Shown piece after piece: positions 1-64,000 of a stretch of DNA of 64,000 nucleotides. The notes under the pieces were generated by a model. The model saw only the letters and a list, made by a program, of their open reading frames with translations. It was not told the DNA's origin and made no database searches. Made by a program: the position numbers and the translations under genes. The DNA is taken from positions 62,001 to 126,000 of the forward strand of contig NZ_JACYXK010000028.1 in assembly GCF_014842975.1 (NCBI RefSeq), read 5' to 3'. Within the stretch, counting starts at the first letter, position 1. Each line of letters begins with the position of its first letter. This DNA comes from Rhodanobacter sp. DHB23. Its GTDB lineage: Bacteria; Pseudomonadota; Gammaproteobacteria; Xanthomonadales; Rhodanobacteraceae.

Positions 1-1211
1 GGGTGCGGCTGCGCATCCGCAAGCGCCATCGCCATTTCGACGAGGCCGAGGTGGTCGAGGTCCTCGCGGCCTCGCCGCAACGCGTCGAACCGAAGTGCGC
101 GCATTTCGGCGTGTGCGGCGGCTGCTCGCTGCAGCATCTGGACGCGGCCGCGCAGATCGCCGCCAAGCAGCGCGTGCTGGCCGACAACTTCGCGCGCATC
201 GGCAAGGTGGAGCCGGCCAGCTGGCTGCCGCCGCTGGTGGACGAGCCGTGGGGCTACCGTCGCAAGGGGCGCCTCTCGGTGCGCGCGGTGGCGAAGAAGG
301 GCCGCGTGCTGGTGGGTTTCCGCGAGGAAGCCAACCCGCGCTACGTGGCCGACATCCTCCACTGCGACGTGGTGCATCCCGCGCTGGGCACGAAGATCGG
401 GCTGATCGGCGAACTGGTCGGTTCGCTGGACGCCGCCGCCGGCATCGCGCAGATCGAGTTCGCCGCCGGCGACGACACCGTGGCGCTGGTGTTCCGCCAT
501 CTGCAACCGCTGAGCGAAGGCGACCGCGCGGCGCTGGTCGCGTTCGGCCAGCAGCACGGCTTCGCGATCTACCTGCAGCCGGGCGGCTTGAGCAGCGTGC
601 ATCCGTTGTGGCCGGAGGCGCCGCGGCTGGCGTTCAAGCTGTCGCCGGGCGGCGGCGCGGAGGACGTGGAACTGGAGTTCCAGCCGCTGGATTTCGTGCA
701 GGTCAACGCGGGGATGAACCAGCGCATGATGGCGCGCGCGATGGAATTGCTGGATCCGCAGGCCGGCGACCGCGTGCTCGACCTGTTCTGCGGGCTGGGC
801 AACTTCACCCTGCCGATCGCGCGCCGCGTGGCCGAGGTGGCGGGCGTGGAAGGTGAGCACGGGTTGGTGGCGCGCGCCGGCGACAACGCCGCGCGCAACG
901 GCATCGCCAACGCGCGCTTCCACGTCGCCAACCTGTTCGAGGACCAGCGCGGCACCGAGTGGGCGCGCCAGCCCTGGGACAAGCTGCTGCTCGATCCGCC
1001 GCGCGCCGGTGCCGACCAGGTGCTGGCCTACCTGCCGCACCAGGCCACGAATCGCATCGTCTACGTCTCCTGCCACCCCGCCTCGCTGGCGCGCGATGCC
1101 GGCATCCTGGTCAACCAGCACGGATTCAGGCTGAGCGCGGCGGGCGTGATGGACATGTTTCCGCACACGGCTCACGTGGAATCCATTGCTTTGTTTGAGC
1201 GGTCTTCCTGA
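1..1211 (+). CDS. rlmD: 23S rRNA (uracil-1939-C5)-methyltransferase, 5' end outside window
   Basis: This is an RNA m5U methyltransferase that methylates U1939 of 23S rRNA using S-adenosylmethionine. The visible 402 residues contain the iron-sulfur cysteines (C-x5-C-x2-C at residues 32, 38 and 41, and Cys121), the SAM-binding motif VLDLFCGLGNFT, a DPPRAG motif and the catalytic Cys in VYVSCHP. The reading frame is open to the first base and the N-terminal TRAM region is missing, so the true start lies upstream; the GTG at position 3 is internal. The stop codon (1209-1211) lies inside the distal hairpin of a repeat unit (1199-1215). Family assignment is firm. Confidence 0.95.
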   Translation, partial: VRLRIRKRHRHFDEAEVVEVLAASPQRVEPKCAHFGVCGGCSLQHLDAAAQIAAKQRVLADNFARIGKVEPASWLPPLVDEPWGYRRKGRLSVRAVAKKGRVLVGFREEANPRYVADILHCDVVHPALGTKIGLIGELVGSLDAAAGIAQIEFAAGDDTVALVFRHLQPLSEGDRAALVAFGQQHGFAIYLQPGGLSSVHPLWPEAPRLAFKLSPGGGAEDVELEFQPLDFVQVNAGMNQRMMARAMELLDPQAGDRVLDLFCGLGNFTLPIARRVAEVAGVEGEHGLVARAGDNAARNGIANARFHVANLFEDQRGTEWARQPWDKLLLDPPRAGADQVLAYLPHQATNRIVYVSCHPASLARDAGILVNQHGFRLSAAGVMDMFPHTAHVESIALFERSS

Positions 1212-1311
1212 CCGCGAAGATCAAACGGGCGGCCATCCATGGAGTAACTGGTGCATCCGTCCATGGGATGCGAAAGTCAAACGGGCGGCCATCCATGGCC
1301 GCACTCTTCAA
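1199..1311 (-). repeat. Two-hairpin palindromic repeat, locus A, two units
   Basis: Two units of the window's main repeat family lie in minus orientation. Unit A1 (1253-1311) has a perfect first hairpin at 1285-1302 (GCGGCCAT arms) and a second at 1253-1271 (GCATCC/GGATGC arms). Unit A2 (1199-1250) keeps the second hairpin as GCGGTC/GACCGC, which covers the rlmD stop codon. The arms differ from those of other copies but remain self-complementary. Confidence 0.85.
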
Positions 1312-1361
1312 CAAAACCACGCTTTATCAGGTGGGCTCCGCACGGCATGAAAAGCTGACCC

Positions 1362-1886
1362 ATGGGCATCGAGATCGAACGCAAGTTCCTCCTGCGCGAC
1401 GACAGTTGGCGCGCGCAGGTCGAGCACGGCGAACACATCGCGCAGGGCTATCTGGTCGGTGCGCCCGCACTCGCGGCCGGGCATGCGCGGGCGTCGGTGC
1501 GCGTGCGTCGCGCGGGGGGCGAGGCGTGGCTCAACATCAAGGCCGCGCGGCTGGGCATCGAGCGTGCGGAATACGACTATGCGATTCCGCCGGACGATGC
1601 CGATGCGCTGCTCGCCACGCTCTGCGACGGCGTGCTCAGCAAGCGGCGCCACCATGTCACGGTCGCAGGCACGCTGTTCGAGATCGACGAGTTCCTGGGC
1701 GACAATGCCGGCCTCGTGGTGGCCGAGGTGGAACTGCCGCGGGCGGACGCGCCGTTCCCGCGGCCGCCATGGCTGGGCCGCGAGGTGAGCGCGCTGGCGC
1801 GCTACTACAACGTCAACCTGATCGCGCATCCGTATGCCGGCTGGACGCAGGCCGAACGCGACGCCAACGATGGAGTGAACACCTGA
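1362..1886 (+). CDS. CYTH-domain protein (triphosphate tunnel metalloenzyme)
   Basis: A 174-residue protein of the CYTH superfamily, enzymes that bind triphosphates in a beta-barrel tunnel; bacterial members are often inorganic triphosphatases, sometimes class IV adenylate cyclases. The N-terminal signature ExExK is present (MGIEIERKFLL), and basic and acidic strand residues follow, as in RVRRAG, WLNIKAAR and EIDEFLG. The length suits a single-domain member without a CHAD domain. Its stop overlaps the nagZ start by one base (TGATG), so the two are probably co-translated. The exact substrate cannot be read from sequence. Confidence 0.85.
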   Translation: MGIEIERKFLLRDDSWRAQVEHGEHIAQGYLVGAPALAAGHARASVRVRRAGGEAWLNIKAARLGIERAEYDYAIPPDDADALLATLCDGVLSKRRHHVTVAGTLFEIDEFLGDNAGLVVAEVELPRADAPFPRPPWLGREVSALARYYNVNLIAHPYAGWTQAERDANDGVNT

Positions 1887-2898
1887 TGCTGCTGATCGGC
1901 CTGGCCGGACTCGAAGTCGCCGAGCGCGAACGCGCCTGGCTTGCCGCCCCCGGCGTGGCGGGCGTGATCCTGTTCGCGCGCAACTACGCTGACCGCACGC
2001 AGTTGATGGCGCTATGCGAGTCCATCCGCGAAATCGGCGGCGAACACCTGCTGATCGCGGTGGACCAGGAGGGCGGCCCGGTGCAGCGCTTCCGCGCGGG
2101 CTTCACCCGCCTGCCGGCGCTGGCGCGCATCGGCGAGGTGTACGACCGCGACGCCACCGAGGCGGTGCGCCTCGCCGAGGAACACGCCTGGGTGATGGCC
2201 AGCGAGCTGCGCGCCTGCGGCGTGGACTTCAGTTTTGCGCCGGTGGCGGACCTGGCGCGCGGCAACGCGGCGATCGGCCCGCGCGCGTTCCATGCCGATC
2301 CCGCCGCCACCGCCGAACTGGCCGCGGCCTATGTCCGCGGCATGCACCTGGCCGGCATGGCATCGGTGCTCAAGCATTTCCCCGGCCACGGCTCGATCGC
2401 GGTGGACACGCACAAGGCCGCGGCCATCGACGTGCGGCCGCTGGAGACGATCCGTCGCGACGACCTGCGCCCCTTCGCCGAATGCATCGCCGCGCGGGTG
2501 GAAGGGGTGATGATGGCGCACGTGATCTACCCTGCCGTCGCTGTCGAACCCGCCGGTTACTCGTCCGTGTGGATCAGGCAGATACTGCGCGGGGAACTGG
2601 GTTTCCAGGGCGCCGCGATCAGCGACGACATCAGCATGGCCGCCGCGGGCGCGGCCGGCGGCGTGGCCGAGCGCGTGCACGGCCACCTGGACGCCGGTTG
2701 CGACCTGGTGCTGGCCTGCTTCCCCGACGTGGTGGACGAGGCCATCGCCGCCGTTGCGCGGCGCGCACCTTCGCATCCCGGGCGGCTGGCCGCGCTGCGC
2801 GGCGCCATCGGCGCCAGTTGGGACAGCCTTACCGACAACCCCCAGCGCGACCGCTTCGTCGCGCGCATCACGGCGCTGGACGCCACGCAGGCCAACGC

Positions 2899-2902
<4 letters not shown>
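1886..2902 (+). CDS. nagZ: Beta-N-acetylhexosaminidase, peptidoglycan recycling
   Basis: NagZ is a cytoplasmic family 3 glycoside hydrolase that removes N-acetylglucosamine from anhydromuropeptides during cell-wall recycling. The 338-residue protein has the typical length and the KHFPGHG motif with the following DTH, which supply the catalytic His/Asp dyad. The SDDISM segment contains the nucleophilic Asp. The start is the ATG overlapping the CYTH stop; a longer open frame upstream only reads through the neighbouring gene. The stop overlaps the hpt start (ATGA), as in the nagZ-hpt pairs of many gammaproteobacteria. Confidence 0.95.
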
Positions 2903-4762
<1,860 letters not shown>

Positions 4763-4945
4763 TCGTGCATCAAGGCGTTGCGCGGCATCTTGCGCGGAGT
4801 GTGCGGACATGCCGCGAATCGGTCCGCGCATATTGCGCTTTGCCCCGGATCATGCGGATACTTCGCGGGCACCAGGACGGTGAGCCAGGGGGATGGTTCG
4901 AGCTCGACCGGGTGCGCCCTGTCCATGCTTCCAGAGGTTCCAGCA

Positions 4946-5152
4946 ATGCGTTTCGGTACGGTCAAGTGGTTCAACGACGCCAAGGGCTTCGGTTTCATCG
5001 CGCCCGAGGACGGTGGGGAGGACGTGTTCGTCCATTTCTCGGCGATCAATTCCAAGGGCTTCCGCAGCCTGCAGGAAGGCCAGCGCGTGAAGTTCGAAGT
5101 CACCCAGGGCCCGAAGGGCGCCCAGGCTTCGGGCGTCGAAATCGCGGGTTGA
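4946..5152 (+). CDS. Cold-shock domain protein (CspA family)
   Basis: A 68-residue single-domain nucleic-acid-binding protein with the RNP1 motif KGFGFI and RNP2 motif VFVHF of the cold-shock domain. Such proteins act as RNA chaperones or transcription antiterminators. The start is the ATG directly preceding RFGTVKWFN; the upstream open frame does not resemble coding sequence. A 183-base gap precedes it, so a long structured 5' untranslated region, common in cspA genes, is possible. A strong intrinsic terminator follows 41 bases after the stop. Confidence 0.95.
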
Positions 5153-5193
5153 TCTCCATGGGCCGGCCTTGCGTCGGCCATGCAATGAAGTCG

Positions 5194-5221
5194 AGCCCCG
5201 CGCCCAGGCGCGGGGCTTTTT
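5194..5221 (+). terminator. Rho-independent terminator after the csp gene
   Basis: A perfect 10-bp GC-rich stem (arms 5194-5203 and 5208-5217, loop CCAG) is followed by a T run at 5217-5221. It closes the cold-shock transcription unit. Confidence 0.9.
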
Positions 5222-5305
5222 GCTTTAGGAAGCGTCGCCTTGGTCCGGGATGGGCGGCAGGGGAGGAACCCATGCGATCCTTGCCCCCGGGCCGGCCGCA
5301 AAAGC

Positions 5306-5557
5306 TGCAGCGTGCAGCCATGGATGGACGTCCGTTTGATCTTCCCGGCCAGGGGCGATAGCAATACCTTGAAGAGTGCAGCCATGGATGGCTGCCCGTT
5401 TGATCTTCGCGATCATGGACGATCGCAATGACCTTGAAGAGTGCAGCCATGGATGGCTGCCCGTTTGATCTTCGCGATCATGGACGATCGCAATGACCTT
5501 GAAGTGCAGCCATGGATGGCTGCCCATTCGACCTCCGCGATCACGGACGATCGCCCC
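5306..5557 (+). repeat. Two-hairpin palindromic repeat, locus B, four tandem units
   Basis: Four head-to-tail units with a period of 63-65 bases lie between the csp terminator and the asparaginase-like gene. Units 2 (5371-5435) and 3 (5436-5500) are identical over 65 bases, which indicates a recent duplication; units 1 and 4 have diverged. Each unit has a first hairpin around GCAGCCATGGATGGCTGC and a second of GCGATC/GATCGC arms. The array ends 15 bases before the next start codon, so it may lie in that gene's leader. Confidence 0.92.
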
Positions 5558-5572
5558 CATACAGGTGCAGAC

Positions 5573-6625
5573 ATGACTGACCGGCGACAATTCCTCAAGA
5601 CCTCGTTGCTGGGCGCGTCCGCGCTGGCGATGAGCAAACCGCTTGCCGCGACTGGAGCCACGGGCATGGCCGGCACCACGGGCAAGCCGGGCATCGTGCG
5701 CGTGGTATCCACCTGGGATTTCGGCGTGGCGGCGAACAAGGCGGCGTGGACCGTCCTGGGCCAGGGCGGCCATGCGCTGGACGCGGTCGAGACCGGCGTG
5801 CGCGTGCCGGAGGCGGATCTCAAGAACCACAGCGTGGGCCGCGCCGGCTACCCGGACCGCGACGGCCACGTCAGCCTCGACGCCAGCATCATGGACGCCG
5901 AGGGCAACTGCGGCGCGGTTGCCGCGATCGAACACATCGCCCACCCGATCTCGGTGGCGCGGCGCGTGATGGAGCGCACGCCGCACGTGCTGCTGGTCGG
6001 CGACGGCGCGCTGCAGTTCGCGCTGGAGCAGGGCTTCAAGAAGGAGCACCTGCTCACGCCAGAATCCGAAAAGGCCTGGCATGAATGGCTGAAGACGGCG
6101 CACTACGAGCCATCGGTCAACAGCGAAGTGCGCGACTACGGCAAGACCAGCCTCGGCCTCCCCGGCGGCAAGGACAACCACGACACCATCGGCATGCTCG
6201 CGCTGGACGCGCACGGCAAGCTGGCTGGCGCCTGCACCACCAGCGGCATGGCGTGGAAGATGCGCGGGCGCGTCGGCGACAGCCCGATCATCGGCGCCGG
6301 CCTGTACGTGGACGGCGATGTCGGCGGCGCCACCTCCACCGGCGTGGGCGAGGAAGTGATCCGCAACGCCGGCAGTTTCCTGGTGGTGGAACTGATGCGC
6401 CAGGGCCGCACGCCCACCGAGGCCTGCAAGGAGGCGGTGATGCGCATCATCAAGCGCCGCCCGGAGGCCACCAAGACACTGCAGGTCGGCTTCCTCGCCA
6501 TGAACAGGGAGGGCGAAGTGGGCGCCTACGCGATCCAGCACGGCTTCACCTACGCCGTGTGCGACGCGAAGCAGCAGGATGCGTTGCTGCCCTCGGCCAG
6601 CGTCTACACCACGAGCTACTCATGA
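5573..6625 (+). CDS. N4-(beta-N-acetylglucosaminyl)-L-asparaginase / isoaspartyl peptidase-like Ntn hydrolase, Tat-exported
   Basis: A 350-residue N-terminal-nucleophile hydrolase of the glycosylasparaginase/isoaspartyl peptidase family. These are made as precursors that cleave themselves before a Thr; here that residue is Thr205 in DNHDTIGMLALD. The catalytic GAGLYVDGDVGG and GATSTGVGEE segments follow. Residues 1-26 form a Tat signal peptide (DRRQFLK, a hydrophobic stretch, then an Ala-rich end), so a periplasmic role is likely. Substrates could be glycoasparagine or beta-aspartyl peptides. A weak Shine-Dalgarno (AGGTG) lies just after the repeat array. The stop overlaps the cutC start. Confidence 0.88.
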   Translation: MTDRRQFLKTSLLGASALAMSKPLAATGATGMAGTTGKPGIVRVVSTWDFGVAANKAAWTVLGQGGHALDAVETGVRVPEADLKNHSVGRAGYPDRDGHVSLDASIMDAEGNCGAVAAIEHIAHPISVARRVMERTPHVLLVGDGALQFALEQGFKKEHLLTPESEKAWHEWLKTAHYEPSVNSEVRDYGKTSLGLPGGKDNHDTIGMLALDAHGKLAGACTTSGMAWKMRGRVGDSPIIGAGLYVDGDVGGATSTGVGEEVIRNAGSFLVVELMRQGRTPTEACKEAVMRIIKRRPEATKTLQVGFLAMNREGEVGAYAIQHGFTYAVCDAKQQDALLPSASVYTTSYS

Positions 6626-7341
6626 TCCTCGAAGTCGCCGCCAACTCGGTGGCCTCCGCGCTGGCCGCACAGGAGGGCGGGGCAGGGCGGGTGGAACTGT
6701 GCGCCGCGCTGGAACTCGGCGGCCTCACGCCTTCGCACGCCACCATCGCGATGGCGCGCGAACGGCTGCGCATTCCGCTCTACGTGCTGATCCGCCCGCG
6801 CGCCGGCGACTTCCTCTACGACGACGACGAATGCGAGGCCATGCGCCGCGACATCGAGACCTGCGTGGCGCTGGGCTGCGATGGCGTGGTGCTGGGCGCG
6901 CTCGACGCCGACGGCGACGTGGACATGGGGCGTTGCTACGGCCTGGTCGCTGCGGCGGGCCGCATCGGCGTCACCTTCCATCGCGCGTTCGACCTCGCGC
7001 GCGATCCGCGTCGCGCGCTGGACGACGTGATCGCGCTGGGCTGCGAGCGCCTGCTCACTTCGGGCGGGCAGGCCAGCGCGATGGATGGCGCGCCGTTGAT
7101 ACGCGAACTGATCGCGCAAGCCCGCGGCCGCATCGGCATCATGCCCGGGGCAGGCGTCACCGACCGCAACATCGCCGCGCTTGCCGCGGCCACCGGTGCG
7201 CGCGAAATCCATGCCTCGGCCAAGCGGCAACTGCCCTCGCGCATGCGCCATCGACCGCCGTTGCTCACCGACATGCAGGGCGGCGAGCTGCGCAGTGATG
7301 TCGAGCAGGTGCGCGCCCTGGTGCGGGCGATGCAGCCTTAG
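6622..7341 (+). CDS. cutC: CutC family protein
   Basis: A 239-residue TIM-barrel protein with the CutC hallmarks: [14 protein letters not shown] at the N-terminus, [31 protein letters not shown] and LTSGGQASA. CutC was first linked to copper tolerance in Escherichia coli, but that role has been questioned, and no reaction is established. The gene starts within the preceding stop (ATGA), so it is probably co-translated with the exported hydrolase. No other copper gene is nearby. Confidence 0.93.
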
Positions 7342-7475
7342 TCCCTGCTGGTTATGGGGGCGCAAGTCCCGGGAGCGCAGTGAATCGGCGGGGATGGATG
7401 GCTCCCTACCGCAGCGAATGTGCCCGCACCTTCGCTAAGATGCCGCTTTGCAATTCCCTTGCGGAGCGAGTCCCA

Positions 7476-8678
7476 GTGATCATCAAACCCAAAGTGCGCG
7501 GCTTCATCTGTGTCACGGCCCACCCGGTCGGTTGCGAGCTCAACGTGGCCGAGCAGATCGCCACCACCAGGGCCGCCATCCACGACGACGGCAAGGGTCC
7601 GAAGCGCGTGCTGGTGATCGGCGCCTCCACCGGCTACGGCCTCGCTTCGCGCATCACCGCTGCGTTCGGCTACGGCGCCGCCACGCTGGGCGTGTTCTTC
7701 GAGAAGCCCAGCAGCGAGGACAAGCCCGGCACCGCCGGCTGGTACAACGCCGCTGCGTTCGACAAGTTCGCCAAGGACGCCGGCCTGTATGCGAAGTCGA
7801 TCAACGGCGACGCCTTCGCCAACGAGACCCGTGAGCGCGCCATCGAGATCATCCGGAACGAGATGGGCGGGCAGGTCGACCTCGTCGTCTACTCGCTGGC
7901 CTCGCCCGTGCGCAAGCTGCCGGACAGCGGCGAGGTGGTGCGCTCCGCGCTCAAGACCATCGGTGAGACCTTCACCGCGAGCTCCGTGGACACCAACAAG
8001 GACACGGTGATCCAGGCCAGCGTGGAGCCGGCCACCGAGCAGGAGGTCAAGGACACCGTCACCGTGATGGGCGGCGAGGACTGGGCGCTGTGGATCGACG
8101 CGCTGGGCAAGGCCGGCGTGCTGGCAGCGAATGCCAAGACCATCGCCTACAGCTACATCGGCACCGAGATCACCTGGCCGATGTACTGGCACGGCACGCT
8201 GGGCCAGGCCAAGCAGCACCTCGACAACACCGCCAAGGCGCTGCGCGGCAGCCATGCCGGGCTGGACGCCCGCGTGGGCGTGATGAAGTCGGTGGTCACC
8301 CAGGCCAGCGCCGCGATCCCGGTGATTCCGCTCTATGTCTCCATCGCCTTCCGCGTGATGAAGGACAAGGGCATCCACGAAGGTTGCATCGAGCAGATCA
8401 ACCGCCTGTTCCACGATCGCCTCTATCGTGCCGACGGGGCCGCCGTGCCCACCGACGACGAAGGCCGCGTGCGCTTGGACGACTGGGAGCTGCGCGACGA
8501 CGTGCAGGATGCCTGCAAGGCGCTGTGGCCCACCGTCACCACCGAAAGCCTGCGCCAGGTCACCGACTACGACGGCTACAAGCACGAGTTCCTGAAGCTG
8601 TTCGGCTTCGATCGCAGCGATGTGGACTACGACGCCGACGTGGCAACGGACCGGCGCTTCGACTGCGTGGAAATGTAA
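7476..8678 (+). CDS. fabV: Trans-2-enoyl-[ACP] reductase, FabV type
   Basis: FabV is the NADH-dependent enoyl reductase completing each cycle of fatty-acid elongation, and the enzyme type intrinsically insensitive to triclosan. The 400-residue length fits. The nucleotide-binding motif is [12 protein letters not shown], and the catalytic Tyr-x8-Lys pair is seen in [15 protein letters not shown]. The start is the GTG giving [16 protein letters not shown], the standard N-terminus, with GGAG about ten bases upstream. It is a single-gene unit ended by a strong terminator. Xanthomonads often carry FabV as enoyl reductase, but whether FabI is absent here cannot be seen. Confidence 0.96.
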
Positions 8679-8751
8679 GCGTCCATCCTGGCCTCGCTGC
8701 CACCTGGCGATCCAGCCGCGTTTCCCGCAAGGATACGAAGCCGCTTTCGTG

Positions 8752-8778
8752 AAAAAGCCCCGCATCGCGGGGCTTTTT
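8752..8778 (+). terminator. Rho-independent terminator after fabV, possibly bidirectional
   Basis: Arms 8752-8763 (AAAAAGCCCCGC) and 8767-8778 pair perfectly across the loop ATC, with A and T tracts on both sides. It can serve fabV on the plus strand and also the convergent PepSY-type gene. Confidence 0.9.
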
Positions 8779-8849
8779 CTGTGCGTGGGGGCCGCGTGGC
8801 CAGTCGCGGGGCTGGCACCGTACGCGCGCGGAATATCCGGAAAAGCGGG

Positions 8850-9350
8850 TCAGCCGCGAGACTGGGCGACCACGCTGCCGTCGTCCGGGTCGGCCAGCAG
8901 ATCGACGCCGTGGCCTGCGGCGGACTTCGCCTTCGCGCGCCACAGGCCATGGTCGAATTTCACGTCCTTGACGTTCTGGAAACCTGCTGCGGTCAGTTTG
9001 GCGCTGACTTCGTCCTCGTCCAGCCTGGATGGCGCATCGGATGGATACACCCTGCCGGAGACCGGGCCGACGGCAAGCTTCACCCACTTCTTGTTGCCAC
9101 CGCGGGCCTTGCCGCGCCACACGCCATCCTTGAACTCCAGTCCCTTCACTTGCTTGTAGCCGGCATTCGCGATCGCGGCCCTGATCCCGTTTTCGCTCAT
9201 CGCGTCATTCGGCGGCTGCGTCGACCAGGTGCTCGTGATGGTCGTGGTCCGGGTCGTGGACGACGTGGTCATCGGCGGTGGCTGGGTCTGCGCGAAGACG
9301 GCACCGCCGATCGACAGTCCGATCAACAGGGGAAGCAGGCGTTTGCTCAT
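8850..9350 (-). CDS. Exported PepSY-like domain protein
   Basis: A 166-residue protein with a signal peptide (residues 1-20, KRLLPLLIGLSIGGAVFA), a Pro/Thr-rich linker and two repeated domains of about 45 residues. Each repeat has an alpha-then-beta pattern, GIRAAIANAGYKQVKGLEFKDG and the matching EVSAKLTAAGFQNVKDVKFD, typical of PepSY-like folds thought to bind or inhibit proteases or sense the envelope. The start is the ATG followed by SKRLLP; an upstream frame extension has no signal peptide. It is convergent with fabV and divergent from tmRNA. Its function is unknown. Confidence 0.75.
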   Translation of the reverse strand: MSKRLLPLLIGLSIGGAVFAQTQPPPMTTSSTTRTTTITSTWSTQPPNDAMSENGIRAAIANAGYKQVKGLEFKDGVWRGKARGGNKKWVKLAVGPVSGRVYPSDAPSRLDEDEVSAKLTAAGFQNVKDVKFDHGLWRAKAKSAAGHGVDLLADPDDGSVVAQSRG

Positions 9351-9760
9351 GATGCACTCCTTGGTGATGGGCCGGTCGCACCGGCAGGCAGGCCCACGGT
9401 CTGGCGGTCGCGGACAGGAGGATCGCCGGGACGAGCCTGGCACTTTGAATGGGACCATCGCTTTCGGAATGGGGGCGTAAAAAAACCATGGCCGGCAGGT
9501 GAGGGGGCGGGTTGCGGTTCAGCTGACGCGGATCCGGCATGCGCGTGGATCCGGGCCCCGCGCCAGGTGCAGGAAGTCGGGACATGATGTGCGTGGGCGG
9601 ATCGCGGGCAGTGGCGAGGGTGCAACCGAGTGGCGTGTGCATAGGGCACGCACGTCGATCGGATGCGATTTGCCGCGCTTTGCAGCACGACCTGCAGTGC
9701 GATCGCATTGATGCCGTGCGCCACGACCCCATATACTTGCTTGGCCAATTCGTTTTCCCC
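9351..9760. other. Intergenic region between the PepSY-type gene and tmRNA
   Basis: About 410 bases without a convincing gene; the short open frames lack family resemblance and Shine-Dalgarno sequences. It holds the divergent upstream regions of the PepSY-type gene and tmRNA, a small hairpin with CGGATCC/GGATCCG arms (9529-9553) and the proposed tmRNA promoter. Confidence 0.6.
9708..9737 (+). promoter_or_regulatory. Candidate sigma-70 promoter for tmRNA
   Basis: TTGATG at 9708-9713 and TATACT at 9732-9737 are separated by 18 bases and resemble -35 and -10 boxes. Transcription would start near 9744, and the 5' extension would be removed by RNase P, as is usual for tmRNA. Consensus match only. 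Confidence 0.5.
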
Positions 9761-10112
9761 GGGGGTGTACTGGCTTCGACGGGGGTAGTGAGATGGCTTG
9801 GTGCATGCCGAGGGGGCAGCTTTCCTCGTTAATCCAGCCGCAAACTCATAGTTGCCAACGACGACAACTACGCTCTGGCCGCTTAAGGCCTAGCCCCGAA
9901 CCCACTTGTGCTCGTGCTCGTCGGTGTAGGGTCATTATCACGGGATCGCCCGAAGCCGCCGCCTGTCGGCCAGGGTCAAATCAAGCAGGCTGGTCCTTCG
10001 ATGCGCTTCGCACGCCGTGCTGTCGCGGGACGAGATCCAACGGTGAGCTAAGCATGTAGTACTGGGCGTCAAGCGCCTTCGGACGGGGGTTCGACTCCCC
10101 CCACCTCCACCA
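9761..10112 (+). ncRNA. ssrA: Transfer-messenger RNA (tmRNA)
   Basis: The 352-nucleotide RNA rescues stalled ribosomes and tags the nascent protein for degradation. The 5' end GGGGGTG pairs with CACCTCC at 10102-10108 to make a seven-base-pair acceptor stem with one G-U pair, followed by A and an encoded CCA (10110-10112). The T-arm motif GGTTCGACTCC is present. The tag reading frame (9854-9886) encodes ANDDNYALAA and a TAA stop; with the alanine carried by tmRNA the tag is AANDDNYALAA. The 3' end is a classical integration site, but no duplicated end or integrase was seen. Confidence 0.97.
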
Positions 10113-10137
10113 ACAAGCCGTCCAACGGCATCCAAAG

Positions 10138-10176
10138 AAGGCCGGAAACCCTAGCAATTGCAACGGTTCCGGCCTT
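10138..10176 (+). terminator. Rho-independent terminator after tmRNA
   Basis: Arms 10138-10150 and 10165-10176 pair with one bulged A (core GGCCGG/CCGGCC), followed by a T run. It lies 25 bases after the tmRNA CCA end. Confidence 0.85.
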
Positions 10177-10266
10177 TTTCTTGGACTGCTGCAAGTGCGG
10201 GAGCTGCGCCAGCTATACGGGTCGAGTTTCCTTGGGCTTGCCTGCCTCTTCGAGGCCCGTTGGCGG

Positions 10267-10626
10267 TCAGGTCTGTTCGGCGATCCGCTTGCGTGTCCTT
10301 GTCCCTTGCGCCGCACCCTTGGCGGGCGCGCAGGTCTTCCCGGTGGCGCAGCAGCAGTTCTCGGTGAGATAGCCGATCAGATCGTCCATGGCTGCCATCG
10401 AGGCTGCGTAGTAAATGAAGCGCCCTTCCTGCCGGCTGGTGATCAAGCCGGCGCGCACAAGCTCCTTCAGGTGGAAGGAAAGCGTGGTATTCGCGACACC
10501 CAGTCGTTCGGCAATGGCGCTCACCACCAGGCCATCCGGCACATGCTCGACCAGCAGGCGGTAGATGGCCAGGCGGGATTCCTGGGCCAGGGCGGAAAGA
10601 ACCGAAATGGCTTGCTTGGTCTGCAT
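10267..10626 (-). CDS. arsR: ArsR-family arsenic-responsive repressor
   Basis: A 119-residue winged-helix repressor. The DNA-binding region is IAERLGVANTTLSFHLKELVRAGLI in two turns (about residues 39-63), followed by the wing RQEGRFIYYA. The C-terminus has a cysteine cluster CCCATGKTC (about residues 91-99), a likely arsenite-binding site placed outside the usual helix-3 ELCVCD site, as in some other ArsR subtypes. It is the last gene of the arsC-acr3-arsR unit, separated from acr3 by a degenerate gene. A likely operator is the palindrome between arsC and arsH. Confidence 0.93.
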   Translation of the reverse strand: MQTKQAISVLSALAQESRLAIYRLLVEHVPDGLVVSAIAERLGVANTTLSFHLKELVRAGLITSRQEGRFIYYAASMAAMDDLIGYLTENCCCATGKTCAPAKGAAQGTRTRKRIAEQT

Positions 10627-10706
10627 GATGGTGCGGGTGTTGCTCCGGGGTTCGGTCAGTGTACGGGGTTGCACGGTTGGCCGGGTCAAGCGAGCTGCGG
10701 GCGAGC

Positions 10707-10835
10707 CTAGGAATCCAGCCCTTCGATGCGGCTGACGAGTGCGAGGTGATCGAGCGCCTCGATGCGCAGGTTCGGCGAGGATGCTGCGAGAGGAGTTCCC
10801 GGTGCACACGACAGCACGTTGTAATGCCCTTGCAT
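10707..10835 (-). pseudogene. Decayed arsC-like remnant fused to a second fragment
   Basis: An ATG with a GGAG upstream opens a 42-codon frame twelve bases after the acr3 stop. Its first part matches the start of a low-molecular-weight arsenate reductase if one base is restored: NVL in the first frame, then VCTGNSSRSILAE in another, compared with [16 protein letters not shown] of the intact arsC upstream. The open frame then reads RIEALDHLALV, which resembles the N-terminus of VOC/glyoxalase-fold proteins, and stops. It looks like the scar of a deletion joining an arsC copy to a VOC gene. The VOC identity is tentative. Confidence 0.55.
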
Positions 10836-10847
10836 GGCGCTCTCCGG

Positions 10848-11936
10848 TCAGGCGGTCTGGGCTTCGTACCAGCGCTTGCTGGCGGTGACGATGCGGACCA
10901 CGGACAGCATCACCGGCACCTCGATCAGCACGCCCACCACGGTGGCCAGCGCCGCGCCCGAGTGCACGCCGAACAGGCCCACCGCCGTGGCCACCGCCAG
11001 TTCGAAGAAATTGCTGGCGCCGATCAGGGCCGAAGGCGCCGCCACGCAGTGCGGGACGCGGAACGCGCGGTTGAGGATGTAGGCCAGCGTCGAATTGCCG
11101 TAAACCTGGATCAGGATCGGCACGGCCAGCATGGCGATCACCAGCGGCTGCGCGAGGATCTGCCGTCCCTGGAAGCCGAACAGCAGCACCAGGGTCAGCA
11201 GCAATGCGCCAAGCGAGATCGGTCCCAGCCGAGCCAGCAGGCGCTGGAGTGCGTCCGGACCGCCATGAGCCAGTACGACATGGCGCAGGATGACGCTGAT
11301 CATCACTGGCACGACGATGTAGAGCACCACTGAGAGGATCAGCGTGTTCCACGGCACGGTGATCGCCGAAATGCCCAGCAGCAGCCCGACGATGGGCGCG
11401 AAGGCCACCACCATGATCGCGTCGTTCAGGGCCACCTGGCTCAAGGTGAAATTGGGCTCGCCGTTGCACAGGTTGCTCCACACGAACACCATCGCCGTGC
11501 AGGGTGCGGCCGCCAGCAGGATCAGGCCCGCGACATAGGAATCCAACTGGTCGGCCGGCAGCCACGGCGCAAACACGTGGCGGATGAAGATCCAGCCCAG
11601 CAGCGCCATCGAGAAGGGTTTCACGGCCCAGTTGATGAAGAGCGTGACGACTATCCCTTTCCATTGGCGGCGCACGCCGCCCAGCGCGCCGAAGTCGATC
11701 TTCAGCAGCATGGGGATGATCATCAGCCAGATCAGTACCGCGACAGGCAGGTTGACCTGTGCCACCTGCATGCCGCCCAGCCGGCCGAACGTGGCAGGCA
11801 GCCGGTGTCCGAGCAGCGTGCCGGCGACGATGCACAGCAGCACCCAGACGGTCAGGTAGCGCTCGAAGAAGCCCATGGGGTTTTCCGCAGGAACGGCGAC
11901 AGCGGCGTCGCCTGCCGGCAGGGGCGTTCCGTTCAT
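10848..11936 (-). CDS. acr3: Arsenite efflux permease, ACR3 type
   Basis: A 362-residue inner-membrane transporter with about ten hydrophobic segments that exports arsenite. The essential Cys lies in AAPCTAMVFVWSNL (fourth segment) and the conserved Glu in ASNFFELAVATA (ninth segment), both diagnostic of ACR3 rather than ArsB. The N-terminus is a short polar stretch before GFFERYLTVWVLL. Its start overlaps the arsC stop by four bases (ATGA on the minus strand). It is followed by a degenerate gene and then arsR. Confidence 0.95.
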   Translation of the reverse strand: MNGTPLPAGDAAVAVPAENPMGFFERYLTVWVLLCIVAGTLLGHRLPATFGRLGGMQVAQVNLPVAVLIWLMIIPMLLKIDFGALGGVRRQWKGIVVTLFINWAVKPFSMALLGWIFIRHVFAPWLPADQLDSYVAGLILLAAAPCTAMVFVWSNLCNGEPNFTLSQVALNDAIMVVAFAPIVGLLLGISAITVPWNTLILSVVLYIVVPVMISVILRHVVLAHGGPDALQRLLARLGPISLGALLLTLVLLFGFQGRQILAQPLVIAMLAVPILIQVYGNSTLAYILNRAFRVPHCVAAPSALIGASNFFELAVATAVGLFGVHSGAALATVVGVLIEVPVMLSVVRIVTASKRWYEAQTA

Positions 11937-12442
11937 GCCGCGTCCTCGTCTTCGTCGGTGAGGGCGCCGATGCGATCCAGCGCCTGCTTCAGGAGCTCGC
12001 GGTCCATCGTCTCCACCGGCAGGTCGACCAGGGCGGTGATCCGGTAGAGGATGAGCGTGTGGGCACGGCGGAACGCTTCGAGCAGGGCGCCATGGCCGTG
12101 GGCTGCGGCCGGATCGGGCAGGCCCCAGTGGCTCTTGACGAAATCGCCGAAGAGCACCGGGCAGTCCTCGTTGGCGGCGTTGTCGCACACGGTGATGACG
12201 ATATCGAGCGGCGGCGCACCTTCTTCCGTGAAGCGATCCCACGACTTGCTGCTCAAGCCGGCGATCGGAATGCCCGCGGCCTGGAGTTCATCCAACGCAT
12301 GTGGGTTGACTTTGCCGGTGGGCTGACTGCCGGCGCTGAATGCTTCGAAGCGGCCCTTGCCGAGGTGGTTGAGCGTGGCTTCGGAGAGGATGCTGCGGGC
12401 GGAGTTGCCCGTGCAGATGAACAGGACGCGGCAGGGGTTCAT
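11933..12442 (-). CDS. arsC: Arsenate reductase, low-molecular-weight phosphatase type
   Basis: A 169-residue arsenate reductase. The phosphate-binding loop C-x5-R is CTGNSARS starting at Cys10, and Cys86 and Cys94 ([10 protein letters not shown]) match the Cys82/Cys89 pair of thioredoxin-coupled ArsC such as that of plasmid pI258. This suggests a triple-cysteine redox relay; the coupling partner is inferred. It opens the minus-strand ars unit and its stop overlaps the acr3 start. The upstream region is shared with divergent arsH. Confidence 0.92.
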
Positions 12443-12520
12443 GACGGCTCTCGTGCTGGTGCGTGGATCGCGGGATGGGAAGCGCAGGCGGTGCATGCGG
12501 GCATCGCCTTGCGCTTCCAT

Positions 12521-12556
12521 ATTGTTTCGACATTTCTATATTCATAGAATTGTTTC
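12521..12556. promoter_or_regulatory. Candidate ArsR operator between arsC and arsH
   Basis: A 6-4-6 palindrome TTCTAT-ATTC-ATAGAA (12534-12549) is flanked by two direct copies of ATTGTTTC (12521-12528 and 12549-12556). AT-rich dyads of this kind between divergent ars genes are typical ArsR/SmtB-family targets. Binding is inferred from position and symmetry only. Confidence 0.55.
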
Positions 12557-12560
12557 ACCA

Positions 12561-13391
12561 ATGCAATGCCGGACCTGCCCCGTGACCGAAGAACTCCCGC
12601 ACGTCGATGCCACCCTGCTCGATACCCCCAGCCTCGCGAAGCTGGATCTGCCGACGGGTGCCGGCCACCCGCCGCGCATCCTCATCCTGTACGGCTCGCT
12701 GCGGCCGCAATCGTTCAGCCGCAAGCTTGCCCTGGAGGCGGGACGCATCCTGCGCCGGTTCGGTGCAGAGACCCGCGTGTTCGATCCGCACGACCTGCCG
12801 ATCCTGGACAGCGTGCCGGCCAGCCATCCCAGGGTGCAGGAGCTGCGTGCCCTGTCGCTGTGGTCCGAGGGCCAGGTCTGGGTCAGCCCGGAGCGGCATG
12901 GCACCGTCACCGGCGTGTTCAAGAACCAGATCGACTGGCTACCGCTGGAAGAGGGCAGTGTGCGTCCGACGCAGGGGCGCACGCTGGCGGTGATGCAGGT
13001 CTGCGGTGGATCGCAGTCGTTCAACGTGGTGAACGCGTTGCGCGTGCTGGGGCGCTGGATGCGCATGGTGACCATCCCGAACCAGTCGTCGGTGGCCAGG
13101 GCCTGGCAGGAATTCGACGACGACGGGCGCATGAAGCCCTCGCCGTTCTACGACCGCGTGGTCGACGTGATGGAAGAACTGTTCAAGTTCACCTTGCTGG
13201 TGCGCGACCGCAGCGACTACCTGGTGGACCGCTACAGCGAGCGCAAGGGAGCGGCCCGGGCCAGGGTGTCCGCAGCAGCCGTTGTTGCCGGGGTGCCGTC
13301 ACCCGACGCACTTGCACCAGTCGTGCACACAAGGGAAACACCGAAGCAGGCGACTGCGTGTTGCGGCACCCCGGGCAGCCAGTGCGTGTGA
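12561..13391 (+). CDS. arsH: ArsH, NADPH-dependent flavoprotein of arsenic resistance
   Basis: A 276-residue NADPH:FMN oxidoreductase-fold protein; ArsH enzymes oxidise trivalent organoarsenicals. The FMN loop is [15 protein letters not shown], and [18 protein letters not shown] is the ArsH signature. The ATG at 12561 gives an extra CxxC at the N-terminus (MQCRTCP); a GTG at 12582 would give a more usual start before [12 protein letters not shown], so the start is uncertain. The C-terminus has about 40 residues beyond the usual end, with a cysteine-containing tail ([11 protein letters not shown]). It is divergent from arsC across the proposed operator. Confidence 0.92.
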
Positions 13392-13676
13392 GCTCGGCCA
13401 TCCGGCCGCGAGGGTCTGTCACAACCCCGGTGTGGCACTTCACGGAACACCTCGCCATGCCGGTCGTGGCGATGCAGGGAATAGGCATGTAATTTGCCTG
13501 AGGCATGGGAGCGCCTGACGGTCCAAGGCAGAATGAGGCTGGCCTGGAAACGCAGGCCGCCATGCGCATGTGCGCGCCTGCAGGAGGCTTCGGTTGAGGC
13601 CATCCCGTCGGGTGATGCATTTTGTCCATGAGTGCCGTATTGCTGCCCTCGTGTTGACCTTGAGGAGAACCCCAGC

Positions 13677-15176
13677 TTGCATGCTGCTTTGCTCATCGTG
13701 CTGCTGACGGCGCATCTGGCGCTGGCGTACTGGTGCGGTCATGCGGAGGCCGTGCCGCCCCAACTGGCCATGCTGCTGGTGCAGGGCATGGCGGTGTGGG
13801 CGGTGTTCACGCGCTACCGGCGCAGCCCGTCCCTGATCCGGTTGCCGTGGCTGCTGCTGGCGGTGGCCGTGCTGATGCAGATGCTGTGGGACGGCACCAA
13901 TGCGCTGGCGGCGGTGCTGGGCGACAAGGGCGGCTACCTGGCCGCGCTCGCCACGGTGCTGTCGGGCTTGTACGTGGTCCCGTGCATGTTCATGTCGACG
14001 CGCTCGTTCACGCGACATGAGCCGCGCACCGTGGCCGTGCTGGACCTGGTGCTGCTGTGCATGGTGGCGGTGCTGGTGTACCAGTTCTTCACCACGCTGT
14101 TGAGCGGGCCGCTGGCCGCCGATCCGGCCAGCATCCACGTGGTGGTCTACCTGGCCGATGCCATCGATTTCTCGCTGGCGGCGATGGCACTGCTGCGCCT
14201 GTTCGGGGCACGCAGCTTCCGCTGGCGTTACTTCTACTACGTGGCCGGCGCGTATCTGCTGGTCAATGCCGCGGTGGCCTGCATCTACAACCGCATCGAA
14301 ATGCATGGCCTGCCGTGGTGGGCAGGCTCGCTGATCGATATCCCGCACGCCTTGCTGGTGCTGGTGGCCTTGCGCAGGCCACCGCGCTGGTTGCGCACCT
14401 ATCATCCGTCGCTGGGCGTTTCGCAGACCATCGCCTCGTTCGCGCCGATCATGCTGGCGACGATGGTGGTCATGCTCGCCATCAGCACGTCGCGCATCCA
14501 TTACGGGCTCAGCCTGCTGGTGGGATCGCTGGCGGTGCTGTTCTACGGTTTGCGCGTGGCCTTCATCCAGAGCCGGCACATCGACCAGCAGCGCGCCGTC
14601 GACCAGAGCACCCGGCGGCTGGAGCAACAGGTGGGGCGCGACCCGCTTACCGGCATCGCCAACCGCGCCGCGCTGGACACGCGCCTGCGCGAAGTGCTGG
14701 AAGCGGGGCACCGGACCGGTGGCTTCTGTTCGCTGCTGATGGTCGATATCGATTACTTCAAGCAATACAACGACAGCCTCGGGCACGTCGCCGGCGATGC
14801 TTGCCTGGTGCGGGTGGCCGATGCCTTGAGCCACAGCGTGGTGCGCGCGCACGACCTGGTGGCGCGCTACGGCGGCGAAGAGTTCACCATCGTGCTGGCC
14901 GACACCACGGCAGATATGGCGCAGGAAGTGGCGCGCCGCCTGATCGCCGCGATCGAGCACTTGCACATCGCCCACCCGGCCTGTCCCCTTGGACGCCTTT
15001 CCATCAGCATCGGAGTGGCCAGCCAGACCACGCAGACGCCAATCGATCCGATGGCCATGCTGGACGAAGCCGACCATGCGCTGTATCGCGCCAAGCGCAA
15101 CGGCCGCAACCGCTTCGAAACGGCGGCAGGCGACGCCGATCCACCGGCGGCCCTGCGTGATGCCAACAGCGTGTAG
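13677..15176 (+). CDS. Membrane-bound GGDEF diguanylate cyclase
   Basis: A 499-residue protein with about eight hydrophobic N-terminal segments (residues 1-300) and a C-terminal GGDEF domain that makes c-di-GMP from two GTP. The active-site motif is GGEEF (399-403) and the inhibitory I-site RAHD (390-393) is spaced correctly, so it should be active and feedback-inhibited. DPLTGIANRAALD marks the domain start. The start is a TTG with AGGAGA nine bases upstream, giving a hydrophobic first helix; a longer frame from 13632 lacks a ribosome-binding site. The sensory membrane domain resembles MASE-type modules but was not identified. Confidence 0.88.
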   Translation: MHAALLIVLLTAHLALAYWCGHAEAVPPQLAMLLVQGMAVWAVFTRYRRSPSLIRLPWLLLAVAVLMQMLWDGTNALAAVLGDKGGYLAALATVLSGLYVVPCMFMSTRSFTRHEPRTVAVLDLVLLCMVAVLVYQFFTTLLSGPLAADPASIHVVVYLADAIDFSLAAMALLRLFGARSFRWRYFYYVAGAYLLVNAAVACIYNRIEMHGLPWWAGSLIDIPHALLVLVALRRPPRWLRTYHPSLGVSQTIASFAPIMLATMVVMLAISTSRIHYGLSLLVGSLAVLFYGLRVAFIQSRHIDQQRAVDQSTRRLEQQVGRDPLTGIANRAALDTRLREVLEAGHRTGGFCSLLMVDIDYFKQYNDSLGHVAGDACLVRVADALSHSVVRAHDLVARYGGEEFTIVLADTTADMAQEVARRLIAAIEHLHIAHPACPLGRLSISIGVASQTTQTPIDPMAMLDEADHALYRAKRNGRNRFETAAGDADPPAALRDANSV

Positions 15177-15653
15177 CGTTGTCCTGCCTTGTCGTTGCGG
15201 TCATCCGGCCGCGGTCACCTGCATCAGGCTCTTCTTCGTTGGGTGAAGCGTGATTCGCAGGGCAGGGGCACCTTGCCGTCCGGATTTCCGAAGCCGCTGC
15301 AGCGCAAGGCTTGCGATGGCTTGCTGGATAAGCGCCATCCAGGCCAGCCGCCAGGGCACGGTCGATTCCTGTCCGCATGGCGGACACAATATGTAGGCAT
15401 CGGCTGACGTATCGCATGGATATCGCGTGGCAGAGTGCATGGGGTCGATGGCGTTCGCCTCCCAGGTACGTCGTGATTCACATGCGAAGAAACCCCGGGC
15501 GCCCGGTGATTTTGTGACGGTCTGCGTCGTTCGATGCACGCGTCGTGCTTGCATCCGGCGGCAAGGCTGCCTAGCTTGCGAGACAGGAGCGTCGCCGCGG
15601 ATGCAGTGGCGCGATGTATCGGCAACCGAGAAATCCATCAAGGAGGAGAGGGC
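15177..15653. other. Intergenic region before the response-regulator gene
   Basis: About 477 bases with no convincing gene. It contains two small perfect palindromes: TGTCCGC-ATG-GCGGACA at 15370-15386 and CCGGGCGCCCGG around 15495-15510. Neither is followed by a T run. A strong Shine-Dalgarno (AAGGAGGAG, 15640-15648) precedes the next gene. Confidence 0.5.
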
Positions 15654-16307
15654 ATGATCCAGATTGTTCTGATCGACGACCACGAGCTTGTTCGCACCGG
15701 CTTCCGGATGATCCTGCAGCAGCAGCCGGACATGCACATCTGTGGCGAAGCGGCGAGCGCGGAGGAAGGTTTGCGCCTGATCCGCAGCCTGAAGCCGGAG
15801 ATCGCGCTGGTGGACGTGCACATGCCCGGCATGAGCGGCATCGAGCTGACCGAGCGGGTGAGCCGCGCCGAGCTGGCCACGCGCATCGTGGTGGTCACCG
15901 TGGTGGACGATGGCCGCTTCCCGAAGCGCCTGCTCGATGCCGGTGCTTCGGGTTACCTGACCAAGGGCTGCAATGCCGACGAACTGGTGGTGGCGGTACG
16001 GCAAGTGGCCGGCGGCCGGCGTTACCTGGCGCCGGCAGTGGCGCAGCAATTGGCGCTGGCCACGCTGGACGGCAAGGTTTCGCCGTTTGATTCCCTGTCC
16101 AGCCGCGAGCTGGAAGTGGCGATGATGCTGGTGCGCGGCAAGCCGCTGACCATGATCGGCGAGCAGCTCAACCTCAGCCCCAAGACCGTATCCACCTACA
16201 AGCAGCGCCTGATGGAGAAACTGCACGTGGATCACGTGCTGGGGCTGGCGCACCTGATGACGGCACATGGCCTGATCGACGCACCGAACCACCGGGTAGG
16301 CACCTGA
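15654..16307 (+). CDS. LuxR/NarL-type response regulator, GacA/UvrY-like
   Basis: A 217-residue two-component regulator. The receiver domain (1-120) has the acidic pocket at IDDH and phospho-acceptor Asp54 in VDVHMPGMSG. The C-terminal domain (about 145-210) is a LuxR helix-turn-helix with LSSRELEVAMMLVRGK and LSPKTVSTYKQRLMEKL. Overall similarity to GacA/UvrY/VarA is strong; those activate small RNAs that sequester CsrA/RsmA. The usual neighbour uvrC is not adjacent, and the cognate BarA/GacS kinase is not in the window. A bidirectional terminator follows. Confidence 0.87.
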   Translation: MIQIVLIDDHELVRTGFRMILQQQPDMHICGEAASAEEGLRLIRSLKPEIALVDVHMPGMSGIELTERVSRAELATRIVVVTVVDDGRFPKRLLDAGASGYLTKGCNADELVVAVRQVAGGRRYLAPAVAQQLALATLDGKVSPFDSLSSRELEVAMMLVRGKPLTMIGEQLNLSPKTVSTYKQRLMEKLHVDHVLGLAHLMTAHGLIDAPNHRVGT

Positions 16308-16328
16308 GCATCGACTCGGCATGACCCG

Positions 16329-16364
16329 ACAAAAAAGCCGAACCTCGCGGTTCGGCTTTTTTGT
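16329..16364. terminator. Bidirectional terminator between the response regulator and rne
   Basis: A perfect 16-bp stem (arms 16329-16344 and 16349-16364, loop TCGC) has six A on the left and six T on the right. It terminates the converging response-regulator gene and rne. Confidence 0.93.
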
Positions 16365-16384
16365 CTTGGCCGGCTATGCGGAGC

Positions 16385-19300
16385 TCAAGGCGCCGCGTCG
16401 TGGCGGGGCTCCTGCTCCTCCGAGGACTCCGTCGCGGCGGGCTTGGCCGTGGCGTGCTCGACAGGTGCAGGGGGAGTTCCCGCGCTTTCGGCAACGTGGC
16501 CCAGCAAGTCGCCCTGACGCGGTTGTACGGCGGAAGGCGGTGCGACGTGCCCGTTGACGCTGGCGTGCGAAGGTTCCGGATGCGTCTCTACAGCCGGAGC
16601 CGGGACCGGGGCGGTAGCTGGCGCGGCGGCTGCGGTTTCTTCCGCTTCGTTCTTCGGCTCGACGGCGGCGGCCTGCAGCGCGTGCTCGGGTTCGGGCTCG
16701 CGAGGCTGGCTCGGGCTCGGTTCGGGCATGGCGGCATCCGTCTCGACCGGGCGGGGCGTTTCCGCGGGCGGCACGGCCGGTGCCGCGGGCTTTTCCGGAA
16801 TCGGCGGCAGCGTCGGCAGGCTGAAGGCTGTGGCGACGGCAGCGGCCAGCGGCGCTTCGGTCAGCACCACGCGTACGGGCTCCGGGCGTTCGGCCTGCGG
16901 AGGCGTGGCACGTGGGGCCGGTGCCGGGCGCGGTGCCGTGGGGGCGGCCGATGCGAGCGAGGCTGCTTCTGCGGCAACCACGTCGGTGGCGACGGGAGCC
17001 GCGGCTTCAGCGGACCCAGGCGCCGGCACGGGGGCGGCTTCGTCGCCTTCCGCGTCGACCTCGTCGCGATCCTCATCGTCCAGTTCACCGGCTTGTCCGG
17101 CGTTCGCTACCGTATCGACGGCGGTTTCGTCGTGGCGACGGCGGCGGCGACCACCACGACGACCGCGGCGGCGGCGCGCCGGGCCTTCGGCATCGCCGTT
17201 GGCGGCGTCGGCTGCCGCCTCCTGACCTTCGGGTACGGCTACGGCAACCAGCTTGGCTTCGTCGATCGCTTCGGCAGGGGCGGCCACGGGGCGCGGCGCC
17301 GGTGCTTCCGGCCTGGGCATCGCGGGCGCCGCGGCGACGGGGGCCGGGGCTACGGGCTTGCGCTCGGGCTGGGCGACCTTGCCGTTGTCGGTGTTGTTGC
17401 GCTGCTGCTGGCGCTCCGGCTTCGGCGCCTGGTTGGCCTGCTGCTGGCGCTGTGCGCCTTCGCCGCCCTTGTTGCGGTTGCCCTGCTGCTGGCTCGGCTT
17501 GGCTTGCTGCTGCGCGCCGCCATCGCGGCGCTCCTCGCGACGCTGCTGCTGGCGGTTGCCGTTGTTGCCCTGTGCATTGCGGTTGCGTTCGTCACGGCGC
17601 GGCTGCTGCTGGCGGTTGTTGCCGCGCGCGTTGTTGCGGTCGGTGCCAGCCGACTGTGTCGCGGGCGTGGCGCTCTCCGTGGCGGGGGCGTCACTGCGGA
17701 ACCAGCCGAACAGGCGGGAGATGATGCCGCCGCCGTTCGAGGGGGCCGCGGCCGGTGCGGGCGCGGCCTGACGGCGCGGTGCCTGTGCCGGCTGTTGTTG
17801 CACGGGCGCGGGAGCATCCTCCTCGCGCACCGGCGCAGGCGTGGCGGGCACGATGCCGCTGACGGCAGGCTGCTCGTTGCTGCCCAGCGTCTGGCCCATC
17901 TTCGGGAGCGGCGTGGCGTCGACCGCGGTGAGGCGCTCGTAGCTGGGCTTGCTGTGTTCGCCCATGTCCGCTTCCTTGATCCGCTGGATCTCGATGTGCG
18001 GCGTTTCCAGCTTGTCGTCGGCCACGATCACCACATGCGCCTTGTGGCGCAGCTCGATCTCGACCACGCTGGCGCGCTTCTCGTTGAGCAGGAAGTTGGC
18101 CACCGTGGGCGGGGCCTGCACCAGCACCTGGCCGGTGTTGTCCTTCATCGCGTGCTCTTCGATCAGGCGCAGGGTGGACAGGCCCAGCGATTCCACGCTG
18201 CGGATGTGGCCGTGGCCTTCGCAGCGCGGGCAGACGATCTGGGTGGCTTCGCCCAGGGACGGGCGCAGGCGCTGGCGCGACAGCTCCAGCAGGCCGAAGC
18301 GCGAGATGCGGCCCACCTGCACGCGGGCGCGGTCCAGCTTCAGCGCGTCCTTGAGCTTGTCCTCGACCTCGCGTTGGTGGCGCGGGCTGTCCATGTCGAT
18401 GAAGTCGATCACGATCAGGCCACCGGCGTCGCGGATGCGGCACTGGCGGGCGATCTCCACCGCGGCCTCGAGGTTGGTGTTGAACGCCGTTTCCTCGATG
18501 TCCGAGCCCTTGGTGGCCTTGGCCGAGTTGATGTCGATCGCGGTCAGCGCCTCGGTCTGGTCGATCACGATCGAGCCGCCGGAGGGCAGGCGCACCTGGC
18601 GGTCGAACGCGCTCTCGATCTGCGTCTCGATCTGGTAGCGGTTGAACAGCGGGGTGTCGTCCTTGTACAGCTTGAGCTTGCGCAGCGAGGTGGGCATCAC
18701 CTGCTGCATGAACTCGCGGGCGTCCTCGTACAGCGATTCCTCGTCGATCAGGATCTCGCCGATGTCGCTGCGCAGGTAGTCGCGCAGGGCGCGGATGAAC
18801 AGCTTGGACTCCTGGTAGATCAGGAACGGCGCCTTGCGCTTGCTGGCGGCCTCGGAGATCGAGCGCCACAGGGTCAGCAGGTAGTCCAGGTCCCACTGCA
18901 GCTCTTCGGCGTCGCGGCCGAGGCCGGCGGTGCGCACGATCAGGCCGACGTCGTCGGGCACGGTGACGTGCTCCAGCGCTTCCTTCAGGGCCTGCCGGTC
19001 CTCGCCCTCGATCCGGCGCGAGACGCCGCCGGCCTTCGGGTTGTTCGGCATCAGCACCATGTAGCGGCCGGCCAGCGAGATGAAGGTGGTCAGCGCGGCG
19101 CCCTTGTTGCCGCGTTCCTCCTTCTCGACCTGCACGACGACTTCCTGGCCTTCCTTCAGAAGTTCGCGGATGCCCGACTTGTGCGGGTTGAGGCCTGGGG
19201 TGAAGTACTGGTCGGCGATTTCCTTTAGCGGCAGGAAACCGTGGCGCTCGGCGCCGTAATCGACGAAGCAGGCTTCAAGGGATTGCTCGACGCGGGTGAT

Positions 19301-19435
19301 GCGGCCCTTGTAGATGTTGGCCTTTTTCTGTTCGCGGGAGGGGATTTCGATGTCGAGATCGTAAAGGTTCTGGCCATCGACGATGGCCACGCGCAACTCT
19401 TCACGCTGAGTTGCGTTGATCAACATGCGCTTCAT
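16385..19435 (-). CDS. rne: Ribonuclease E
   Basis: A 1016-residue endoribonuclease that starts mRNA decay, processes rRNA and tRNA, and scaffolds the degradosome. The N-terminal half holds the S1 domain (about 38-125), the 5' sensor region, catalytic Asp301 ([10 protein letters not shown]) and Asp344 (IVIDFIDMD), and the zinc-link Cys402-x2-Cys405 (VCPRCEG). The C-terminal half (about 520 onward) is low-complexity and rich in Arg, Gln, Asn, Pro, Ala and Glu, with basic [11 protein letters not shown]-type patches likely to bind RNA. The length matches other xanthomonad RNase E. The long region before the start may hold the autoregulatory leader. Confidence 0.96.
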
Positions 19436-19778
19436 TGTAGTTTTCCTCGGCTCGCCCGCGCGTCGCGTGCCGCGGTGGCGCCGGGATGGCGGCCTGCCGG
19501 GGATCGCGCCGCTGCGGTGGAGCGGCTCATGTGACGGCGCCTTTCCGGGCGCCCGGATGTTCGGGTTGCTGCACCAGCCGCGCCCAAGCGACAGGCTTCG
19601 GGCAAACGACGGCCCGAACCGTTACGATGAAAGGGAGTCGCGACCGCTGCCTGGGAATCGATCCCTGGACAGTCGGCGCAATCCTCGCCGGCGTGACGGG
19701 CGGGGCCCCGGCCCGAACCGGTCTCGGCGGGCAGGGAATGGCGCCCGCCGAGTATCCCATTCATACAGGTTTTTTTCA
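19436..19778. other. Divergent region between rne and rluC
   Basis: About 343 bases without a supported gene, between the diverging starts of rne and rluC. In Escherichia coli the rne leader folds into hairpins by which RNase E controls its own mRNA, and rluC is likewise divergent from rne. No specific hairpin could be assigned here by eye. A T tract (about 19770-19776) lies just before the rluC ATG instead of a recognisable Shine-Dalgarno. Confidence 0.5.
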
Positions 19779-20783
19779 ATGCAGACGGCAACTTCCCGCG
19801 ACGTACCTCAAGGTGTGCGTCAAGTCGCGATTGGCCCGGAGCGGGACGGCCAGCGCATCGACAACGCGCTGGCGACCCTGCTCAAGGGCGTGCCGAAGAG
19901 CATGATCTACCGCCTCCTGCGCACCGGTCAGGTGCGGGTGAACGGCAAGCGGGCCAAGCCGGATACGCGGCTAACCGACGGCGATATGCTGCGAATTCCG
20001 CCGATCCGGCAGGCTGAGCCCACCGAAGTGCGAGCGGCACCCGGGGCGATGGTGGCCTCGGTGGCCGAGGCGGTGATCTTCGAGGACAAGCACTTCCTGG
20101 TGATCGACAAGCCCTCCGGCATCGCCAGCCACGGCGGCAGCGGGGTCAGCCATGGTGCCATCGAACTGTTGCGAGCGGCGCGCCCCAGCGAATCGCTGGA
20201 ACTGGTGCACCGGCTAGACCGCGACACCAGTGGCGTGCTGGTGCTGGCCAAGTCCCGGGCAGGGTTGGTGGGCCTGCAGGCCGCGATCCGTGCTGGCGAG
20301 GTCACCAAGCAGTACCTGTGCCTGATGACGGGCCATCCGCCCAAGGCCAAGTTCGACGTCAACGTGCCGCTGCGCAAGTTCGCCCTGCAAGGTGGCGAGC
20401 GCATGGTGCGGGTCAGCGAGGACGGCAAGCCTGCGCTGACCTTCTTCCGCGAGATGGAGCAGTACCCCGGCGCCCGCCTGATGCAGGCGACCCTGGGCAC
20501 CGGGCGCACCCACCAGATCCGCGTGCATGCCGCCCATGTCGGCCATCCGCTGGCAGGCGACCCGAAGTACGGCGACCGCGAGATGAACAAGCGCTTCCGC
20601 GAGATGGGATTGCAGCGATTGTTCCTGCACGCCTCGCACCTCAGCTTCGAGCTGGACGGGCGCCTCTACAGCTTCTCCGCACCACTGCCGGACGACCTGA
20701 AGACCTTCCTCGACGTGCTGGCGGTGAAAGGCAAGCGCCTGCCATACATCCTGGCGGCCGCTAAAGAAAGAAACGGGCACTGA
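19779..20783 (+). CDS. rluC: 23S rRNA pseudouridine(955/2504/2580) synthase
   Basis: A 334-residue pseudouridine synthase of the RluA/RluC family. An S4 RNA-binding domain (about 20-85; GVPKSMIYRLLRTGQVRVNG) precedes the catalytic domain with the active-site Asp in HRLDRDTSG. The GTGRTHQIRVH motif is also present. The RluC assignment follows from the N-terminal S4 domain and the divergent position next to rne, as in enterobacteria. The ATG is preceded by a T-rich stretch and no clear Shine-Dalgarno. Its 3' end overlaps the convergent membrane-protein gene by 23 bases. Confidence 0.92.
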   Translation: MQTATSRDVPQGVRQVAIGPERDGQRIDNALATLLKGVPKSMIYRLLRTGQVRVNGKRAKPDTRLTDGDMLRIPPIRQAEPTEVRAAPGAMVASVAEAVIFEDKHFLVIDKPSGIASHGGSGVSHGAIELLRAARPSESLELVHRLDRDTSGVLVLAKSRAGLVGLQAAIRAGEVTKQYLCLMTGHPPKAKFDVNVPLRKFALQGGERMVRVSEDGKPALTFFREMEQYPGARLMQATLGTGRTHQIRVHAAHVGHPLAGDPKYGDREMNKRFREMGLQRLFLHASHLSFELDGRLYSFSAPLPDDLKTFLDVLAVKGKRLPYILAAAKERNGH

Positions 20784-22254
20784 CCTCCAGCGAACGCAGC
20801 ATGCCGCCTACCAGGCCGGCTTCCACCAGCAGGGCACAGGCGGCGTGCGCCGCGGCCACCGGCAGCAGCGTGCGCGAGCGCTGGAAACACCAGGCCCACC
20901 ACAGCTCGGCCAGCAGGCAGAGCTGCATCAGCGCGCCATTCGGCGTGTGCATCAGGGCGAACACGAGGGCGGTGAGCAGCACGGCGAAGGCGCCCGGCAT
21001 CCGGCTGCCTTCAAGGCGGCGCATCACCACGGCCAGCATCAGCCATTGCTGCAGCAGCGCCCACGACATGTACATCAGCAGGTGCCCCCGCGGCGGCATC
21101 GCGAGCCGGTCGCCGCAGATGGCGATCAGCAGCAAGGCCAGCGGCAGCATGGCGAACGGCATCAGCCACGCGCGCCAGCCGCCGGACCAGCGCCAGTCCG
21201 CCGGGCGCCGCTGCCGCTCGGCATGCAACGCGAACACGATGGCGCCGACGAAGACCAGCAGGCTGGGCACGCCCAGCCGCAGTCCGATCTGCATGCCGAC
21301 GATCAGCCACAACGGGCCGGCGAGGCTGGCCGCCGCTTCCAGCCACCGGCGCTCGGGTGGAAGACGCCGCGACCTCGAGGCCAGCGCGGCCAGCGCCAGC
21401 AGGTAGCCGATGGCCCCAGCCCATGGCAGCCAGGCGCGGCCGCCGGTTCCGTCGACGGCCGTCGGTATATCGCCATGCGGCAGGATCAACGCGCCCGGGC
21501 GCTGCAGCCAGGCCAGTTTGCGCAGCGCCAGTTGCGCTTCTGCCGAGGCGCCCGCGGGCAGGACGATCCAGGGTATGGCCGGCAGCGCGGGATCGGCGAG
21601 TTGCCGTATTGCCGCCGCTGGATCGGATGGCAGCTGCAGCGTGGGTCGTGCGGGAGCGGGCAGGGGCGTGTCGCTGCGCACCGCCACGTCGTCCAGTTGC
21701 AGGGACGCATGCGCAGGCAGCGCCAGTTGCAGGCGCAGCAGTTCGATCCGCGCCGGCGCGGCGCAGCCGCCGCCATCGGCGGCTTGCCAGCGCAGGAGGC
21801 GCAGATCGAGCGCGAGTTGCAGCGGGCCGGCGGCAACGGGGGCGTCCTGCCAGCCGAAGCAGGCGGGCTGGTCCAGGCGCGGCCGCCAGACAACGCCCAG
21901 CCGGAACGGCGCATCCGCCCGGCCATGCAGCGACAGCAGGGGCCAATGCTCCAGGTCGAGCATGCCATGCACCGGCAGGCCGACTTCGAACGGCGTGCCG
22001 TCGCGGCTGGTGATGCGCAGGCCGCCATCGACGGCCTGCACGTCGGCGGCACCGAAGGCATGCCCGGCCACGATGTCGTGTCGCTGGCGCAGCTGCCAAT
22101 GCCATGGCGGCTGGCCGTGTTCGATCAACGCGAGCCGACGGTCCGCCACGCCATGCAGGTGCAGGGCGACGATGCGCGCGGCCAGCAGGCGCAGGCCGCA
22201 CAGCAGCAGGATCACCAGCAGCGCGAAGCCGGCGCCGGCGAGCCAGCGGTGCAT
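20761..22254 (-). CDS. Membrane protein with a degenerate CPBP-like C-terminal domain
   Basis: A 497-residue protein not assigned to a characterised family. One N-terminal membrane helix (about 5-28) is followed by a soluble, probably periplasmic domain (about 40-285) rich in beta-strand patterns, then eight or so membrane helices. The C-terminal part resembles CPBP/Abi intramembrane proteases: LVFALMHTPNG and PVAAAHAACALLVEA fit the His-bearing motifs. The expected Glu-Glu pair of motif 1 is replaced by Gln-Gln (LLQQWLM), so peptidase activity is doubtful. It lies 14 bases after phhB in the same direction, with no evident functional link. Confidence 0.6.
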   Translation of the reverse strand: MHRWLAGAGFALLVILLLCGLRLLAARIVALHLHGVADRRLALIEHGQPPWHWQLRQRHDIVAGHAFGAADVQAVDGGLRITSRDGTPFEVGLPVHGMLDLEHWPLLSLHGRADAPFRLGVVWRPRLDQPACFGWQDAPVAAGPLQLALDLRLLRWQAADGGGCAAPARIELLRLQLALPAHASLQLDDVAVRSDTPLPAPARPTLQLPSDPAAAIRQLADPALPAIPWIVLPAGASAEAQLALRKLAWLQRPGALILPHGDIPTAVDGTGGRAWLPWAGAIGYLLALAALASRSRRLPPERRWLEAAASLAGPLWLIVGMQIGLRLGVPSLLVFVGAIVFALHAERQRRPADWRWSGGWRAWLMPFAMLPLALLLIAICGDRLAMPPRGHLLMYMSWALLQQWLMLAVVMRRLEGSRMPGAFAVLLTALVFALMHTPNGALMQLCLLAELWWAWCFQRSRTLLPVAAAHAACALLVEAGLVGGMLRSLEVSARFFL

Positions 22255-22268
22255 GGGGGATCGCACGC

Positions 22269-22610
22269 TCAACGCGCCAGCAGCGCCTCGACCTTGGCCG
22301 CGCAGATGATGTCGTTGAGCGACAGGCCGCCCACGTCGTGGGTGGACCACAGCAACTGGCAATGGCCGTAGCCGGCCTCGATGTCCGGGTGGTGGTCCTC
22401 GTGGTTGGCCATGAAGCCCACTGCGTTGATGAAGCCCAGCGTGTGGTGGAAATCGGGGAAGCGGAAATCCTTGACGATGGCGTGGCCATCCGCGGCAAGC
22501 GTCCAGCCGGGCAGCAGTTGCAGCAACTGGGTGGTCTTGTCCGCACTCAGCGCATGCTCGCTTCCCTTGCGTGGCTGGCAATGCTGGCTGGCGAAATCGT
22601 GGATGTTCAT
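22269..22610 (-). CDS. phhB: 4a-hydroxytetrahydrobiopterin dehydratase (pterin-4a-carbinolamine dehydratase)
   Basis: A 113-residue enzyme that regenerates the pterin cofactor after aromatic hydroxylation, classically with phenylalanine hydroxylase. The signature NHEDHHPDIEAGYGH with the paired histidines is present, as is the N-terminal WTLAADGHAIVKDFRF pattern. The start is the ATG followed by NIHDFASQHC; a longer frame begins in the spacer before nfuA and looks non-coding. No phhA lies in the window. It is divergent from nfuA and upstream of the membrane-protein gene. Confidence 0.93.
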   Translation of the reverse strand: MNIHDFASQHCQPRKGSEHALSADKTTQLLQLLPGWTLAADGHAIVKDFRFPDFHHTLGFINAVGFMANHEDHHPDIEAGYGHCQLLWSTHDVGGLSLNDIICAAKVEALLAR

Positions 22611-22764
22611 GGCGGTTCCATCGGTAGACAAAGGCGAGGCTGCGCAGCGTCGAAGTTGCGCGCGCAAATGTCAAAGCCCGCAGCCGGCACAAAACAGTAC
22701 TAAAATGGTTCTGATTCGGTGGCCGCGCTGGCGCGGCCGCCGCAACAGTGGCCACAGGTGAAGC

Positions 22765-23373
22765 ATGATCGAGATTTCCGAGCGCGCACAGCAGCACTTC
22801 CGTCGCCTGCTGGCGCAACAGGGCAACGAAGGCATGGGCATCCGCCTGCACGTGACCGCCCCGGGTACGGCGGCAGCGAACTGCGAGCTGGAGTTCTGCG
22901 AGCCGGCCGAGCTGGCGGGCAACGAGTGGACGATCGAGTGCGCCGGTTTCGATTTCCACGTCGAGGGCGGCAGCGCGCCCTGGCTGGATGGCGCCAGCAT
23001 CGACTTCGAGCCCAGCGCCACCGGCGGCCTGCTCAACATCCGCGCGCCGAAGATCAAGGGCGACGTGCCGGGGCTGGAAGCCGGCGTGATCGAGCGGGTG
23101 CGCTACGTGCTCGACGCCGAGGTCAATCCGCGGCTGGCTTCGCACGGCGGCCGGGTCACCCTGCTGGAAGTCGATGCCGAGGGCGTGGTGCTGCTGCAGT
23201 TCGGCGGCGGCTGCCATGGCTGCGGCATGGTGGACGTCACCCTGAAGCAGGGCGTGGAGAAGACCCTGCGCGAACGCGTGCCCGAAGTGACGGCGGTACG
23301 CGACGCCACCGACCACAGCGGCGGCAAGCAGCCGTACTACAGCAAGCACGAAGGCAAGTCGGCGCTGGGTTGA
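22765..23373 (+). CDS. nfuA: Fe-S biogenesis protein NfuA
   Basis: A 202-residue iron-sulfur carrier that helps deliver clusters under oxidative stress or iron limitation. The N-terminal domain (about 1-95) is a degenerate A-type scaffold lacking its usual cysteines, and the C-terminal Nfu domain carries the cluster-binding CxxC in GGGCHGCGMVDVTLK (about residues 152-155). Architecture and length match NfuA of gammaproteobacteria. The start ATG precedes IEISERAQQHF. A clear terminator follows 24 bases after the stop. Confidence 0.95.
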   Translation: MIEISERAQQHFRRLLAQQGNEGMGIRLHVTAPGTAAANCELEFCEPAELAGNEWTIECAGFDFHVEGGSAPWLDGASIDFEPSATGGLLNIRAPKIKGDVPGLEAGVIERVRYVLDAEVNPRLASHGGRVTLLEVDAEGVVLLQFGGGCHGCGMVDVTLKQGVEKTLRERVPEVTAVRDATDHSGGKQPYYSKHEGKSALG

Positions 23374-23396
23374 ATGGTGTGGCCCGCCACAACGGG

Positions 23397-23421
23397 AAAA
23401 CCCGCCTCACGGCGGGTTTTT
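23397..23421 (+). terminator. Rho-independent terminator after nfuA
   Basis: A 10-bp stem (arms 23397-23406 AAAACCCGCC and 23411-23420, loop TCAC) ends in a T run. The next repeat unit begins immediately after it. Confidence 0.9.
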
Positions 23422-23424
23422 GTT

Positions 23425-23484
23425 TGATGGTGCGGCCATGGATGGCCGCCCGTTTGATTTTCGCGATCAGGGATGATCGCAAAG
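23425..23484 (+). repeat. Two-hairpin palindromic repeat, locus C, single unit
   Basis: A single near-consensus unit lies between the nfuA terminator and the convergent cytochrome gene. First hairpin 23432-23449 (GCGGCCAT arms) and second 23463-23480 (GCGATCA/TGATCGC around GGGA) are both perfect. Confidence 0.9.
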
Positions 23485-23493
23485 CCGATGCGG

Positions 23494-23844
23494 TCAATCG
23501 CCCTGGATGTGCCCTTGCAGCGTATCCAGCTTGGTCGGCAGGCTGGAGAAGTAGGCGGCGACGTCTTCGATGTCCTGGTCGGACAACGTGGCCACCATGC
23601 CTTTCATGATCGGGTTGTTGCGGCCGCCGTCCTTGTACTCGTGCAGTACCTGTTGCAGGTAGAGGTTGTACTGGCCGGCGAGTCGCGGGTACTGCGGGTC
23701 GACCGCGTTGCCGTCGGCGCCATGGCAGGCGAAGCAGGCGGCGGCCTTGGTCTTGCCGTTCGCGGCATTGCCGCTGGCCAGCAGCGAGGTGGAAGCGAAC
23801 GCCAGGACGGCGCCGCACGAAAGCAGGGCGAGTGCGCGTTGCAT
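23494..23844 (-). CDS. Small exported c-type cytochrome (c4/c5/c553-like)
   Basis: A 116-residue periplasmic class I cytochrome c. After a signal peptide (residues 1-24, hydrophobic core ALALLSCGAVLAFASTSLLA) comes the heme motif CFACHG and a distal Met in KGMVATLSDQDIEDVAAYFSSL, the usual axial ligand region. It probably shuttles electrons between the bc1 complex or a quinol oxidase and a terminal oxidase. It follows a second cytochrome by 14 bases in the same direction. The two are about half the size of di-heme cytochrome c4, so each may resemble one c4 domain. Confidence 0.9.
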   Translation of the reverse strand: MQRALALLSCGAVLAFASTSLLASGNAANGKTKAAACFACHGADGNAVDPQYPRLAGQYNLYLQQVLHEYKDGGRNNPIMKGMVATLSDQDIEDVAAYFSSLPTKLDTLQGHIQGD

Positions 23845-23858
23845 GCGGGATCCTTCGG

Positions 23859-24191
23859 TTACTTGGTCGGCGTGAGGCTGGACAGGTAGGCGGCGATGTC
23901 CTTGATGTTCTGGTCGGTCAGGCTTTGCGCCTGCGCCACCATCGTCGGATACGTGCGGTCGCCGCTCTTGTACTCGTTCAACGCGTTGACGATGTACTGC
24001 TCGTTCTGCCCGGCGATCTTCGGCACGGGGTAATCCGGGTAGGCGTTGGAATAGCCCGGCACGCCGTGGCAACCGGCGCAGGTGTAGACCAGCGTGCGTC
24101 CCGCGGCCTTGTCGCCGCCTTCGGCATGCGCGCTGGCGGTGGCCAGCAAGGCAAGAGCGCCCGCCAGGCCAAGTGTGTGCAGTCGAATCAT
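23859..24191 (-). CDS. Small exported c-type cytochrome
   Basis: A 110-residue periplasmic cytochrome c with a signal peptide (residues 1-23, ending SAHA) and heme motif CAGCHGVPGYSN. The TMVAQAQSLTDQNIKDIAAYLSSL segment provides the distal Met. It is closely related in layout to the downstream cytochrome, and the pair probably arose by duplication. The start is the ATG followed by IRLHTLGLAG; a longer frame to 24275 reads a poor sequence. The electron donor and acceptor are not identifiable from the window. Confidence 0.9.
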   Translation of the reverse strand: MIRLHTLGLAGALALLATASAHAEGGDKAAGRTLVYTCAGCHGVPGYSNAYPDYPVPKIAGQNEQYIVNALNEYKSGDRTYPTMVAQAQSLTDQNIKDIAAYLSSLTPTK

Positions 24192-24294
24192 CGAGATCGT
24201 TCCCCAGGTGCGGCGGCAGATGCGAATGAATGCAACAATCGCCGCAGTATAGACAGCAGCTCCGGGCACGGACAACCTGCCGCGCCGTCGCGGC

Positions 24295-25521
24295 TCAGAA
24301 CAGGCTGCGCCCGATGTGGATGAAGGCGCTGTACTCGCCCACGATGGTGCCCAGGTTGACCAGCAGGAAGTTCAGCAGCGTGCGCGCCACGCGGTTCTTC
24401 CACCAGCCGCTCCAGTGCACGATGTCGTCGCGCAGCGTGTCGAAGTCGGCCACGCGCGGGCGGCGCACCCAGGCTTCGGCCATCGCGCTGATGCCGCCGG
24501 CGGGGATGCCGGGGCGGAACGGTTTGATCGGCGCCGCGATGAAGGCGGCGAGGATGCTGAGCGGATGCGCCCCGGCGGCGACCGCGCCCAGCGCGGCGAA
24601 GCCGCCGGTGAACAGCACCCACGAGGCGAGCGCCTGCGTGCCCAGCGCGGCGTTCTTGTGGAAGGCCCAGGCGATCGCCGCGAACACCGCCAGCACCAGG
24701 CCCGCGGCCAGCCACTTCGGCCAACGCGCCTTCGGCGGCGATTGCGCCAGTCCGGCGGCGATGGCCGCCGGGTCGCCGTGTTGCTCGCGCAGCAGTTGGC
24801 ACATGCCCTTGAGGTGTCCGGCGCCGATCACCACCAGTACGCGGCGTGGTTCGTCGAAGGGCGTGCGCGCGGCTTCCTCGCGCAGGCGCGCGGCCATGTA
24901 GGCATCGCGTTCGCCGATCAGGCTCTGATACAGCGGCTGGGACTCGCTGGCGAATTCGCTGAAGGCGCTTTCCAGCATGTCGCCCTGCTTGAGCTTCTCG
25001 ATCTCGCCGGCGTCGATCTCCTCACGTTCGAACACGCTGGCGAGCAGGCCGCCGAGCAGGCCGAAGCGTTGCCAGAAACCCACGCTGTGCCAGGCGCGCT
25101 TGAGCGTGGTGCCGACCTCGCGGTCGACCAGCCACAACGGCAGGTTGCGCGTGGCGGCGCCATCCATCGCGGCCTTCATCTCGGCGCCGGGCTGGATGCC
25201 GGACTGCTCGGCGAGGCGCTTCTGGAAAGTGGAAAGCACCAGGCTGGCCGCCACCATGCCGGCCTTGCCCTGGCGTATCACCTGGAACAGGTCCATGCGC
25301 TTGAATGCATCGGGATCGCGCATGCCCTGTGCGCGGCTTTCGCACAGTTCCACCGCGACGGCGTCGAAATGCTCGTGTTCCAGCAGCGCTTCCACCGCCT
25401 CCATGCTGGTGCGCGAGACGTGCGCGGTGCCCAGTACCACGTACTCCACGCCGTCGCGCGTCACGCGCTCGATGGGCTGGTCCTGCAGCACGGCGGGAAG
25501 GGTGGATTCGGTGTCACTCAT
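24295..25521 (-). CDS. TraB/PrgY-family membrane protein
   Basis: A 408-residue protein of the TraB (PrgY/GumN-like) family. The N-terminal soluble domain carries LGTAHVSRTSMEAV (GxxH motif), VAVELCESRAQGM and VVIGAGHLKGMCQLL (second GxxH), conserved residues suggestive of metal-dependent proteolysis. Three or more membrane helices follow in the C-terminal third (from about residue 260). In Enterococcus PrgY limits a peptide pheromone, but the role in Proteobacteria is unknown. The start is the ATG followed by SDTESTLPAV. Repeat units lie upstream. Confidence 0.85.
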   Translation of the reverse strand: MSDTESTLPAVLQDQPIERVTRDGVEYVVLGTAHVSRTSMEAVEALLEHEHFDAVAVELCESRAQGMRDPDAFKRMDLFQVIRQGKAGMVAASLVLSTFQKRLAEQSGIQPGAEMKAAMDGAATRNLPLWLVDREVGTTLKRAWHSVGFWQRFGLLGGLLASVFEREEIDAGEIEKLKQGDMLESAFSEFASESQPLYQSLIGERDAYMAARLREEAARTPFDEPRRVLVVIGAGHLKGMCQLLREQHGDPAAIAAGLAQSPPKARWPKWLAAGLVLAVFAAIAWAFHKNAALGTQALASWVLFTGGFAALGAVAAGAHPLSILAAFIAAPIKPFRPGIPAGGISAMAEAWVRRPRVADFDTLRDDIVHWSGWWKNRVARTLLNFLLVNLGTIVGEYSAFIHIGRSLF

Positions 25522-25586
25522 GCGTGTGGCGTGCCGGTCGCGGGGAGTCCCCAAGCATGGGGACGCGCCCCGCGCGAAGCAAGTAG

Positions 25587-25772
25587 CTGAAGAGTGTGGC
25601 CATGGATGGCCGCCCATGTGACCCTCGCGATCAAGGATGGTCGCAAAGGTACAGGCATTTGAAGAGTGCGGCCACGGATGGCCACCCGTTTGATCCTCGC
25701 GATCAGGGATGATCGCAAAGGTATTGCAAAGTGCAGCCACGGATGGCCGCCCGCGTGATCCTCGCGATCAAG
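25587..25772 (+). repeat. Two-hairpin palindromic repeat, locus D, three tandem units
   Basis: Three diverged head-to-tail units (about 25587-25648, 25658-25720 and 25727-25772) lie between the TraB-family gene and aguB, both minus-strand. The first two keep both hairpins; unit 3 has lost the closing arm of its second hairpin. Spacing is about 70 bases. Confidence 0.88.
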
Positions 25773-25806
25773 GAGGAACAGGCCAGGGAGGGCCTGATCA
25801 AACCGC

Positions 25807-25888
25807 TTTTGCTCGTCATCCCAGCGAAAGCAGGACAACGCTCGCATGGCTCGCTTTTGTCCGGTTTTCGCAGGGATGACGAGCAAAA
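25807..25888. repeat. Long imperfect inverted repeat, second repeat family
   Basis: Arms of about 32 bases begin TTTTGCTCGTCATCCC and end GGGATGACGAGCAAAA, pairing with about four mismatches across a central segment CGCTCGCATGGCTCG. The same right arm and centre recur near the window end (63939-63974). Palindromes built on a CGTCATCCC core are common intergenic elements in xanthomonads. This copy ends 12 bases from the aguB stop and could act as a terminator for it. Confidence 0.8.
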
Positions 25889-25900
25889 ATCAGAGCAGCC

Positions 25901-26791
25901 CTAATCCCTGAAACGCCTGAGCAGGTCGCCATAGGCGTCGATGCGCCGGTCGCGCAGGAACGGCCAAATGCGCCGCACGTGCTCGCTGCGCTGCATGTCG
26001 ATCTCGGCGACCAGGAGTTCGCGCTGGTCCGTGCCGGCCTGCGCTAGGAATTCGCCCTGCGGCCCGGCCACGAAGCTGGTGCCCCAGAACTGGATGCCCG
26101 CGCCGACGCCGCTGGGATCGGCCTCGTAACCGGTGCGGTTGCAGGAGAGCAGCGGCAGGCCGTTCGCCACCGCGTGGCCGCGCTGTACCGTCACCCAGGC
26201 CTCGCGTTGGCGATCCATCTCGCCTTGTGCGTCGTTGGGATCCCAGCCGATCGCCGTGGGATAGAGCAGCAGTTCCGCACCGGCCAGCGCCATCAGGCGT
26301 GCGGCCTCGGGATACCACTGGTCCCAGCACACCAGCACACCCAGCCTGCCCACCGAGGTCTGGATGGGCTCGAAACCGAGGTCGCCCGGCGTGAAGTAGA
26401 ACTTCTCGTAGAACGCCGGGTCGTCGGGGATGTGCATCTTGCGGTACTTGCCCGCGATCGCCGTCGAGCGGTCGAAAACCACGGCGGTGTTGTGGTACAG
26501 CCCGGCCGCGCGCTTCTCGAACAGCGAGGCCACCACCACCAGCTTCAGCTCCTCGGCCAGCTTGCCGATGCGCGCAGTGCTGGGGCCGGGAATGCTTTCG
26601 GCCAGGTCGAACAGGTCGACCGACTCGTGCTGGCAGAAATACGGGCCGTTGTGCAGCTCCTGCAGCAGCACCAGTTCGGCGCCGGCCTTGGCGGCCTCGC
26701 GCAGGCCGACCTCGATGGCGTCGAGATTGGCATCGCGGCTGCCGCGGTCGGTTTCCTGCAACAGGGCGGCTTTCAGGATCTTGCGGGTCAT
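25901..26791 (-). CDS. aguB: N-carbamoylputrescine amidase
   Basis: A 296-residue nitrilase-superfamily enzyme that hydrolyses N-carbamoylputrescine to putrescine, ammonia and CO2. The catalytic triad is visible: Glu in LQELHNGPYF, Lys in YRKMHIPDDP and Cys in VLVCWDQWYPEAARL. Length and the PYFCQHE motif fit AguB rather than generic amidases. The partner agmatine deiminase lies 2 kb away in the same direction, separated by an oppositely oriented ClC gene, so the two are not one operon. The start ATG precedes TRKILKAALLQ. Confidence 0.94.
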   Translation of the reverse strand: MTRKILKAALLQETDRGSRDANLDAIEVGLREAAKAGAELVLLQELHNGPYFCQHESVDLFDLAESIPGPSTARIGKLAEELKLVVVASLFEKRAAGLYHNTAVVFDRSTAIAGKYRKMHIPDDPAFYEKFYFTPGDLGFEPIQTSVGRLGVLVCWDQWYPEAARLMALAGAELLLYPTAIGWDPNDAQGEMDRQREAWVTVQRGHAVANGLPLLSCNRTGYEADPSGVGAGIQFWGTSFVAGPQGEFLAQAGTDQRELLVAEIDMQRSEHVRRIWPFLRDRRIDAYGDLLRRFRD

Positions 26792-26979
26792 GGCGGTTCG
26801 GCGTGAGGGTTTGCGCCGCATAGTGTAACAAGGCCCGTCGTCATGACCGTGGCAACGGGCTTGGGCTACCCTGATCGAAGCGATGTTTCCAGACGGATGT
26901 TTTCCAGGCGGAGGTGGCCGATGGGCGATGCCGACGGATGCGTGGTCCGCTGCTGCAGCGGTGACGATGGTGGCGTCGT

Positions 26980-28803
26980 ATGAACGTCGTCACCGCCTGG
27001 CTGCTGCGCAAGTACGAGCGCTGGAAGCAGGACACGCTGAGCCAGAGCGATTTCCGCCCCAGCGTCAGCATCCTCAAGCTCTCGCTGATGGCCGTCTTCG
27101 TGGGCATCGCCGCGGCCTTCGTCGCGTACGTGCTGTACCGGATGATCGGACTGGTCACCAATCTGGCGTTCCGCCAGGTGTTCTCCTTCGACTTCGTCGC
27201 GCCGGGTGCGCATGCCACCGTCTGGGCGATCCTGCTGGCGCCGCTGGTGGGCGGCCTGCTGGTGGGATTGATGGCGCGCTACGGCAGCGACCGCATCCGC
27301 GGGCACGGCATTCCCGAGGCGCTGGAGGCGATCCTGTTCCGCCGCAGCAAGATGATGGCGAAGGTGGCGATCCTGAAGCCGCTGTCGGCAGCGATCGCGA
27401 TCGGCACCGGCGGTCCGTTCGGCGCGGAAGGGCCGATCATCATGACTGGCGGCGCGGTGGGGTCGTTGTTCGGCCAGATGTTCTACCTCACCTCGATGGA
27501 GCGCCGCACCCTGCTGGTGGCCGGTGCCTGCGCGGGCATGGCGGCCACCTTCGGCACGCCGATCGCGGCGACCCTGCTGGCGGTGGAACTGCTGTTGTTC
27601 GAGCTGCGTCCGCGCAGCACGATTCCGGTGGCGATCGCCTGCTTCGTGGCCGATGCGCTGCGCATGTGGCTGCTCGGTCCGGGTGCGTTGTTCCCGCTCG
27701 CGGTGTCGTTCGAGATAAGCCTGCCGAGTTTTGGCCTGGCCGCGGTGTGTGGCTTCCTCGCCGGCCTGCTGGCCACGGCGCTCACCGCGCTGGTGTATCG
27801 CGCCGAGGATGCCTTCCACAAGTTGCCGGTGCACTGGATGTGGTGGCCGCTGATCGGTGCGGTAGCGGTCAGCATCGGCGGTGTGCTCGAACCGCAGGCG
27901 CTGGGCGTGGGCTACGAGGTGATCGACAGGCTGCTGACCGGCCAACTGGCGGGCATGGCGATCCTGGTCTTCATGCTGGTGAAGTCCGTGATGTGGGTGA
28001 TCTACCTGGGCTCGGGCACCTCGGGCGGCGTGCTGGCGCCGCTGCTGTCGCTGGGTGCGGGCCTGGGCGGGCTGGAGGCGATGGTGTTTCCCGGCCCGGA
28101 TCCGCTGTTGTGGCCGCTGCTCAGCATGGGCGCGATGCTGGCCGGCGTGATGCGCCTGCCGTTCACCTCGATCCTGTTCGCGCTGGAACTCACCCACAAC
28201 GCCAGTGCGCTGCCGGTGCTGCTGGTGTCCTGCACCACGGCCTACGGCGTGAGTGTGTTCCTGATGAAGCGCTCGATCCTCACCGAGAAGATCGCCCGGC
28301 GCGGCCTGGACATCTTCCGCGAGTACACGGTGGACCGGCTCGAGCACATCCCGGTGCGCGAGGTGATGACCACCGCGATGATCACCGTGCCCGGCGAGCT
28401 CAGCGTGCGCGAGCTGTCCGAGCGCTACTTCGGCCCCGACCAGCAATACCGCGCGTTCCCGGTGGTGGATGCCGACGGTGGCCTGCTCAACGTGGTCAAC
28501 CGGCAGGACGTGCAGCGCTGGCTGCGGGAGGATCCCGCGGGCAGCGCGCGGCTGGCCGACGTGGTGGGCAAGGAGCCGGTGGTCGCCTTGCCCGACGAGA
28601 GCTGCCAGAGCGTGGCCGTGCGCGCCGCGGTCGAGCGGCTGGACCGCATTCCGGTGGTCGGCCCGGACCGCCGCACCTTGCTCGGCATGGTCACCCGTTA
28701 CGACCTGCTCAAGCCGTACACGCACTACCACGATGAGGAAAAGGTGCGCGAGCGTTTCTTCCGCAACGGCAAGATCGCGGCGGATGGCGACAAGACGGAC
28801 TAG
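26980..28803 (+). CDS. ClC-family chloride channel/antiporter with CBS domains
   Basis: A 607-residue ClC protein: a transmembrane core (about 30-440) and two C-terminal CBS domains (about 455-585) that may bind adenine nucleotides. The selectivity filter reads GHGIPEA, GPFGAEGPIIM (with the gating Glu) and GSGTSGGVLAPLL. The first motif has His where Escherichia coli ClcA has Ser107, so anion preference may differ; this variant also occurs in other bacterial ClC-CBS proteins. It is inserted between aguB and aguA on the opposite strand. Channel versus exchanger activity cannot be decided from the sequence. Confidence 0.9.
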   Translation: MNVVTAWLLRKYERWKQDTLSQSDFRPSVSILKLSLMAVFVGIAAAFVAYVLYRMIGLVTNLAFRQVFSFDFVAPGAHATVWAILLAPLVGGLLVGLMARYGSDRIRGHGIPEALEAILFRRSKMMAKVAILKPLSAAIAIGTGGPFGAEGPIIMTGGAVGSLFGQMFYLTSMERRTLLVAGACAGMAATFGTPIAATLLAVELLLFELRPRSTIPVAIACFVADALRMWLLGPGALFPLAVSFEISLPSFGLAAVCGFLAGLLATALTALVYRAEDAFHKLPVHWMWWPLIGAVAVSIGGVLEPQALGVGYEVIDRLLTGQLAGMAILVFMLVKSVMWVIYLGSGTSGGVLAPLLSLGAGLGGLEAMVFPGPDPLLWPLLSMGAMLAGVMRLPFTSILFALELTHNASALPVLLVSCTTAYGVSVFLMKRSILTEKIARRGLDIFREYTVDRLEHIPVREVMTTAMITVPGELSVRELSERYFGPDQQYRAFPVVDADGGLLNVVNRQDVQRWLREDPAGSARLADVVGKEPVVALPDESCQSVAVRAAVERLDRIPVVGPDRRTLLGMVTRYDLLKPYTHYHDEEKVRERFFRNGKIAADGDKTD

Positions 28804-28837
28804 GACGGGGCGACGCTCATGTGGGCGTCGCCCCGTC
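28804..28837. terminator. GC-rich hairpin between convergent ClC gene and aguA
   Basis: A perfect 13-bp stem (28804-28816 and 28825-28837) occupies the whole gap between the two stop codons. It lacks a T run, so termination is possible but not certain. Confidence 0.5.
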
Positions 28838-28840
28838 GGG

Positions 28841-29875
28841 TCACACCAGCCCGGCGGGCAACTGCATGGTGATGCAGTGCAGGCTGCCGTTCTGCCAGAT
28901 CAGCGGGCGGCAGGGCACCTGCACCACTTCGCGACCCGGATGCGCGGCGGCGATGATGCGTGCGGCCTCGTCGTCGGCCGCGTCGCCATAGGCGGGCACC
29001 AGCACGGCGCCGTTGACGATCAGGTAGTTCGCATATGAGGCGGCGAGGCGGCGGCCTTCGTCGATGATGGGCTGCGCCCAGGGCAACGGGTGCAATTGGT
29101 ACGCTTGGCCATCGGCGGTGCGCAGCGCGGCGAGTTCGTCGCCCATGCGCGCGAGTTCTGCGTGGTGCTTGTCGCCTGCGTCGTCGCAGGCCTGGTAAAC
29201 GATGCGTTCGCCGGGCGCGAAGCGGGCGAGGGTGTCGATGTGCGCGTCGGTGTCGTCGCCTTCCAGGTAGCCATGGTCCAGCCACAGGATGCGGCTGGCG
29301 TGCAGGCTGTCCATCAGGATCGCGTCCATCGCCGCGCGGTTCTGCCCGGGATGGCGCTGGTTCAGGCACTTCCATGTGGTGAGCACGCTGCCGGCGCCAT
29401 CGCTCTCGATGCCGCCGCCTTCCAGCGCCCAGTCGATGCGGTGGTGCCCGGCCTTGCCGAACACGCCGGCGTCGACCAGGCCCGCGATCAGCGCGTCGTC
29501 CTGTTCGGCGCCGAACTTGCCGCCCCAGCCGGTGAAGCGGAAATCGGCGAGCTGGAAGCCGTCGTCGCCGGCTGTCAGGGTGATCGGGCCGGAGTCGCGC
29601 AGCCAGGTGTCGTCGTAGGGCAGCTCGATGAAGCGGATGCGGGCAAGCTCCACGCCGGCCGTGCGCAGCAGGGCCTCGGCATGGGCGCGCACGTCGGCGT
29701 CGGCGACCACCACGATCAGGCGCTGGAAGCGCGTCACTGCCGCGGCCAGCGCCACGTAGGTGGTTTCCACCTCGGCGAGGCGTTCGGCCCAGTCGGTGCC
29801 CGCGTGCGGCCAGGCGATCAGCACCGCGGCTTGCGGCTCCCATTCGGCGGGCAGGCGCCAGCGGGGTTCGGTCAT
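28841..29875 (-). CDS. aguA: Agmatine deiminase
   Basis: A 344-residue enzyme of the guanidino-group-modifying superfamily that converts agmatine to N-carbamoylputrescine and ammonia. Typical motifs are DTWLRDSGPITL, LEGGGIESDG and the C-terminal active-site Cys in NGSLHCITMQ. The protein is of standard length. With AguB it completes the agmatine route to putrescine. The start ATG precedes TEPRWRLPAEWEPQ; the upstream extension to 30070 reads as non-coding. It is convergent with the ClC gene. Confidence 0.94.
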   Translation of the reverse strand: MTEPRWRLPAEWEPQAAVLIAWPHAGTDWAERLAEVETTYVALAAAVTRFQRLIVVVADADVRAHAEALLRTAGVELARIRFIELPYDDTWLRDSGPITLTAGDDGFQLADFRFTGWGGKFGAEQDDALIAGLVDAGVFGKAGHHRIDWALEGGGIESDGAGSVLTTWKCLNQRHPGQNRAAMDAILMDSLHASRILWLDHGYLEGDDTDAHIDTLARFAPGERIVYQACDDAGDKHHAELARMGDELAALRTADGQAYQLHPLPWAQPIIDEGRRLAASYANYLIVNGAVLVPAYGDAADDEAARIIAAAHPGREVVQVPCRPLIWQNGSLHCITMQLPAGLV

Positions 29876-30023
29876 GACGGGATTCTCGTGCGTGTCGGAT
29901 GGCGCCAGTCGTGGCGCCCGGCCGCGCATTTTAATCGATACGCGCAACACAAGGCGGCAAGGCCGCCGTTTGCGCGCCCGATGGCGCCCGCAAGAGGTGG
30001 GCGCCGGCAAGAATGCGCGACAT

Positions 30024-30055
30024 GAAAAACGCGGCCCGCGTCGCCACGGGCCGCG
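30024..30055 (-). terminator. Rho-independent terminator for the minus-strand small exported protein
   Basis: Read on the minus strand, an 8-bp stem (GCGGCCCG arms, 30031-30038 and 30047-30054) is followed by a run of five T. It lies 16 bases after the stop of the gene at 30071-30418. Confidence 0.8.
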
Positions 30056-30070
30056 GCAGGAAAGCGGCAA

Positions 30071-30418
30071 TCAGTTCGCGGCGGTCGGGTTGGTGTTGTT
30101 GCCGGCCGGCGTGTTGAGCACGGAGTGGATCACGTGGCTGCCCTGGAAATACACGATGAAATCCGCGTACTCCCAGCGATTGATGACCGGATGCTTGCTG
30201 CTGTCGCCGCCGCGCGGCGCCAGCTTGCGCTGCGGCGCGCCGTAGCGCTGTTCGACCTGCGCCATGCTCATGCCGCGCGCCGGCAGGTTCATGCCCTTTT
30301 CCTGCTGCACGCGATGGATCAGCAGGTTGTCGGCATGGGCCATCTGCGGTGCGGCAAGGCCGCCGGAAGCGATGGCGATGACTGCCAGCAAGGGCAGGTT
30401 GTAGCGATGCTTGGACAT
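30071..30418 (-). CDS. Small exported protein of unknown function
   Basis: A 115-residue protein with a signal peptide (residues 1-29, hydrophobic core LPLLAVIAIASGGLAA, cleavage after AHA). The mature part contains RGMSMAQVEQRYGAP and a strand-rich end (NRWEYADFIVYFQGSHVIHSVL), a pattern like the small SmpA/OmlA-type fold in which a GMS/GMT-xxxV motif precedes beta strands. The C-terminal end NTPAGNNTNPTAAN looks disordered. It is divergent from the ABC-F gene. No function is assigned. Confidence 0.75.
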   Translation of the reverse strand: MSKHRYNLPLLAVIAIASGGLAAPQMAHADNLLIHRVQQEKGMNLPARGMSMAQVEQRYGAPQRKLAPRGGDSSKHPVINRWEYADFIVYFQGSHVIHSVLNTPAGNNTNPTAAN

Positions 30419-30550
30419 GATCCCCTCTCCGCGCGTGGCGTTGCCGCGCCGTTGTAGCAGAACTGCCGGCGACTATCCATGGTCCGTGGCGCCGGGTGTG
30501 ATCCCCATAGCCGTTATCATAGTCGGCCGAATCACCCATTGAAGTGCCCG

Positions 30551-32496
<1,946 letters not shown>

Positions 32497-32497
<1 letters not shown>

Positions 32498-33411
32498 TGG
32501 GCGTGCAAGCGACACAGCTGTGGCTGCCGGCGCTGGCTCGCTTCGATCGCACGCCCCCGCTGCACCGCCTGTTGTCGCAGGCCGATCGCCTGGCCGACGA
32601 TCCGCGCAGCCGGCTGGCCCGCCTCGCCGATGCCTTCCATGCCGATGCGGCGACATTGCCGGTGGCCGCGCTGATCCGCGAACAGCTGGCCGGCGATGCG
32701 GGCGAAGTCATCTGGCTCAACGCCGATCCCGCCTGGGTGCAGCCGGACATGACCGGCGTGCGCCTGCTTGCCTGCGGTTCGATGCCACTGGAAATGGACG
32801 AGGCGCAAGCCTTCGCGCAGGTGCTGCAGCCGGCGTTCACCGAACTTGGCCTGCAACTGGAAATCAGCGTGCCGGGTTGCTGGCAATTGCGCCTCGCGCC
32901 TGACGTGCATCTACCCGATTTCGCCACGCCCGAACAGGCGCTGGGTGAGGACCTGTATCAGCATCTGCCGCAGGGCGCGGAAGGTCGACCCTGGCGCGTG
33001 CTGCTCAATGAGGTGCAGGTGCTTTTGCACCAGCATCCCCTGAATGCCGCGCGCCAGTCGCGTGGCCTGCCGCCGATCAACAGCGTGTGGCTGTGGGGGG
33101 CAGGGCGGTTGCCTGCATCACTGCAAAGCGGATTTGCGGGCGTGGTCGGCAGCGACGTTTTGCTGCTTGCGCTGGCATCGCGTGCGGGCATTTCATCGCA
33201 GGCCCGGACACCAGAAACCGTGGCGGCGGCGCAAGCCGGCTGGCTGGTCGATCTGCAGGACTTGCCTGCAACCGAATTTGGCGACGCGTGGTGGTCGGCG
33301 GTCCAGACGTTGGCGCAACGGCAGCCCTTGCACATCGCGTTCGCCAGCGGCGAGCGCTGGTCGTGGCGGCCGCTGCATCGTTGGCGCTTCTGGCGCAGGG
33401 CGCCGCGTTGA
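32497..33411 (+). CDS. Conserved protein upstream of recJ
   Basis: A 304-residue protein. Homologues upstream of recJ in xanthomonads have, as I recall, sometimes been labelled cofactor-independent phosphoglycerate mutase, but none of the metal-binding motifs of that enzyme are recognisable here. Visible features are a predicted soluble alpha/beta protein with repeated Leu/Gln-rich stretches, PPINSVWLWGAGRLP near residue 195, and no signal peptide or membrane helix. It overlaps the ABC-F stop by one base (TGATG) and sits directly before recJ, so co-expression with recJ is likely. Function is unknown. Confidence 0.7.
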
Positions 33412-33416
33412 ACGCG

Positions 33417-35180
33417 ATGGAGTTGCGGCGGCGCGAGTTGCAGGGTGAGCCATCTGGCTGGAACGCGTCCGTGCATCCGGTACTGCAACGCATCTACGCC
33501 GCGCGCGGCGTGCTGCATCCGGACGGCGTGGCGCATCGACTGCAGCGCCTGTTGCCGCCGCAGTCGCTGGGCGGCCTGGACGCTGCCACCGATCTGCTGG
33601 CCGAAGCGATCCGTGGCGATTGGTCCATCCTGATCGCCGGCGATTACGACTGCGATGGCGCCACCGGCACGGCCATGGCGGTGCGCGGCCTGCGCATGCT
33701 GGGCGCGAAGCGCGTGGGCTACGCCGTGCCCAACCGCTTCGTGCATGGCTACGGACTTACGCCCGCGCTGGTCGATTCGCTGCAGCCACGCCCGCAACTG
33801 ATCGTCACCGTGGACAACGGCGTGGCCAGCGTGGCCGGCGTGGCCCGGGCGCGCGAGCTCGGCATGCGGGTGATCGTCACCGACCACCACTTGCCCGGCG
33901 AACAGTTGCCGGATTGCGATGCGATGGTGAACCCGAACCTCGCCGGCGACGGGTTCCCGAGCAAGGCGCTTGCAGGCGTGGGTGTGATGTTCTACCTGCT
34001 GCTCGCGCTGCGCGCGAGGCTGCGAGAGAGCGGATGGTTTGCTCATCTTGGAGAGTGCGCGCAGGGACGCGCGCTTTTTGATTCCCGCGATCAGGATGAT
34101 CGCAAAAGCAAAGAACCCGATCTCTCCACCTTGCTTGACCTGGTGGCACTGGGCACCGTGGCCGACCTGGTGCCTTTGGACTTCAACAACCGCGTGCTGG
34201 TGGAAGCGGGCCTGCGGCGCATCCGCAGCGGCCGCGCTTGCGCCGGCATCGCCGCGCTGGTCGAATGCGGCAAGCGCAGCACGGCCGCCCTGTGCGCCAG
34301 CGATCTCGGTTTTGCCGTGGGGCCGCGGCTCAACGCGGCCGGCCGGCTGGAAGACATGCAACTTGGCGTGGAGTGCCTGCTCACCGATGACGCGGCGCAG
34401 GCACGCCGTTACGCCGGCGAGCTCGATGCGATCAACCGCGAGCGCCGCGACCTGCAGGCCTCGATGGTGGCCGAGGCGGAAGCGATGACCGCCGGCCTGC
34501 GCGACATCGACGCGGTGGGCGTGGCGCTGTACGAACCGTCGTGGCATGCGGGCGTGGTGGGGCTGGTGGCTTCCAAATTGAAGGAGCGCCTGCATCGCCC
34601 GGTGATTTCCTTCGCCCCGGCCAGCGAAGACGATGTGGAACACCTCCGTGGTTCCGGCCGTTCGATCCCGGGCTTCCATCTGCGCGATGCGCTGGCGATG
34701 ATCGATGCGCGCCAGCCCGGCCTGATCGAACGCTTCGGCGGCCATGCGATGGCGGCGGGACTGAGCCTGCGCGCCGTCGATTTCCCGCGCTTCGCCGCGG
34801 CCTTCGATGCCGCCGCGCGCGAATTGATCGCGCCGGAGCGCCTGCAGGCCGCGCTCTACACCGATGGCGAACTCCCTGCCGGCAGCCTGTCGCTGGAACT
34901 GGCGTCGCAACTGCGCAACGCCGGTCCGTGGGGGCAGGCTTTCCCCGAGCCGCTGTTCGACAACCTGTTCGAATGCGCCAGTTGGAAGCCGATGGGCGAG
35001 GGCCACTGGCGACTCGGCCTGCGTGATCCGCGCGACGGCAGCGTGCACGACGCGGTGATGTTCAACGTTGGCACCGCCGCACCACCGCAGCGCCTGCGCG
35101 CGGTCTACGAGCTGGTCATCAACGACTGGCAGGGGCGCGAGTCGCCGCGCCTGTTGCTGCGCCACGTCGAACCCATGTGA
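33417..35180 (+). CDS. recJ: Single-stranded-DNA-specific exonuclease RecJ with in-frame repeat insertion
   Basis: A 587-residue 5'-3' exonuclease acting in recombination and mismatch repair. DHH-family motifs are DYDCDGATGTA, TVDNGVAS, VTDHHLPGE and LVALGTVADLVPLD, and the DHHA1 motif is GGHAMAAG. Residues about 210-232 (HLGECAQGRALF, then SRDQDDRKSK) are encoded by a palindromic repeat unit at 34046-34106 and have no counterpart in the RecJ sequences I know; the frame is kept and the protein stays complete. A TTG at 33408 overlapping the previous stop is an alternative start to the ATG at 33417. The insertion lies between conserved motifs, so activity is probably retained. Confidence 0.93.
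   Translation: MELRRRELQGEPSGWNASVHPVLQRIYAARGVLHPDGVAHRLQRLLPPQSLGGLDAATDLLAEAIRGDWSILIAGDYDCDGATGTAMAVRGLRMLGAKRVGYAVPNRFVHGYGLTPALVDSLQPRPQLIVTVDNGVASVAGVARARELGMRVIVTDHHLPGEQLPDCDAMVNPNLAGDGFPSKALAGVGVMFYLLLALRARLRESGWFAHLGECAQGRALFDSRDQDDRKSKEPDLSTLLDLVALGTVADLVPLDFNNRVLVEAGLRRIRSGRACAGIAALVECGKRSTAALCASDLGFAVGPRLNAAGRLEDMQLGVECLLTDDAAQARRYAGELDAINRERRDLQASMVAEAEAMTAGLRDIDAVGVALYEPSWHAGVVGLVASKLKERLHRPVISFAPASEDDVEHLRGSGRSIPGFHLRDALAMIDARQPGLIERFGGHAMAAGLSLRAVDFPRFAAAFDAAARELIAPERLQAALYTDGELPAGSLSLELASQLRNAGPWGQAFPEPLFDNLFECASWKPMGEGHWRLGLRDPRDGSVHDAVMFNVGTAAPPQRLRAVYELVINDWQGRESPRLLLRHVEPM
34046..34106 (+). repeat. Two-hairpin palindromic repeat, locus E, inside recJ
   Basis: The unit keeps both hairpins: GCGCGC arms around AGGGAC (34057-34074) and GCGATC/GATCGC around AGGAT (34087-34103). 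It starts CTTGGAGAGTGC like the intergenic copies. It is read as recJ codons in the same orientation, without a stop. Confidence 0.88.
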
Positions 35181-35241
35181 ACTCGCACCGTGTTCACGGC
35201 CTGCGCGCCACACTGGTCGCCCGTCCGCCAGGGAGACCGCC

Positions 35242-35616
35242 ATGCTTGAACAGCTCGATGGATTGCCGCCCGGCACGCTGGGCTTCCGCGCACATGGCCG
35301 TGTGACCGCCGCCGATTACGAGCAGGTGCTGGTGCCGGACGTGGAGGCGGTGTTCGCGCTCAACCGCAAGCTGCGCATGCTGTTCGTGGTGGCGCCGGAC
35401 TTCACCGGTTTCGATGCCGGCGCGATGTGGGAAGACGTCATGCTCGGCTTCCGCCACATCAGCGGCTGGGACCGCGTGGCGCTGGTGACCGACGTGCCGT
35501 GGCTGCGCACGGCGACCAAGGCGACGCGCTTCCTGGTGCCGGCCGATTTCCGCCTGTTCGCGCTGGCCGAACTGGAGCAGGCGGCGGGCTGGATCGCCGA
35601 GCCCGCGGACGGATAA
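35242..35616 (+). CDS. SpoIIAA-like (STAS-fold) protein
   Basis: A 124-residue soluble protein resembling the SpoIIAA-like family of small proteins with a STAS-type fold. Recognisable segments are GFRAHGRVTAADYEQVLVPDVE, given here as start and middle of the first half, and the WEDVMLGFRHISGWDRVALVTD region with its conserved Trp pair; the C-terminus has FRLFALAELEQAAGWI. Members are found in many Proteobacteria without known function. A Shine-Dalgarno (GGGAGA) lies shortly before the ATG. It follows recJ by about 60 bases in the same direction. Confidence 0.75.
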   Translation: MLEQLDGLPPGTLGFRAHGRVTAADYEQVLVPDVEAVFALNRKLRMLFVVAPDFTGFDAGAMWEDVMLGFRHISGWDRVALVTDVPWLRTATKATRFLVPADFRLFALAELEQAAGWIAEPADG

Positions 35617-35668
35617 GCAGGATGGACAGGCAAATGGACGGCCGAATGCCTTCATGCCGAATCGTCAC

Positions 35669-35697
35669 TTGCGCAGGCGCCCGCATTCTGCTCTAGT
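35669..35697 (+). promoter_or_regulatory. Weak candidate promoter for the asnB leader
   Basis: TTGCGC (35669-35674) and TCTAGT (35692-35697) are spaced by 17 bases, with three and four matches to consensus. Transcription would begin near the leader ATG at 35704, which has no Shine-Dalgarno, so leaderless translation is possible. Low certainty. Confidence 0.3.
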
Positions 35698-35703
35698 CGG
35701 CAC

Positions 35704-35823
35704 ATGATCTTCACGACCGCCAACTTCCCGAACGCCACCGCGCCTGCCGCGCGGAGCTTCGTGGCGGCCGCCAACAATAATCGCGCGAACAATAACGCCA
35801 ACCGTTGGCGGGCCCGCGCGTAG
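35704..35823 (+). CDS. Asparagine-rich leader peptide of asnB (putative attenuator peptide)
   Basis: A 39-codon open frame runs from an ATG to a TAG. Nine of its residues are Asn, and seven fall within ten codons (residues 24-33, NNNRANNNAN), using both AAC and AAT although the genome is GC-rich. It ends 28 bases before an intrinsic terminator, and the next gene encodes asparagine synthetase. This is the organisation of amino-acid biosynthetic leader peptides such as those of his, thr or leu operons, in which ribosome stalling at scarce charged tRNA controls termination. No Shine-Dalgarno is evident. Translation is inferred. Confidence 0.7.
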   Translation: MIFTTANFPNATAPAARSFVAAANNNRANNNANRWRARA

Positions 35824-35877
35824 CTGAAAGCAACACAACAGACACGCGATCAAGGCCCGCCCAGTGCGGGCCTTTTT
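35767..35877 (+). promoter_or_regulatory. Putative transcription attenuator of asnB
   Basis: Four complementary segments can be traced. Segment 1, CGCCAAC (35769-35775), pairs with segment 2, GTTGGCG (35804-35810). Segment 2 extended, GGCGGGCC (35807-35814), pairs perfectly with segment 3, GGCCCGCC (35854-35861). Segment 3 with segment 4 forms the terminator. A ribosome stalled at Asn codons 24-26 would mask segment 1 and allow 2:3, the antiterminator. A ribosome reaching the stop at 35821 would mask segment 2 and allow 3:4. The pairing is seen; the mechanism is inferred by analogy. Confidence 0.65.
35852..35877 (+). terminator. Intrinsic terminator upstream of asnB
   Basis: A perfect 9-bp stem (35852-35860 and 35866-35874, loop CCAGT) runs into five T (35873-35877). 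No gene stop lies immediately upstream except that of the Asn-rich leader frame, which fits an attenuator. Confidence 0.88.
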
Positions 35878-35914
35878 CGTTTTGGGCGCATGGCCGAAAG
35901 GATCGTGCGGTTTT

Positions 35915-35972
35915 TTGAAAAGTGCAGACATGGCTGTCTGCTTCTTGATCTTCGTGATCAGGACGATCACAC
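35915..35972 (+). repeat. Two-hairpin palindromic repeat, locus F, between attenuator and asnB
   Basis: A diverged unit with both hairpins kept by paired changes: GCAGACA/TGTCTGC around TGGC (35924-35941) and GTGATC/GATCAC around AGGAC (35954-35970). It ends about 20 bases before the asnB ATG and would lie in the untranslated leader of asnB. Confidence 0.87.
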
Positions 35973-35990
35973 AAACCAAAGGCCACCACC

Positions 35991-37655
35991 ATGTGTTCGA
36001 TTTTCGGAATGTTCGACCTGCAGCCGGGCGACGACCTCGCCGCCCTGCGCCGGCAGGCGCTGGAACTGTCGCAGCGCCAGCGCCATCGCGGCCCGGACTG
36101 GAGCGGGGTGTTCGTGGATGCGGGGGTGATCCTGGTGCACGAGCGCCTCGCCATCGTCGACCCGGCCTCGGGCGCGCAGCCGCTGCGCTCGCGCGACGGC
36201 GCGCTGGCGCTGGCGGTGAACGGGGAGATCTACAACCACCGCGAACTGCGCGCGGCCAGCAGCTACGACTTCACCACGGGTTCGGATTGCGAGGTCATCA
36301 ACGCGCTGTACCGCGAGCATGGTGCCGATTTCCTGACCAGGCTCAACGGCATCTTCGCCTTCGCATTGTGGGATGGCGCCGCGCAGCGCTACCTGATCGC
36401 GCGCGACCCCATCGGCGTGTGCCCGCTGTACTGGGGGCATGATGAACAAGGCCGCCTGTGCGTGGCCTCGGAGATGAAGGCGCTGGCCGGCGTCTGTGCG
36501 GACGTGGCCACGTTCCCGCCTGGCCACGTGTACGACAGCGCCACCGGCGAACTGCGCAGTTACTACCACAAGCGCTGGCGCGACTACGCCGCCACGCGCG
36601 GACATGCGGTGGCGCCGGACAGGTTGCGCGCGGCTTTCGAGCAGGCCGTGCACCGCCAGCTGATGACCGACGTGCCTTACGGCGTATTGCTTTCCGGCGG
36701 GCTGGATTCCTCGCTGGTGGCCGCCTGTGCGGCGAAGTTCGCGCGCGAGCGCATCGAGGACAACGACCGGAGCGAGGCCTGGTGGCCGCGCCTGCATTCC
36801 TTCGCGATCGGCCTGGACGGCTCGCCCGACCTCGCCGCCGCGCAGGTCGCCGCCGATGCGCTGGGCACCGTGCACCACGGCTTCGTCTACACCTTCTGGG
36901 AAGGCCTGGACGCCGTGCCCGAGGTGATCCGCCACCTGGAAACCTACGACGTCACCACCATCCGCGCCGCCACGCCGATGTACCTGCTGGCCCGCCGGAT
37001 CAAGGCGATGGGCGTGAAGATGGTGTTGTCGGGCGAGGGCTCGGACGAGCTCTTCGGCGGCTACCTGTACTTCCACAAGGCGCCCTCGGCGGAGGCCTTC
37101 CACGAGGAAACCGTGCGCAAGCTCGACGCGCTGCACAGCTACGACTGCCTGCGCGCGAACAAGGCGATGATGGCCTGGGGCGTGGAGGCGCGCGTGCCCT
37201 TCCTCGACCTGGAATTCATCGACGTGGCGATGGGCATGGATGCCGCGTACAAGATGGCCGGCAACGGCAAGATCGAGAAGCATGTGTTGCGCGCGGCCTT
37301 CGACGGCGCCTTGCCGAAGGAAATCCTGTGGCGGCAGAAGGAGCAGTTCAGCGATGGCGTGGGCTACGGCTGGATCGACGGCCTGAAGGCGCACGCCGAG
37401 CAGATGGTGAGCGACCGCGAATTCGCCGCAGCCGCCGCGCGCTTCCCGTTCAACACGCCGGCCACCAAGGAGGCGTATTTCTACCGCCGCATCTTCGAGC
37501 AGCACTACCCGGGCGAAGCCAGCGCGGCCACCGTGCCGGGTGGCAAGTCCATCGCCTGTTCCTCGCCCGCGGCGCTGGCGTGGGATCCGACGTTTGCGGC
37601 GCTGGCCGATCCCTCCGGTCGCGCCGTGCGCGGGGTGCACGAGCAGGCGCTGTAA
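35991..37655 (+). CDS. asnB: Asparagine synthetase (glutamine-hydrolysing)
   Basis: A 554-residue AsnB, the same length as the Escherichia coli enzyme. Cys2 is the glutaminase nucleophile (MCSIFGMFD), NGEIYNHREL lines the glutamine site, and the synthetase domain has the PP-loop SGGLDSSLVA and SGEGSDELFGGY. It makes asparagine from aspartate, glutamine and ATP through a beta-aspartyl-AMP intermediate. The start ATG is fixed by the required Cys2. The gene follows an Asn-rich leader, a terminator and a palindromic repeat, which together suggest regulation by asparaginyl-tRNA supply. Confidence 0.96.
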   Translation: MCSIFGMFDLQPGDDLAALRRQALELSQRQRHRGPDWSGVFVDAGVILVHERLAIVDPASGAQPLRSRDGALALAVNGEIYNHRELRAASSYDFTTGSDCEVINALYREHGADFLTRLNGIFAFALWDGAAQRYLIARDPIGVCPLYWGHDEQGRLCVASEMKALAGVCADVATFPPGHVYDSATGELRSYYHKRWRDYAATRGHAVAPDRLRAAFEQAVHRQLMTDVPYGVLLSGGLDSSLVAACAAKFARERIEDNDRSEAWWPRLHSFAIGLDGSPDLAAAQVAADALGTVHHGFVYTFWEGLDAVPEVIRHLETYDVTTIRAATPMYLLARRIKAMGVKMVLSGEGSDELFGGYLYFHKAPSAEAFHEETVRKLDALHSYDCLRANKAMMAWGVEARVPFLDLEFIDVAMGMDAAYKMAGNGKIEKHVLRAAFDGALPKEILWRQKEQFSDGVGYGWIDGLKAHAEQMVSDREFAAAAARFPFNTPATKEAYFYRRIFEQHYPGEASAATVPGGKSIACSSPAALAWDPTFAALADPSGRAVRGVHEQAL

Positions 37656-37671
37656 CGGCGCACGGGCCCAA

Positions 37672-37703
37672 GCGGCCGTTCCGGTGCACGCCGGAATGGC
37701 CGC
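37672..37703. terminator. Hairpin between convergent asnB and the retropepsin-like gene
   Basis: Arms 37672-37684 and 37691-37703 pair except at one position (GCGGCC and TTCCGG blocks). No T run is present, so it is a possible Rho-dependent or bidirectional end only. Confidence 0.4.
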
Positions 37704-37724
37704 GCCATCAGGCGTCGGCGGGCC

Positions 37725-39056
37725 TCAGTGTTGCAGCAGGCAGGTGTGCTGGCCGGCGAAGTCCACGTAGAGGTCCATGTCGCCGAGCACGGCATGGCCC
37801 AGCGCGTAATCCCATGGCAGGTCCGGATTGCGCGCGGCGACATAGGGCATGCGCAGGGTCTTGCCATCGAGTGTGACCTCCAGCGTGCTGCGCGCGCTGC
37901 CGCCACGTCCACCGCCCATGCCGCCCATGCCGCCCATGCGTCCGCCACCCATCCCGCCCATCCCGCCACCGCCCGTGCCACTCATTCCTCCCATGCGGTG
38001 CCCGCCGCCGGGCGCCGGTGTCGCCGGGGCATCCTTGTTGCCATAGAGATAGAACGGGCTGTCGAAGCTCAGCAGCGCCACGCTTTGCGCATCGTTGATT
38101 CCCAGCGACACGGCCAGGCGCAGGCCGGTGCCGCCCCCTGCATCGCTGGCGAGCAGCATCGCGTCGTCGCAGGCCGGGCGCGCATCGGCCGGGCCGTAGA
38201 CCTGGATGCCGTCGCGTGCCACGCGGAACGTGCGCAGATACGCGAGGATGCTCAAGCCGATGGCATGGATGTGCTTGCCAAGCACCACCTGCACCGGTAC
38301 ATGCCGGAAGGTGGCGCCGGCGAAGCCCAGGCTGTCCAGCGTGCCGAAGGCCACGGATGCCGCGTGGTCCTTGTCGGTACCATCGGCTGCAGCCTGGATG
38401 CCCAGGCCCTGGGCGGTGTCCTGATCCAGCACCACGTAGGCGTTGCTGGTGCCGACGCGCAGCGCCACCGGCTTGCCGTCGATCTGCGCATCGATGGTGT
38501 CGCTGCTGTCGTCGCCGGCTTCGTGGCCACCGTGATGCCTGCCGGCATGCACCGGGATGGTGAAGCCGCCAACCGGCAGCTCCGCCTCAGGCACGGGCCG
38601 CGCGGCCTGCAGGGTGGCGAAGTGGTTCAACTGGTCCCACTGCGTGGCCGGCAGCTTGCCCTGGAAGGGTTGCGGCAACTGCTGCAGCGCCGTGTTGGCG
38701 GCGCTGTCCTGGCCGGACAGGCGCAGGTTGCCCAAGGCGAACAGCGCGCAATACAGCGCCAGCTGCGGCTGGTTGTCGATCAGGCCGGCCCTGCAGGTCG
38801 CGGCTTCGGCGCTGGACTGGGCGAAGCGGCCGTGCACGCGGTCCAGCGCCATCGTGGCCAGCAGCCGGGTCAACGGATCGGCCTGCCGGGCGAGTTTGTC
38901 CAGGGCATCGGTATCCACCTTGACCAGGGCGGTGTTGATCGCTCGCACGGTATCCGCCGGAGTGGCGGCTGGCGGATTGTCCGCTGCGGATGCCGGCAGC
39001 GCGGGCAGGGTGGCGGCCAGCAAGGCCAGCAGGGCGGAAACAGGACGAAGGCGCAC
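37725..39056 (-). CDS. Exported retropepsin-like aspartic protease-family protein with Gly/Met-rich insert
   Basis: A 443-residue protein with a signal peptide (residues 1-23, SALLALLAATLPALPASA) when started at a GTG preceded by GGGGAA; an ATG further upstream would bury the signal. The middle resembles single-domain retropepsin-like proteins: IDGKPVALRVGTSNAYVVLD parallels a flap/active-site loop, although the expected Asp-Thr-Gly reads GTSN, so catalysis is doubtful. A low-complexity insert of GGM/GGR repeats (GGHRMGGMSGTGGGGMGG and onward) precedes the last beta-rich part. It may be a periplasmic binding or inactive protease relative. Confidence 0.6.
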   Translation of the reverse strand: MRLRPVSALLALLAATLPALPASAADNPPAATPADTVRAINTALVKVDTDALDKLARQADPLTRLLATMALDRVHGRFAQSSAEAATCRAGLIDNQPQLALYCALFALGNLRLSGQDSAANTALQQLPQPFQGKLPATQWDQLNHFATLQAARPVPEAELPVGGFTIPVHAGRHHGGHEAGDDSSDTIDAQIDGKPVALRVGTSNAYVVLDQDTAQGLGIQAAADGTDKDHAASVAFGTLDSLGFAGATFRHVPVQVVLGKHIHAIGLSILAYLRTFRVARDGIQVYGPADARPACDDAMLLASDAGGGTGLRLAVSLGINDAQSVALLSFDSPFYLYGNKDAPATPAPGGGHRMGGMSGTGGGGMGGMGGGRMGGMGGMGGGRGGSARSTLEVTLDGKTLRMPYVAARNPDLPWDYALGHAVLGDMDLYVDFAGQHTCLLQH

Positions 39057-39180
39057 GAAGGATTCCCCGGACCGGCGGCAGTCCAGACGCCAACGCGGCA
39101 AATCCGGCTCGGTGGACAAGGCCATGCCTTGGGGCCGCTCTGTTAAGATGGACGGCCTTTCTCCACCGTTTCCACCATCC

Positions 39181-40306
39181 ATGATCGAGACCAATCCGAT
39201 CCTTGCGCAGATCGCGGACCTCACGGCCCGCGTCGAGTCGCTTAGGGGGTATCTTTGACTACGCCACCAAGCGTGAGCGCCTCGAAGAAGTAAGCCGCGA
39301 ACTGGAAAGTCCCACCGTGTGGGACGATCCGCCGCGCGCGCAGGAGCTGGGCCGCGAACGTGCGCGCCTCGACACTGTGGTCACCGGCATCGACGAGCTC
39401 ACTTCGGGCCTGTCCGACGCAAAAGAGCTCGTGGAAATGGCCGCCGCCGACGGCGACGAGGAAACCGTCGCCTCGGTCGTCGACGACGTGGCCAAGCTCG
39501 AAGCCCGTGTCGGCAAGCTGGAATTCCAGCGCATGTTCTCCGGCAAGATGGATTCGGCGAACGCCTTCGTCGACATCCAGGCCGGCGCCGGCGGCACCGA
39601 GGCGCAGGACTGGGCCGAAATGCTGCTGCGCATGTACCTGCGCTGGGCCGAATCGCGTGGCTGGAAGACCGAGCTGCTGGAAGCCTCCGGCGGCGAAGTG
39701 GCGGGCATCAAGTCGGCCACCTTCCGCGTGGAGGGCGACTACGCCTACGGCTGGCTGAAGACCGAGATCGGCGTGCACCGCCTGGTGCGCAAGTCGCCGT
39801 TCGATTCCGACAATCGCCGCCACACCAGCTTCACCAGCGTGTTCGTCTCGCCCGAAGTCGACGACGACATCGACATCGAGATCAACCCGGCCGACCTCAA
39901 GACCGACGTGTACCGTTCGTCCGGCGCCGGCGGCCAGCACGTCAACAAGACCGAGTCCGCGGTGCGCATCACCCACGTGCCCTCGGGCGTGGTGGTGGCC
40001 TGCCAGACCGAGCGCAGCCAGCACGCCAACCGCGACCGCGCGATGAAGATGCTGGCCGCCAAGCTGTACGAGCTGGAAGTGCAGAAGCGCAACGCCGAGA
40101 AGGACGCGCTGGAAGCGACCAAGTCCGACATCGGCTGGGGCAGCCAGATCCGCAACTACGTGCTCGACCAGAGCCGCATCAAGGACCTGCGCACCGGCGT
40201 GGAGCGTTCCGACACGCAGAAGGTGCTGGACGGCGACCTCGACGAGTTCATCGAGGCCAGCCTGAAGTCCGGCCTGGACGCGGGCGCCAAGCGCATCGAC
40301 GCCTGA
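39181..40306 (+). CDS. prfB: Peptide chain release factor 2, expressed by +1 programmed frameshift
   Basis: RF2 releases polypeptides at UGA and UAA codons. Frame zero runs from the ATG at 39181 for 25 codons to an in-frame TGA at 39256-39258. Skipping one base at CTT-T resumes at GAC (39257), giving a protein of about 374 residues. The stop-recognition tripeptide SPF (RKSPFDSD) and the catalytic GGQ ([10 protein letters not shown]) are present. The frameshift site makes synthesis self-limiting: ample RF2 terminates at the internal UGA. It precedes a small repeat protein and lysS, recalling the prfB-lysS pair of enterobacteria. Confidence 0.97.
39244..39259 (+). promoter_or_regulatory. prfB programmed +1 frameshift site
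   Basis: The element reads AGGGGG (39244-39249), a three-base spacer TAT, then CTTTGAC (39253-39259). The internal Shine-Dalgarno-like tract, the slippery CTT and the TGA-C context match the classic RF2 autoregulatory signal exactly. Confidence 0.97.
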
Positions 40307-40310
40307 GGAG

Positions 40311-40340
40311 TCCGTATCGCGGCTTCAGCCGCGATACGGA
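40311..40340. repeat. Perfect hairpin after prfB
   Basis: A 13-bp perfect stem (TCCGTATCGCGGC at 40311-40323, complement 40328-40340) with loop TTCA begins five bases after the prfB stop. The core GCGGCTTCAGCCGC is the core of a common xanthomonad REP type. Lacking a T run, it may stabilise mRNA or attenuate read-through. Confidence 0.6.
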
Positions 40341-40391
40341 AAACCGCCTGTATAGCTTTCCCGGTTCCCGACACAGACTGAGGTAGCCAGC

Positions 40392-40742
40392 ATGAATGCC
40401 AAGAAGATTTGCAGCATCCTGTTTGCCTGTGCCGCGCTGACGGCGTTCGGCGCGGGCGCGCAGGAAAGCGCCGGCCAAAGCATCAAGCAAGGCGCAAAGG
40501 ACGTTGGCCACGGCGTCGCCACCGGCGCACGCGCGGTGGGCCATGCCACCAGGAACGTCGCCGTCAAGGTCGGCCATGGCGCCAAGGCGGCCGGTACCGG
40601 CATCGGTCACGGTGCGAAGAAGGCCGGCGTTGCCGTCGGCCACGGCGCCAAGGATGCCGGCACCGCCATCGGCCATGGCGCGAAGGAAGGCTGGGACGCC
40701 ACCAAGCACGCGACCAAGAAAGTGTTCGGCAAGGACAACTGA
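40392..40742 (+). CDS. Exported protein of 11-residue Gly/Ala/Lys/His repeats
   Basis: A 116-residue protein with a signal peptide (residues 1-24, ending FGAGA or GAGAQ). The mature part consists of seven consecutive 11-residue units around (V/I)GHGAK, such as [33 protein letters not shown] and [11 protein letters not shown]; a His falls at the same place in every unit. Hendecad repeats form 11/3 amphipathic helices in group 3 LEA proteins and alpha-synuclein, which bind membranes or protect against drying. Whether this protein does so is inference. It lies between prfB and lysS, with hairpins on both sides, and may have its own promoter. Confidence 0.8.
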
Positions 40743-40760
40743 CCGCCCGACGTTCTGTCG

Positions 40761-40840
40761 TAGGAGCGCACCCTGTGCGCGATTGCCCAGATCTCTCGGG
40801 CGAAGCGCACAGCCAGTCGCGCACAGGGTGCGCTCCTACA
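40761..40840. repeat. REP pair (inverted GTAG-type palindromes)
   Basis: Two 23-base sequences in exact inverted orientation (40761-40783 and 40818-40840) begin and end with GTAGGAG/CTCCTAC and enclose 34 bases. Each is itself a hairpin. The GTAG start is typical of REPs mobilised by RAYT transposases in Pseudomonas and Stenotrophomonas; no RAYT gene is in the window. Confidence 0.9.
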
Positions 40841-40902
40841 GAGCTAGCGACGAAAGGCGTCACGGCAACAACGCAAGCGTTCCAATCCATCACGGAAACC
40901 CC

Positions 40903-42423
<1,521 letters not shown>

Positions 42424-42508
42424 ATCCTGCGTTCCGCGGCGTCGCGACGCATGGCACCCGGCGCAGTCGGCTAAAATGGCGGTTTCGCCCAGCAACGGAG
42501 CCTTGCCC

Positions 42509-42808
42509 ATGTGGTTCGCGATCATCGCCGAGGATCATCCCGGTTCATTGGACAAGCGCCTTGCGGCGCGCCCCGAACATCTGGCGCGGCTCAATGCCTT
42601 GCTGGACGAAGGCCGCCTGCTGCTGGCGGGTCCGTTCCCGGCGATCGAATCGGAGAACCCCGGCCCGGCCGGCTTCACCGGCAGCATGATCGTGGCCGAG
42701 TTCGCCTCGCTGGCGGATGCCGAGGCCTGGGCCGGCGCCGATCCCTACGTGGCCGCCGGCGTCTATGCCGGGGTAAGCGTCAAGCCGTTCCGCAAGACCC
42801 TGCCATGA
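42509..42808 (+). CDS. YciI-family protein
   Basis: A 99-residue protein of the YciI/YCII family, a ferredoxin-like fold with a conserved His/Asp pair, here in [18 protein letters not shown] and in the [18 protein letters not shown] region. Biochemical function is unsettled; one relative has been linked to chlorohydroquinone dehalogenation. ACGGAG lies upstream of the ATG that begins WFAIIAED, and the length is standard for the family. The stop overlaps the BolA-family gene (ATGA), a pairing seen in related genomes. Confidence 0.88.
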
Positions 42809-43056
42809 GCGAGGCGATGGCCGCGCAGATCCGTGCGCGCCTCGCGGCGGCGTTCCCGCCCGGCGAACTGGAAGTGCTGGACGAGGGCCACAAGCACGCC
42901 GGCCATGCGGGCGAGGGCAAGGGCCACTACCACGTGCGCATCGCCAGCCCGGCGTTCGCCGGCGTGCCGCCGCTCAGGCGCCATCGCATGATCTACGCCG
43001 CGCTTGCCGACCTGATGGGCGACGGCATCCATGCGCTGTCGATAGATGCATCATGA
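42805..43056 (+). CDS. BolA-family protein
   Basis: An 83-residue BolA-like protein. The conserved stretch includes [30 protein letters not shown], here cited by its start [13 protein letters not shown] and by the central His, a cluster-ligand candidate, and [12 protein letters not shown] with the final HALSI. BolA proteins bind [2Fe-2S] clusters with monothiol glutaredoxins and can act in envelope or stress control. The gene is translationally coupled to the YciI gene and ends about 130 bases before smc. Confidence 0.92.
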
Positions 43057-43186
43057 AAACAACAAGATGCAAAGCATTCTTGCAGTAAAACATCACTCAC
43101 GATGCGTTGCGGCACCGCGCCGCGTTTGGCACAGTGCCTGATCGCCTGCAGACCCAGGCGCCTCCCGATTTCCCAGCGATGACCGC

Positions 43187-46100
43187 ATGCGCCTGACCAC
43201 GATCAAACTCGCCGGCTTCAAGTCCTTCGTCGACCCGACCACCTTGCACCTGCCGGCCAACATGACCGGCGTGGTGGGGCCGAACGGCTGCGGCAAGTCC
43301 AACATCATCGACGCGATCCGCTGGGTGATGGGCGAGAGCGCGGCCAGCCGCCTGCGCGGCGACTCGCTCACCGACGTGATCTTCTCCGGCTCGACCTCGC
43401 GCAAGCCGGTGGGGCAGGCCACCGTCGAGCTGATCTTCGACAACGCCGACGGCACGGTGCAGGGCGAGTACGGCCAGTACGCCGAGATCTCGGTGAAGCG
43501 CCAGGTGACGCGCGACGGCCAGTCCGCCTATTTCCTCAACGGCGCGCGCTGCCGCCGCCGCGACATCACCGACCTGTTCCTGGGCACCGGCCTCGGCCCG
43601 CGCAGCTACTCGATCATCGAGCAGGGCATGATCTCGCAGATCATCGAGGCACACCCCGAGGAATTGCGCACGCACCTGGAGGAAGCCGCCGGCATCTCCA
43701 AGTACAAGGAGCGCCGGAAGGAGACCGAGAGCCGCATCAAGTCCACCCGCGAGAACCTCGACCGCGTGAAGGACGTGCGCGACGAAGTGGACAAGCAGCT
43801 CGAACAGCTCAACCGCCAGGCCCGCGCCGCCGAGCGCTGGAAGGCCTACAAGGAAGAGGAAACGCGCAAGCAGGCCGAGTTGCGCGCGCTGGAATACCGC
43901 GCGCTGAAGGGCCAGCACGACGGCGAAGGGGCGGGACTGTCCGCCGCCGAGATCGAGATCGAGAAGCAACTGGCCGGCCAGCGCGAGATCGAGGCGCAGA
44001 TCGAGGCCATGCGCGAGCGCCACGGCGAGGCCGGCGAACACTTGAGCTCGGTGCAGGCCGAGGTCTACAAGGTCGGCGCCGAAATCGCCCGCGTGGAACA
44101 GCAGGTGCGCCACAACCGCGAGACCGCGGACCGCCTGCAGCGCGCGCAGGGCGAGGCCGAGCGCGAGCACAACGAACTGGCCGAGCACATCGCCGGCGAC
44201 CGCAGCCAGGTCGAGACCCTGCGCATGGCGCTGGCCGAAGGCGAGCCCAGGCTCGAAGCCCTGCAGCAGATGCAGGACGACACCGCCGAGGCCCAGCGCG
44301 GCGCCGAGACCAGACTCGCCGACTGGCAGCAGCGCTGGGACACGCATACCCGCACCGCCGGTGAATCCAACCGCGCCGCCGAAGTGGAGCGCACCAAGCT
44401 CAACTACCTCGACCGCCAGGCGGTCGACCTCGCCAGGCGCCGCGAGGCGCTGGAAACCGAGCAGAAGGCCACCGACCTCGCCGCGCTGGATGCCGCTGCC
44501 GAGCAGATGCACCTGGAGCACGATACCCAGCGCGAGAAGGTGGAAGCGCTGGGCAGCCTGCTCGACCAGCACAAGACCACGCATGAAAAGGCACTGGACG
44601 AGGAACGCCAGCTGCAGTCCACGCTCAACGAGGCGCGCTCGCAGTTGCAGACGGCGCGCGGCCGGCAATCCTCGCTGGAAGCCCTGCAGCACGCGGCGCT
44701 GGGCCAGGAGGAGAACGCCGCCAGCCAGTGGCTGGCGCGCCTCGGCTTCGACAAGTCGCCGCGCCTCGGCGAGGCGCTGCAGGTGGAGGCCGGCTGGGAA
44801 ACCGCGGTGGAAACCGTGCTCTCCGGTTTCATCGACAGCGTGCTGGTGGACGGCGCGCACGCGCTGGCCGCGGATTTCGGCGGGCTGGAAAATGCCGACG
44901 TCGCGCTGCTCGATGCCAGCGAAGGCGGCGCCAATACCGCCGGCACGCTGGCCGCCCACGTGCGCGGGCCGGCCGCGGCCATCGCCATCCTCGGCCACGT
45001 GCTGATCGCCGAGTCGCTGGACGAGGCCCGCCAGCGCGTGTCCGGCCTGTCGGCCCTGGCGCCGTACCAGTCGGTGATCACCCGCGGCGGCGAATGGCTG
45101 GGCCCGGGCTGGGCGCGCGTGCGCCGCGCGCAGGGCAGCCAGGTGGGCGTGCTGGCGCGCGAGCGCGAGATCCGCACGCTGGCCGAGCAGATCGCTGCAC
45201 TGGAAGCGCGCATCGAGGAATGCACAGCGCAGCTAGACGAGCTGCGCACGCGCAAGTTCGAGGCCGAACGCGCCCGCGACGACACCCAGCGCGAGCTGTA
45301 CAACGCGCACCGCCGCCAGAGCGAACTCGCCGGCCAGTTGCAGAGCCACCGCGGCAAGCTGGAAACCGCCCGTGCCCGCGGCGAGAAGGTGGCCGGCGAA
45401 CTGTCCACGCTGATCGACCAGCTCGACGAACTGCAGACGCAGACGCGCGAAGCCCGTGCCCGGCTGGATGAGTCTGTCGGCCACATGGGCGACCTGGAAG
45501 ACCAGCGCCGCGAACTGGAAAACGAACGCCGCGCCTTGCTGGAGACGCGCGAGGAAGCGCGCATGAACGCGCGCGAGGCAGCCGACCAGGCGCACGCCCT
45601 GGCGCTGTCGCTGGAATCCAAGCGCTCCTCGCTGACGTCGCTGGAACAGTCGCTGGCGCGCATGGAAAACCAGTTGCGCCAGATCGAGGCCCGCCGCGGC
45701 GAGATCGCCGAGCAGCTCGCCGCCGGCTCCGACCCCATCGCCGAGCTGGAAGCCGAGCGGCAGACCTATCTCGACCAGCGCCTGCTGGTGGACAGGCAAT
45801 TGGTTGAAGCGCGTCGCGCGCTGGAGGAATGCGACATCGCCTTCCGCCAGCTGGAACAGCGCCGCCATCTCGCCGAGCAGGGGCTCGCCAGCCTGCGCGA
45901 AAACCTTTCCGAGAAACGCCTTGCCGCGCAGGCGCTGCAATTGCGCGCCGAGCAACTGGCCGAGGCGATCGCCGCTTCCGGCCTCGAACTGGAAACCCTG
46001 CTCGCCGAACTGGCCGGGGACGTGGATGCCGCGGAGTGGAAACAGCAGCTGGCCGAACTCGCGCAGAAGATCGTGCGGCTGGAACCGGTGAACCTCGCCG

Positions 46101-46696
46101 CGATCCAGCAGCATGCCGAACAGAGCGAGCGCAAGACCTACCTCGACAACCAGCTCAACGACCTCACCAGCGCGATGGAAACGCTGGAGGGCGCGATCAA
46201 GAAGATCGACCGCGAGACGCGCGCGCGCTTCAAGGAAACCTTCGACAAGGTCAACGCCGGCGTGCAGGAACTGTTCCCGCGCCTGTTCGGCGGCGGCCAC
46301 GCCTACCTCGAACTCACCGGCGACGACCTGCTCGACACCGGCGTGGCGATCATGGCGCGCCCGCCCGGCAAGCGCCCGTCCAACATCTCGCTGCTCTCCG
46401 GCGGCGAGAAGGCGCTCACCGCGGTGGCGCTGGTGTTCGCCATCTTCAACCTCAACCCCGCGCCGTTCTGCCTGCTCGACGAGGTGGACGCGCCGCTGGA
46501 CGAGGCCAACGTGGGTCGCTTCTCGGCAATGGTGCGCGAGATGAGCGAGCGCGTGCAGTTCATCTTCATCAGCCACAACAAGGCCACCATGGAAGCGGCC
46601 AGCCAGCTGTGCGGCGTGACCATGCGCGAACCCGGCGTGTCGCGCCTGGTGCAGGTGGACCTGGCCGAAGCGGCTAAACTGGCGGGCAGCGCATGA
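43187..46696 (+). CDS. smc: Chromosome segregation protein SMC
   Basis: A 1169-residue condensin ATPase that organises and segregates the chromosome with ScpA and ScpB. The N-terminal Walker A is GPNGCGKSNIIDAIRW, and the C-terminal half has the ABC signature LLSGGEKALTAVAL and Walker B CLLDEVDAPLDEAN. Two long coiled coils (about 170-500 and 640-1000) flank a hinge around 510-630 (EVQVEAGWETAVETVLSGFI region). The start ATG precedes RLTTIKLAGFKSFVDP. smc followed by zipA is a xanthomonad and pseudomonad arrangement. scpAB are not in the window. Confidence 0.97.
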   Translation: MRLTTIKLAGFKSFVDPTTLHLPANMTGVVGPNGCGKSNIIDAIRWVMGESAASRLRGDSLTDVIFSGSTSRKPVGQATVELIFDNADGTVQGEYGQYAEISVKRQVTRDGQSAYFLNGARCRRRDITDLFLGTGLGPRSYSIIEQGMISQIIEAHPEELRTHLEEAAGISKYKERRKETESRIKSTRENLDRVKDVRDEVDKQLEQLNRQARAAERWKAYKEEETRKQAELRALEYRALKGQHDGEGAGLSAAEIEIEKQLAGQREIEAQIEAMRERHGEAGEHLSSVQAEVYKVGAEIARVEQQVRHNRETADRLQRAQGEAEREHNELAEHIAGDRSQVETLRMALAEGEPRLEALQQMQDDTAEAQRGAETRLADWQQRWDTHTRTAGESNRAAEVERTKLNYLDRQAVDLARRREALETEQKATDLAALDAAAEQMHLEHDTQREKVEALGSLLDQHKTTHEKALDEERQLQSTLNEARSQLQTARGRQSSLEALQHAALGQEENAASQWLARLGFDKSPRLGEALQVEAGWETAVETVLSGFIDSVLVDGAHALAADFGGLENADVALLDASEGGANTAGTLAAHVRGPAAAIAILGHVLIAESLDEARQRVSGLSALAPYQSVITRGGEWLGPGWARVRRAQGSQVGVLAREREIRTLAEQIAALEARIEECTAQLDELRTRKFEAERARDDTQRELYNAHRRQSELAGQLQSHRGKLETARARGEKVAGELSTLIDQLDELQTQTREARARLDESVGHMGDLEDQRRELENERRALLETREEARMNAREAADQAHALALSLESKRSSLTSLEQSLARMENQLRQIEARRGEIAEQLAAGSDPIAELEAERQTYLDQRLLVDRQLVEARRALEECDIAFRQLEQRRHLAEQGLASLRENLSEKRLAAQALQLRAEQLAEAIAASGLELETLLAELAGDVDAAEWKQQLAELAQKIVRLEPVNLAAIQQHAEQSERKTYLDNQLNDLTSAMETLEGAIKKIDRETRARFKETFDKVNAGVQELFPRLFGGGHAYLELTGDDLLDTGVAIMARPPGKRPSNISLLSGGEKALTAVALVFAIFNLNPAPFCLLDEVDAPLDEANVGRFSAMVREMSERVQFIFISHNKATMEAASQLCGVTMREPGVSRLVQVDLAEAAKLAGSA

Positions 46697-46775
46697 GTGC
46701 CGCCAGTGGCGCTCATGCCATTGAATCGAGGAAGCGCGCCCGCTGCCCGCGGCGGACGAACCCCATGAGGAACCG

Positions 46776-47792
46776 ATGATGACGCTGCAACCCGTGCTTG
46801 CCCTTGGCTGGAACCCTGCGATCGGCATACCGATGTTCATCGTCGGCCTGGTCGTGCTGGTCCTGATCTGGCTGTTCGGCCAGCCGAAGAAGGAGCAGCA
46901 GGGCAAGCGCCGCATGCCGTCGTCGACCGGGCAGGGCACGGGCAACCCCGGCGGCGAACGCCGCGAGCCCACCCTGGGCGAGGGCGGCGACGCCGATGCC
47001 GACGAGCTTTCCTTCAGCGCCACCGACGAAGCGCGCTTCGACGAAAAGGCGGTGTCGCCGAAGCAGGGCGAACTCGATGTCGGCCTGCGCGAGGAACTGG
47101 AGCGTCTCGGCGCCACCTTGTCCGGCGAGCGCGGCACCGGCACGACGCGCAGCAAGCTGGCCGGCCAGGCCGCCGCCATCGTGGACGCGTTGCGCGCGCC
47201 CTCGTCTTCGGCCGGGGCCGCGCAGGCGCCGCCGGTCGACGTTGCCGCGACACCGGTCCCCGCGCCCGCCGCGGCGCCCACCCCCGCGCCGTCGCAGAAC
47301 CGCTTGCCGCCGCGCTCCGACCTCGGCCGCCGCCCGGTGCAGATGCCGGTGGAACGCATCGTCACCTTGTTCGTGGTGGCACGCGAAGGCTCCAGCTTCC
47401 ACGGCTCCGACCTGATCGTGGCCGCCGAGAAGGCCGGCCTCGAATTCGGCGACATGGGCATCTACCACCGCCTGGTCGACGGCAAGCGCGAGCTGGGCCC
47501 GATCTTCAGCGTCGCCAACATGCTCAAGCCCGGCAGCTTCGACTTGGCCCGGCTCGACGCGCTGCGCACGCCCGGCCTCAGCTTCTTCATGACCCTGCCC
47601 GCGCCGCTGCCCGCGCTCGACGCTTGGGACACCATGCTGCCCACCGCGCAGCGCCTTGCCGAGCTGCTGGACGGGCAGGTGCTGGACGAGGAGCGCAACG
47701 CGCTCGGCCGCCAGCGCATCGCCCACATCCGCGACGAACTGCGCGGCTGGGACCGCGACCACGAAGGCCAGGAAATCCACCTCCGGCGCTGA
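46776..47792 (+). CDS. zipA: Cell division protein ZipA
   Basis: A 338-residue divisome protein that tethers FtsZ to the inner membrane. One N-terminal transmembrane helix (about 18-36, IPMFIVGLVVLVLIWLF) is followed by a long charged and Pro/Ala-rich linker (40-190) and a C-terminal FtsZ-binding domain (about 195-330: IVTLFVVAREGSSFHGSD, IFSVANMLKPGSFD). A second ATG at 46779 is an equivalent start. In many relatives ligA follows; here the next gene encodes a PP2C phosphatase instead. Confidence 0.93.
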   Translation: MMTLQPVLALGWNPAIGIPMFIVGLVVLVLIWLFGQPKKEQQGKRRMPSSTGQGTGNPGGERREPTLGEGGDADADELSFSATDEARFDEKAVSPKQGELDVGLREELERLGATLSGERGTGTTRSKLAGQAAAIVDALRAPSSSAGAAQAPPVDVAATPVPAPAAAPTPAPSQNRLPPRSDLGRRPVQMPVERIVTLFVVAREGSSFHGSDLIVAAEKAGLEFGDMGIYHRLVDGKRELGPIFSVANMLKPGSFDLARLDALRTPGLSFFMTLPAPLPALDAWDTMLPTAQRLAELLDGQVLDEERNALGRQRIAHIRDELRGWDRDHEGQEIHLRR

Positions 47793-47843
47793 GTGCGCGG
47801 ACGCGCAAAGTTTGCTGGCTCGGGTTTCGAAAGGGGACGGACG

Positions 47844-48713
47844 ATGGACCAGGCTATCGACTTCCATGCCAAGCCGCAGGTCGCCGCGGGTCGCGCCCGT
47901 GGCGGCCGCGACGCACAGCAGGATGCATTGGTCTGCCTGCACGATCCGGCCAGCGACACCCTGTTGCTGCTCCTGGCCGATGGCATGGGCGGCGACGGCG
48001 CAGGGGAGCTGGCAGCGGAAGGGGTGATCGATACGGCCCGCCGTCTGTGGGAACAGGGCCTGTGGCGCGAGCAGCCCGGCGCGCTGTTCCTGGAGTCCCT
48101 GTGCCAGGAAGCGCATGCCGAACTGGTCCGCCGGCGCGAGGGGCTGGTCGCCGCCGAACCGCACTCCACCGTGGTCGCACTGCTGGTCCGCGGCAAACAG
48201 GCGTACTGGGTCCACGTGGGCGACAGCCGGCTGTACCGCTTCCAGGGCCGGCGCTGCCTCAGCTGCACCGAGGACCACAGCGTCGCCCAGCTCAAGCTGC
48301 GCCGTGGCGAGATCACGCCGGAACAACTGGGCCGGGATCCCGACCAGCACAAGCTGCTGCGCGGGCTCGGCGGCAGTGCGCCGCCCGAGGTCGAGCATGG
48401 CGGCGCGCTCCTGCACACCGGACAGACCTTCGCCCTGTGCAGCGACGGTGTCTGGGAACAGCTGTCCACGCAGGAGCTGCGGCGCCTGTCGCGGCGCCGC
48501 GACCAGCGCGGCGCACTGCACGAAGCCTTGTTGCTGGCGACTGCGCGCGGCGGCGAGCAGGGCGACAACGCGGCGCTGATTTTCCTGCGGATCGCCGGCG
48601 CAGGCTGGGTGCGCCGCTATGGCGAGAAACTCTGGTCCGCCATGCATCCCGCCGCCGCGGTGCGCGGGCCTGGCGGGCGGGGCCTGGCGAGCGATGGCGA
48701 GGTGGGAAGGTGA
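47844..48713 (+). CDS. PP2C-type Ser/Thr protein phosphatase
   Basis: A 289-residue PPM-family phosphatase. Metal-binding motifs are visible: RDAQQDALV near the N-terminus, LLADGMGGDGAGELAAEG, VHVGDSRLYRF, ALCSDGVWEQLS and GGEQGDNAALIFL. No membrane segment is predicted. It probably removes phosphates placed by the Ser/Thr kinase encoded convergently 1 kb away, a common kinase-phosphatase pairing. The ATG at 47844 follows AAGGGGA; the frame extension upstream is not conserved in character. Its stop overlaps the LysM lipoprotein start (TGATG). Confidence 0.9.
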   Translation: MDQAIDFHAKPQVAAGRARGGRDAQQDALVCLHDPASDTLLLLLADGMGGDGAGELAAEGVIDTARRLWEQGLWREQPGALFLESLCQEAHAELVRRREGLVAAEPHSTVVALLVRGKQAYWVHVGDSRLYRFQGRRCLSCTEDHSVAQLKLRRGEITPEQLGRDPDQHKLLRGLGGSAPPEVEHGGALLHTGQTFALCSDGVWEQLSTQELRRLSRRRDQRGALHEALLLATARGGEQGDNAALIFLRIAGAGWVRRYGEKLWSAMHPAAAVRGPGGRGLASDGEVGR

Positions 48714-49642
48714 TGGCGTTTCCGTGCCGGTCCCTGCGGACTGCCGTGCTGCTGGTCCTGGCAGGCACCGCCGGTTGTGCGCAGATGAGTTCGTTGAAGA
48801 ACAAGGTCGACGACAGCATGCACGGCTCGCCGAGAGTCACCATGGAACGCACCGCACCCGGGGCGGAAGCACCCGCCACGCCACCGTCGTCGCTGGGCGA
48901 GATCATCAACGGCGACCTGCAGCGTGGCCGCTACGCCGAGGGCGAGCGCGCCCTGCGCCAATACCTGGCGGCACATCCCGGCGACCGCGCCGCGCAGGCC
49001 TTGTTGCACCAGCTCACGGTCGATCCTGCGCACGAGCTCGGCACGCGTTCGCGCAACTACATGGTGCAATCCGGGGATTCCTACAGCACCCTGGCGGCGC
49101 GCTACCTGGGCGACGCACAGCGCTTCGTGATACTGGCGCGCTACAACGGCTCGGCCGATCCCTCGATGCTGCGTGCGGGGCAGACCCTGCGCCTGCCGCT
49201 CGGTGCCACGTCGCCGGGCCCGGCGGCACCGGCACCGGTACCGGCAGCCGACGCGAGTGTCGACATCGTGGCCCCCGCGACATCCGTCGCCCCGGCGACG
49301 GCGAACGCGCCCGCCGAATCGGCGACGGCAAAGGCGAGTAGGCTGCAACGCGAGAGCGTGGCCCTGCTGGCGCAGGGGCACAAGGACCAGGCGCTGGCGC
49401 AGCTCGACGAAGCGTTGTCCCTCGATCCGCACCTGAAGTCCAGCGATCCGCAGGCGGCCGCCATGCGCCAGCAGTTGCTGGCCGCCTACCACCAGCGCGC
49501 GATCGTGCTGTACCGCGACCAGAAGCTGGATCCTGCCATCGCCCTGTGGGATCACGTGCTGGCGATCGATCCTTCCTACGAGCCCGCGGTGATCTATCGC
49601 GCCCGTGCGCTCGAGCTCAAGCAGCGCCTGAAGCAGTTCTGA
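48713..49642 (+). CDS. LysM-domain lipoprotein with TPR-like C-terminus
   Basis: A 309-residue lipoprotein. A lipobox (LAGTAGC, Cys22) suggests membrane anchoring. A tetratricopeptide-like unit (about 60-100) precedes a LysM domain (about 113-163; NYMVQSGDSYSTLAARYLGD and QTLRLP), which usually binds peptidoglycan glycan chains. A Pro/Ala linker (165-210) leads to two more TPR-like repeats (215-309). The overlap with the phosphatase suggests a role in the same signalling module, possibly an envelope sensor or scaffold. It is convergent with the kinase gene. Confidence 0.82.
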   Translation: MAFPCRSLRTAVLLVLAGTAGCAQMSSLKNKVDDSMHGSPRVTMERTAPGAEAPATPPSSLGEIINGDLQRGRYAEGERALRQYLAAHPGDRAAQALLHQLTVDPAHELGTRSRNYMVQSGDSYSTLAARYLGDAQRFVILARYNGSADPSMLRAGQTLRLPLGATSPGPAAPAPVPAADASVDIVAPATSVAPATANAPAESATAKASRLQRESVALLAQGHKDQALAQLDEALSLDPHLKSSDPQAAAMRQQLLAAYHQRAIVLYRDQKLDPAIALWDHVLAIDPSYEPAVIYRARALELKQRLKQF

Positions 49643-49664
49643 CCCGCCACCATCGCCGCATCCG

Positions 49665-51365
49665 TCAGGAGGCGCCCTGTTCGGCGCCCTGGGGCTGGAT
49701 GATGCGGGTGGGCTGCAGCGCCGGCTCGGCTTCGACACGCGGCGACGTGGAAAGTCCCGCGTCGTTCTGCTGGCGGGCCTGCAGCGCGCTGTTCATCAGG
49801 TTGAAGGCGGCGAACAGCTGGCCAAGCTCGTCCCGGCGTACCAGCCGGATGCGATGGTGGAAGTCGCCGCGCCCGACCCGGAGCAGGGCATCGCTGAGCA
49901 TCTGCAACAGGGCGAACGGGCGCCGGAACAGCCAGTAGGCAGCGCTCACCACCACCACCAGCGTCACCAGCAGCACGGCCAGGATTACCCCCAGCGTGAT
50001 GCGCTGGGCGGTGCGCAAGGGGGCGCTGCTGATGCCCAGGCGCAACTCGCCGACCGTCTTGGTCTGGTAGAGGATCGGCACATCGAACAGCAGCATGGCG
50101 CCGTCGCCGCTGCTGGCGACCTGGCCACGGTAGCTGTCGGCGCCATTGCCCCGCGGCAGCGGCTTCTGTCCGGCCGGTGCGGGCAGCGCGTGCCCGATTT
50201 CCGCAGCTTTCGTGCTGGCCACCACGTTGCCCAGGTGATCGGCGACGGCGAGGTAGTGGATCTGCCGGTTCTGCGCGATGTCCTGCACCAGCGCACGCGT
50301 GGCGGCCTGGTCGTTCAGCAGCAGGTTTTCCGCCGCCTCGCCGGCGATCATCCGGCTCAGGGAACTGCCGAAATCCAGGGCAACGCCGGTGACCGCGGTG
50401 TTCTGCTTGGCATAGATCGCTGCCAGGCCGAGCAGCAGCACCAGGCACAGCGTGGCTCCCAGCGCACCGGCCCAGCGCAGGCGCAGCGAGATGATGCGGT
50501 TGGCGATCGGCTTCTCGTGCAGGCGCTCGTATTCGCGGCGCGCCTGGCGCAGGTCGTCGGCGACTTCGGCGCCGCTCTGGTAGCGCGCATCCGCCGCGGG
50601 CGAGAGCAGGGTGCGCACGATGCCCACCAGCATCGATGGCGTGGCCGGGTCCAGCGGCTCGATCGGCGGGCGGGGCAGGCGCTGCCGTTCGCGGATCAGC
50701 CGCGGCACGTCGGCGGTCTCGCGCCACGGCAGCTTGCCGGTGATCAGCCAATGCATCACCACGCCCAGCGAGAACAGGTCGCTGCGCGCGTCGTCCGCTT
50801 CACCGCGCAGGCGCTCGAGCGCCATGTAGGCCGGCGTTCCACCGACCTCGCCGTTGGCGGCGCGCGTGCCATGCCGCTCGGAGATGCCGAAATCGTTGAG
50901 CTTGGCGTAATGCCAGCCCTCGGCCAGCATGATGTTCTCCGGCTTGATGTCGTGGTGGATGACGCCCTGCTCGTGCGCGTAATTCAGCGCGGTGGCCATC
51001 TGGCTGGCCAGCTCGATGACCATCGGCAGCGGCGGCAGGCCTTCGCTGGCGACCCTGCTCGCCAGCGTCTCGCCGCCGAGGCGTTCCATCGCGATGTACG
51101 GGCGGCCGTCGTCGGTCTCGCCGGCGTCGAAGATGGTGACGATGTTCGGATGGACCAGGTGCCCGGCCGCGCGGGCTTCGGCAAGAAAGCGCTGCCGGTA
51201 GGCCGGGTCGGCCGCCACGTGATGGTGCAGGCACTTGATCGCGACCTGGCGCTGGATGCCGGGATCGAAGCCGGCGTAGACCACCGCCATCGCCCCTTCG
51301 CCGAGTACGCCGTCGATGCGGTAGCGGCCGATCGTCCGCGGTACGGCGGTGGCTCGGGCATTCAC
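49665..51365 (-). CDS. Receptor-like Ser/Thr protein kinase with periplasmic sensor and C-terminal HAMP
   Basis: A 566-residue Hanks-type kinase. The catalytic domain (about 14-275) has the Gly loop LGEGAMAVVY, Lys44, the catalytic loop HHDIKPEN (Asp139; His replaces the usual Arg) and DFG at 158-160. A membrane helix (299-320), a periplasmic cache-like region (321-455; IHYLAVADHLGNVVAST), a second helix (456-480) and a HAMP-type segment (about 478-533) follow, with a Pro/Gln-rich tail. The usual HAMP output is absent. The FHA gene lies ten bases upstream, and phosphatase and lipoprotein genes converge on it. Confidence 0.9.
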   Translation of the reverse strand: MNARATAVPRTIGRYRIDGVLGEGAMAVVYAGFDPGIQRQVAIKCLHHHVAADPAYRQRFLAEARAAGHLVHPNIVTIFDAGETDDGRPYIAMERLGGETLASRVASEGLPPLPMVIELASQMATALNYAHEQGVIHHDIKPENIMLAEGWHYAKLNDFGISERHGTRAANGEVGGTPAYMALERLRGEADDARSDLFSLGVVMHWLITGKLPWRETADVPRLIRERQRLPRPPIEPLDPATPSMLVGIVRTLLSPAADARYQSGAEVADDLRQARREYERLHEKPIANRIISLRLRWAGALGATLCLVLLLGLAAIYAKQNTAVTGVALDFGSSLSRMIAGEAAENLLLNDQAATRALVQDIAQNRQIHYLAVADHLGNVVASTKAAEIGHALPAPAGQKPLPRGNGADSYRGQVASSGDGAMLLFDVPILYQTKTVGELRLGISSAPLRTAQRITLGVILAVLLVTLVVVVSAAYWLFRRPFALLQMLSDALLRVGRGDFHHRIRLVRRDELGQLFAAFNLMNSALQARQQNDAGLSTSPRVEAEPALQPTRIIQPQGAEQGAS

Positions 51366-51375
51366 GCCGGAACCC

Positions 51376-51894
51376 TCAGAACAGCCGCCAGGCCAGGCCG
51401 GCGACGATCACCAGTCCAGCCAGTATCAGCAGGCCGGTGCCCAGCAGCGCCGGCTTGCCGAAGCGTGGGCCGCGCTTGTCGCGGGTCAGGAAGACGAATT
51501 CGGCGAGGCCCAGCCGGACGCGGTCGCCGTGGCGCAGCACCGCCTCGTGGATACGCTGTCCGTTCACGAACGTGCCGTTGGTGGACAGCGTATTCATGAT
51601 CACGTAGTGACCCTGCTGATTCATGATCCACGCGTGCGAGGCCGACACGCTGGAATCCCCGATCACGATGTCGTTGTCGCCACGCCGGCCGACCGTCTGC
51701 CGGCCCGGGCGCACCGTGTAGCGCTGGCGGTCGTGTTCGCCGCCGACGCCTTCGAGCACCGGCTCGTGCACGCTGGCACGACCGGTCGGAGCGGGCGCAA
51801 GCTCGTCGGCTTGCAGGCGCAGCTCCTCGGCGGAAAACAACCGCGTTCCCTGGGGGCCTGCAGAACGTCGGGGCATCGATTTGTTGGGGCTCAT
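51376..51894 (-). CDS. FHA-domain protein with C-terminal membrane anchor
   Basis: A 172-residue protein. The forkhead-associated domain (about 58-138) has GRRGDNDIVI, SSVSASHAWI and NTLSTNGTFVNG, the residues that bind phosphothreonine. A C-terminal transmembrane helix (about 149-170, LLGTGLLILAGLVIVAGLAW) tethers it to the inner membrane. The N-terminal 55 residues look disordered and may hold phosphosites. It is ten bases upstream of the kinase gene and probably recruits or reads its phosphorylated products. The ATG at 51894 is the best start. Confidence 0.88.
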   Translation of the reverse strand: MSPNKSMPRRSAGPQGTRLFSAEELRLQADELAPAPTGRASVHEPVLEGVGGEHDRQRYTVRPGRQTVGRRGDNDIVIGDSSVSASHAWIMNQQGHYVIMNTLSTNGTFVNGQRIHEAVLRHGDRVRLGLAEFVFLTRDKRGPRFGKPALLGTGLLILAGLVIVAGLAWRLF

Positions 51895-52347
51895 GTCAGG
51901 CGCTTGGGCGATCCTGCGGAACACTATAGAGCCAATTGTCATGCCGAATCTGTCGATGCTGCCCCGGCACGAAATCGTGTCCCGGCCTGCGGCCAGTCGA
52001 CTGGCGTGCTGCGCAAACCAGCGTTGAGAGCGCGCCTGCTGGCGATCTTCGTACGATGCCTCAAGACGTCCGAGGGTCGGGCGTGTCCGTCAAATTGAAG
52101 TGAATGGCGGCTGCGATGGGCACTTTCGCGCGGCGTGCTGACGCAGGAGATGCAGGCCGCCGTGGTTTGCATCGACACGCCGAACAACACCAGTGCGCTG
52201 CTGGCAAGGCTCAGGTGCTTGATGGCAAACAGCATTTAATCGCGCTATGGTTGCGAGGCTTCAGGGGTGGCAGTTGCTTGCTGCGAATCGGCGCGCAAGC
52301 ACCGCCGCAAGTCGGAAATCCTTCTGCAAACGTGGTGGCCATCCAAT
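51895..52347. other. Divergent region between the FHA gene and the chemosensory operon
   Basis: About 453 bases. A minus-strand frame (51939-52235) begins with a signal-like segment (MLFAIKHLSLASSALVLFGV) but continues as Arg/Ser-rich sequence without family features, so it is not called. No convincing promoter or repeat was found. The chemosensory operon promoter should lie here. Confidence 0.45.
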
Positions 52348-52818
52348 ATGGCGGCACCGGTTTCCCTGCTCGTGTTCAAACTGGACCTGCTGCGGCTGGG
52401 CGTGTCGCTGGCCGCGGTCGAGCGCGTGGAACACGCCTGCGAAGTCACTCCCTTGCCCGGGGCACCGAAGGCCGTGCTGGGCGTGGTCAATCTGCAAGGC
52501 CATGTGGCGGTGGTCATCGACCTGAGACTGCGGCTGGGTTTGCCGCCGCGTCCGATCAGTCCTTCGGATGCTTTCGTGGTGCTGGCGTTGCCGCAGCAAT
52601 TGTTTGTACTACCGGTCAGCGAAGCAGAAGGCGTGACCGCGGTGGACAGCGGGGACTTCGTGCCGAGTGAGGCACTGATCCATGGCGTTGCCCGGGTGCA
52701 GGGCCTGGTGAAAACGCCAGATGGCCTGTTGCTGATCGACGATCCGCAGCAATTCCTCGATGTCCATGCCATGCGGGCACTGGCCAGTGCCCTGGATGCC
52801 CGCCGTGCCGGGCGGTGA
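52348..52818 (+). CDS. cheW: CheW-like coupling protein (first copy, WspB-like)
   Basis: A 156-residue CheW-fold adaptor that links chemoreceptors to the CheA kinase. Typical segments are VSLLVFKLDLLRLGVSLAAV, given here in its opening half, PGAPKAVLGVVNLQGHVAVVIDLR and the final GLLLIDDPQQFLD. The start ATG precedes AAPVSLL; a longer frame carries an unrelated basic stretch. It opens an eight-gene operon ordered cheW, cheR-TPR, cheW, receptor, cheA-REC, cheB, hybrid kinase, REC-EAL. It overlaps cheR by 23 bases. Confidence 0.87.
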   Translation: MAAPVSLLVFKLDLLRLGVSLAAVERVEHACEVTPLPGAPKAVLGVVNLQGHVAVVIDLRLRLGLPPRPISPSDAFVVLALPQQLFVLPVSEAEGVTAVDSGDFVPSEALIHGVARVQGLVKTPDGLLLIDDPQQFLDVHAMRALASALDARRAGR

Positions 52819-54238
52819 GGCAACCGTTCTCTGGGAGCACGCCGGCTCGGTCGTGGAGCGGCTCTTCGGGCTGCACCTGCAGGGCGAGAGACTGCCAGAC
52901 CTGAAGCGTTCGCTCAGGGGGGCGGCGAGCGAACTCGGCCTCTCCGATGCGGAAGCATGCGCGCGACTGCTGGTTTCGGAGAAGCTCGACGACGCGGGCG
53001 TGGAAATCCTGGCCAGTCACCTCACCATCGGGGAGACCTACTTCTTCCGCGACCAGGAAGCCTTCGCGGCGCTCTCGGCGCATGTCCTGTCTGAGCTCAT
53101 CGAGCAGCGGCGGCGCACGGGGAACCGGCAACTGCGCATCTGGAGCGCAGCCTGCTGCACCGGCGAGGAAACCTATTCGATCGCCATCCAGTTGCAGCAA
53201 CTGCTGCCGGACATTGCCAACTGGCAAATCAATCTCCTCGGCACCGACGTCAATCCGCGTTTTTTGCGCACGGCGGCGGAAGGGGTGTATGGCCAATGGT
53301 CGTTCCGCGGCACATCGCCGGATTTTCGCGCCCGCCATTTCCGTCAGCTGGCAGGGGGACGCTACGTCCTGTCGCCCACGATCCGGCGCATCGCCCACTT
53401 TGCCTCCTTGAACCTCGCCGACGAGGCCGCGCTGGCCGGCATGCGCGATGGCGACTTCGACCTGGTGCTCTGCCGCAATGTGCTCATGTACTTCACGTCG
53501 GCGCAGGCATCGAAGGTGGTCGAGGCACTGCACGGCTCCTTGCGCGAGGAGGGCTGGCTGGCGGTCGCGCCGTGCGAGGCCTCGCAGACCTTGTTCGCCG
53601 GGTTTCGTGCGCTCCACTGCGACGGGGCGATCCTTTACCGGAAGGGCCCAGCGCCGGACCGGCACGGAAGTGCTCCAAAAGACGCAGGCATCCCGGCGGC
53701 GATGCCGGTCAGGACGCATCCGGCAGGGACGCGTGCAGCGCATGAGGCGTCGCTCCGCTTTCCGAAGCCAGTGACACCGCTCCCTGCGCCCAGGCGGGCA
53801 ACGCCGCCGGCCAAGGCGCAGGAAGCGGCGCTTCCTGTGAAGGCTATCGCCGCACGGGCGCGGGCATTGGCCGACCAGCGGCGCATGGACGAAGCGCTGG
53901 CCTGCTGTGATCGCTGGATAGCTGCCGAAAAGCTGGACCCGGCGGCCCATTGCCTGAGGGGGATGATTCTTGCCGAAACGGGCAACATGCCCGAGGCCAG
54001 TGCCGCATTCGAGCGCAGCCTGTACCTGGCGCCCGATGGTGTAATGGCCGGCCTGGCACTTGCCAATCTGGAACGGACCCGTGGACGGGAGAAGCATGCG
54101 GCACGTCACTATCGCAACATCCTCGCCTTGCTCGAACGGCTGCCTCCAGACGCCGACCTAGAACACGCCGAGGGCATCAGCGTGCGGCAACTGACCTCCC
54201 TGGTCAGGGACTTGATGGTCGCGGGAGACCACACATGA
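52796..54238 (+). CDS. cheR: CheR methyltransferase with C-terminal TPR (WspC-like)
   Basis: A 480-residue chemoreceptor glutamate methyltransferase. The CheR domain (about 10-285) has TIGETYFFRDQEAF, WSAACCTGEETYSIA (SAM site), GTDVNPRFL and the CRNVLMYF motif. A Pro/Ala linker precedes tetratricopeptide-like repeats (about 355-460; IAARARALADQRRMDEALACC as its opening, then AHCLRGMILAETGNMPEASAAFERSL). CheR with TPR is the WspC arrangement of alternative-function chemosensory systems. A GTG at 52805 is an alternative start. The stop overlaps the next cheW (ATGA). Confidence 0.92.
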   Translation: MPAVPGGEATVLWEHAGSVVERLFGLHLQGERLPDLKRSLRGAASELGLSDAEACARLLVSEKLDDAGVEILASHLTIGETYFFRDQEAFAALSAHVLSELIEQRRRTGNRQLRIWSAACCTGEETYSIAIQLQQLLPDIANWQINLLGTDVNPRFLRTAAEGVYGQWSFRGTSPDFRARHFRQLAGGRYVLSPTIRRIAHFASLNLADEAALAGMRDGDFDLVLCRNVLMYFTSAQASKVVEALHGSLREEGWLAVAPCEASQTLFAGFRALHCDGAILYRKGPAPDRHGSAPKDAGIPAAMPVRTHPAGTRAAHEASLRFPKPVTPLPAPRRATPPAKAQEAALPVKAIAARARALADQRRMDEALACCDRWIAAEKLDPAAHCLRGMILAETGNMPEASAAFERSLYLAPDGVMAGLALANLERTRGREKHAARHYRNILALLERLPPDADLEHAEGISVRQLTSLVRDLMVAGDHT

Positions 54239-54771
54239 CCTCGCCCCATGGCCCTGACGCTGCTCATGCCATCCTGCGCGAACGTGCGCAGCGACTGGCG
54301 CAACGACCTTCCGGCAAGCCGCTCGATGAGCAGGTCGAGCTGCTCGAGTTCACTCTCGCCCACGAGCGTTACGCACTGCTGGCCAGCCAGGTGCACGACG
54401 TGCAGCCGCTCAGGGATCTCACGCCGCTACCCTGCACGCCACCGTTCCTTCGGGGCTTGGTCAACCTGCGCGGGCGGCTGGTGGCAGTGATCGACCTGAA
54501 GCAGTTTTTCGGCCTGCCCGAACCGGGCATCACCGACCTGCACAGGATCGTGCTGCTGCGCAGGGGCGAGGTGGAAATCGGACTGCTGGCCGACACGGTC
54601 GAGGGTGTCTCGGTCGTCGACAAAAGCCGCATCCGGCCGACCCCGTCGATCGTGGGGGGAGTCGCTGCGGAATATATCGTGGGTGTGACGCCGGAACGGC
54701 TGGTGGTACTGGACACGGACGCCATCCTCAGCGACCCGCGTCTTGTCGTGGACGAGGACGTGAATACGTAA
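54235..54771 (+). CDS. cheW: CheW-like coupling protein (second copy, WspD-like)
   Basis: A 178-residue CheW with an N-terminal helical extension of about 30 residues before the fold begins at VELLEFTLAHERYALLASQV. The GLVNLRGRLVAVIDLKQFFGL segment and the final ERLVVLDTDAIL are standard. Two CheW proteins flanking a CheR-TPR gene match wspB-wspC-wspD order. The longer second CheW and the shorter first one probably differ in which partner they dock. It is translationally coupled to cheR and ends 29 bases before the receptor gene. Confidence 0.92.
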   Translation: MTSPHGPDAAHAILRERAQRLAQRPSGKPLDEQVELLEFTLAHERYALLASQVHDVQPLRDLTPLPCTPPFLRGLVNLRGRLVAVIDLKQFFGLPEPGITDLHRIVLLRRGEVEIGLLADTVEGVSVVDKSRIRPTPSIVGGVAAEYIVGVTPERLVVLDTDAILSDPRLVVDEDVNT

Positions 54772-54800
54772 ACCAACAATGGCATCAACAGGGGGCTGCC

Positions 54801-56510
54801 ATGAACGGGTTCAACAACCTCAAGACCGGCACCAAGATGGTGCTGGGACTCGGGCTCATCGTAGCGTTGCTCGTGCTGCTGGGCGGCATGGCCCAGCACG
54901 CCATGGAGGAAATCACGCAAAGCCGCAACGTGGCGGTCCAGGCGAACGCGCTGGAGGCGTCCCTCAACGATGATCGCGCCATCGTCCTGACACTCCTGTC
55001 CATTGACGATGCGACCACGCGCAGCAATCTGTTCGACGAGGCTGCAAAAAACGGCAAGTCGGCAGCCACGTATCTGCAAGGCATGCACAGCCTCACGCAG
55101 ATGGATCCGGAGCTGGCGGCAATGATCTCCCAGTTCGCCGAGCAGTATGCGGTGTACGGGCAGGTCCGCGATGGCCAGGTCCTCACCCTGCTGCGCAAGG
55201 GGCAGGTCGAGGCGGCGCGCGCCGCCTCGCTCGGGGAACAGAACAGCCGTTACCTCGCCATGCGGGATCTTGCCGAAAAACTTTCCGACCGGGCCTTGGC
55301 TCTCGGCACCCAGCAGGCCGCAAGCGCCCGCAGCACGTTCGCCATGGTGGGCGTGCTGGCGTTGCTGCTGGCCATGCTGATCGGCTGGTGGCTGACCCAT
55401 ACCATCGCCGGCCCGTTGCGTTCGCTTACGGCTGCAGCCGAACGGATCGCGATCGGCGATCTTCCTTCCGAAGAACTTTCGTTGGGCCGCAGCGACGAAG
55501 TCGGACTGCTGCACCAGGCCTTCGGGCGCATGAGCCGCTCGCTGCGGCAGATGGCCGGGATCGCGCACAGCATCTCCGAGGGCGACCTGCGCGTCAGCAT
55601 CGAGCCGCAATCCGAGCACGACGTGCTTGGCAAGGCGTTCGCGTCGATGATCCACAACCTGCGCAACCTGACTGCGAACATCCACGAAGGGATCAATGTG
55701 CTGAGCAGCTCGGCGAGCGAAATTTCGACCTCGACCAGCGAGCTCGCCGCCAGCGCCACCCAGACCGCCGTCGCCGTCAGCGAAACCACGACCACGGTGG
55801 AAGAAGTCCGGCAGACGGCGCAGATGTCCAGCGAGAAGGCCCGCGCGGTCTCCGATTCGGCCCTGCGAGTGGCCTCGATCTCGGAGGAAGGACGCAAGGC
55901 TACCGACGACGCCACGGCCGGGATGGCGCGCATCCAGCAGCAGATGGAGCTGATCGCCGAAAGCATGGTGCGGCTCAGCGAGCAGAGCCAGGCGGTTGGC
56001 CAGATCGTGGCCACCGTCGATGACCTGACCGGGCAGTCCAAGCTGCTGGCCGTGAACGCCTCGATCGAAGCGGCCAAGGCCGGCGAGCACGGCAAGGGCT
56101 TTGCCGTGGTCGCGCAGGAGGTCAAGAGCCTGGCCGAGCAGTCGCGCCAGGCTACCGCGCAGGTGCGCAGCATCCTCGGCGATATCCAGCAGGCCACCAG
56201 CGCTGCGGTGCTGGCGACCGAGCAGGGCAGCCATGCCGTGGCCGAAGGCGTGCGGCAGTCCACGCAGGCGGGCCAGTCCATCCAGGCGCTCACCGGCAGC
56301 GTCAGCGAAGCTTCCCAGGCGGCCGTGCAGATCGCGGCGTCCAGTCAGCAGCAACTGGTCGGCGTGGACCAGGTGGCCACGGCGATGGAAAGCATCAAGC
56401 TGGCGAGCAACCAGAACGTGGACAGCGCCAAGCAGATGGAAACGGCGGCGCACGGTATCAAGCTGCTTGGCGAGAAGCTAAAGCAGATTGCTGCCGGCTA
56501 TCGCCTCTAG
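54801..56510 (+). CDS. Methyl-accepting chemotaxis protein (WspA-like receptor)
   Basis: A 569-residue transmembrane chemoreceptor. Helix 1 (about 11-33), a periplasmic four-helix-bundle-type domain (34-177), helix 2 (about 178-199), a HAMP domain (about 200-255) and a long signalling coiled coil follow. The hairpin tip reads SKLLAVNASIEAAKAGEHGK with FAVVAQEVKSLAEQS after it, like receptors of the alternative-cellular-function class. There is no C-terminal pentapeptide for CheR docking, which fits a TPR-bearing CheR that docks otherwise. Its ligand or stimulus is unknown; WspA itself senses surface contact. Confidence 0.93.
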   Translation: MNGFNNLKTGTKMVLGLGLIVALLVLLGGMAQHAMEEITQSRNVAVQANALEASLNDDRAIVLTLLSIDDATTRSNLFDEAAKNGKSAATYLQGMHSLTQMDPELAAMISQFAEQYAVYGQVRDGQVLTLLRKGQVEAARAASLGEQNSRYLAMRDLAEKLSDRALALGTQQAASARSTFAMVGVLALLLAMLIGWWLTHTIAGPLRSLTAAAERIAIGDLPSEELSLGRSDEVGLLHQAFGRMSRSLRQMAGIAHSISEGDLRVSIEPQSEHDVLGKAFASMIHNLRNLTANIHEGINVLSSSASEISTSTSELAASATQTAVAVSETTTTVEEVRQTAQMSSEKARAVSDSALRVASISEEGRKATDDATAGMARIQQQMELIAESMVRLSEQSQAVGQIVATVDDLTGQSKLLAVNASIEAAKAGEHGKGFAVVAQEVKSLAEQSRQATAQVRSILGDIQQATSAAVLATEQGSHAVAEGVRQSTQAGQSIQALTGSVSEASQAAVQIAASSQQQLVGVDQVATAMESIKLASNQNVDSAKQMETAAHGIKLLGEKLKQIAAGYRL

Positions 56511-56516
56511 CCGGCA

Positions 56517-58832
56517 ATGAGCGAACGCGACGCCGCATTCCTGCAACGCCTGCGAGCCGTCTTCGTGGCGGAGGCGCGCGATCACCTGCTTGCCGTCGGT
56601 ACTGGCCTGGTGGCGCTGGAAAAGGATGGCTCGCCTGCCGAACGCGAGCGGCACGTGGAGGCCGTCTTCCGGCACACGCACAGCCTCAAGGGGGCGGCGC
56701 GCGCAGCAGGTTTTCCACAGACAGAAACGCTGTGCCAGACGCTGGAGGAAATCTTCGCGCAGTGCAAACGGCGCGGCCGCGTGCTGTTGGCCGACGATTT
56801 CGATGTGCTGCACCGTGCTTACGACATGCTGGGTGCCGATGTGGAGGCGGGCGCCGGCTCGGCACCCGCCCCCGCGCCGGGTGCCGTTGCCGCGATGGTG
56901 GCCCGACTGGAGGCGGTCGCCAGCAGCGAGGCCGCCGCCGGATGCGAACCGGAGGGCTTGCCCGGGACCGGGTCTCCCACCAGGGAGGCCGCCGATCAGC
57001 CGACTGTCGTGCCTGATCCCGCTGTGGTGCCGGTGCGGGAGGTGGCCAGCACGGTCCGCATCCAGACGCCGCGCCTGGACCGGGTCTTGCTCGCAGCGGA
57101 GGAACTGCTGACGGTCAAACAGGCCGGGGCCGAGCGCGCCGAGGAGCTGCGGCTGCTGGAGTCGCGCCTTGGCCCATGGTTCAAGCACTGGCTGGCGGCG
57201 CAGCCGGCCCTGCGCCGGTTGCGGAGCCTGGTCGCCACGAGCGATCCCGGCGCGCGGCCCGAGCTGGAAGCGTTGACCAGGCTGCTGGAATTCCTGGAAT
57301 GGAATTACGGTTACCAGCGTGCCCTGGAAGGAGACGTCCGCGCCATCGCGCGATCGGCCGCGCGCGACAGCCATTTCGCCGGCAAGCAGATCGACGAGCT
57401 GCTGGACGATTCGAAGGCCTTGCTGATGCTGCCGTTCTCGGCGCTGTCCGAGACCTTGCCAAAACTGGTGCGCGACCTCGCGCGTGACCAGGACAAACGG
57501 GTCGACCTGCGGATCTCGGGCGAGGATGTGCAACTGGACAAGCGCATGGTCGAGCTACTGCGCGATCCGCTGGTGCATCTGGTGCGCAATGCGCTGGACC
57601 ACGGCATCGAGCTGCCGGCGGAACGGCAAGCCGCCGGCAAACCGCCTCGTGCAACCCTGCAGGTGGATGCCCGTTTGCTGCACGGCAACCAGATAGGTAT
57701 TGAAATCACGGACGACGGTGCCGGCCTCGATCCGCGGCGGCTGCGCGAGGCGGCGCTGCGCGCCGGCGTGCTGGGCGAGGCCGCCGCCGCGGAACTCGAC
57801 GATGGGCAGGCGCTGGAACTGGCCTTCCGTTCCGACGTGTCCACCAGCCCGATCATCACCGAGATTTCCGGACGTGGCCTGGGACTTGCCATCGTGCGCG
57901 AGCAGGTTGAACGGCTGGGCGGGCGGGTCGAGGTGGAGAACCGCGAGCCATGCGGCGCGCGCTTCCGGATGCTGCTGCCACAGAGCATGGCCATGCTGCG
58001 CGGCCTGTTCGTGGAGACGGGCAGCCAGATGTTTGTCCTGCCCGGCGCGCACGTCGAACGCGTGATTCGCGTGCCGCGCGCCAGTTCGAAGACCGTTGGC
58101 CAGCGCGAGACGCTGGCGATCGACGGGCAGGTCGTCGCGCTCGTCCGTTTGCACCAGTTGCTCGAGATGCCGGCCGCTCATTCGGTGGCCGATCCCATGA
58201 CCGTCGTGCTCCTGGGCGCAGGCTCCCAGCGTATGGCCGTGGCTGTCGACGAGGTGTTGCACGAGGGGGAAATCCTGGTCAAGCGCCTGCGGCGACCGCT
58301 GGTGCGCGTGCGCAATGTCGCCGGAGCCACCGTGCTGGCCTCGGGCAAGCCGGTGCCTATTCTCAACGTGGCCGACCTGCTCAAGTCCGCCAGGCATGTT
58401 GACGGGCAGGCGACGGCACGGCCGGAGGCACAGGAAGCCGGCAGGCCGCTCGCGCAGCGGGTGCTGCTTGCCGAGGATTCGATCACCTCCCGGCTGCTGT
58501 TGAAGGGCATCCTGGAATCCGCCGGCTGCAAGGTGAAGGCCGTGGCCGATGGCATCGAGGCATTCACGGCATTGCGCAGCGAGATGTTCGACTTGCTGGT
58601 TTCCGACATCGAGATGCCGCGGCTGAACGGCTTTGACCTGACCTCCCGCATCCGCGCCGACCACAAGCTCGCCGATCTCCCGGTCGTGCTGGTCACCGCA
58701 TTGTCCCGACGCGAGGATCGCGAGCGCGGCATCGACGTGGGCGCAAATGCCTATATCGCCAAGGGCAGCTTCGACCAACGTGAATTGCTGGAGGCGGTGC
58801 GCCGGTTGGCCGGTGCCCGGGAATCCTCGTGA
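56517..58832 (+). CDS. cheA: CheA histidine kinase with C-terminal receiver (WspE-like)
   Basis: A 771-residue hybrid CheA. The Hpt domain has phospho-acceptor His55 in FRHTHSLKGAA. A Pro/Ala/Glu-rich spacer follows, then dimerisation, HATPase (LVRNALDHGIELPAER, GAGLDPRRLRE, SGRGLGLAIVREQV) and CheW-like domains, and a terminal receiver with LAEDSITSRLL and Asp in LVSDIEMPRLNG. No separate P2 domain is evident. CheA-REC fusion is the WspE layout; the receiver may be a phosphate sink or an output. The start is six bases after the receptor stop, and the stop overlaps cheB (GTGA). Confidence 0.93.
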   Translation: MSERDAAFLQRLRAVFVAEARDHLLAVGTGLVALEKDGSPAERERHVEAVFRHTHSLKGAARAAGFPQTETLCQTLEEIFAQCKRRGRVLLADDFDVLHRAYDMLGADVEAGAGSAPAPAPGAVAAMVARLEAVASSEAAAGCEPEGLPGTGSPTREAADQPTVVPDPAVVPVREVASTVRIQTPRLDRVLLAAEELLTVKQAGAERAEELRLLESRLGPWFKHWLAAQPALRRLRSLVATSDPGARPELEALTRLLEFLEWNYGYQRALEGDVRAIARSAARDSHFAGKQIDELLDDSKALLMLPFSALSETLPKLVRDLARDQDKRVDLRISGEDVQLDKRMVELLRDPLVHLVRNALDHGIELPAERQAAGKPPRATLQVDARLLHGNQIGIEITDDGAGLDPRRLREAALRAGVLGEAAAAELDDGQALELAFRSDVSTSPIITEISGRGLGLAIVREQVERLGGRVEVENREPCGARFRMLLPQSMAMLRGLFVETGSQMFVLPGAHVERVIRVPRASSKTVGQRETLAIDGQVVALVRLHQLLEMPAAHSVADPMTVVLLGAGSQRMAVAVDEVLHEGEILVKRLRRPLVRVRNVAGATVLASGKPVPILNVADLLKSARHVDGQATARPEAQEAGRPLAQRVLLAEDSITSRLLLKGILESAGCKVKAVADGIEAFTALRSEMFDLLVSDIEMPRLNGFDLTSRIRADHKLADLPVVLVTALSRREDRERGIDVGANAYIAKGSFDQRELLEAVRRLAGARESS

Positions 58833-59886
58833 GCGGGCCCCGCATCGGCGTCCTCGTCGTGGACGACTCGGAAGCCATCAGGATGCTGCTGGTGCATCTG
58901 ATCGAACAGGATCCGGCGTTGCGCGTGGCTGGCGCCGTCGGGGGAGGCGGGCAGGCGGTGGCCTTCGTGCAGGCGGATCCGCCGGACGTGGTACTGATGG
59001 ACATCCAGATGGATGGCATGGACGGATTCGAGGCCACGCGCCGCATCATGGAGTCCCGGCCGGTTCCCATCGTGATGTGTTCGGCAGTCACCGACGTCCA
59101 TGCCGCGGCGACGGCCTTCCACGCCTACGATGCAGGCGCCGTGGCCCTGGTGGAAAAGCCGGCCGGAGGCAGTCATCCGGATGCCGTGCGTCTTGGCCGG
59201 GAGCTGCTGCAGACCCTGCGCCTGATGTCGGAGGTGAAGGTGGTGCGACGGTGGTCCCGCAAGCCCCAGGTCCGGGCCCCGCAGCCGCCACCGCCGTCCA
59301 GCCGCATCCGCTTCGTGGGCATCGGTGCATCCACCGGGGGGCCGCCGGCGCTGCAGGCGATCCTGCAGCGGCTGGACAAGGATTTCCCCGTGCCGATCGT
59401 GGTGGTCCAGCACATCAGCGCCGGATTCCTGCCCGGTCTGTCGGAATGGCTGGGACAAACCACGGCCGTGCGGGTGCAGATCGCGGCGCACGGCATCGAG
59501 GCGCGCCCGGGCCAGGTCTACCTGGCGCCTGACGACTTCCACCTGACGGTGGGCGAGCATCGCCGGCTGCGACTGGAAACGACGCCACCGCTGCACGGGC
59601 TCCGGCCCGCCGTGGACCTCCTGTTCCACTCGATCGCCAGGCATTGCGGGCCCAACGCCGTGGGCATCCTGCTGACGGGCATGGGGAAGGATGGGGCCCA
59701 GGGCCTGCTGGCCATGCATGGCTCGGGCGCGACCACCCTCGTGCAGGACAAGGCGACTTCGGTGGTCTACGGCATGCCTGGCGAAGCCGTGGCGCTGGGA
59801 GCTGCCAGCCAGGTCCTGCCGCTAGAGAGGATCGGCGAGGCCCTGCAACGCATCGTCCAGCCCCATTCCCACTCCAAGGCACTCCC

Positions 59887-59890
<4 letters not shown>
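58829..59890 (+). CDS. cheB: CheB receptor methylesterase (WspF-like)
   Basis: A 353-residue response regulator-methylesterase. The receiver (about 6-120) has Asp58 in VVLMDIQMDGMDG. The esterase domain holds the catalytic Ser in IGASTGGPPAL, His in VQHISAGF and Asp in TGMGKDGAQGL. Together with CheR it resets the receptor by methylation. In Pseudomonas, loss of WspF locks the Wsp system on. The GTG start overlaps the cheA stop, and its own stop overlaps the hybrid kinase start. Confidence 0.94.
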
Positions 59891-62548
<2,658 letters not shown>

Positions 62549-62574
<26 letters not shown>

Positions 62575-63769
62575 CCCCTTTATCCTGAAGCTGCTTTCCC
62601 TCCAGTTGCGCACGGTGGGGCTGCAAACGGAGATGATCTGTCACAGCAGCGGGCAAGCCGCCCTGGATCTGCTGGAGCGGGACAGGGAGATAGGGATGGT
62701 CTTCTGCGATTTGCAGATGCCAGGGATGGATGGCGTGGAATTCGTCCGCCATCTCGTGCGCCTCTCGTATGCCGGCAGCCTGGTGCTCGTCAGCGGTGAA
62801 AACCCGCGGACGCGGCAGGCCGTGGAGCAGTTGGCCCGTGCGCATGGCCTGCATGTGCTGGGCACGCTGGGCAAGCCGGTAACCACGGAGTCGCTGCTTC
62901 AAGTACTGGTCGCGGCCAGTCCGGTGGCTCCCGCATCGGATTCGGCCGCTCCGGCTCCGCTCTATGCGCCGGCCGAACTCCAGCGTGCCATCCGCCACGG
63001 GGAATTGCGCAACTACTATCAGCCGAAAGTGGAACTGGCGACCGGCAGGGTGGCTGGCCTCGAAGTGCTCGTGCGCTGGCAGCACCCGCGGGATGGCCTG
63101 GTGATGCCCTCCCGCTTCATACCGATGTCCGAGGAGCACGGGCTGGTGAACTCCTTGGGCGTCGAGGTGATCCGTGGGGCATTGCGCGATCTGCGGCAAT
63201 GGCTCGATGCCGGCCACCGGTTCAATCTGGCCGTGAACGCGCCATTGGGCAGTGTCTCTTCGCTCGACTATCCCGAAATGCTGCTGGAGCAGGCGCACAT
63301 CGCGGGCGTGCCTATGCACCATCTCGTCCTGGAGATCACCGAGACCCAGCTGATGGACGATCCCCAGGTACAACTGGACGTGCTGAGCAGGTTGCGCCTC
63401 AAGCAGGTCAAGCTTTCCATCGACGACTTCGGCACCGGCTACTCCTCGCTGGCCCAATTGCGCGACCTGCCATTCGACGAACTGAAGATAGATCGCGGCT
63501 TTGTCCATGGGGCCAGCCACAACGCGTCCTTGCGCGCCATCCTTGAGGCCAGTCTTGGCCTGGCCCGTGACTTGGGCCTGCGCACGGTTGCCGAAGGCGT
63601 GGAGGACCGTGAGGACCTGGACCTGCTGCGGGCACTTGGCTGCGACATGATCCAGGGCTATCTCGTCGCCAAGCCGATGCCTGCGGACGCTGTCGATGGT
63701 TGGCTGGCCGAATGGGAAAGCCGCCGGGGCAGTTTCGCCGTCCCGGCACCCGCGGCAAGGGAGCATTAG
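62549..63769 (+). CDS. REC-EAL response regulator, c-di-GMP phosphodiesterase
   Basis: A 406-residue response regulator whose output domain hydrolyses c-di-GMP. The receiver (about 1-120) has LLDDDPF and Asp in [12 protein letters not shown]. The EAL domain (about 140-390) has the signature as GLEVLVRW (EVL in place of EAL, Glu kept), the metal and catalytic residues in [37 protein letters not shown] and [10 protein letters not shown]. All residues known to be needed appear present, so activity is likely. It ends the chemosensory operon where Wsp systems carry the diguanylate cyclase WspR. The ATG at 62549 gives the standard start of the receiver. Confidence 0.93.
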
Positions 63770-63776
63770 GAATGCA

Positions 63777-63974
63777 CTGCTTTTGCCCGTCGTCCCGCGA
63801 GGCGTTTTTCAGCAGCCGAAGGCCGCTCAGGCCGGGTCCAGCGCGTCTGGGGCATTGAACGCAAAGGCACCGGATGACTCGCTACGCCCGCCCCTGCGGG
63901 ACCAGCCTTCGGCTGTTCAACGCTCGCATGGCCAGCTTTTGTCCTGCCTTCGCAGGACTGACGGGCAGGAAGCC
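63777..63974. repeat. Long composite inverted repeat, second repeat family
   Basis: Outer arms CTTTTGCCCGTC (from 63779) and GACGGGCA (to 63969) pair imperfectly, and an inner pair AGCAGCCGAAGGCC / GCCTTCGGCTGTT is well matched. The right half (63920-63974), with CAACGCTCGCATGGC followed by CTTTTGTCC and CGCAGG, matches the element at 25807-25888. No gene is seen from here to the window end. Confidence 0.7.
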
Positions 63975-64000
63975 GATCGACCAGCCCCCTTGGGGCTGCC

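Follow-up and report, generated by a model that had tools for sequence, protein, structure and literature searches.

The his, thr, leu, ilv, trp and phe operons are the classical examples of ribosome-mediated attenuation. They have in common a short leader with control codons for the amino acid that is produced, a stop codon close to region 2, 2:3 and 3:4 hairpins that exclude each other, and an intrinsic terminator in front of the biosynthetic gene. Part of this list is supported by sections of PMC1183508, and leaders for Ala, Met and Cys have also been published. The transcript of the S. meliloti trpLE(G) attenuator starts at the leader ATG according to part of PMC7298713, and the LeuL leaders of Streptomyces lividans are leaderless according to part of PMC8079986. 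The asnB leader described here resembles both in that its transcript is predicted to begin at the leader ATG, whereas the two published leaders carry Trp or Leu codons and belong to other bacterial groups.

Asparagine and tRNA charging also serve as the signal where T-boxes control Asn-related genes in Firmicutes. T-boxes bind uncharged tRNA directly and do not require translation. T-box control of asnS is described for a few Firmicutes species in a portion of PMC2494555. No T-box was found by Rfam at the gathering threshold, nor at E values up to 1 for positions 35600-36050 of the window, i.e., the whole 64-kb stretch of DNA that was analysed. No Rfam family reached its threshold over the leader, which holds for the amino-acid operon leaders (Trp, Leu and Thr) as well; a full-length alignment to Trp_leader scored 28.2 bits against a cut-off of 41, and Leu_leader likewise fell short of its threshold (19.4, cut-off 50). 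Among 20 relatives, sub-threshold matches to leader families were obtained on the leader strand in four (L120, L138, L187 and L193), and L180 gave such a match on the opposite strand.

The region upstream of asnB in the window has most of the elements by which classical attenuators are recognised. The leader is short and has many codons for the amino acid produced, and the reading of these as codons is deduced from selection. An intrinsic terminator lies between the leader stop and asnB, and an antiterminator that excludes this terminator is conserved in the window's own family (f1) and covaries in two sister families of its order (f2 and f3). The gene that follows produces the amino acid that would be sensed, and by gene content the charging of tRNA should depend on asparagine. 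In contrast to the classical systems, asparagine would be sensed, asnB would be controlled, and the leader is without a Shine-Dalgarno sequence. We propose, with a probability of about 0.88, that this leader is a transcription attenuator of the ribosome-mediated type with specificity for asparagine, and that expression of asnB probably requires ribosomes to stall from asparagine shortage. The transcription start, the stalling, the read-through and the response to asparagine are what we infer from comparison of sequences.

asnB and its asparagine-rich leader

The asnB gene (35991-37655, + strand) encodes a glutamine-hydrolysing asparagine synthase B (NCBIfam NF006949, 864 bits, cut-off 499) and has its ATG at 35991 by direct reading. 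Its nearest named matches come from Rhodanobacter (Rhodanobacteraceae; order Lysobacterales in NCBI), and the frame upstream of the leader, which is on the same strand as asnB, stops near 35616. A single AsnB match was obtained at 1e-100 in the window's genome, with seven others being weaker. AsnRS scored above its cut-off in this genome and in 114 of 121 genomes of the order overall. GatB was not found in the window's genome by a search that was positive in 12 of 14 control genomes, and neither was AsnA. Since a genome without GatB has no tRNA-dependent route to Asn-tRNA, the presence of AsnRS together with the absence of GatB and AsnA implies that Asn-tRNA should come from free asparagine, and its charging should accordingly follow free asparagine in this genome. 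Elsewhere in the window, a tmRNA gene is located at 9761-10112 (Rfam RF00023) and prfB at 39170-40306 (gene assigned by NCBIfam), the latter with a sequence near 39245-39260 (AGGGGG...CTTTGAC) that resembles what we take to be the usual RF2 programmed +1 frameshift site.

The leader, MIFTTANFPNATAPAARSFVAAANNNRANNNANRWRARA, is a frame of 39 codons (35704-35823, + strand) that extends from an ATG at 35704 to a TAG at 35821-35823 and probably starts at the transcription start itself. Seven of the ten codons at 35773-35802 (+ strand), namely codons 24-26, 29-31 and 33, specify Asn and are regarded as control codons from direct reading and from the selection pattern in relatives. A preliminary description of this DNA had already reported the 39 codons, the seven Asn codons in ten, the TAG at 35821 and the start of asnB at 35991, and direct reading confirmed all of these coordinates. 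The leader is the sole site in the six frames of the 64-kb window with at least six Asn in ten codons, and no site with even five or more was present in 499,912 control bases, which comprise the asnB genes and neighbours of loci L031-L110 minus the 700 nt before asnB. The leader frame at each locus was taken as the most Asn-rich one, a choice that favours Asn finds; it is unlikely to be their cause, given that the control DNA is without clusters and that 29 of 30 distant asnB genes are without a leader.

Asn occurs on average 6.5 times among the last 20 codons (range 3-9) in 121 leaders of the window's family and three to six times in 19 leaders of the sister families, with just three Asn in six of the measured leaders. 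These Asn codons are AAT in 370 of 840 cases, as against 79 of 452 in asnB genes. Leaders of the g11 genomes are shortened to 22-23 codons, the N-terminal half being missing.

Whole genomes and named contigs yielded 213 asnB loci with 176 distinct upstream regions. The close asnB genes (identity of at least about 76%), all from f1, f2 and f3, account for 146 of these regions, of which three (L057, L081 and L099) were excluded for insufficient upstream DNA. A leader containing Asn codons and followed by a hairpin is present in 143/143 usable regions; the script found 142 of these leaders and missed that of L137, which was read by eye. A survey of relatives for an Asn frame and for the alternative pairing upstream of asnB had been put forward as a check in the preliminary description, and both turned up, the leader in every usable region and the antiterminator core as a conserved element.

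The more distant asnB genes (60-71% identity) comprise 30 distinct regions, nine from f1, one from f2 and 20 from other families, and 29 of these regions are without an Asn leader. The remaining one, L202 (family f8, asnB at 67% identity), has, in the stretch from about 150 to 50 nt ahead of asnB, a 22-codon frame with four Asn, the stop of which is followed after 24 nt by a strong terminator. The promoter of this frame lies, by eye, about 28 nt upstream of the ATG, and this leader would therefore not be leaderless. We regard it as a candidate Asn leader, through which a fourth family may have a diverged or independently arisen version of the switch. When the sample was extended class-wide, two of 104 genomes matched asnB at 1e-100, both of them from the window's order, and the 300 nt before asnB in one E. 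coli strain show nothing similar by eye.

Probable leaderless start and selection on codons

The leader promoter is composed of a -35 element, TTGCGC (35669-35674, + strand), and a -10 element, TCTAGT (35692-35697, + strand), separated by a 17-nt spacer, with the -10 element 6 nt before the leader ATG. A generic promoter scan of the window found none at the leader, and the promoter is visible only through the comparison of relatives. This comparison was based on 141 leaders, 121 from f1 and 20 from f2/f3, with L087 left out for want of a candidate start and L184 kept. TTG[CTA] occupies the -35 place in 137 of them, compared with 101/2251 of the control windows. For the -10 element, which was sought 3-12 nt ahead of the ATG, the best match ends 6-7 nt upstream of the ATG in 134/141, the best spacer among those of 15-19 is 17 in 106/141, and the base at -1 of the ATG is C in 134/141. 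Only a single candidate start is available in 21 of the 141 leaders, and the other starts were chosen with the same upstream profile, so that the agreement is partly by construction; a choice among few starts could hardly raise a 4.5% motif to 137/141.

An SD-like 4-mer (AGGA, GGAG, GAGG or AAGG, 4-16 nt ahead of the start) precedes the leader ATG in 1/121 and asnB in 116/121 of the f1 loci, and the corresponding numbers for f2/f3 are 4/20 and 20/20. The preliminary description had suggested a leaderless leader, and this suggestion is strengthened by the spacing of the promoter in relatives and by the absence of a Shine-Dalgarno sequence. Given a conserved promoter with its end 6-7 nt from the ATG and the lack of such a sequence, the leader is probably translated leaderless, the transcript starting at or beside the ATG.

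Two models, R1 and R2, were each searched over 150 genomes of the order with strict filters, and among the matches listed both have their best scores at asnB. No second Asn leader was seen among 13 weaker matches that were viewed, seven of which are, by eye, a tRNA or gene ends with terminators, the other six being ilv leaders (L240-L245, family f2). These ilv leaders, found by R2, are like the asnB leader in having leader codons, a stop and a terminator, and unlike it in their branched-chain codons of the VLVLVLIT type and their ilv genes (named by reading the proteins). They start, by eye, right behind a TTGACA-like promoter. As the ilv leaders are promoter-adjacent too, attenuators of this order may commonly have leaderless leaders.

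Codon-level selection along the leader was assessed with 42 matched pairs from f1, every leader being used once (84 of 121 leaders), and with a count over all pairs. Within the Asn codons, 30 of 45 single changes in matched pairs are synonymous, where 11% would be expected (P about 1e-18), and P is 5e-6 even if all changes are assumed to be transitions, for which the expectation is one third; the all-pairs count gives 223/451 against an expected 21%. These figures indicate that the Asn codons are selected as Asn, most changes being replacements by the alternative Asn codon. A different behaviour is shown by the last six codons, with 4/31 synonymous changes in matched pairs against 27.6% expected and the fewest changes at third positions (9 vs 26 and 22); in the all-pairs count they are near expectation (54/206, 26% vs 28%), with third positions lowest again. 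That third positions change least here points to a constraint on the RNA more than on the peptide. The N-terminal part shows a small synonymous excess in matched pairs (94/257, 36.6% vs 27.6% expected, P 0.001) and none in the all-pairs count (611/2128, 28.7% vs 28.1%). Such a succession of zones, in which Asn would be read as codons and the following stretch would act as RNA, is the pattern that an attenuator predicts.

Terminator, antiterminator and predicted switching

The intrinsic terminator (35852-35883, + strand) is recognised from direct reading and covariation. Its 3:4 hairpin at 35852-35874 has 9 bp, seven of them GC, and a loop of 5, and is followed by the T-rich tail TTTCGTTTT to 35883, so that the terminator which had been claimed downstream of the leader stop can be read directly. 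The hairpin, sought within about 60 nt of the stop, is located 18-34 nt behind it in 142/142 measured leaders, and it satisfies the strict T-tail rule in 122/142; the distance from terminator to asnB ranges from 28 to 384 nt among relatives. In alignment A1, consisting of 88 non-redundant sequences out of 122 from f1, the terminator shows 95.4% pairing. Doubly changed cells number 97 vs 29.9 in shuffled alignments (0/500), and the covariation score is 0.234 vs 0.091 (0/500); doubly changed pairs (5 vs 4.1) and pair types, two of the five measures, are within the shuffles. In alignment A2, which holds 18 of 20 sequences from f2/f3, it is 93.5% paired, with 34 doubly changed cells vs 10.9 shuffled (0/500) and nine doubly changed pairs vs 4.5 (0/500).

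Region 2, the 5' strand of the antiterminator (GGCGGGCC, 35807-35814, + strand), lies within the last codons of the leader and is the exact complement over 8 bp of region 3 (GGCCCGCC, 35854-35861, + strand), which is common to antiterminator and terminator. This alternative pairing, likewise noted in the preliminary description, holds on re-reading, and its core is 95.4% paired over the 88 f1 sequences. The 13-pair 2:3 helix in A1 is 89.2% paired vs 89.1% when shuffled, with no covariation beyond shuffles in the window's family, and 54 of 55 varied paired cells of the 8-bp core are changed on one side, mostly to wobble pairs. Region 3 has two pairing partners, and these may allow it little variation. 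For the sister families, a 10-pair antiterminator in A2 is 79.0% paired vs 74.5% shuffled (0/500), with eight doubly changed cells vs 2.6 (0/500) and four doubly changed pairs vs 1.5 (2/500), pair types being within the shuffled range. L190 provides a compensated change, with GCAGGCC as region 2 and GGCCTGC as region 3, at which the terminator keeps only a wobble. Of 2,420 trials with shuffled leader ends, 21% reached the real 2:3 pairing (mean 0.59 vs 0.77), and composition alone accounts for much of this pairing.

An upstream segment, CGCCAAC at 35769-35775, had been proposed to sequester region 2. It can pair with 35804-35810, but it is unconserved by eye in A1 and was rejected as region 1. 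For the sequestering stem, the more probable candidate is a local 1:2 hairpin, CGCCAA-CCG-TTGGCG, located at the end of the Asn codons (35796-35810, + strand, MFE -7.8). A counterpart with an MFE of -4 or lower is present in 87 of 88 f1 sequences and goes beyond shuffles in 32/88, its sequence and register differing among them (CGCCAA/TTGGCG, TACCCG/CGGGTG, CCGC/GCGG). The hairpin is weak in f2/f3, where it goes beyond shuffles in 1/18, and in the folding model of untranslated RNA it leaves 2:3 unblocked.

In this model the part of the leader hidden by the ribosome extends to 12 nt beyond the first nucleotide of the A-site codon, and the sample comprised 121 leaders from f1 and 19 from f2/f3, with L087 out as well as L184, the start of which is doubtful. 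For the window RNA, P(3:4) is 0.91 with no ribosome and 0.96 with the ribosome at the stop, compared with P(3:4) of 0.00 and P(2:3) of 0.76 with the ribosome on the middle Asn codon. When 2:3 is scored as formed at P above 0.5 before arm 4 is transcribed, it forms in 121/121 f1 leaders stalled at the first or middle Asn, in just 50/121 stalled at the last Asn, and in 0/121 with the ribosome at the stop; the f2/f3 leaders give 19/19 at each Asn position and 0/19 at the stop. Once arm 4 is present, the equilibrium favours the full terminator in 107/121 f1 leaders despite a stall at the middle Asn, and the switch must therefore be kinetic, its outcome being settled while transcription is under way. 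In the absence of translation, 2:3 is still formed ahead of arm 4 in 96/121 f1 leaders.

According to the mechanism that we propose, RNA polymerase would begin at or beside the leader ATG, and a ribosome would load onto the leaderless 5' end and trail the polymerase. With ample Asn-tRNA, the ribosome would get to the stop at 35821 and cover region 2, upon which region 3 would pair with region 4 and transcription would stop near 35883. With scarce Asn-tRNA, it would stall at the Asn codons, and region 2, left free, would pair with region 3 ahead of the synthesis of region 4. This would exclude the terminator and allow asnB to be transcribed.

Alternative readings and biological meaning

Terminators between genes on the same strand are common and similar hairpins stand behind other genes of these genomes, which would suit a terminator that merely ends transcription of the frame with its stop near 35616, the Asn-rich frame having arisen by chance. 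Such a terminator would hardly be expected 18-34 nt behind the leader stop at all 142 loci, and a chance frame accords poorly with an Asn cluster that is unique within the 64 kb and has no counterpart in 0.5 Mb of control DNA, with a conserved promoter of the leader's own, and with the selection of its Asn codons as Asn; we hold this to be the least probable of the alternatives. A role mainly in trans, either of the leader peptide or of the roughly 180-nt attenuated RNA, has a precedent in S. meliloti rnTrpL/peTrpL (part of PMC7298713). The small N-terminal synonymous excess in matched pairs (94/257, P 0.001) would agree with it, but the excess is absent from the all-pairs count (611/2128), the g11 leaders with their 22-23 codons do without the N-terminal half, and the last codons are unconserved as amino acids, which makes this reading very unlikely, if less so than a chance frame.

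The Asn codons might also affect chiefly the translation or the stability of the asnB RNA instead of termination, given that leader and asnB would be on one transcript and that the SD-like sequence of asnB itself could be masked. This ranks highest among the alternatives and is nevertheless improbable, as the terminator covaries and in 122/142 satisfies the strict rule for a T-rich tail, and as a distance between terminator and asnB that varies from 28 to 384 nt fits control by termination better than masking of a ribosome site.

For the asparagine-specific attenuator that we favour, the mechanism is already known, and the specificity for asparagine is probably new to description. A bacterial asparagine attenuator was not found in the literature searched; the comparative surveys Vitreschak 2004 and Lopatovskaya 2010, which are the likeliest to hold such a case, were outside the scope of this search, and novelty is therefore unproven. 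We nonetheless consider there to be a good chance that this is the first asparagine-specific ribosome-mediated attenuator, occurring in three families of the order and possibly in a fourth (L202), with a leaderless leader mRNA that would tie Asn-tRNA charging to the sole recognised asparagine synthetase of a genome without GatB.

Codon choice is predicted to affect the sensitivity of attenuators, as stated in part of PMC1183508, and the preference for AAT in the leader makes this predicted effect testable here. The leaderless start would offer a test case for leaderless initiation that keeps up with RNA polymerase. Because the switch is found at close asnB genes and is missing from 29 of 30 distant ones, its origin should be traceable. 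If the proposed reading is true, asparagine would join the amino acids sensed by leader-peptide attenuation, and asnB would have a regulatory logic in several bacterial families.
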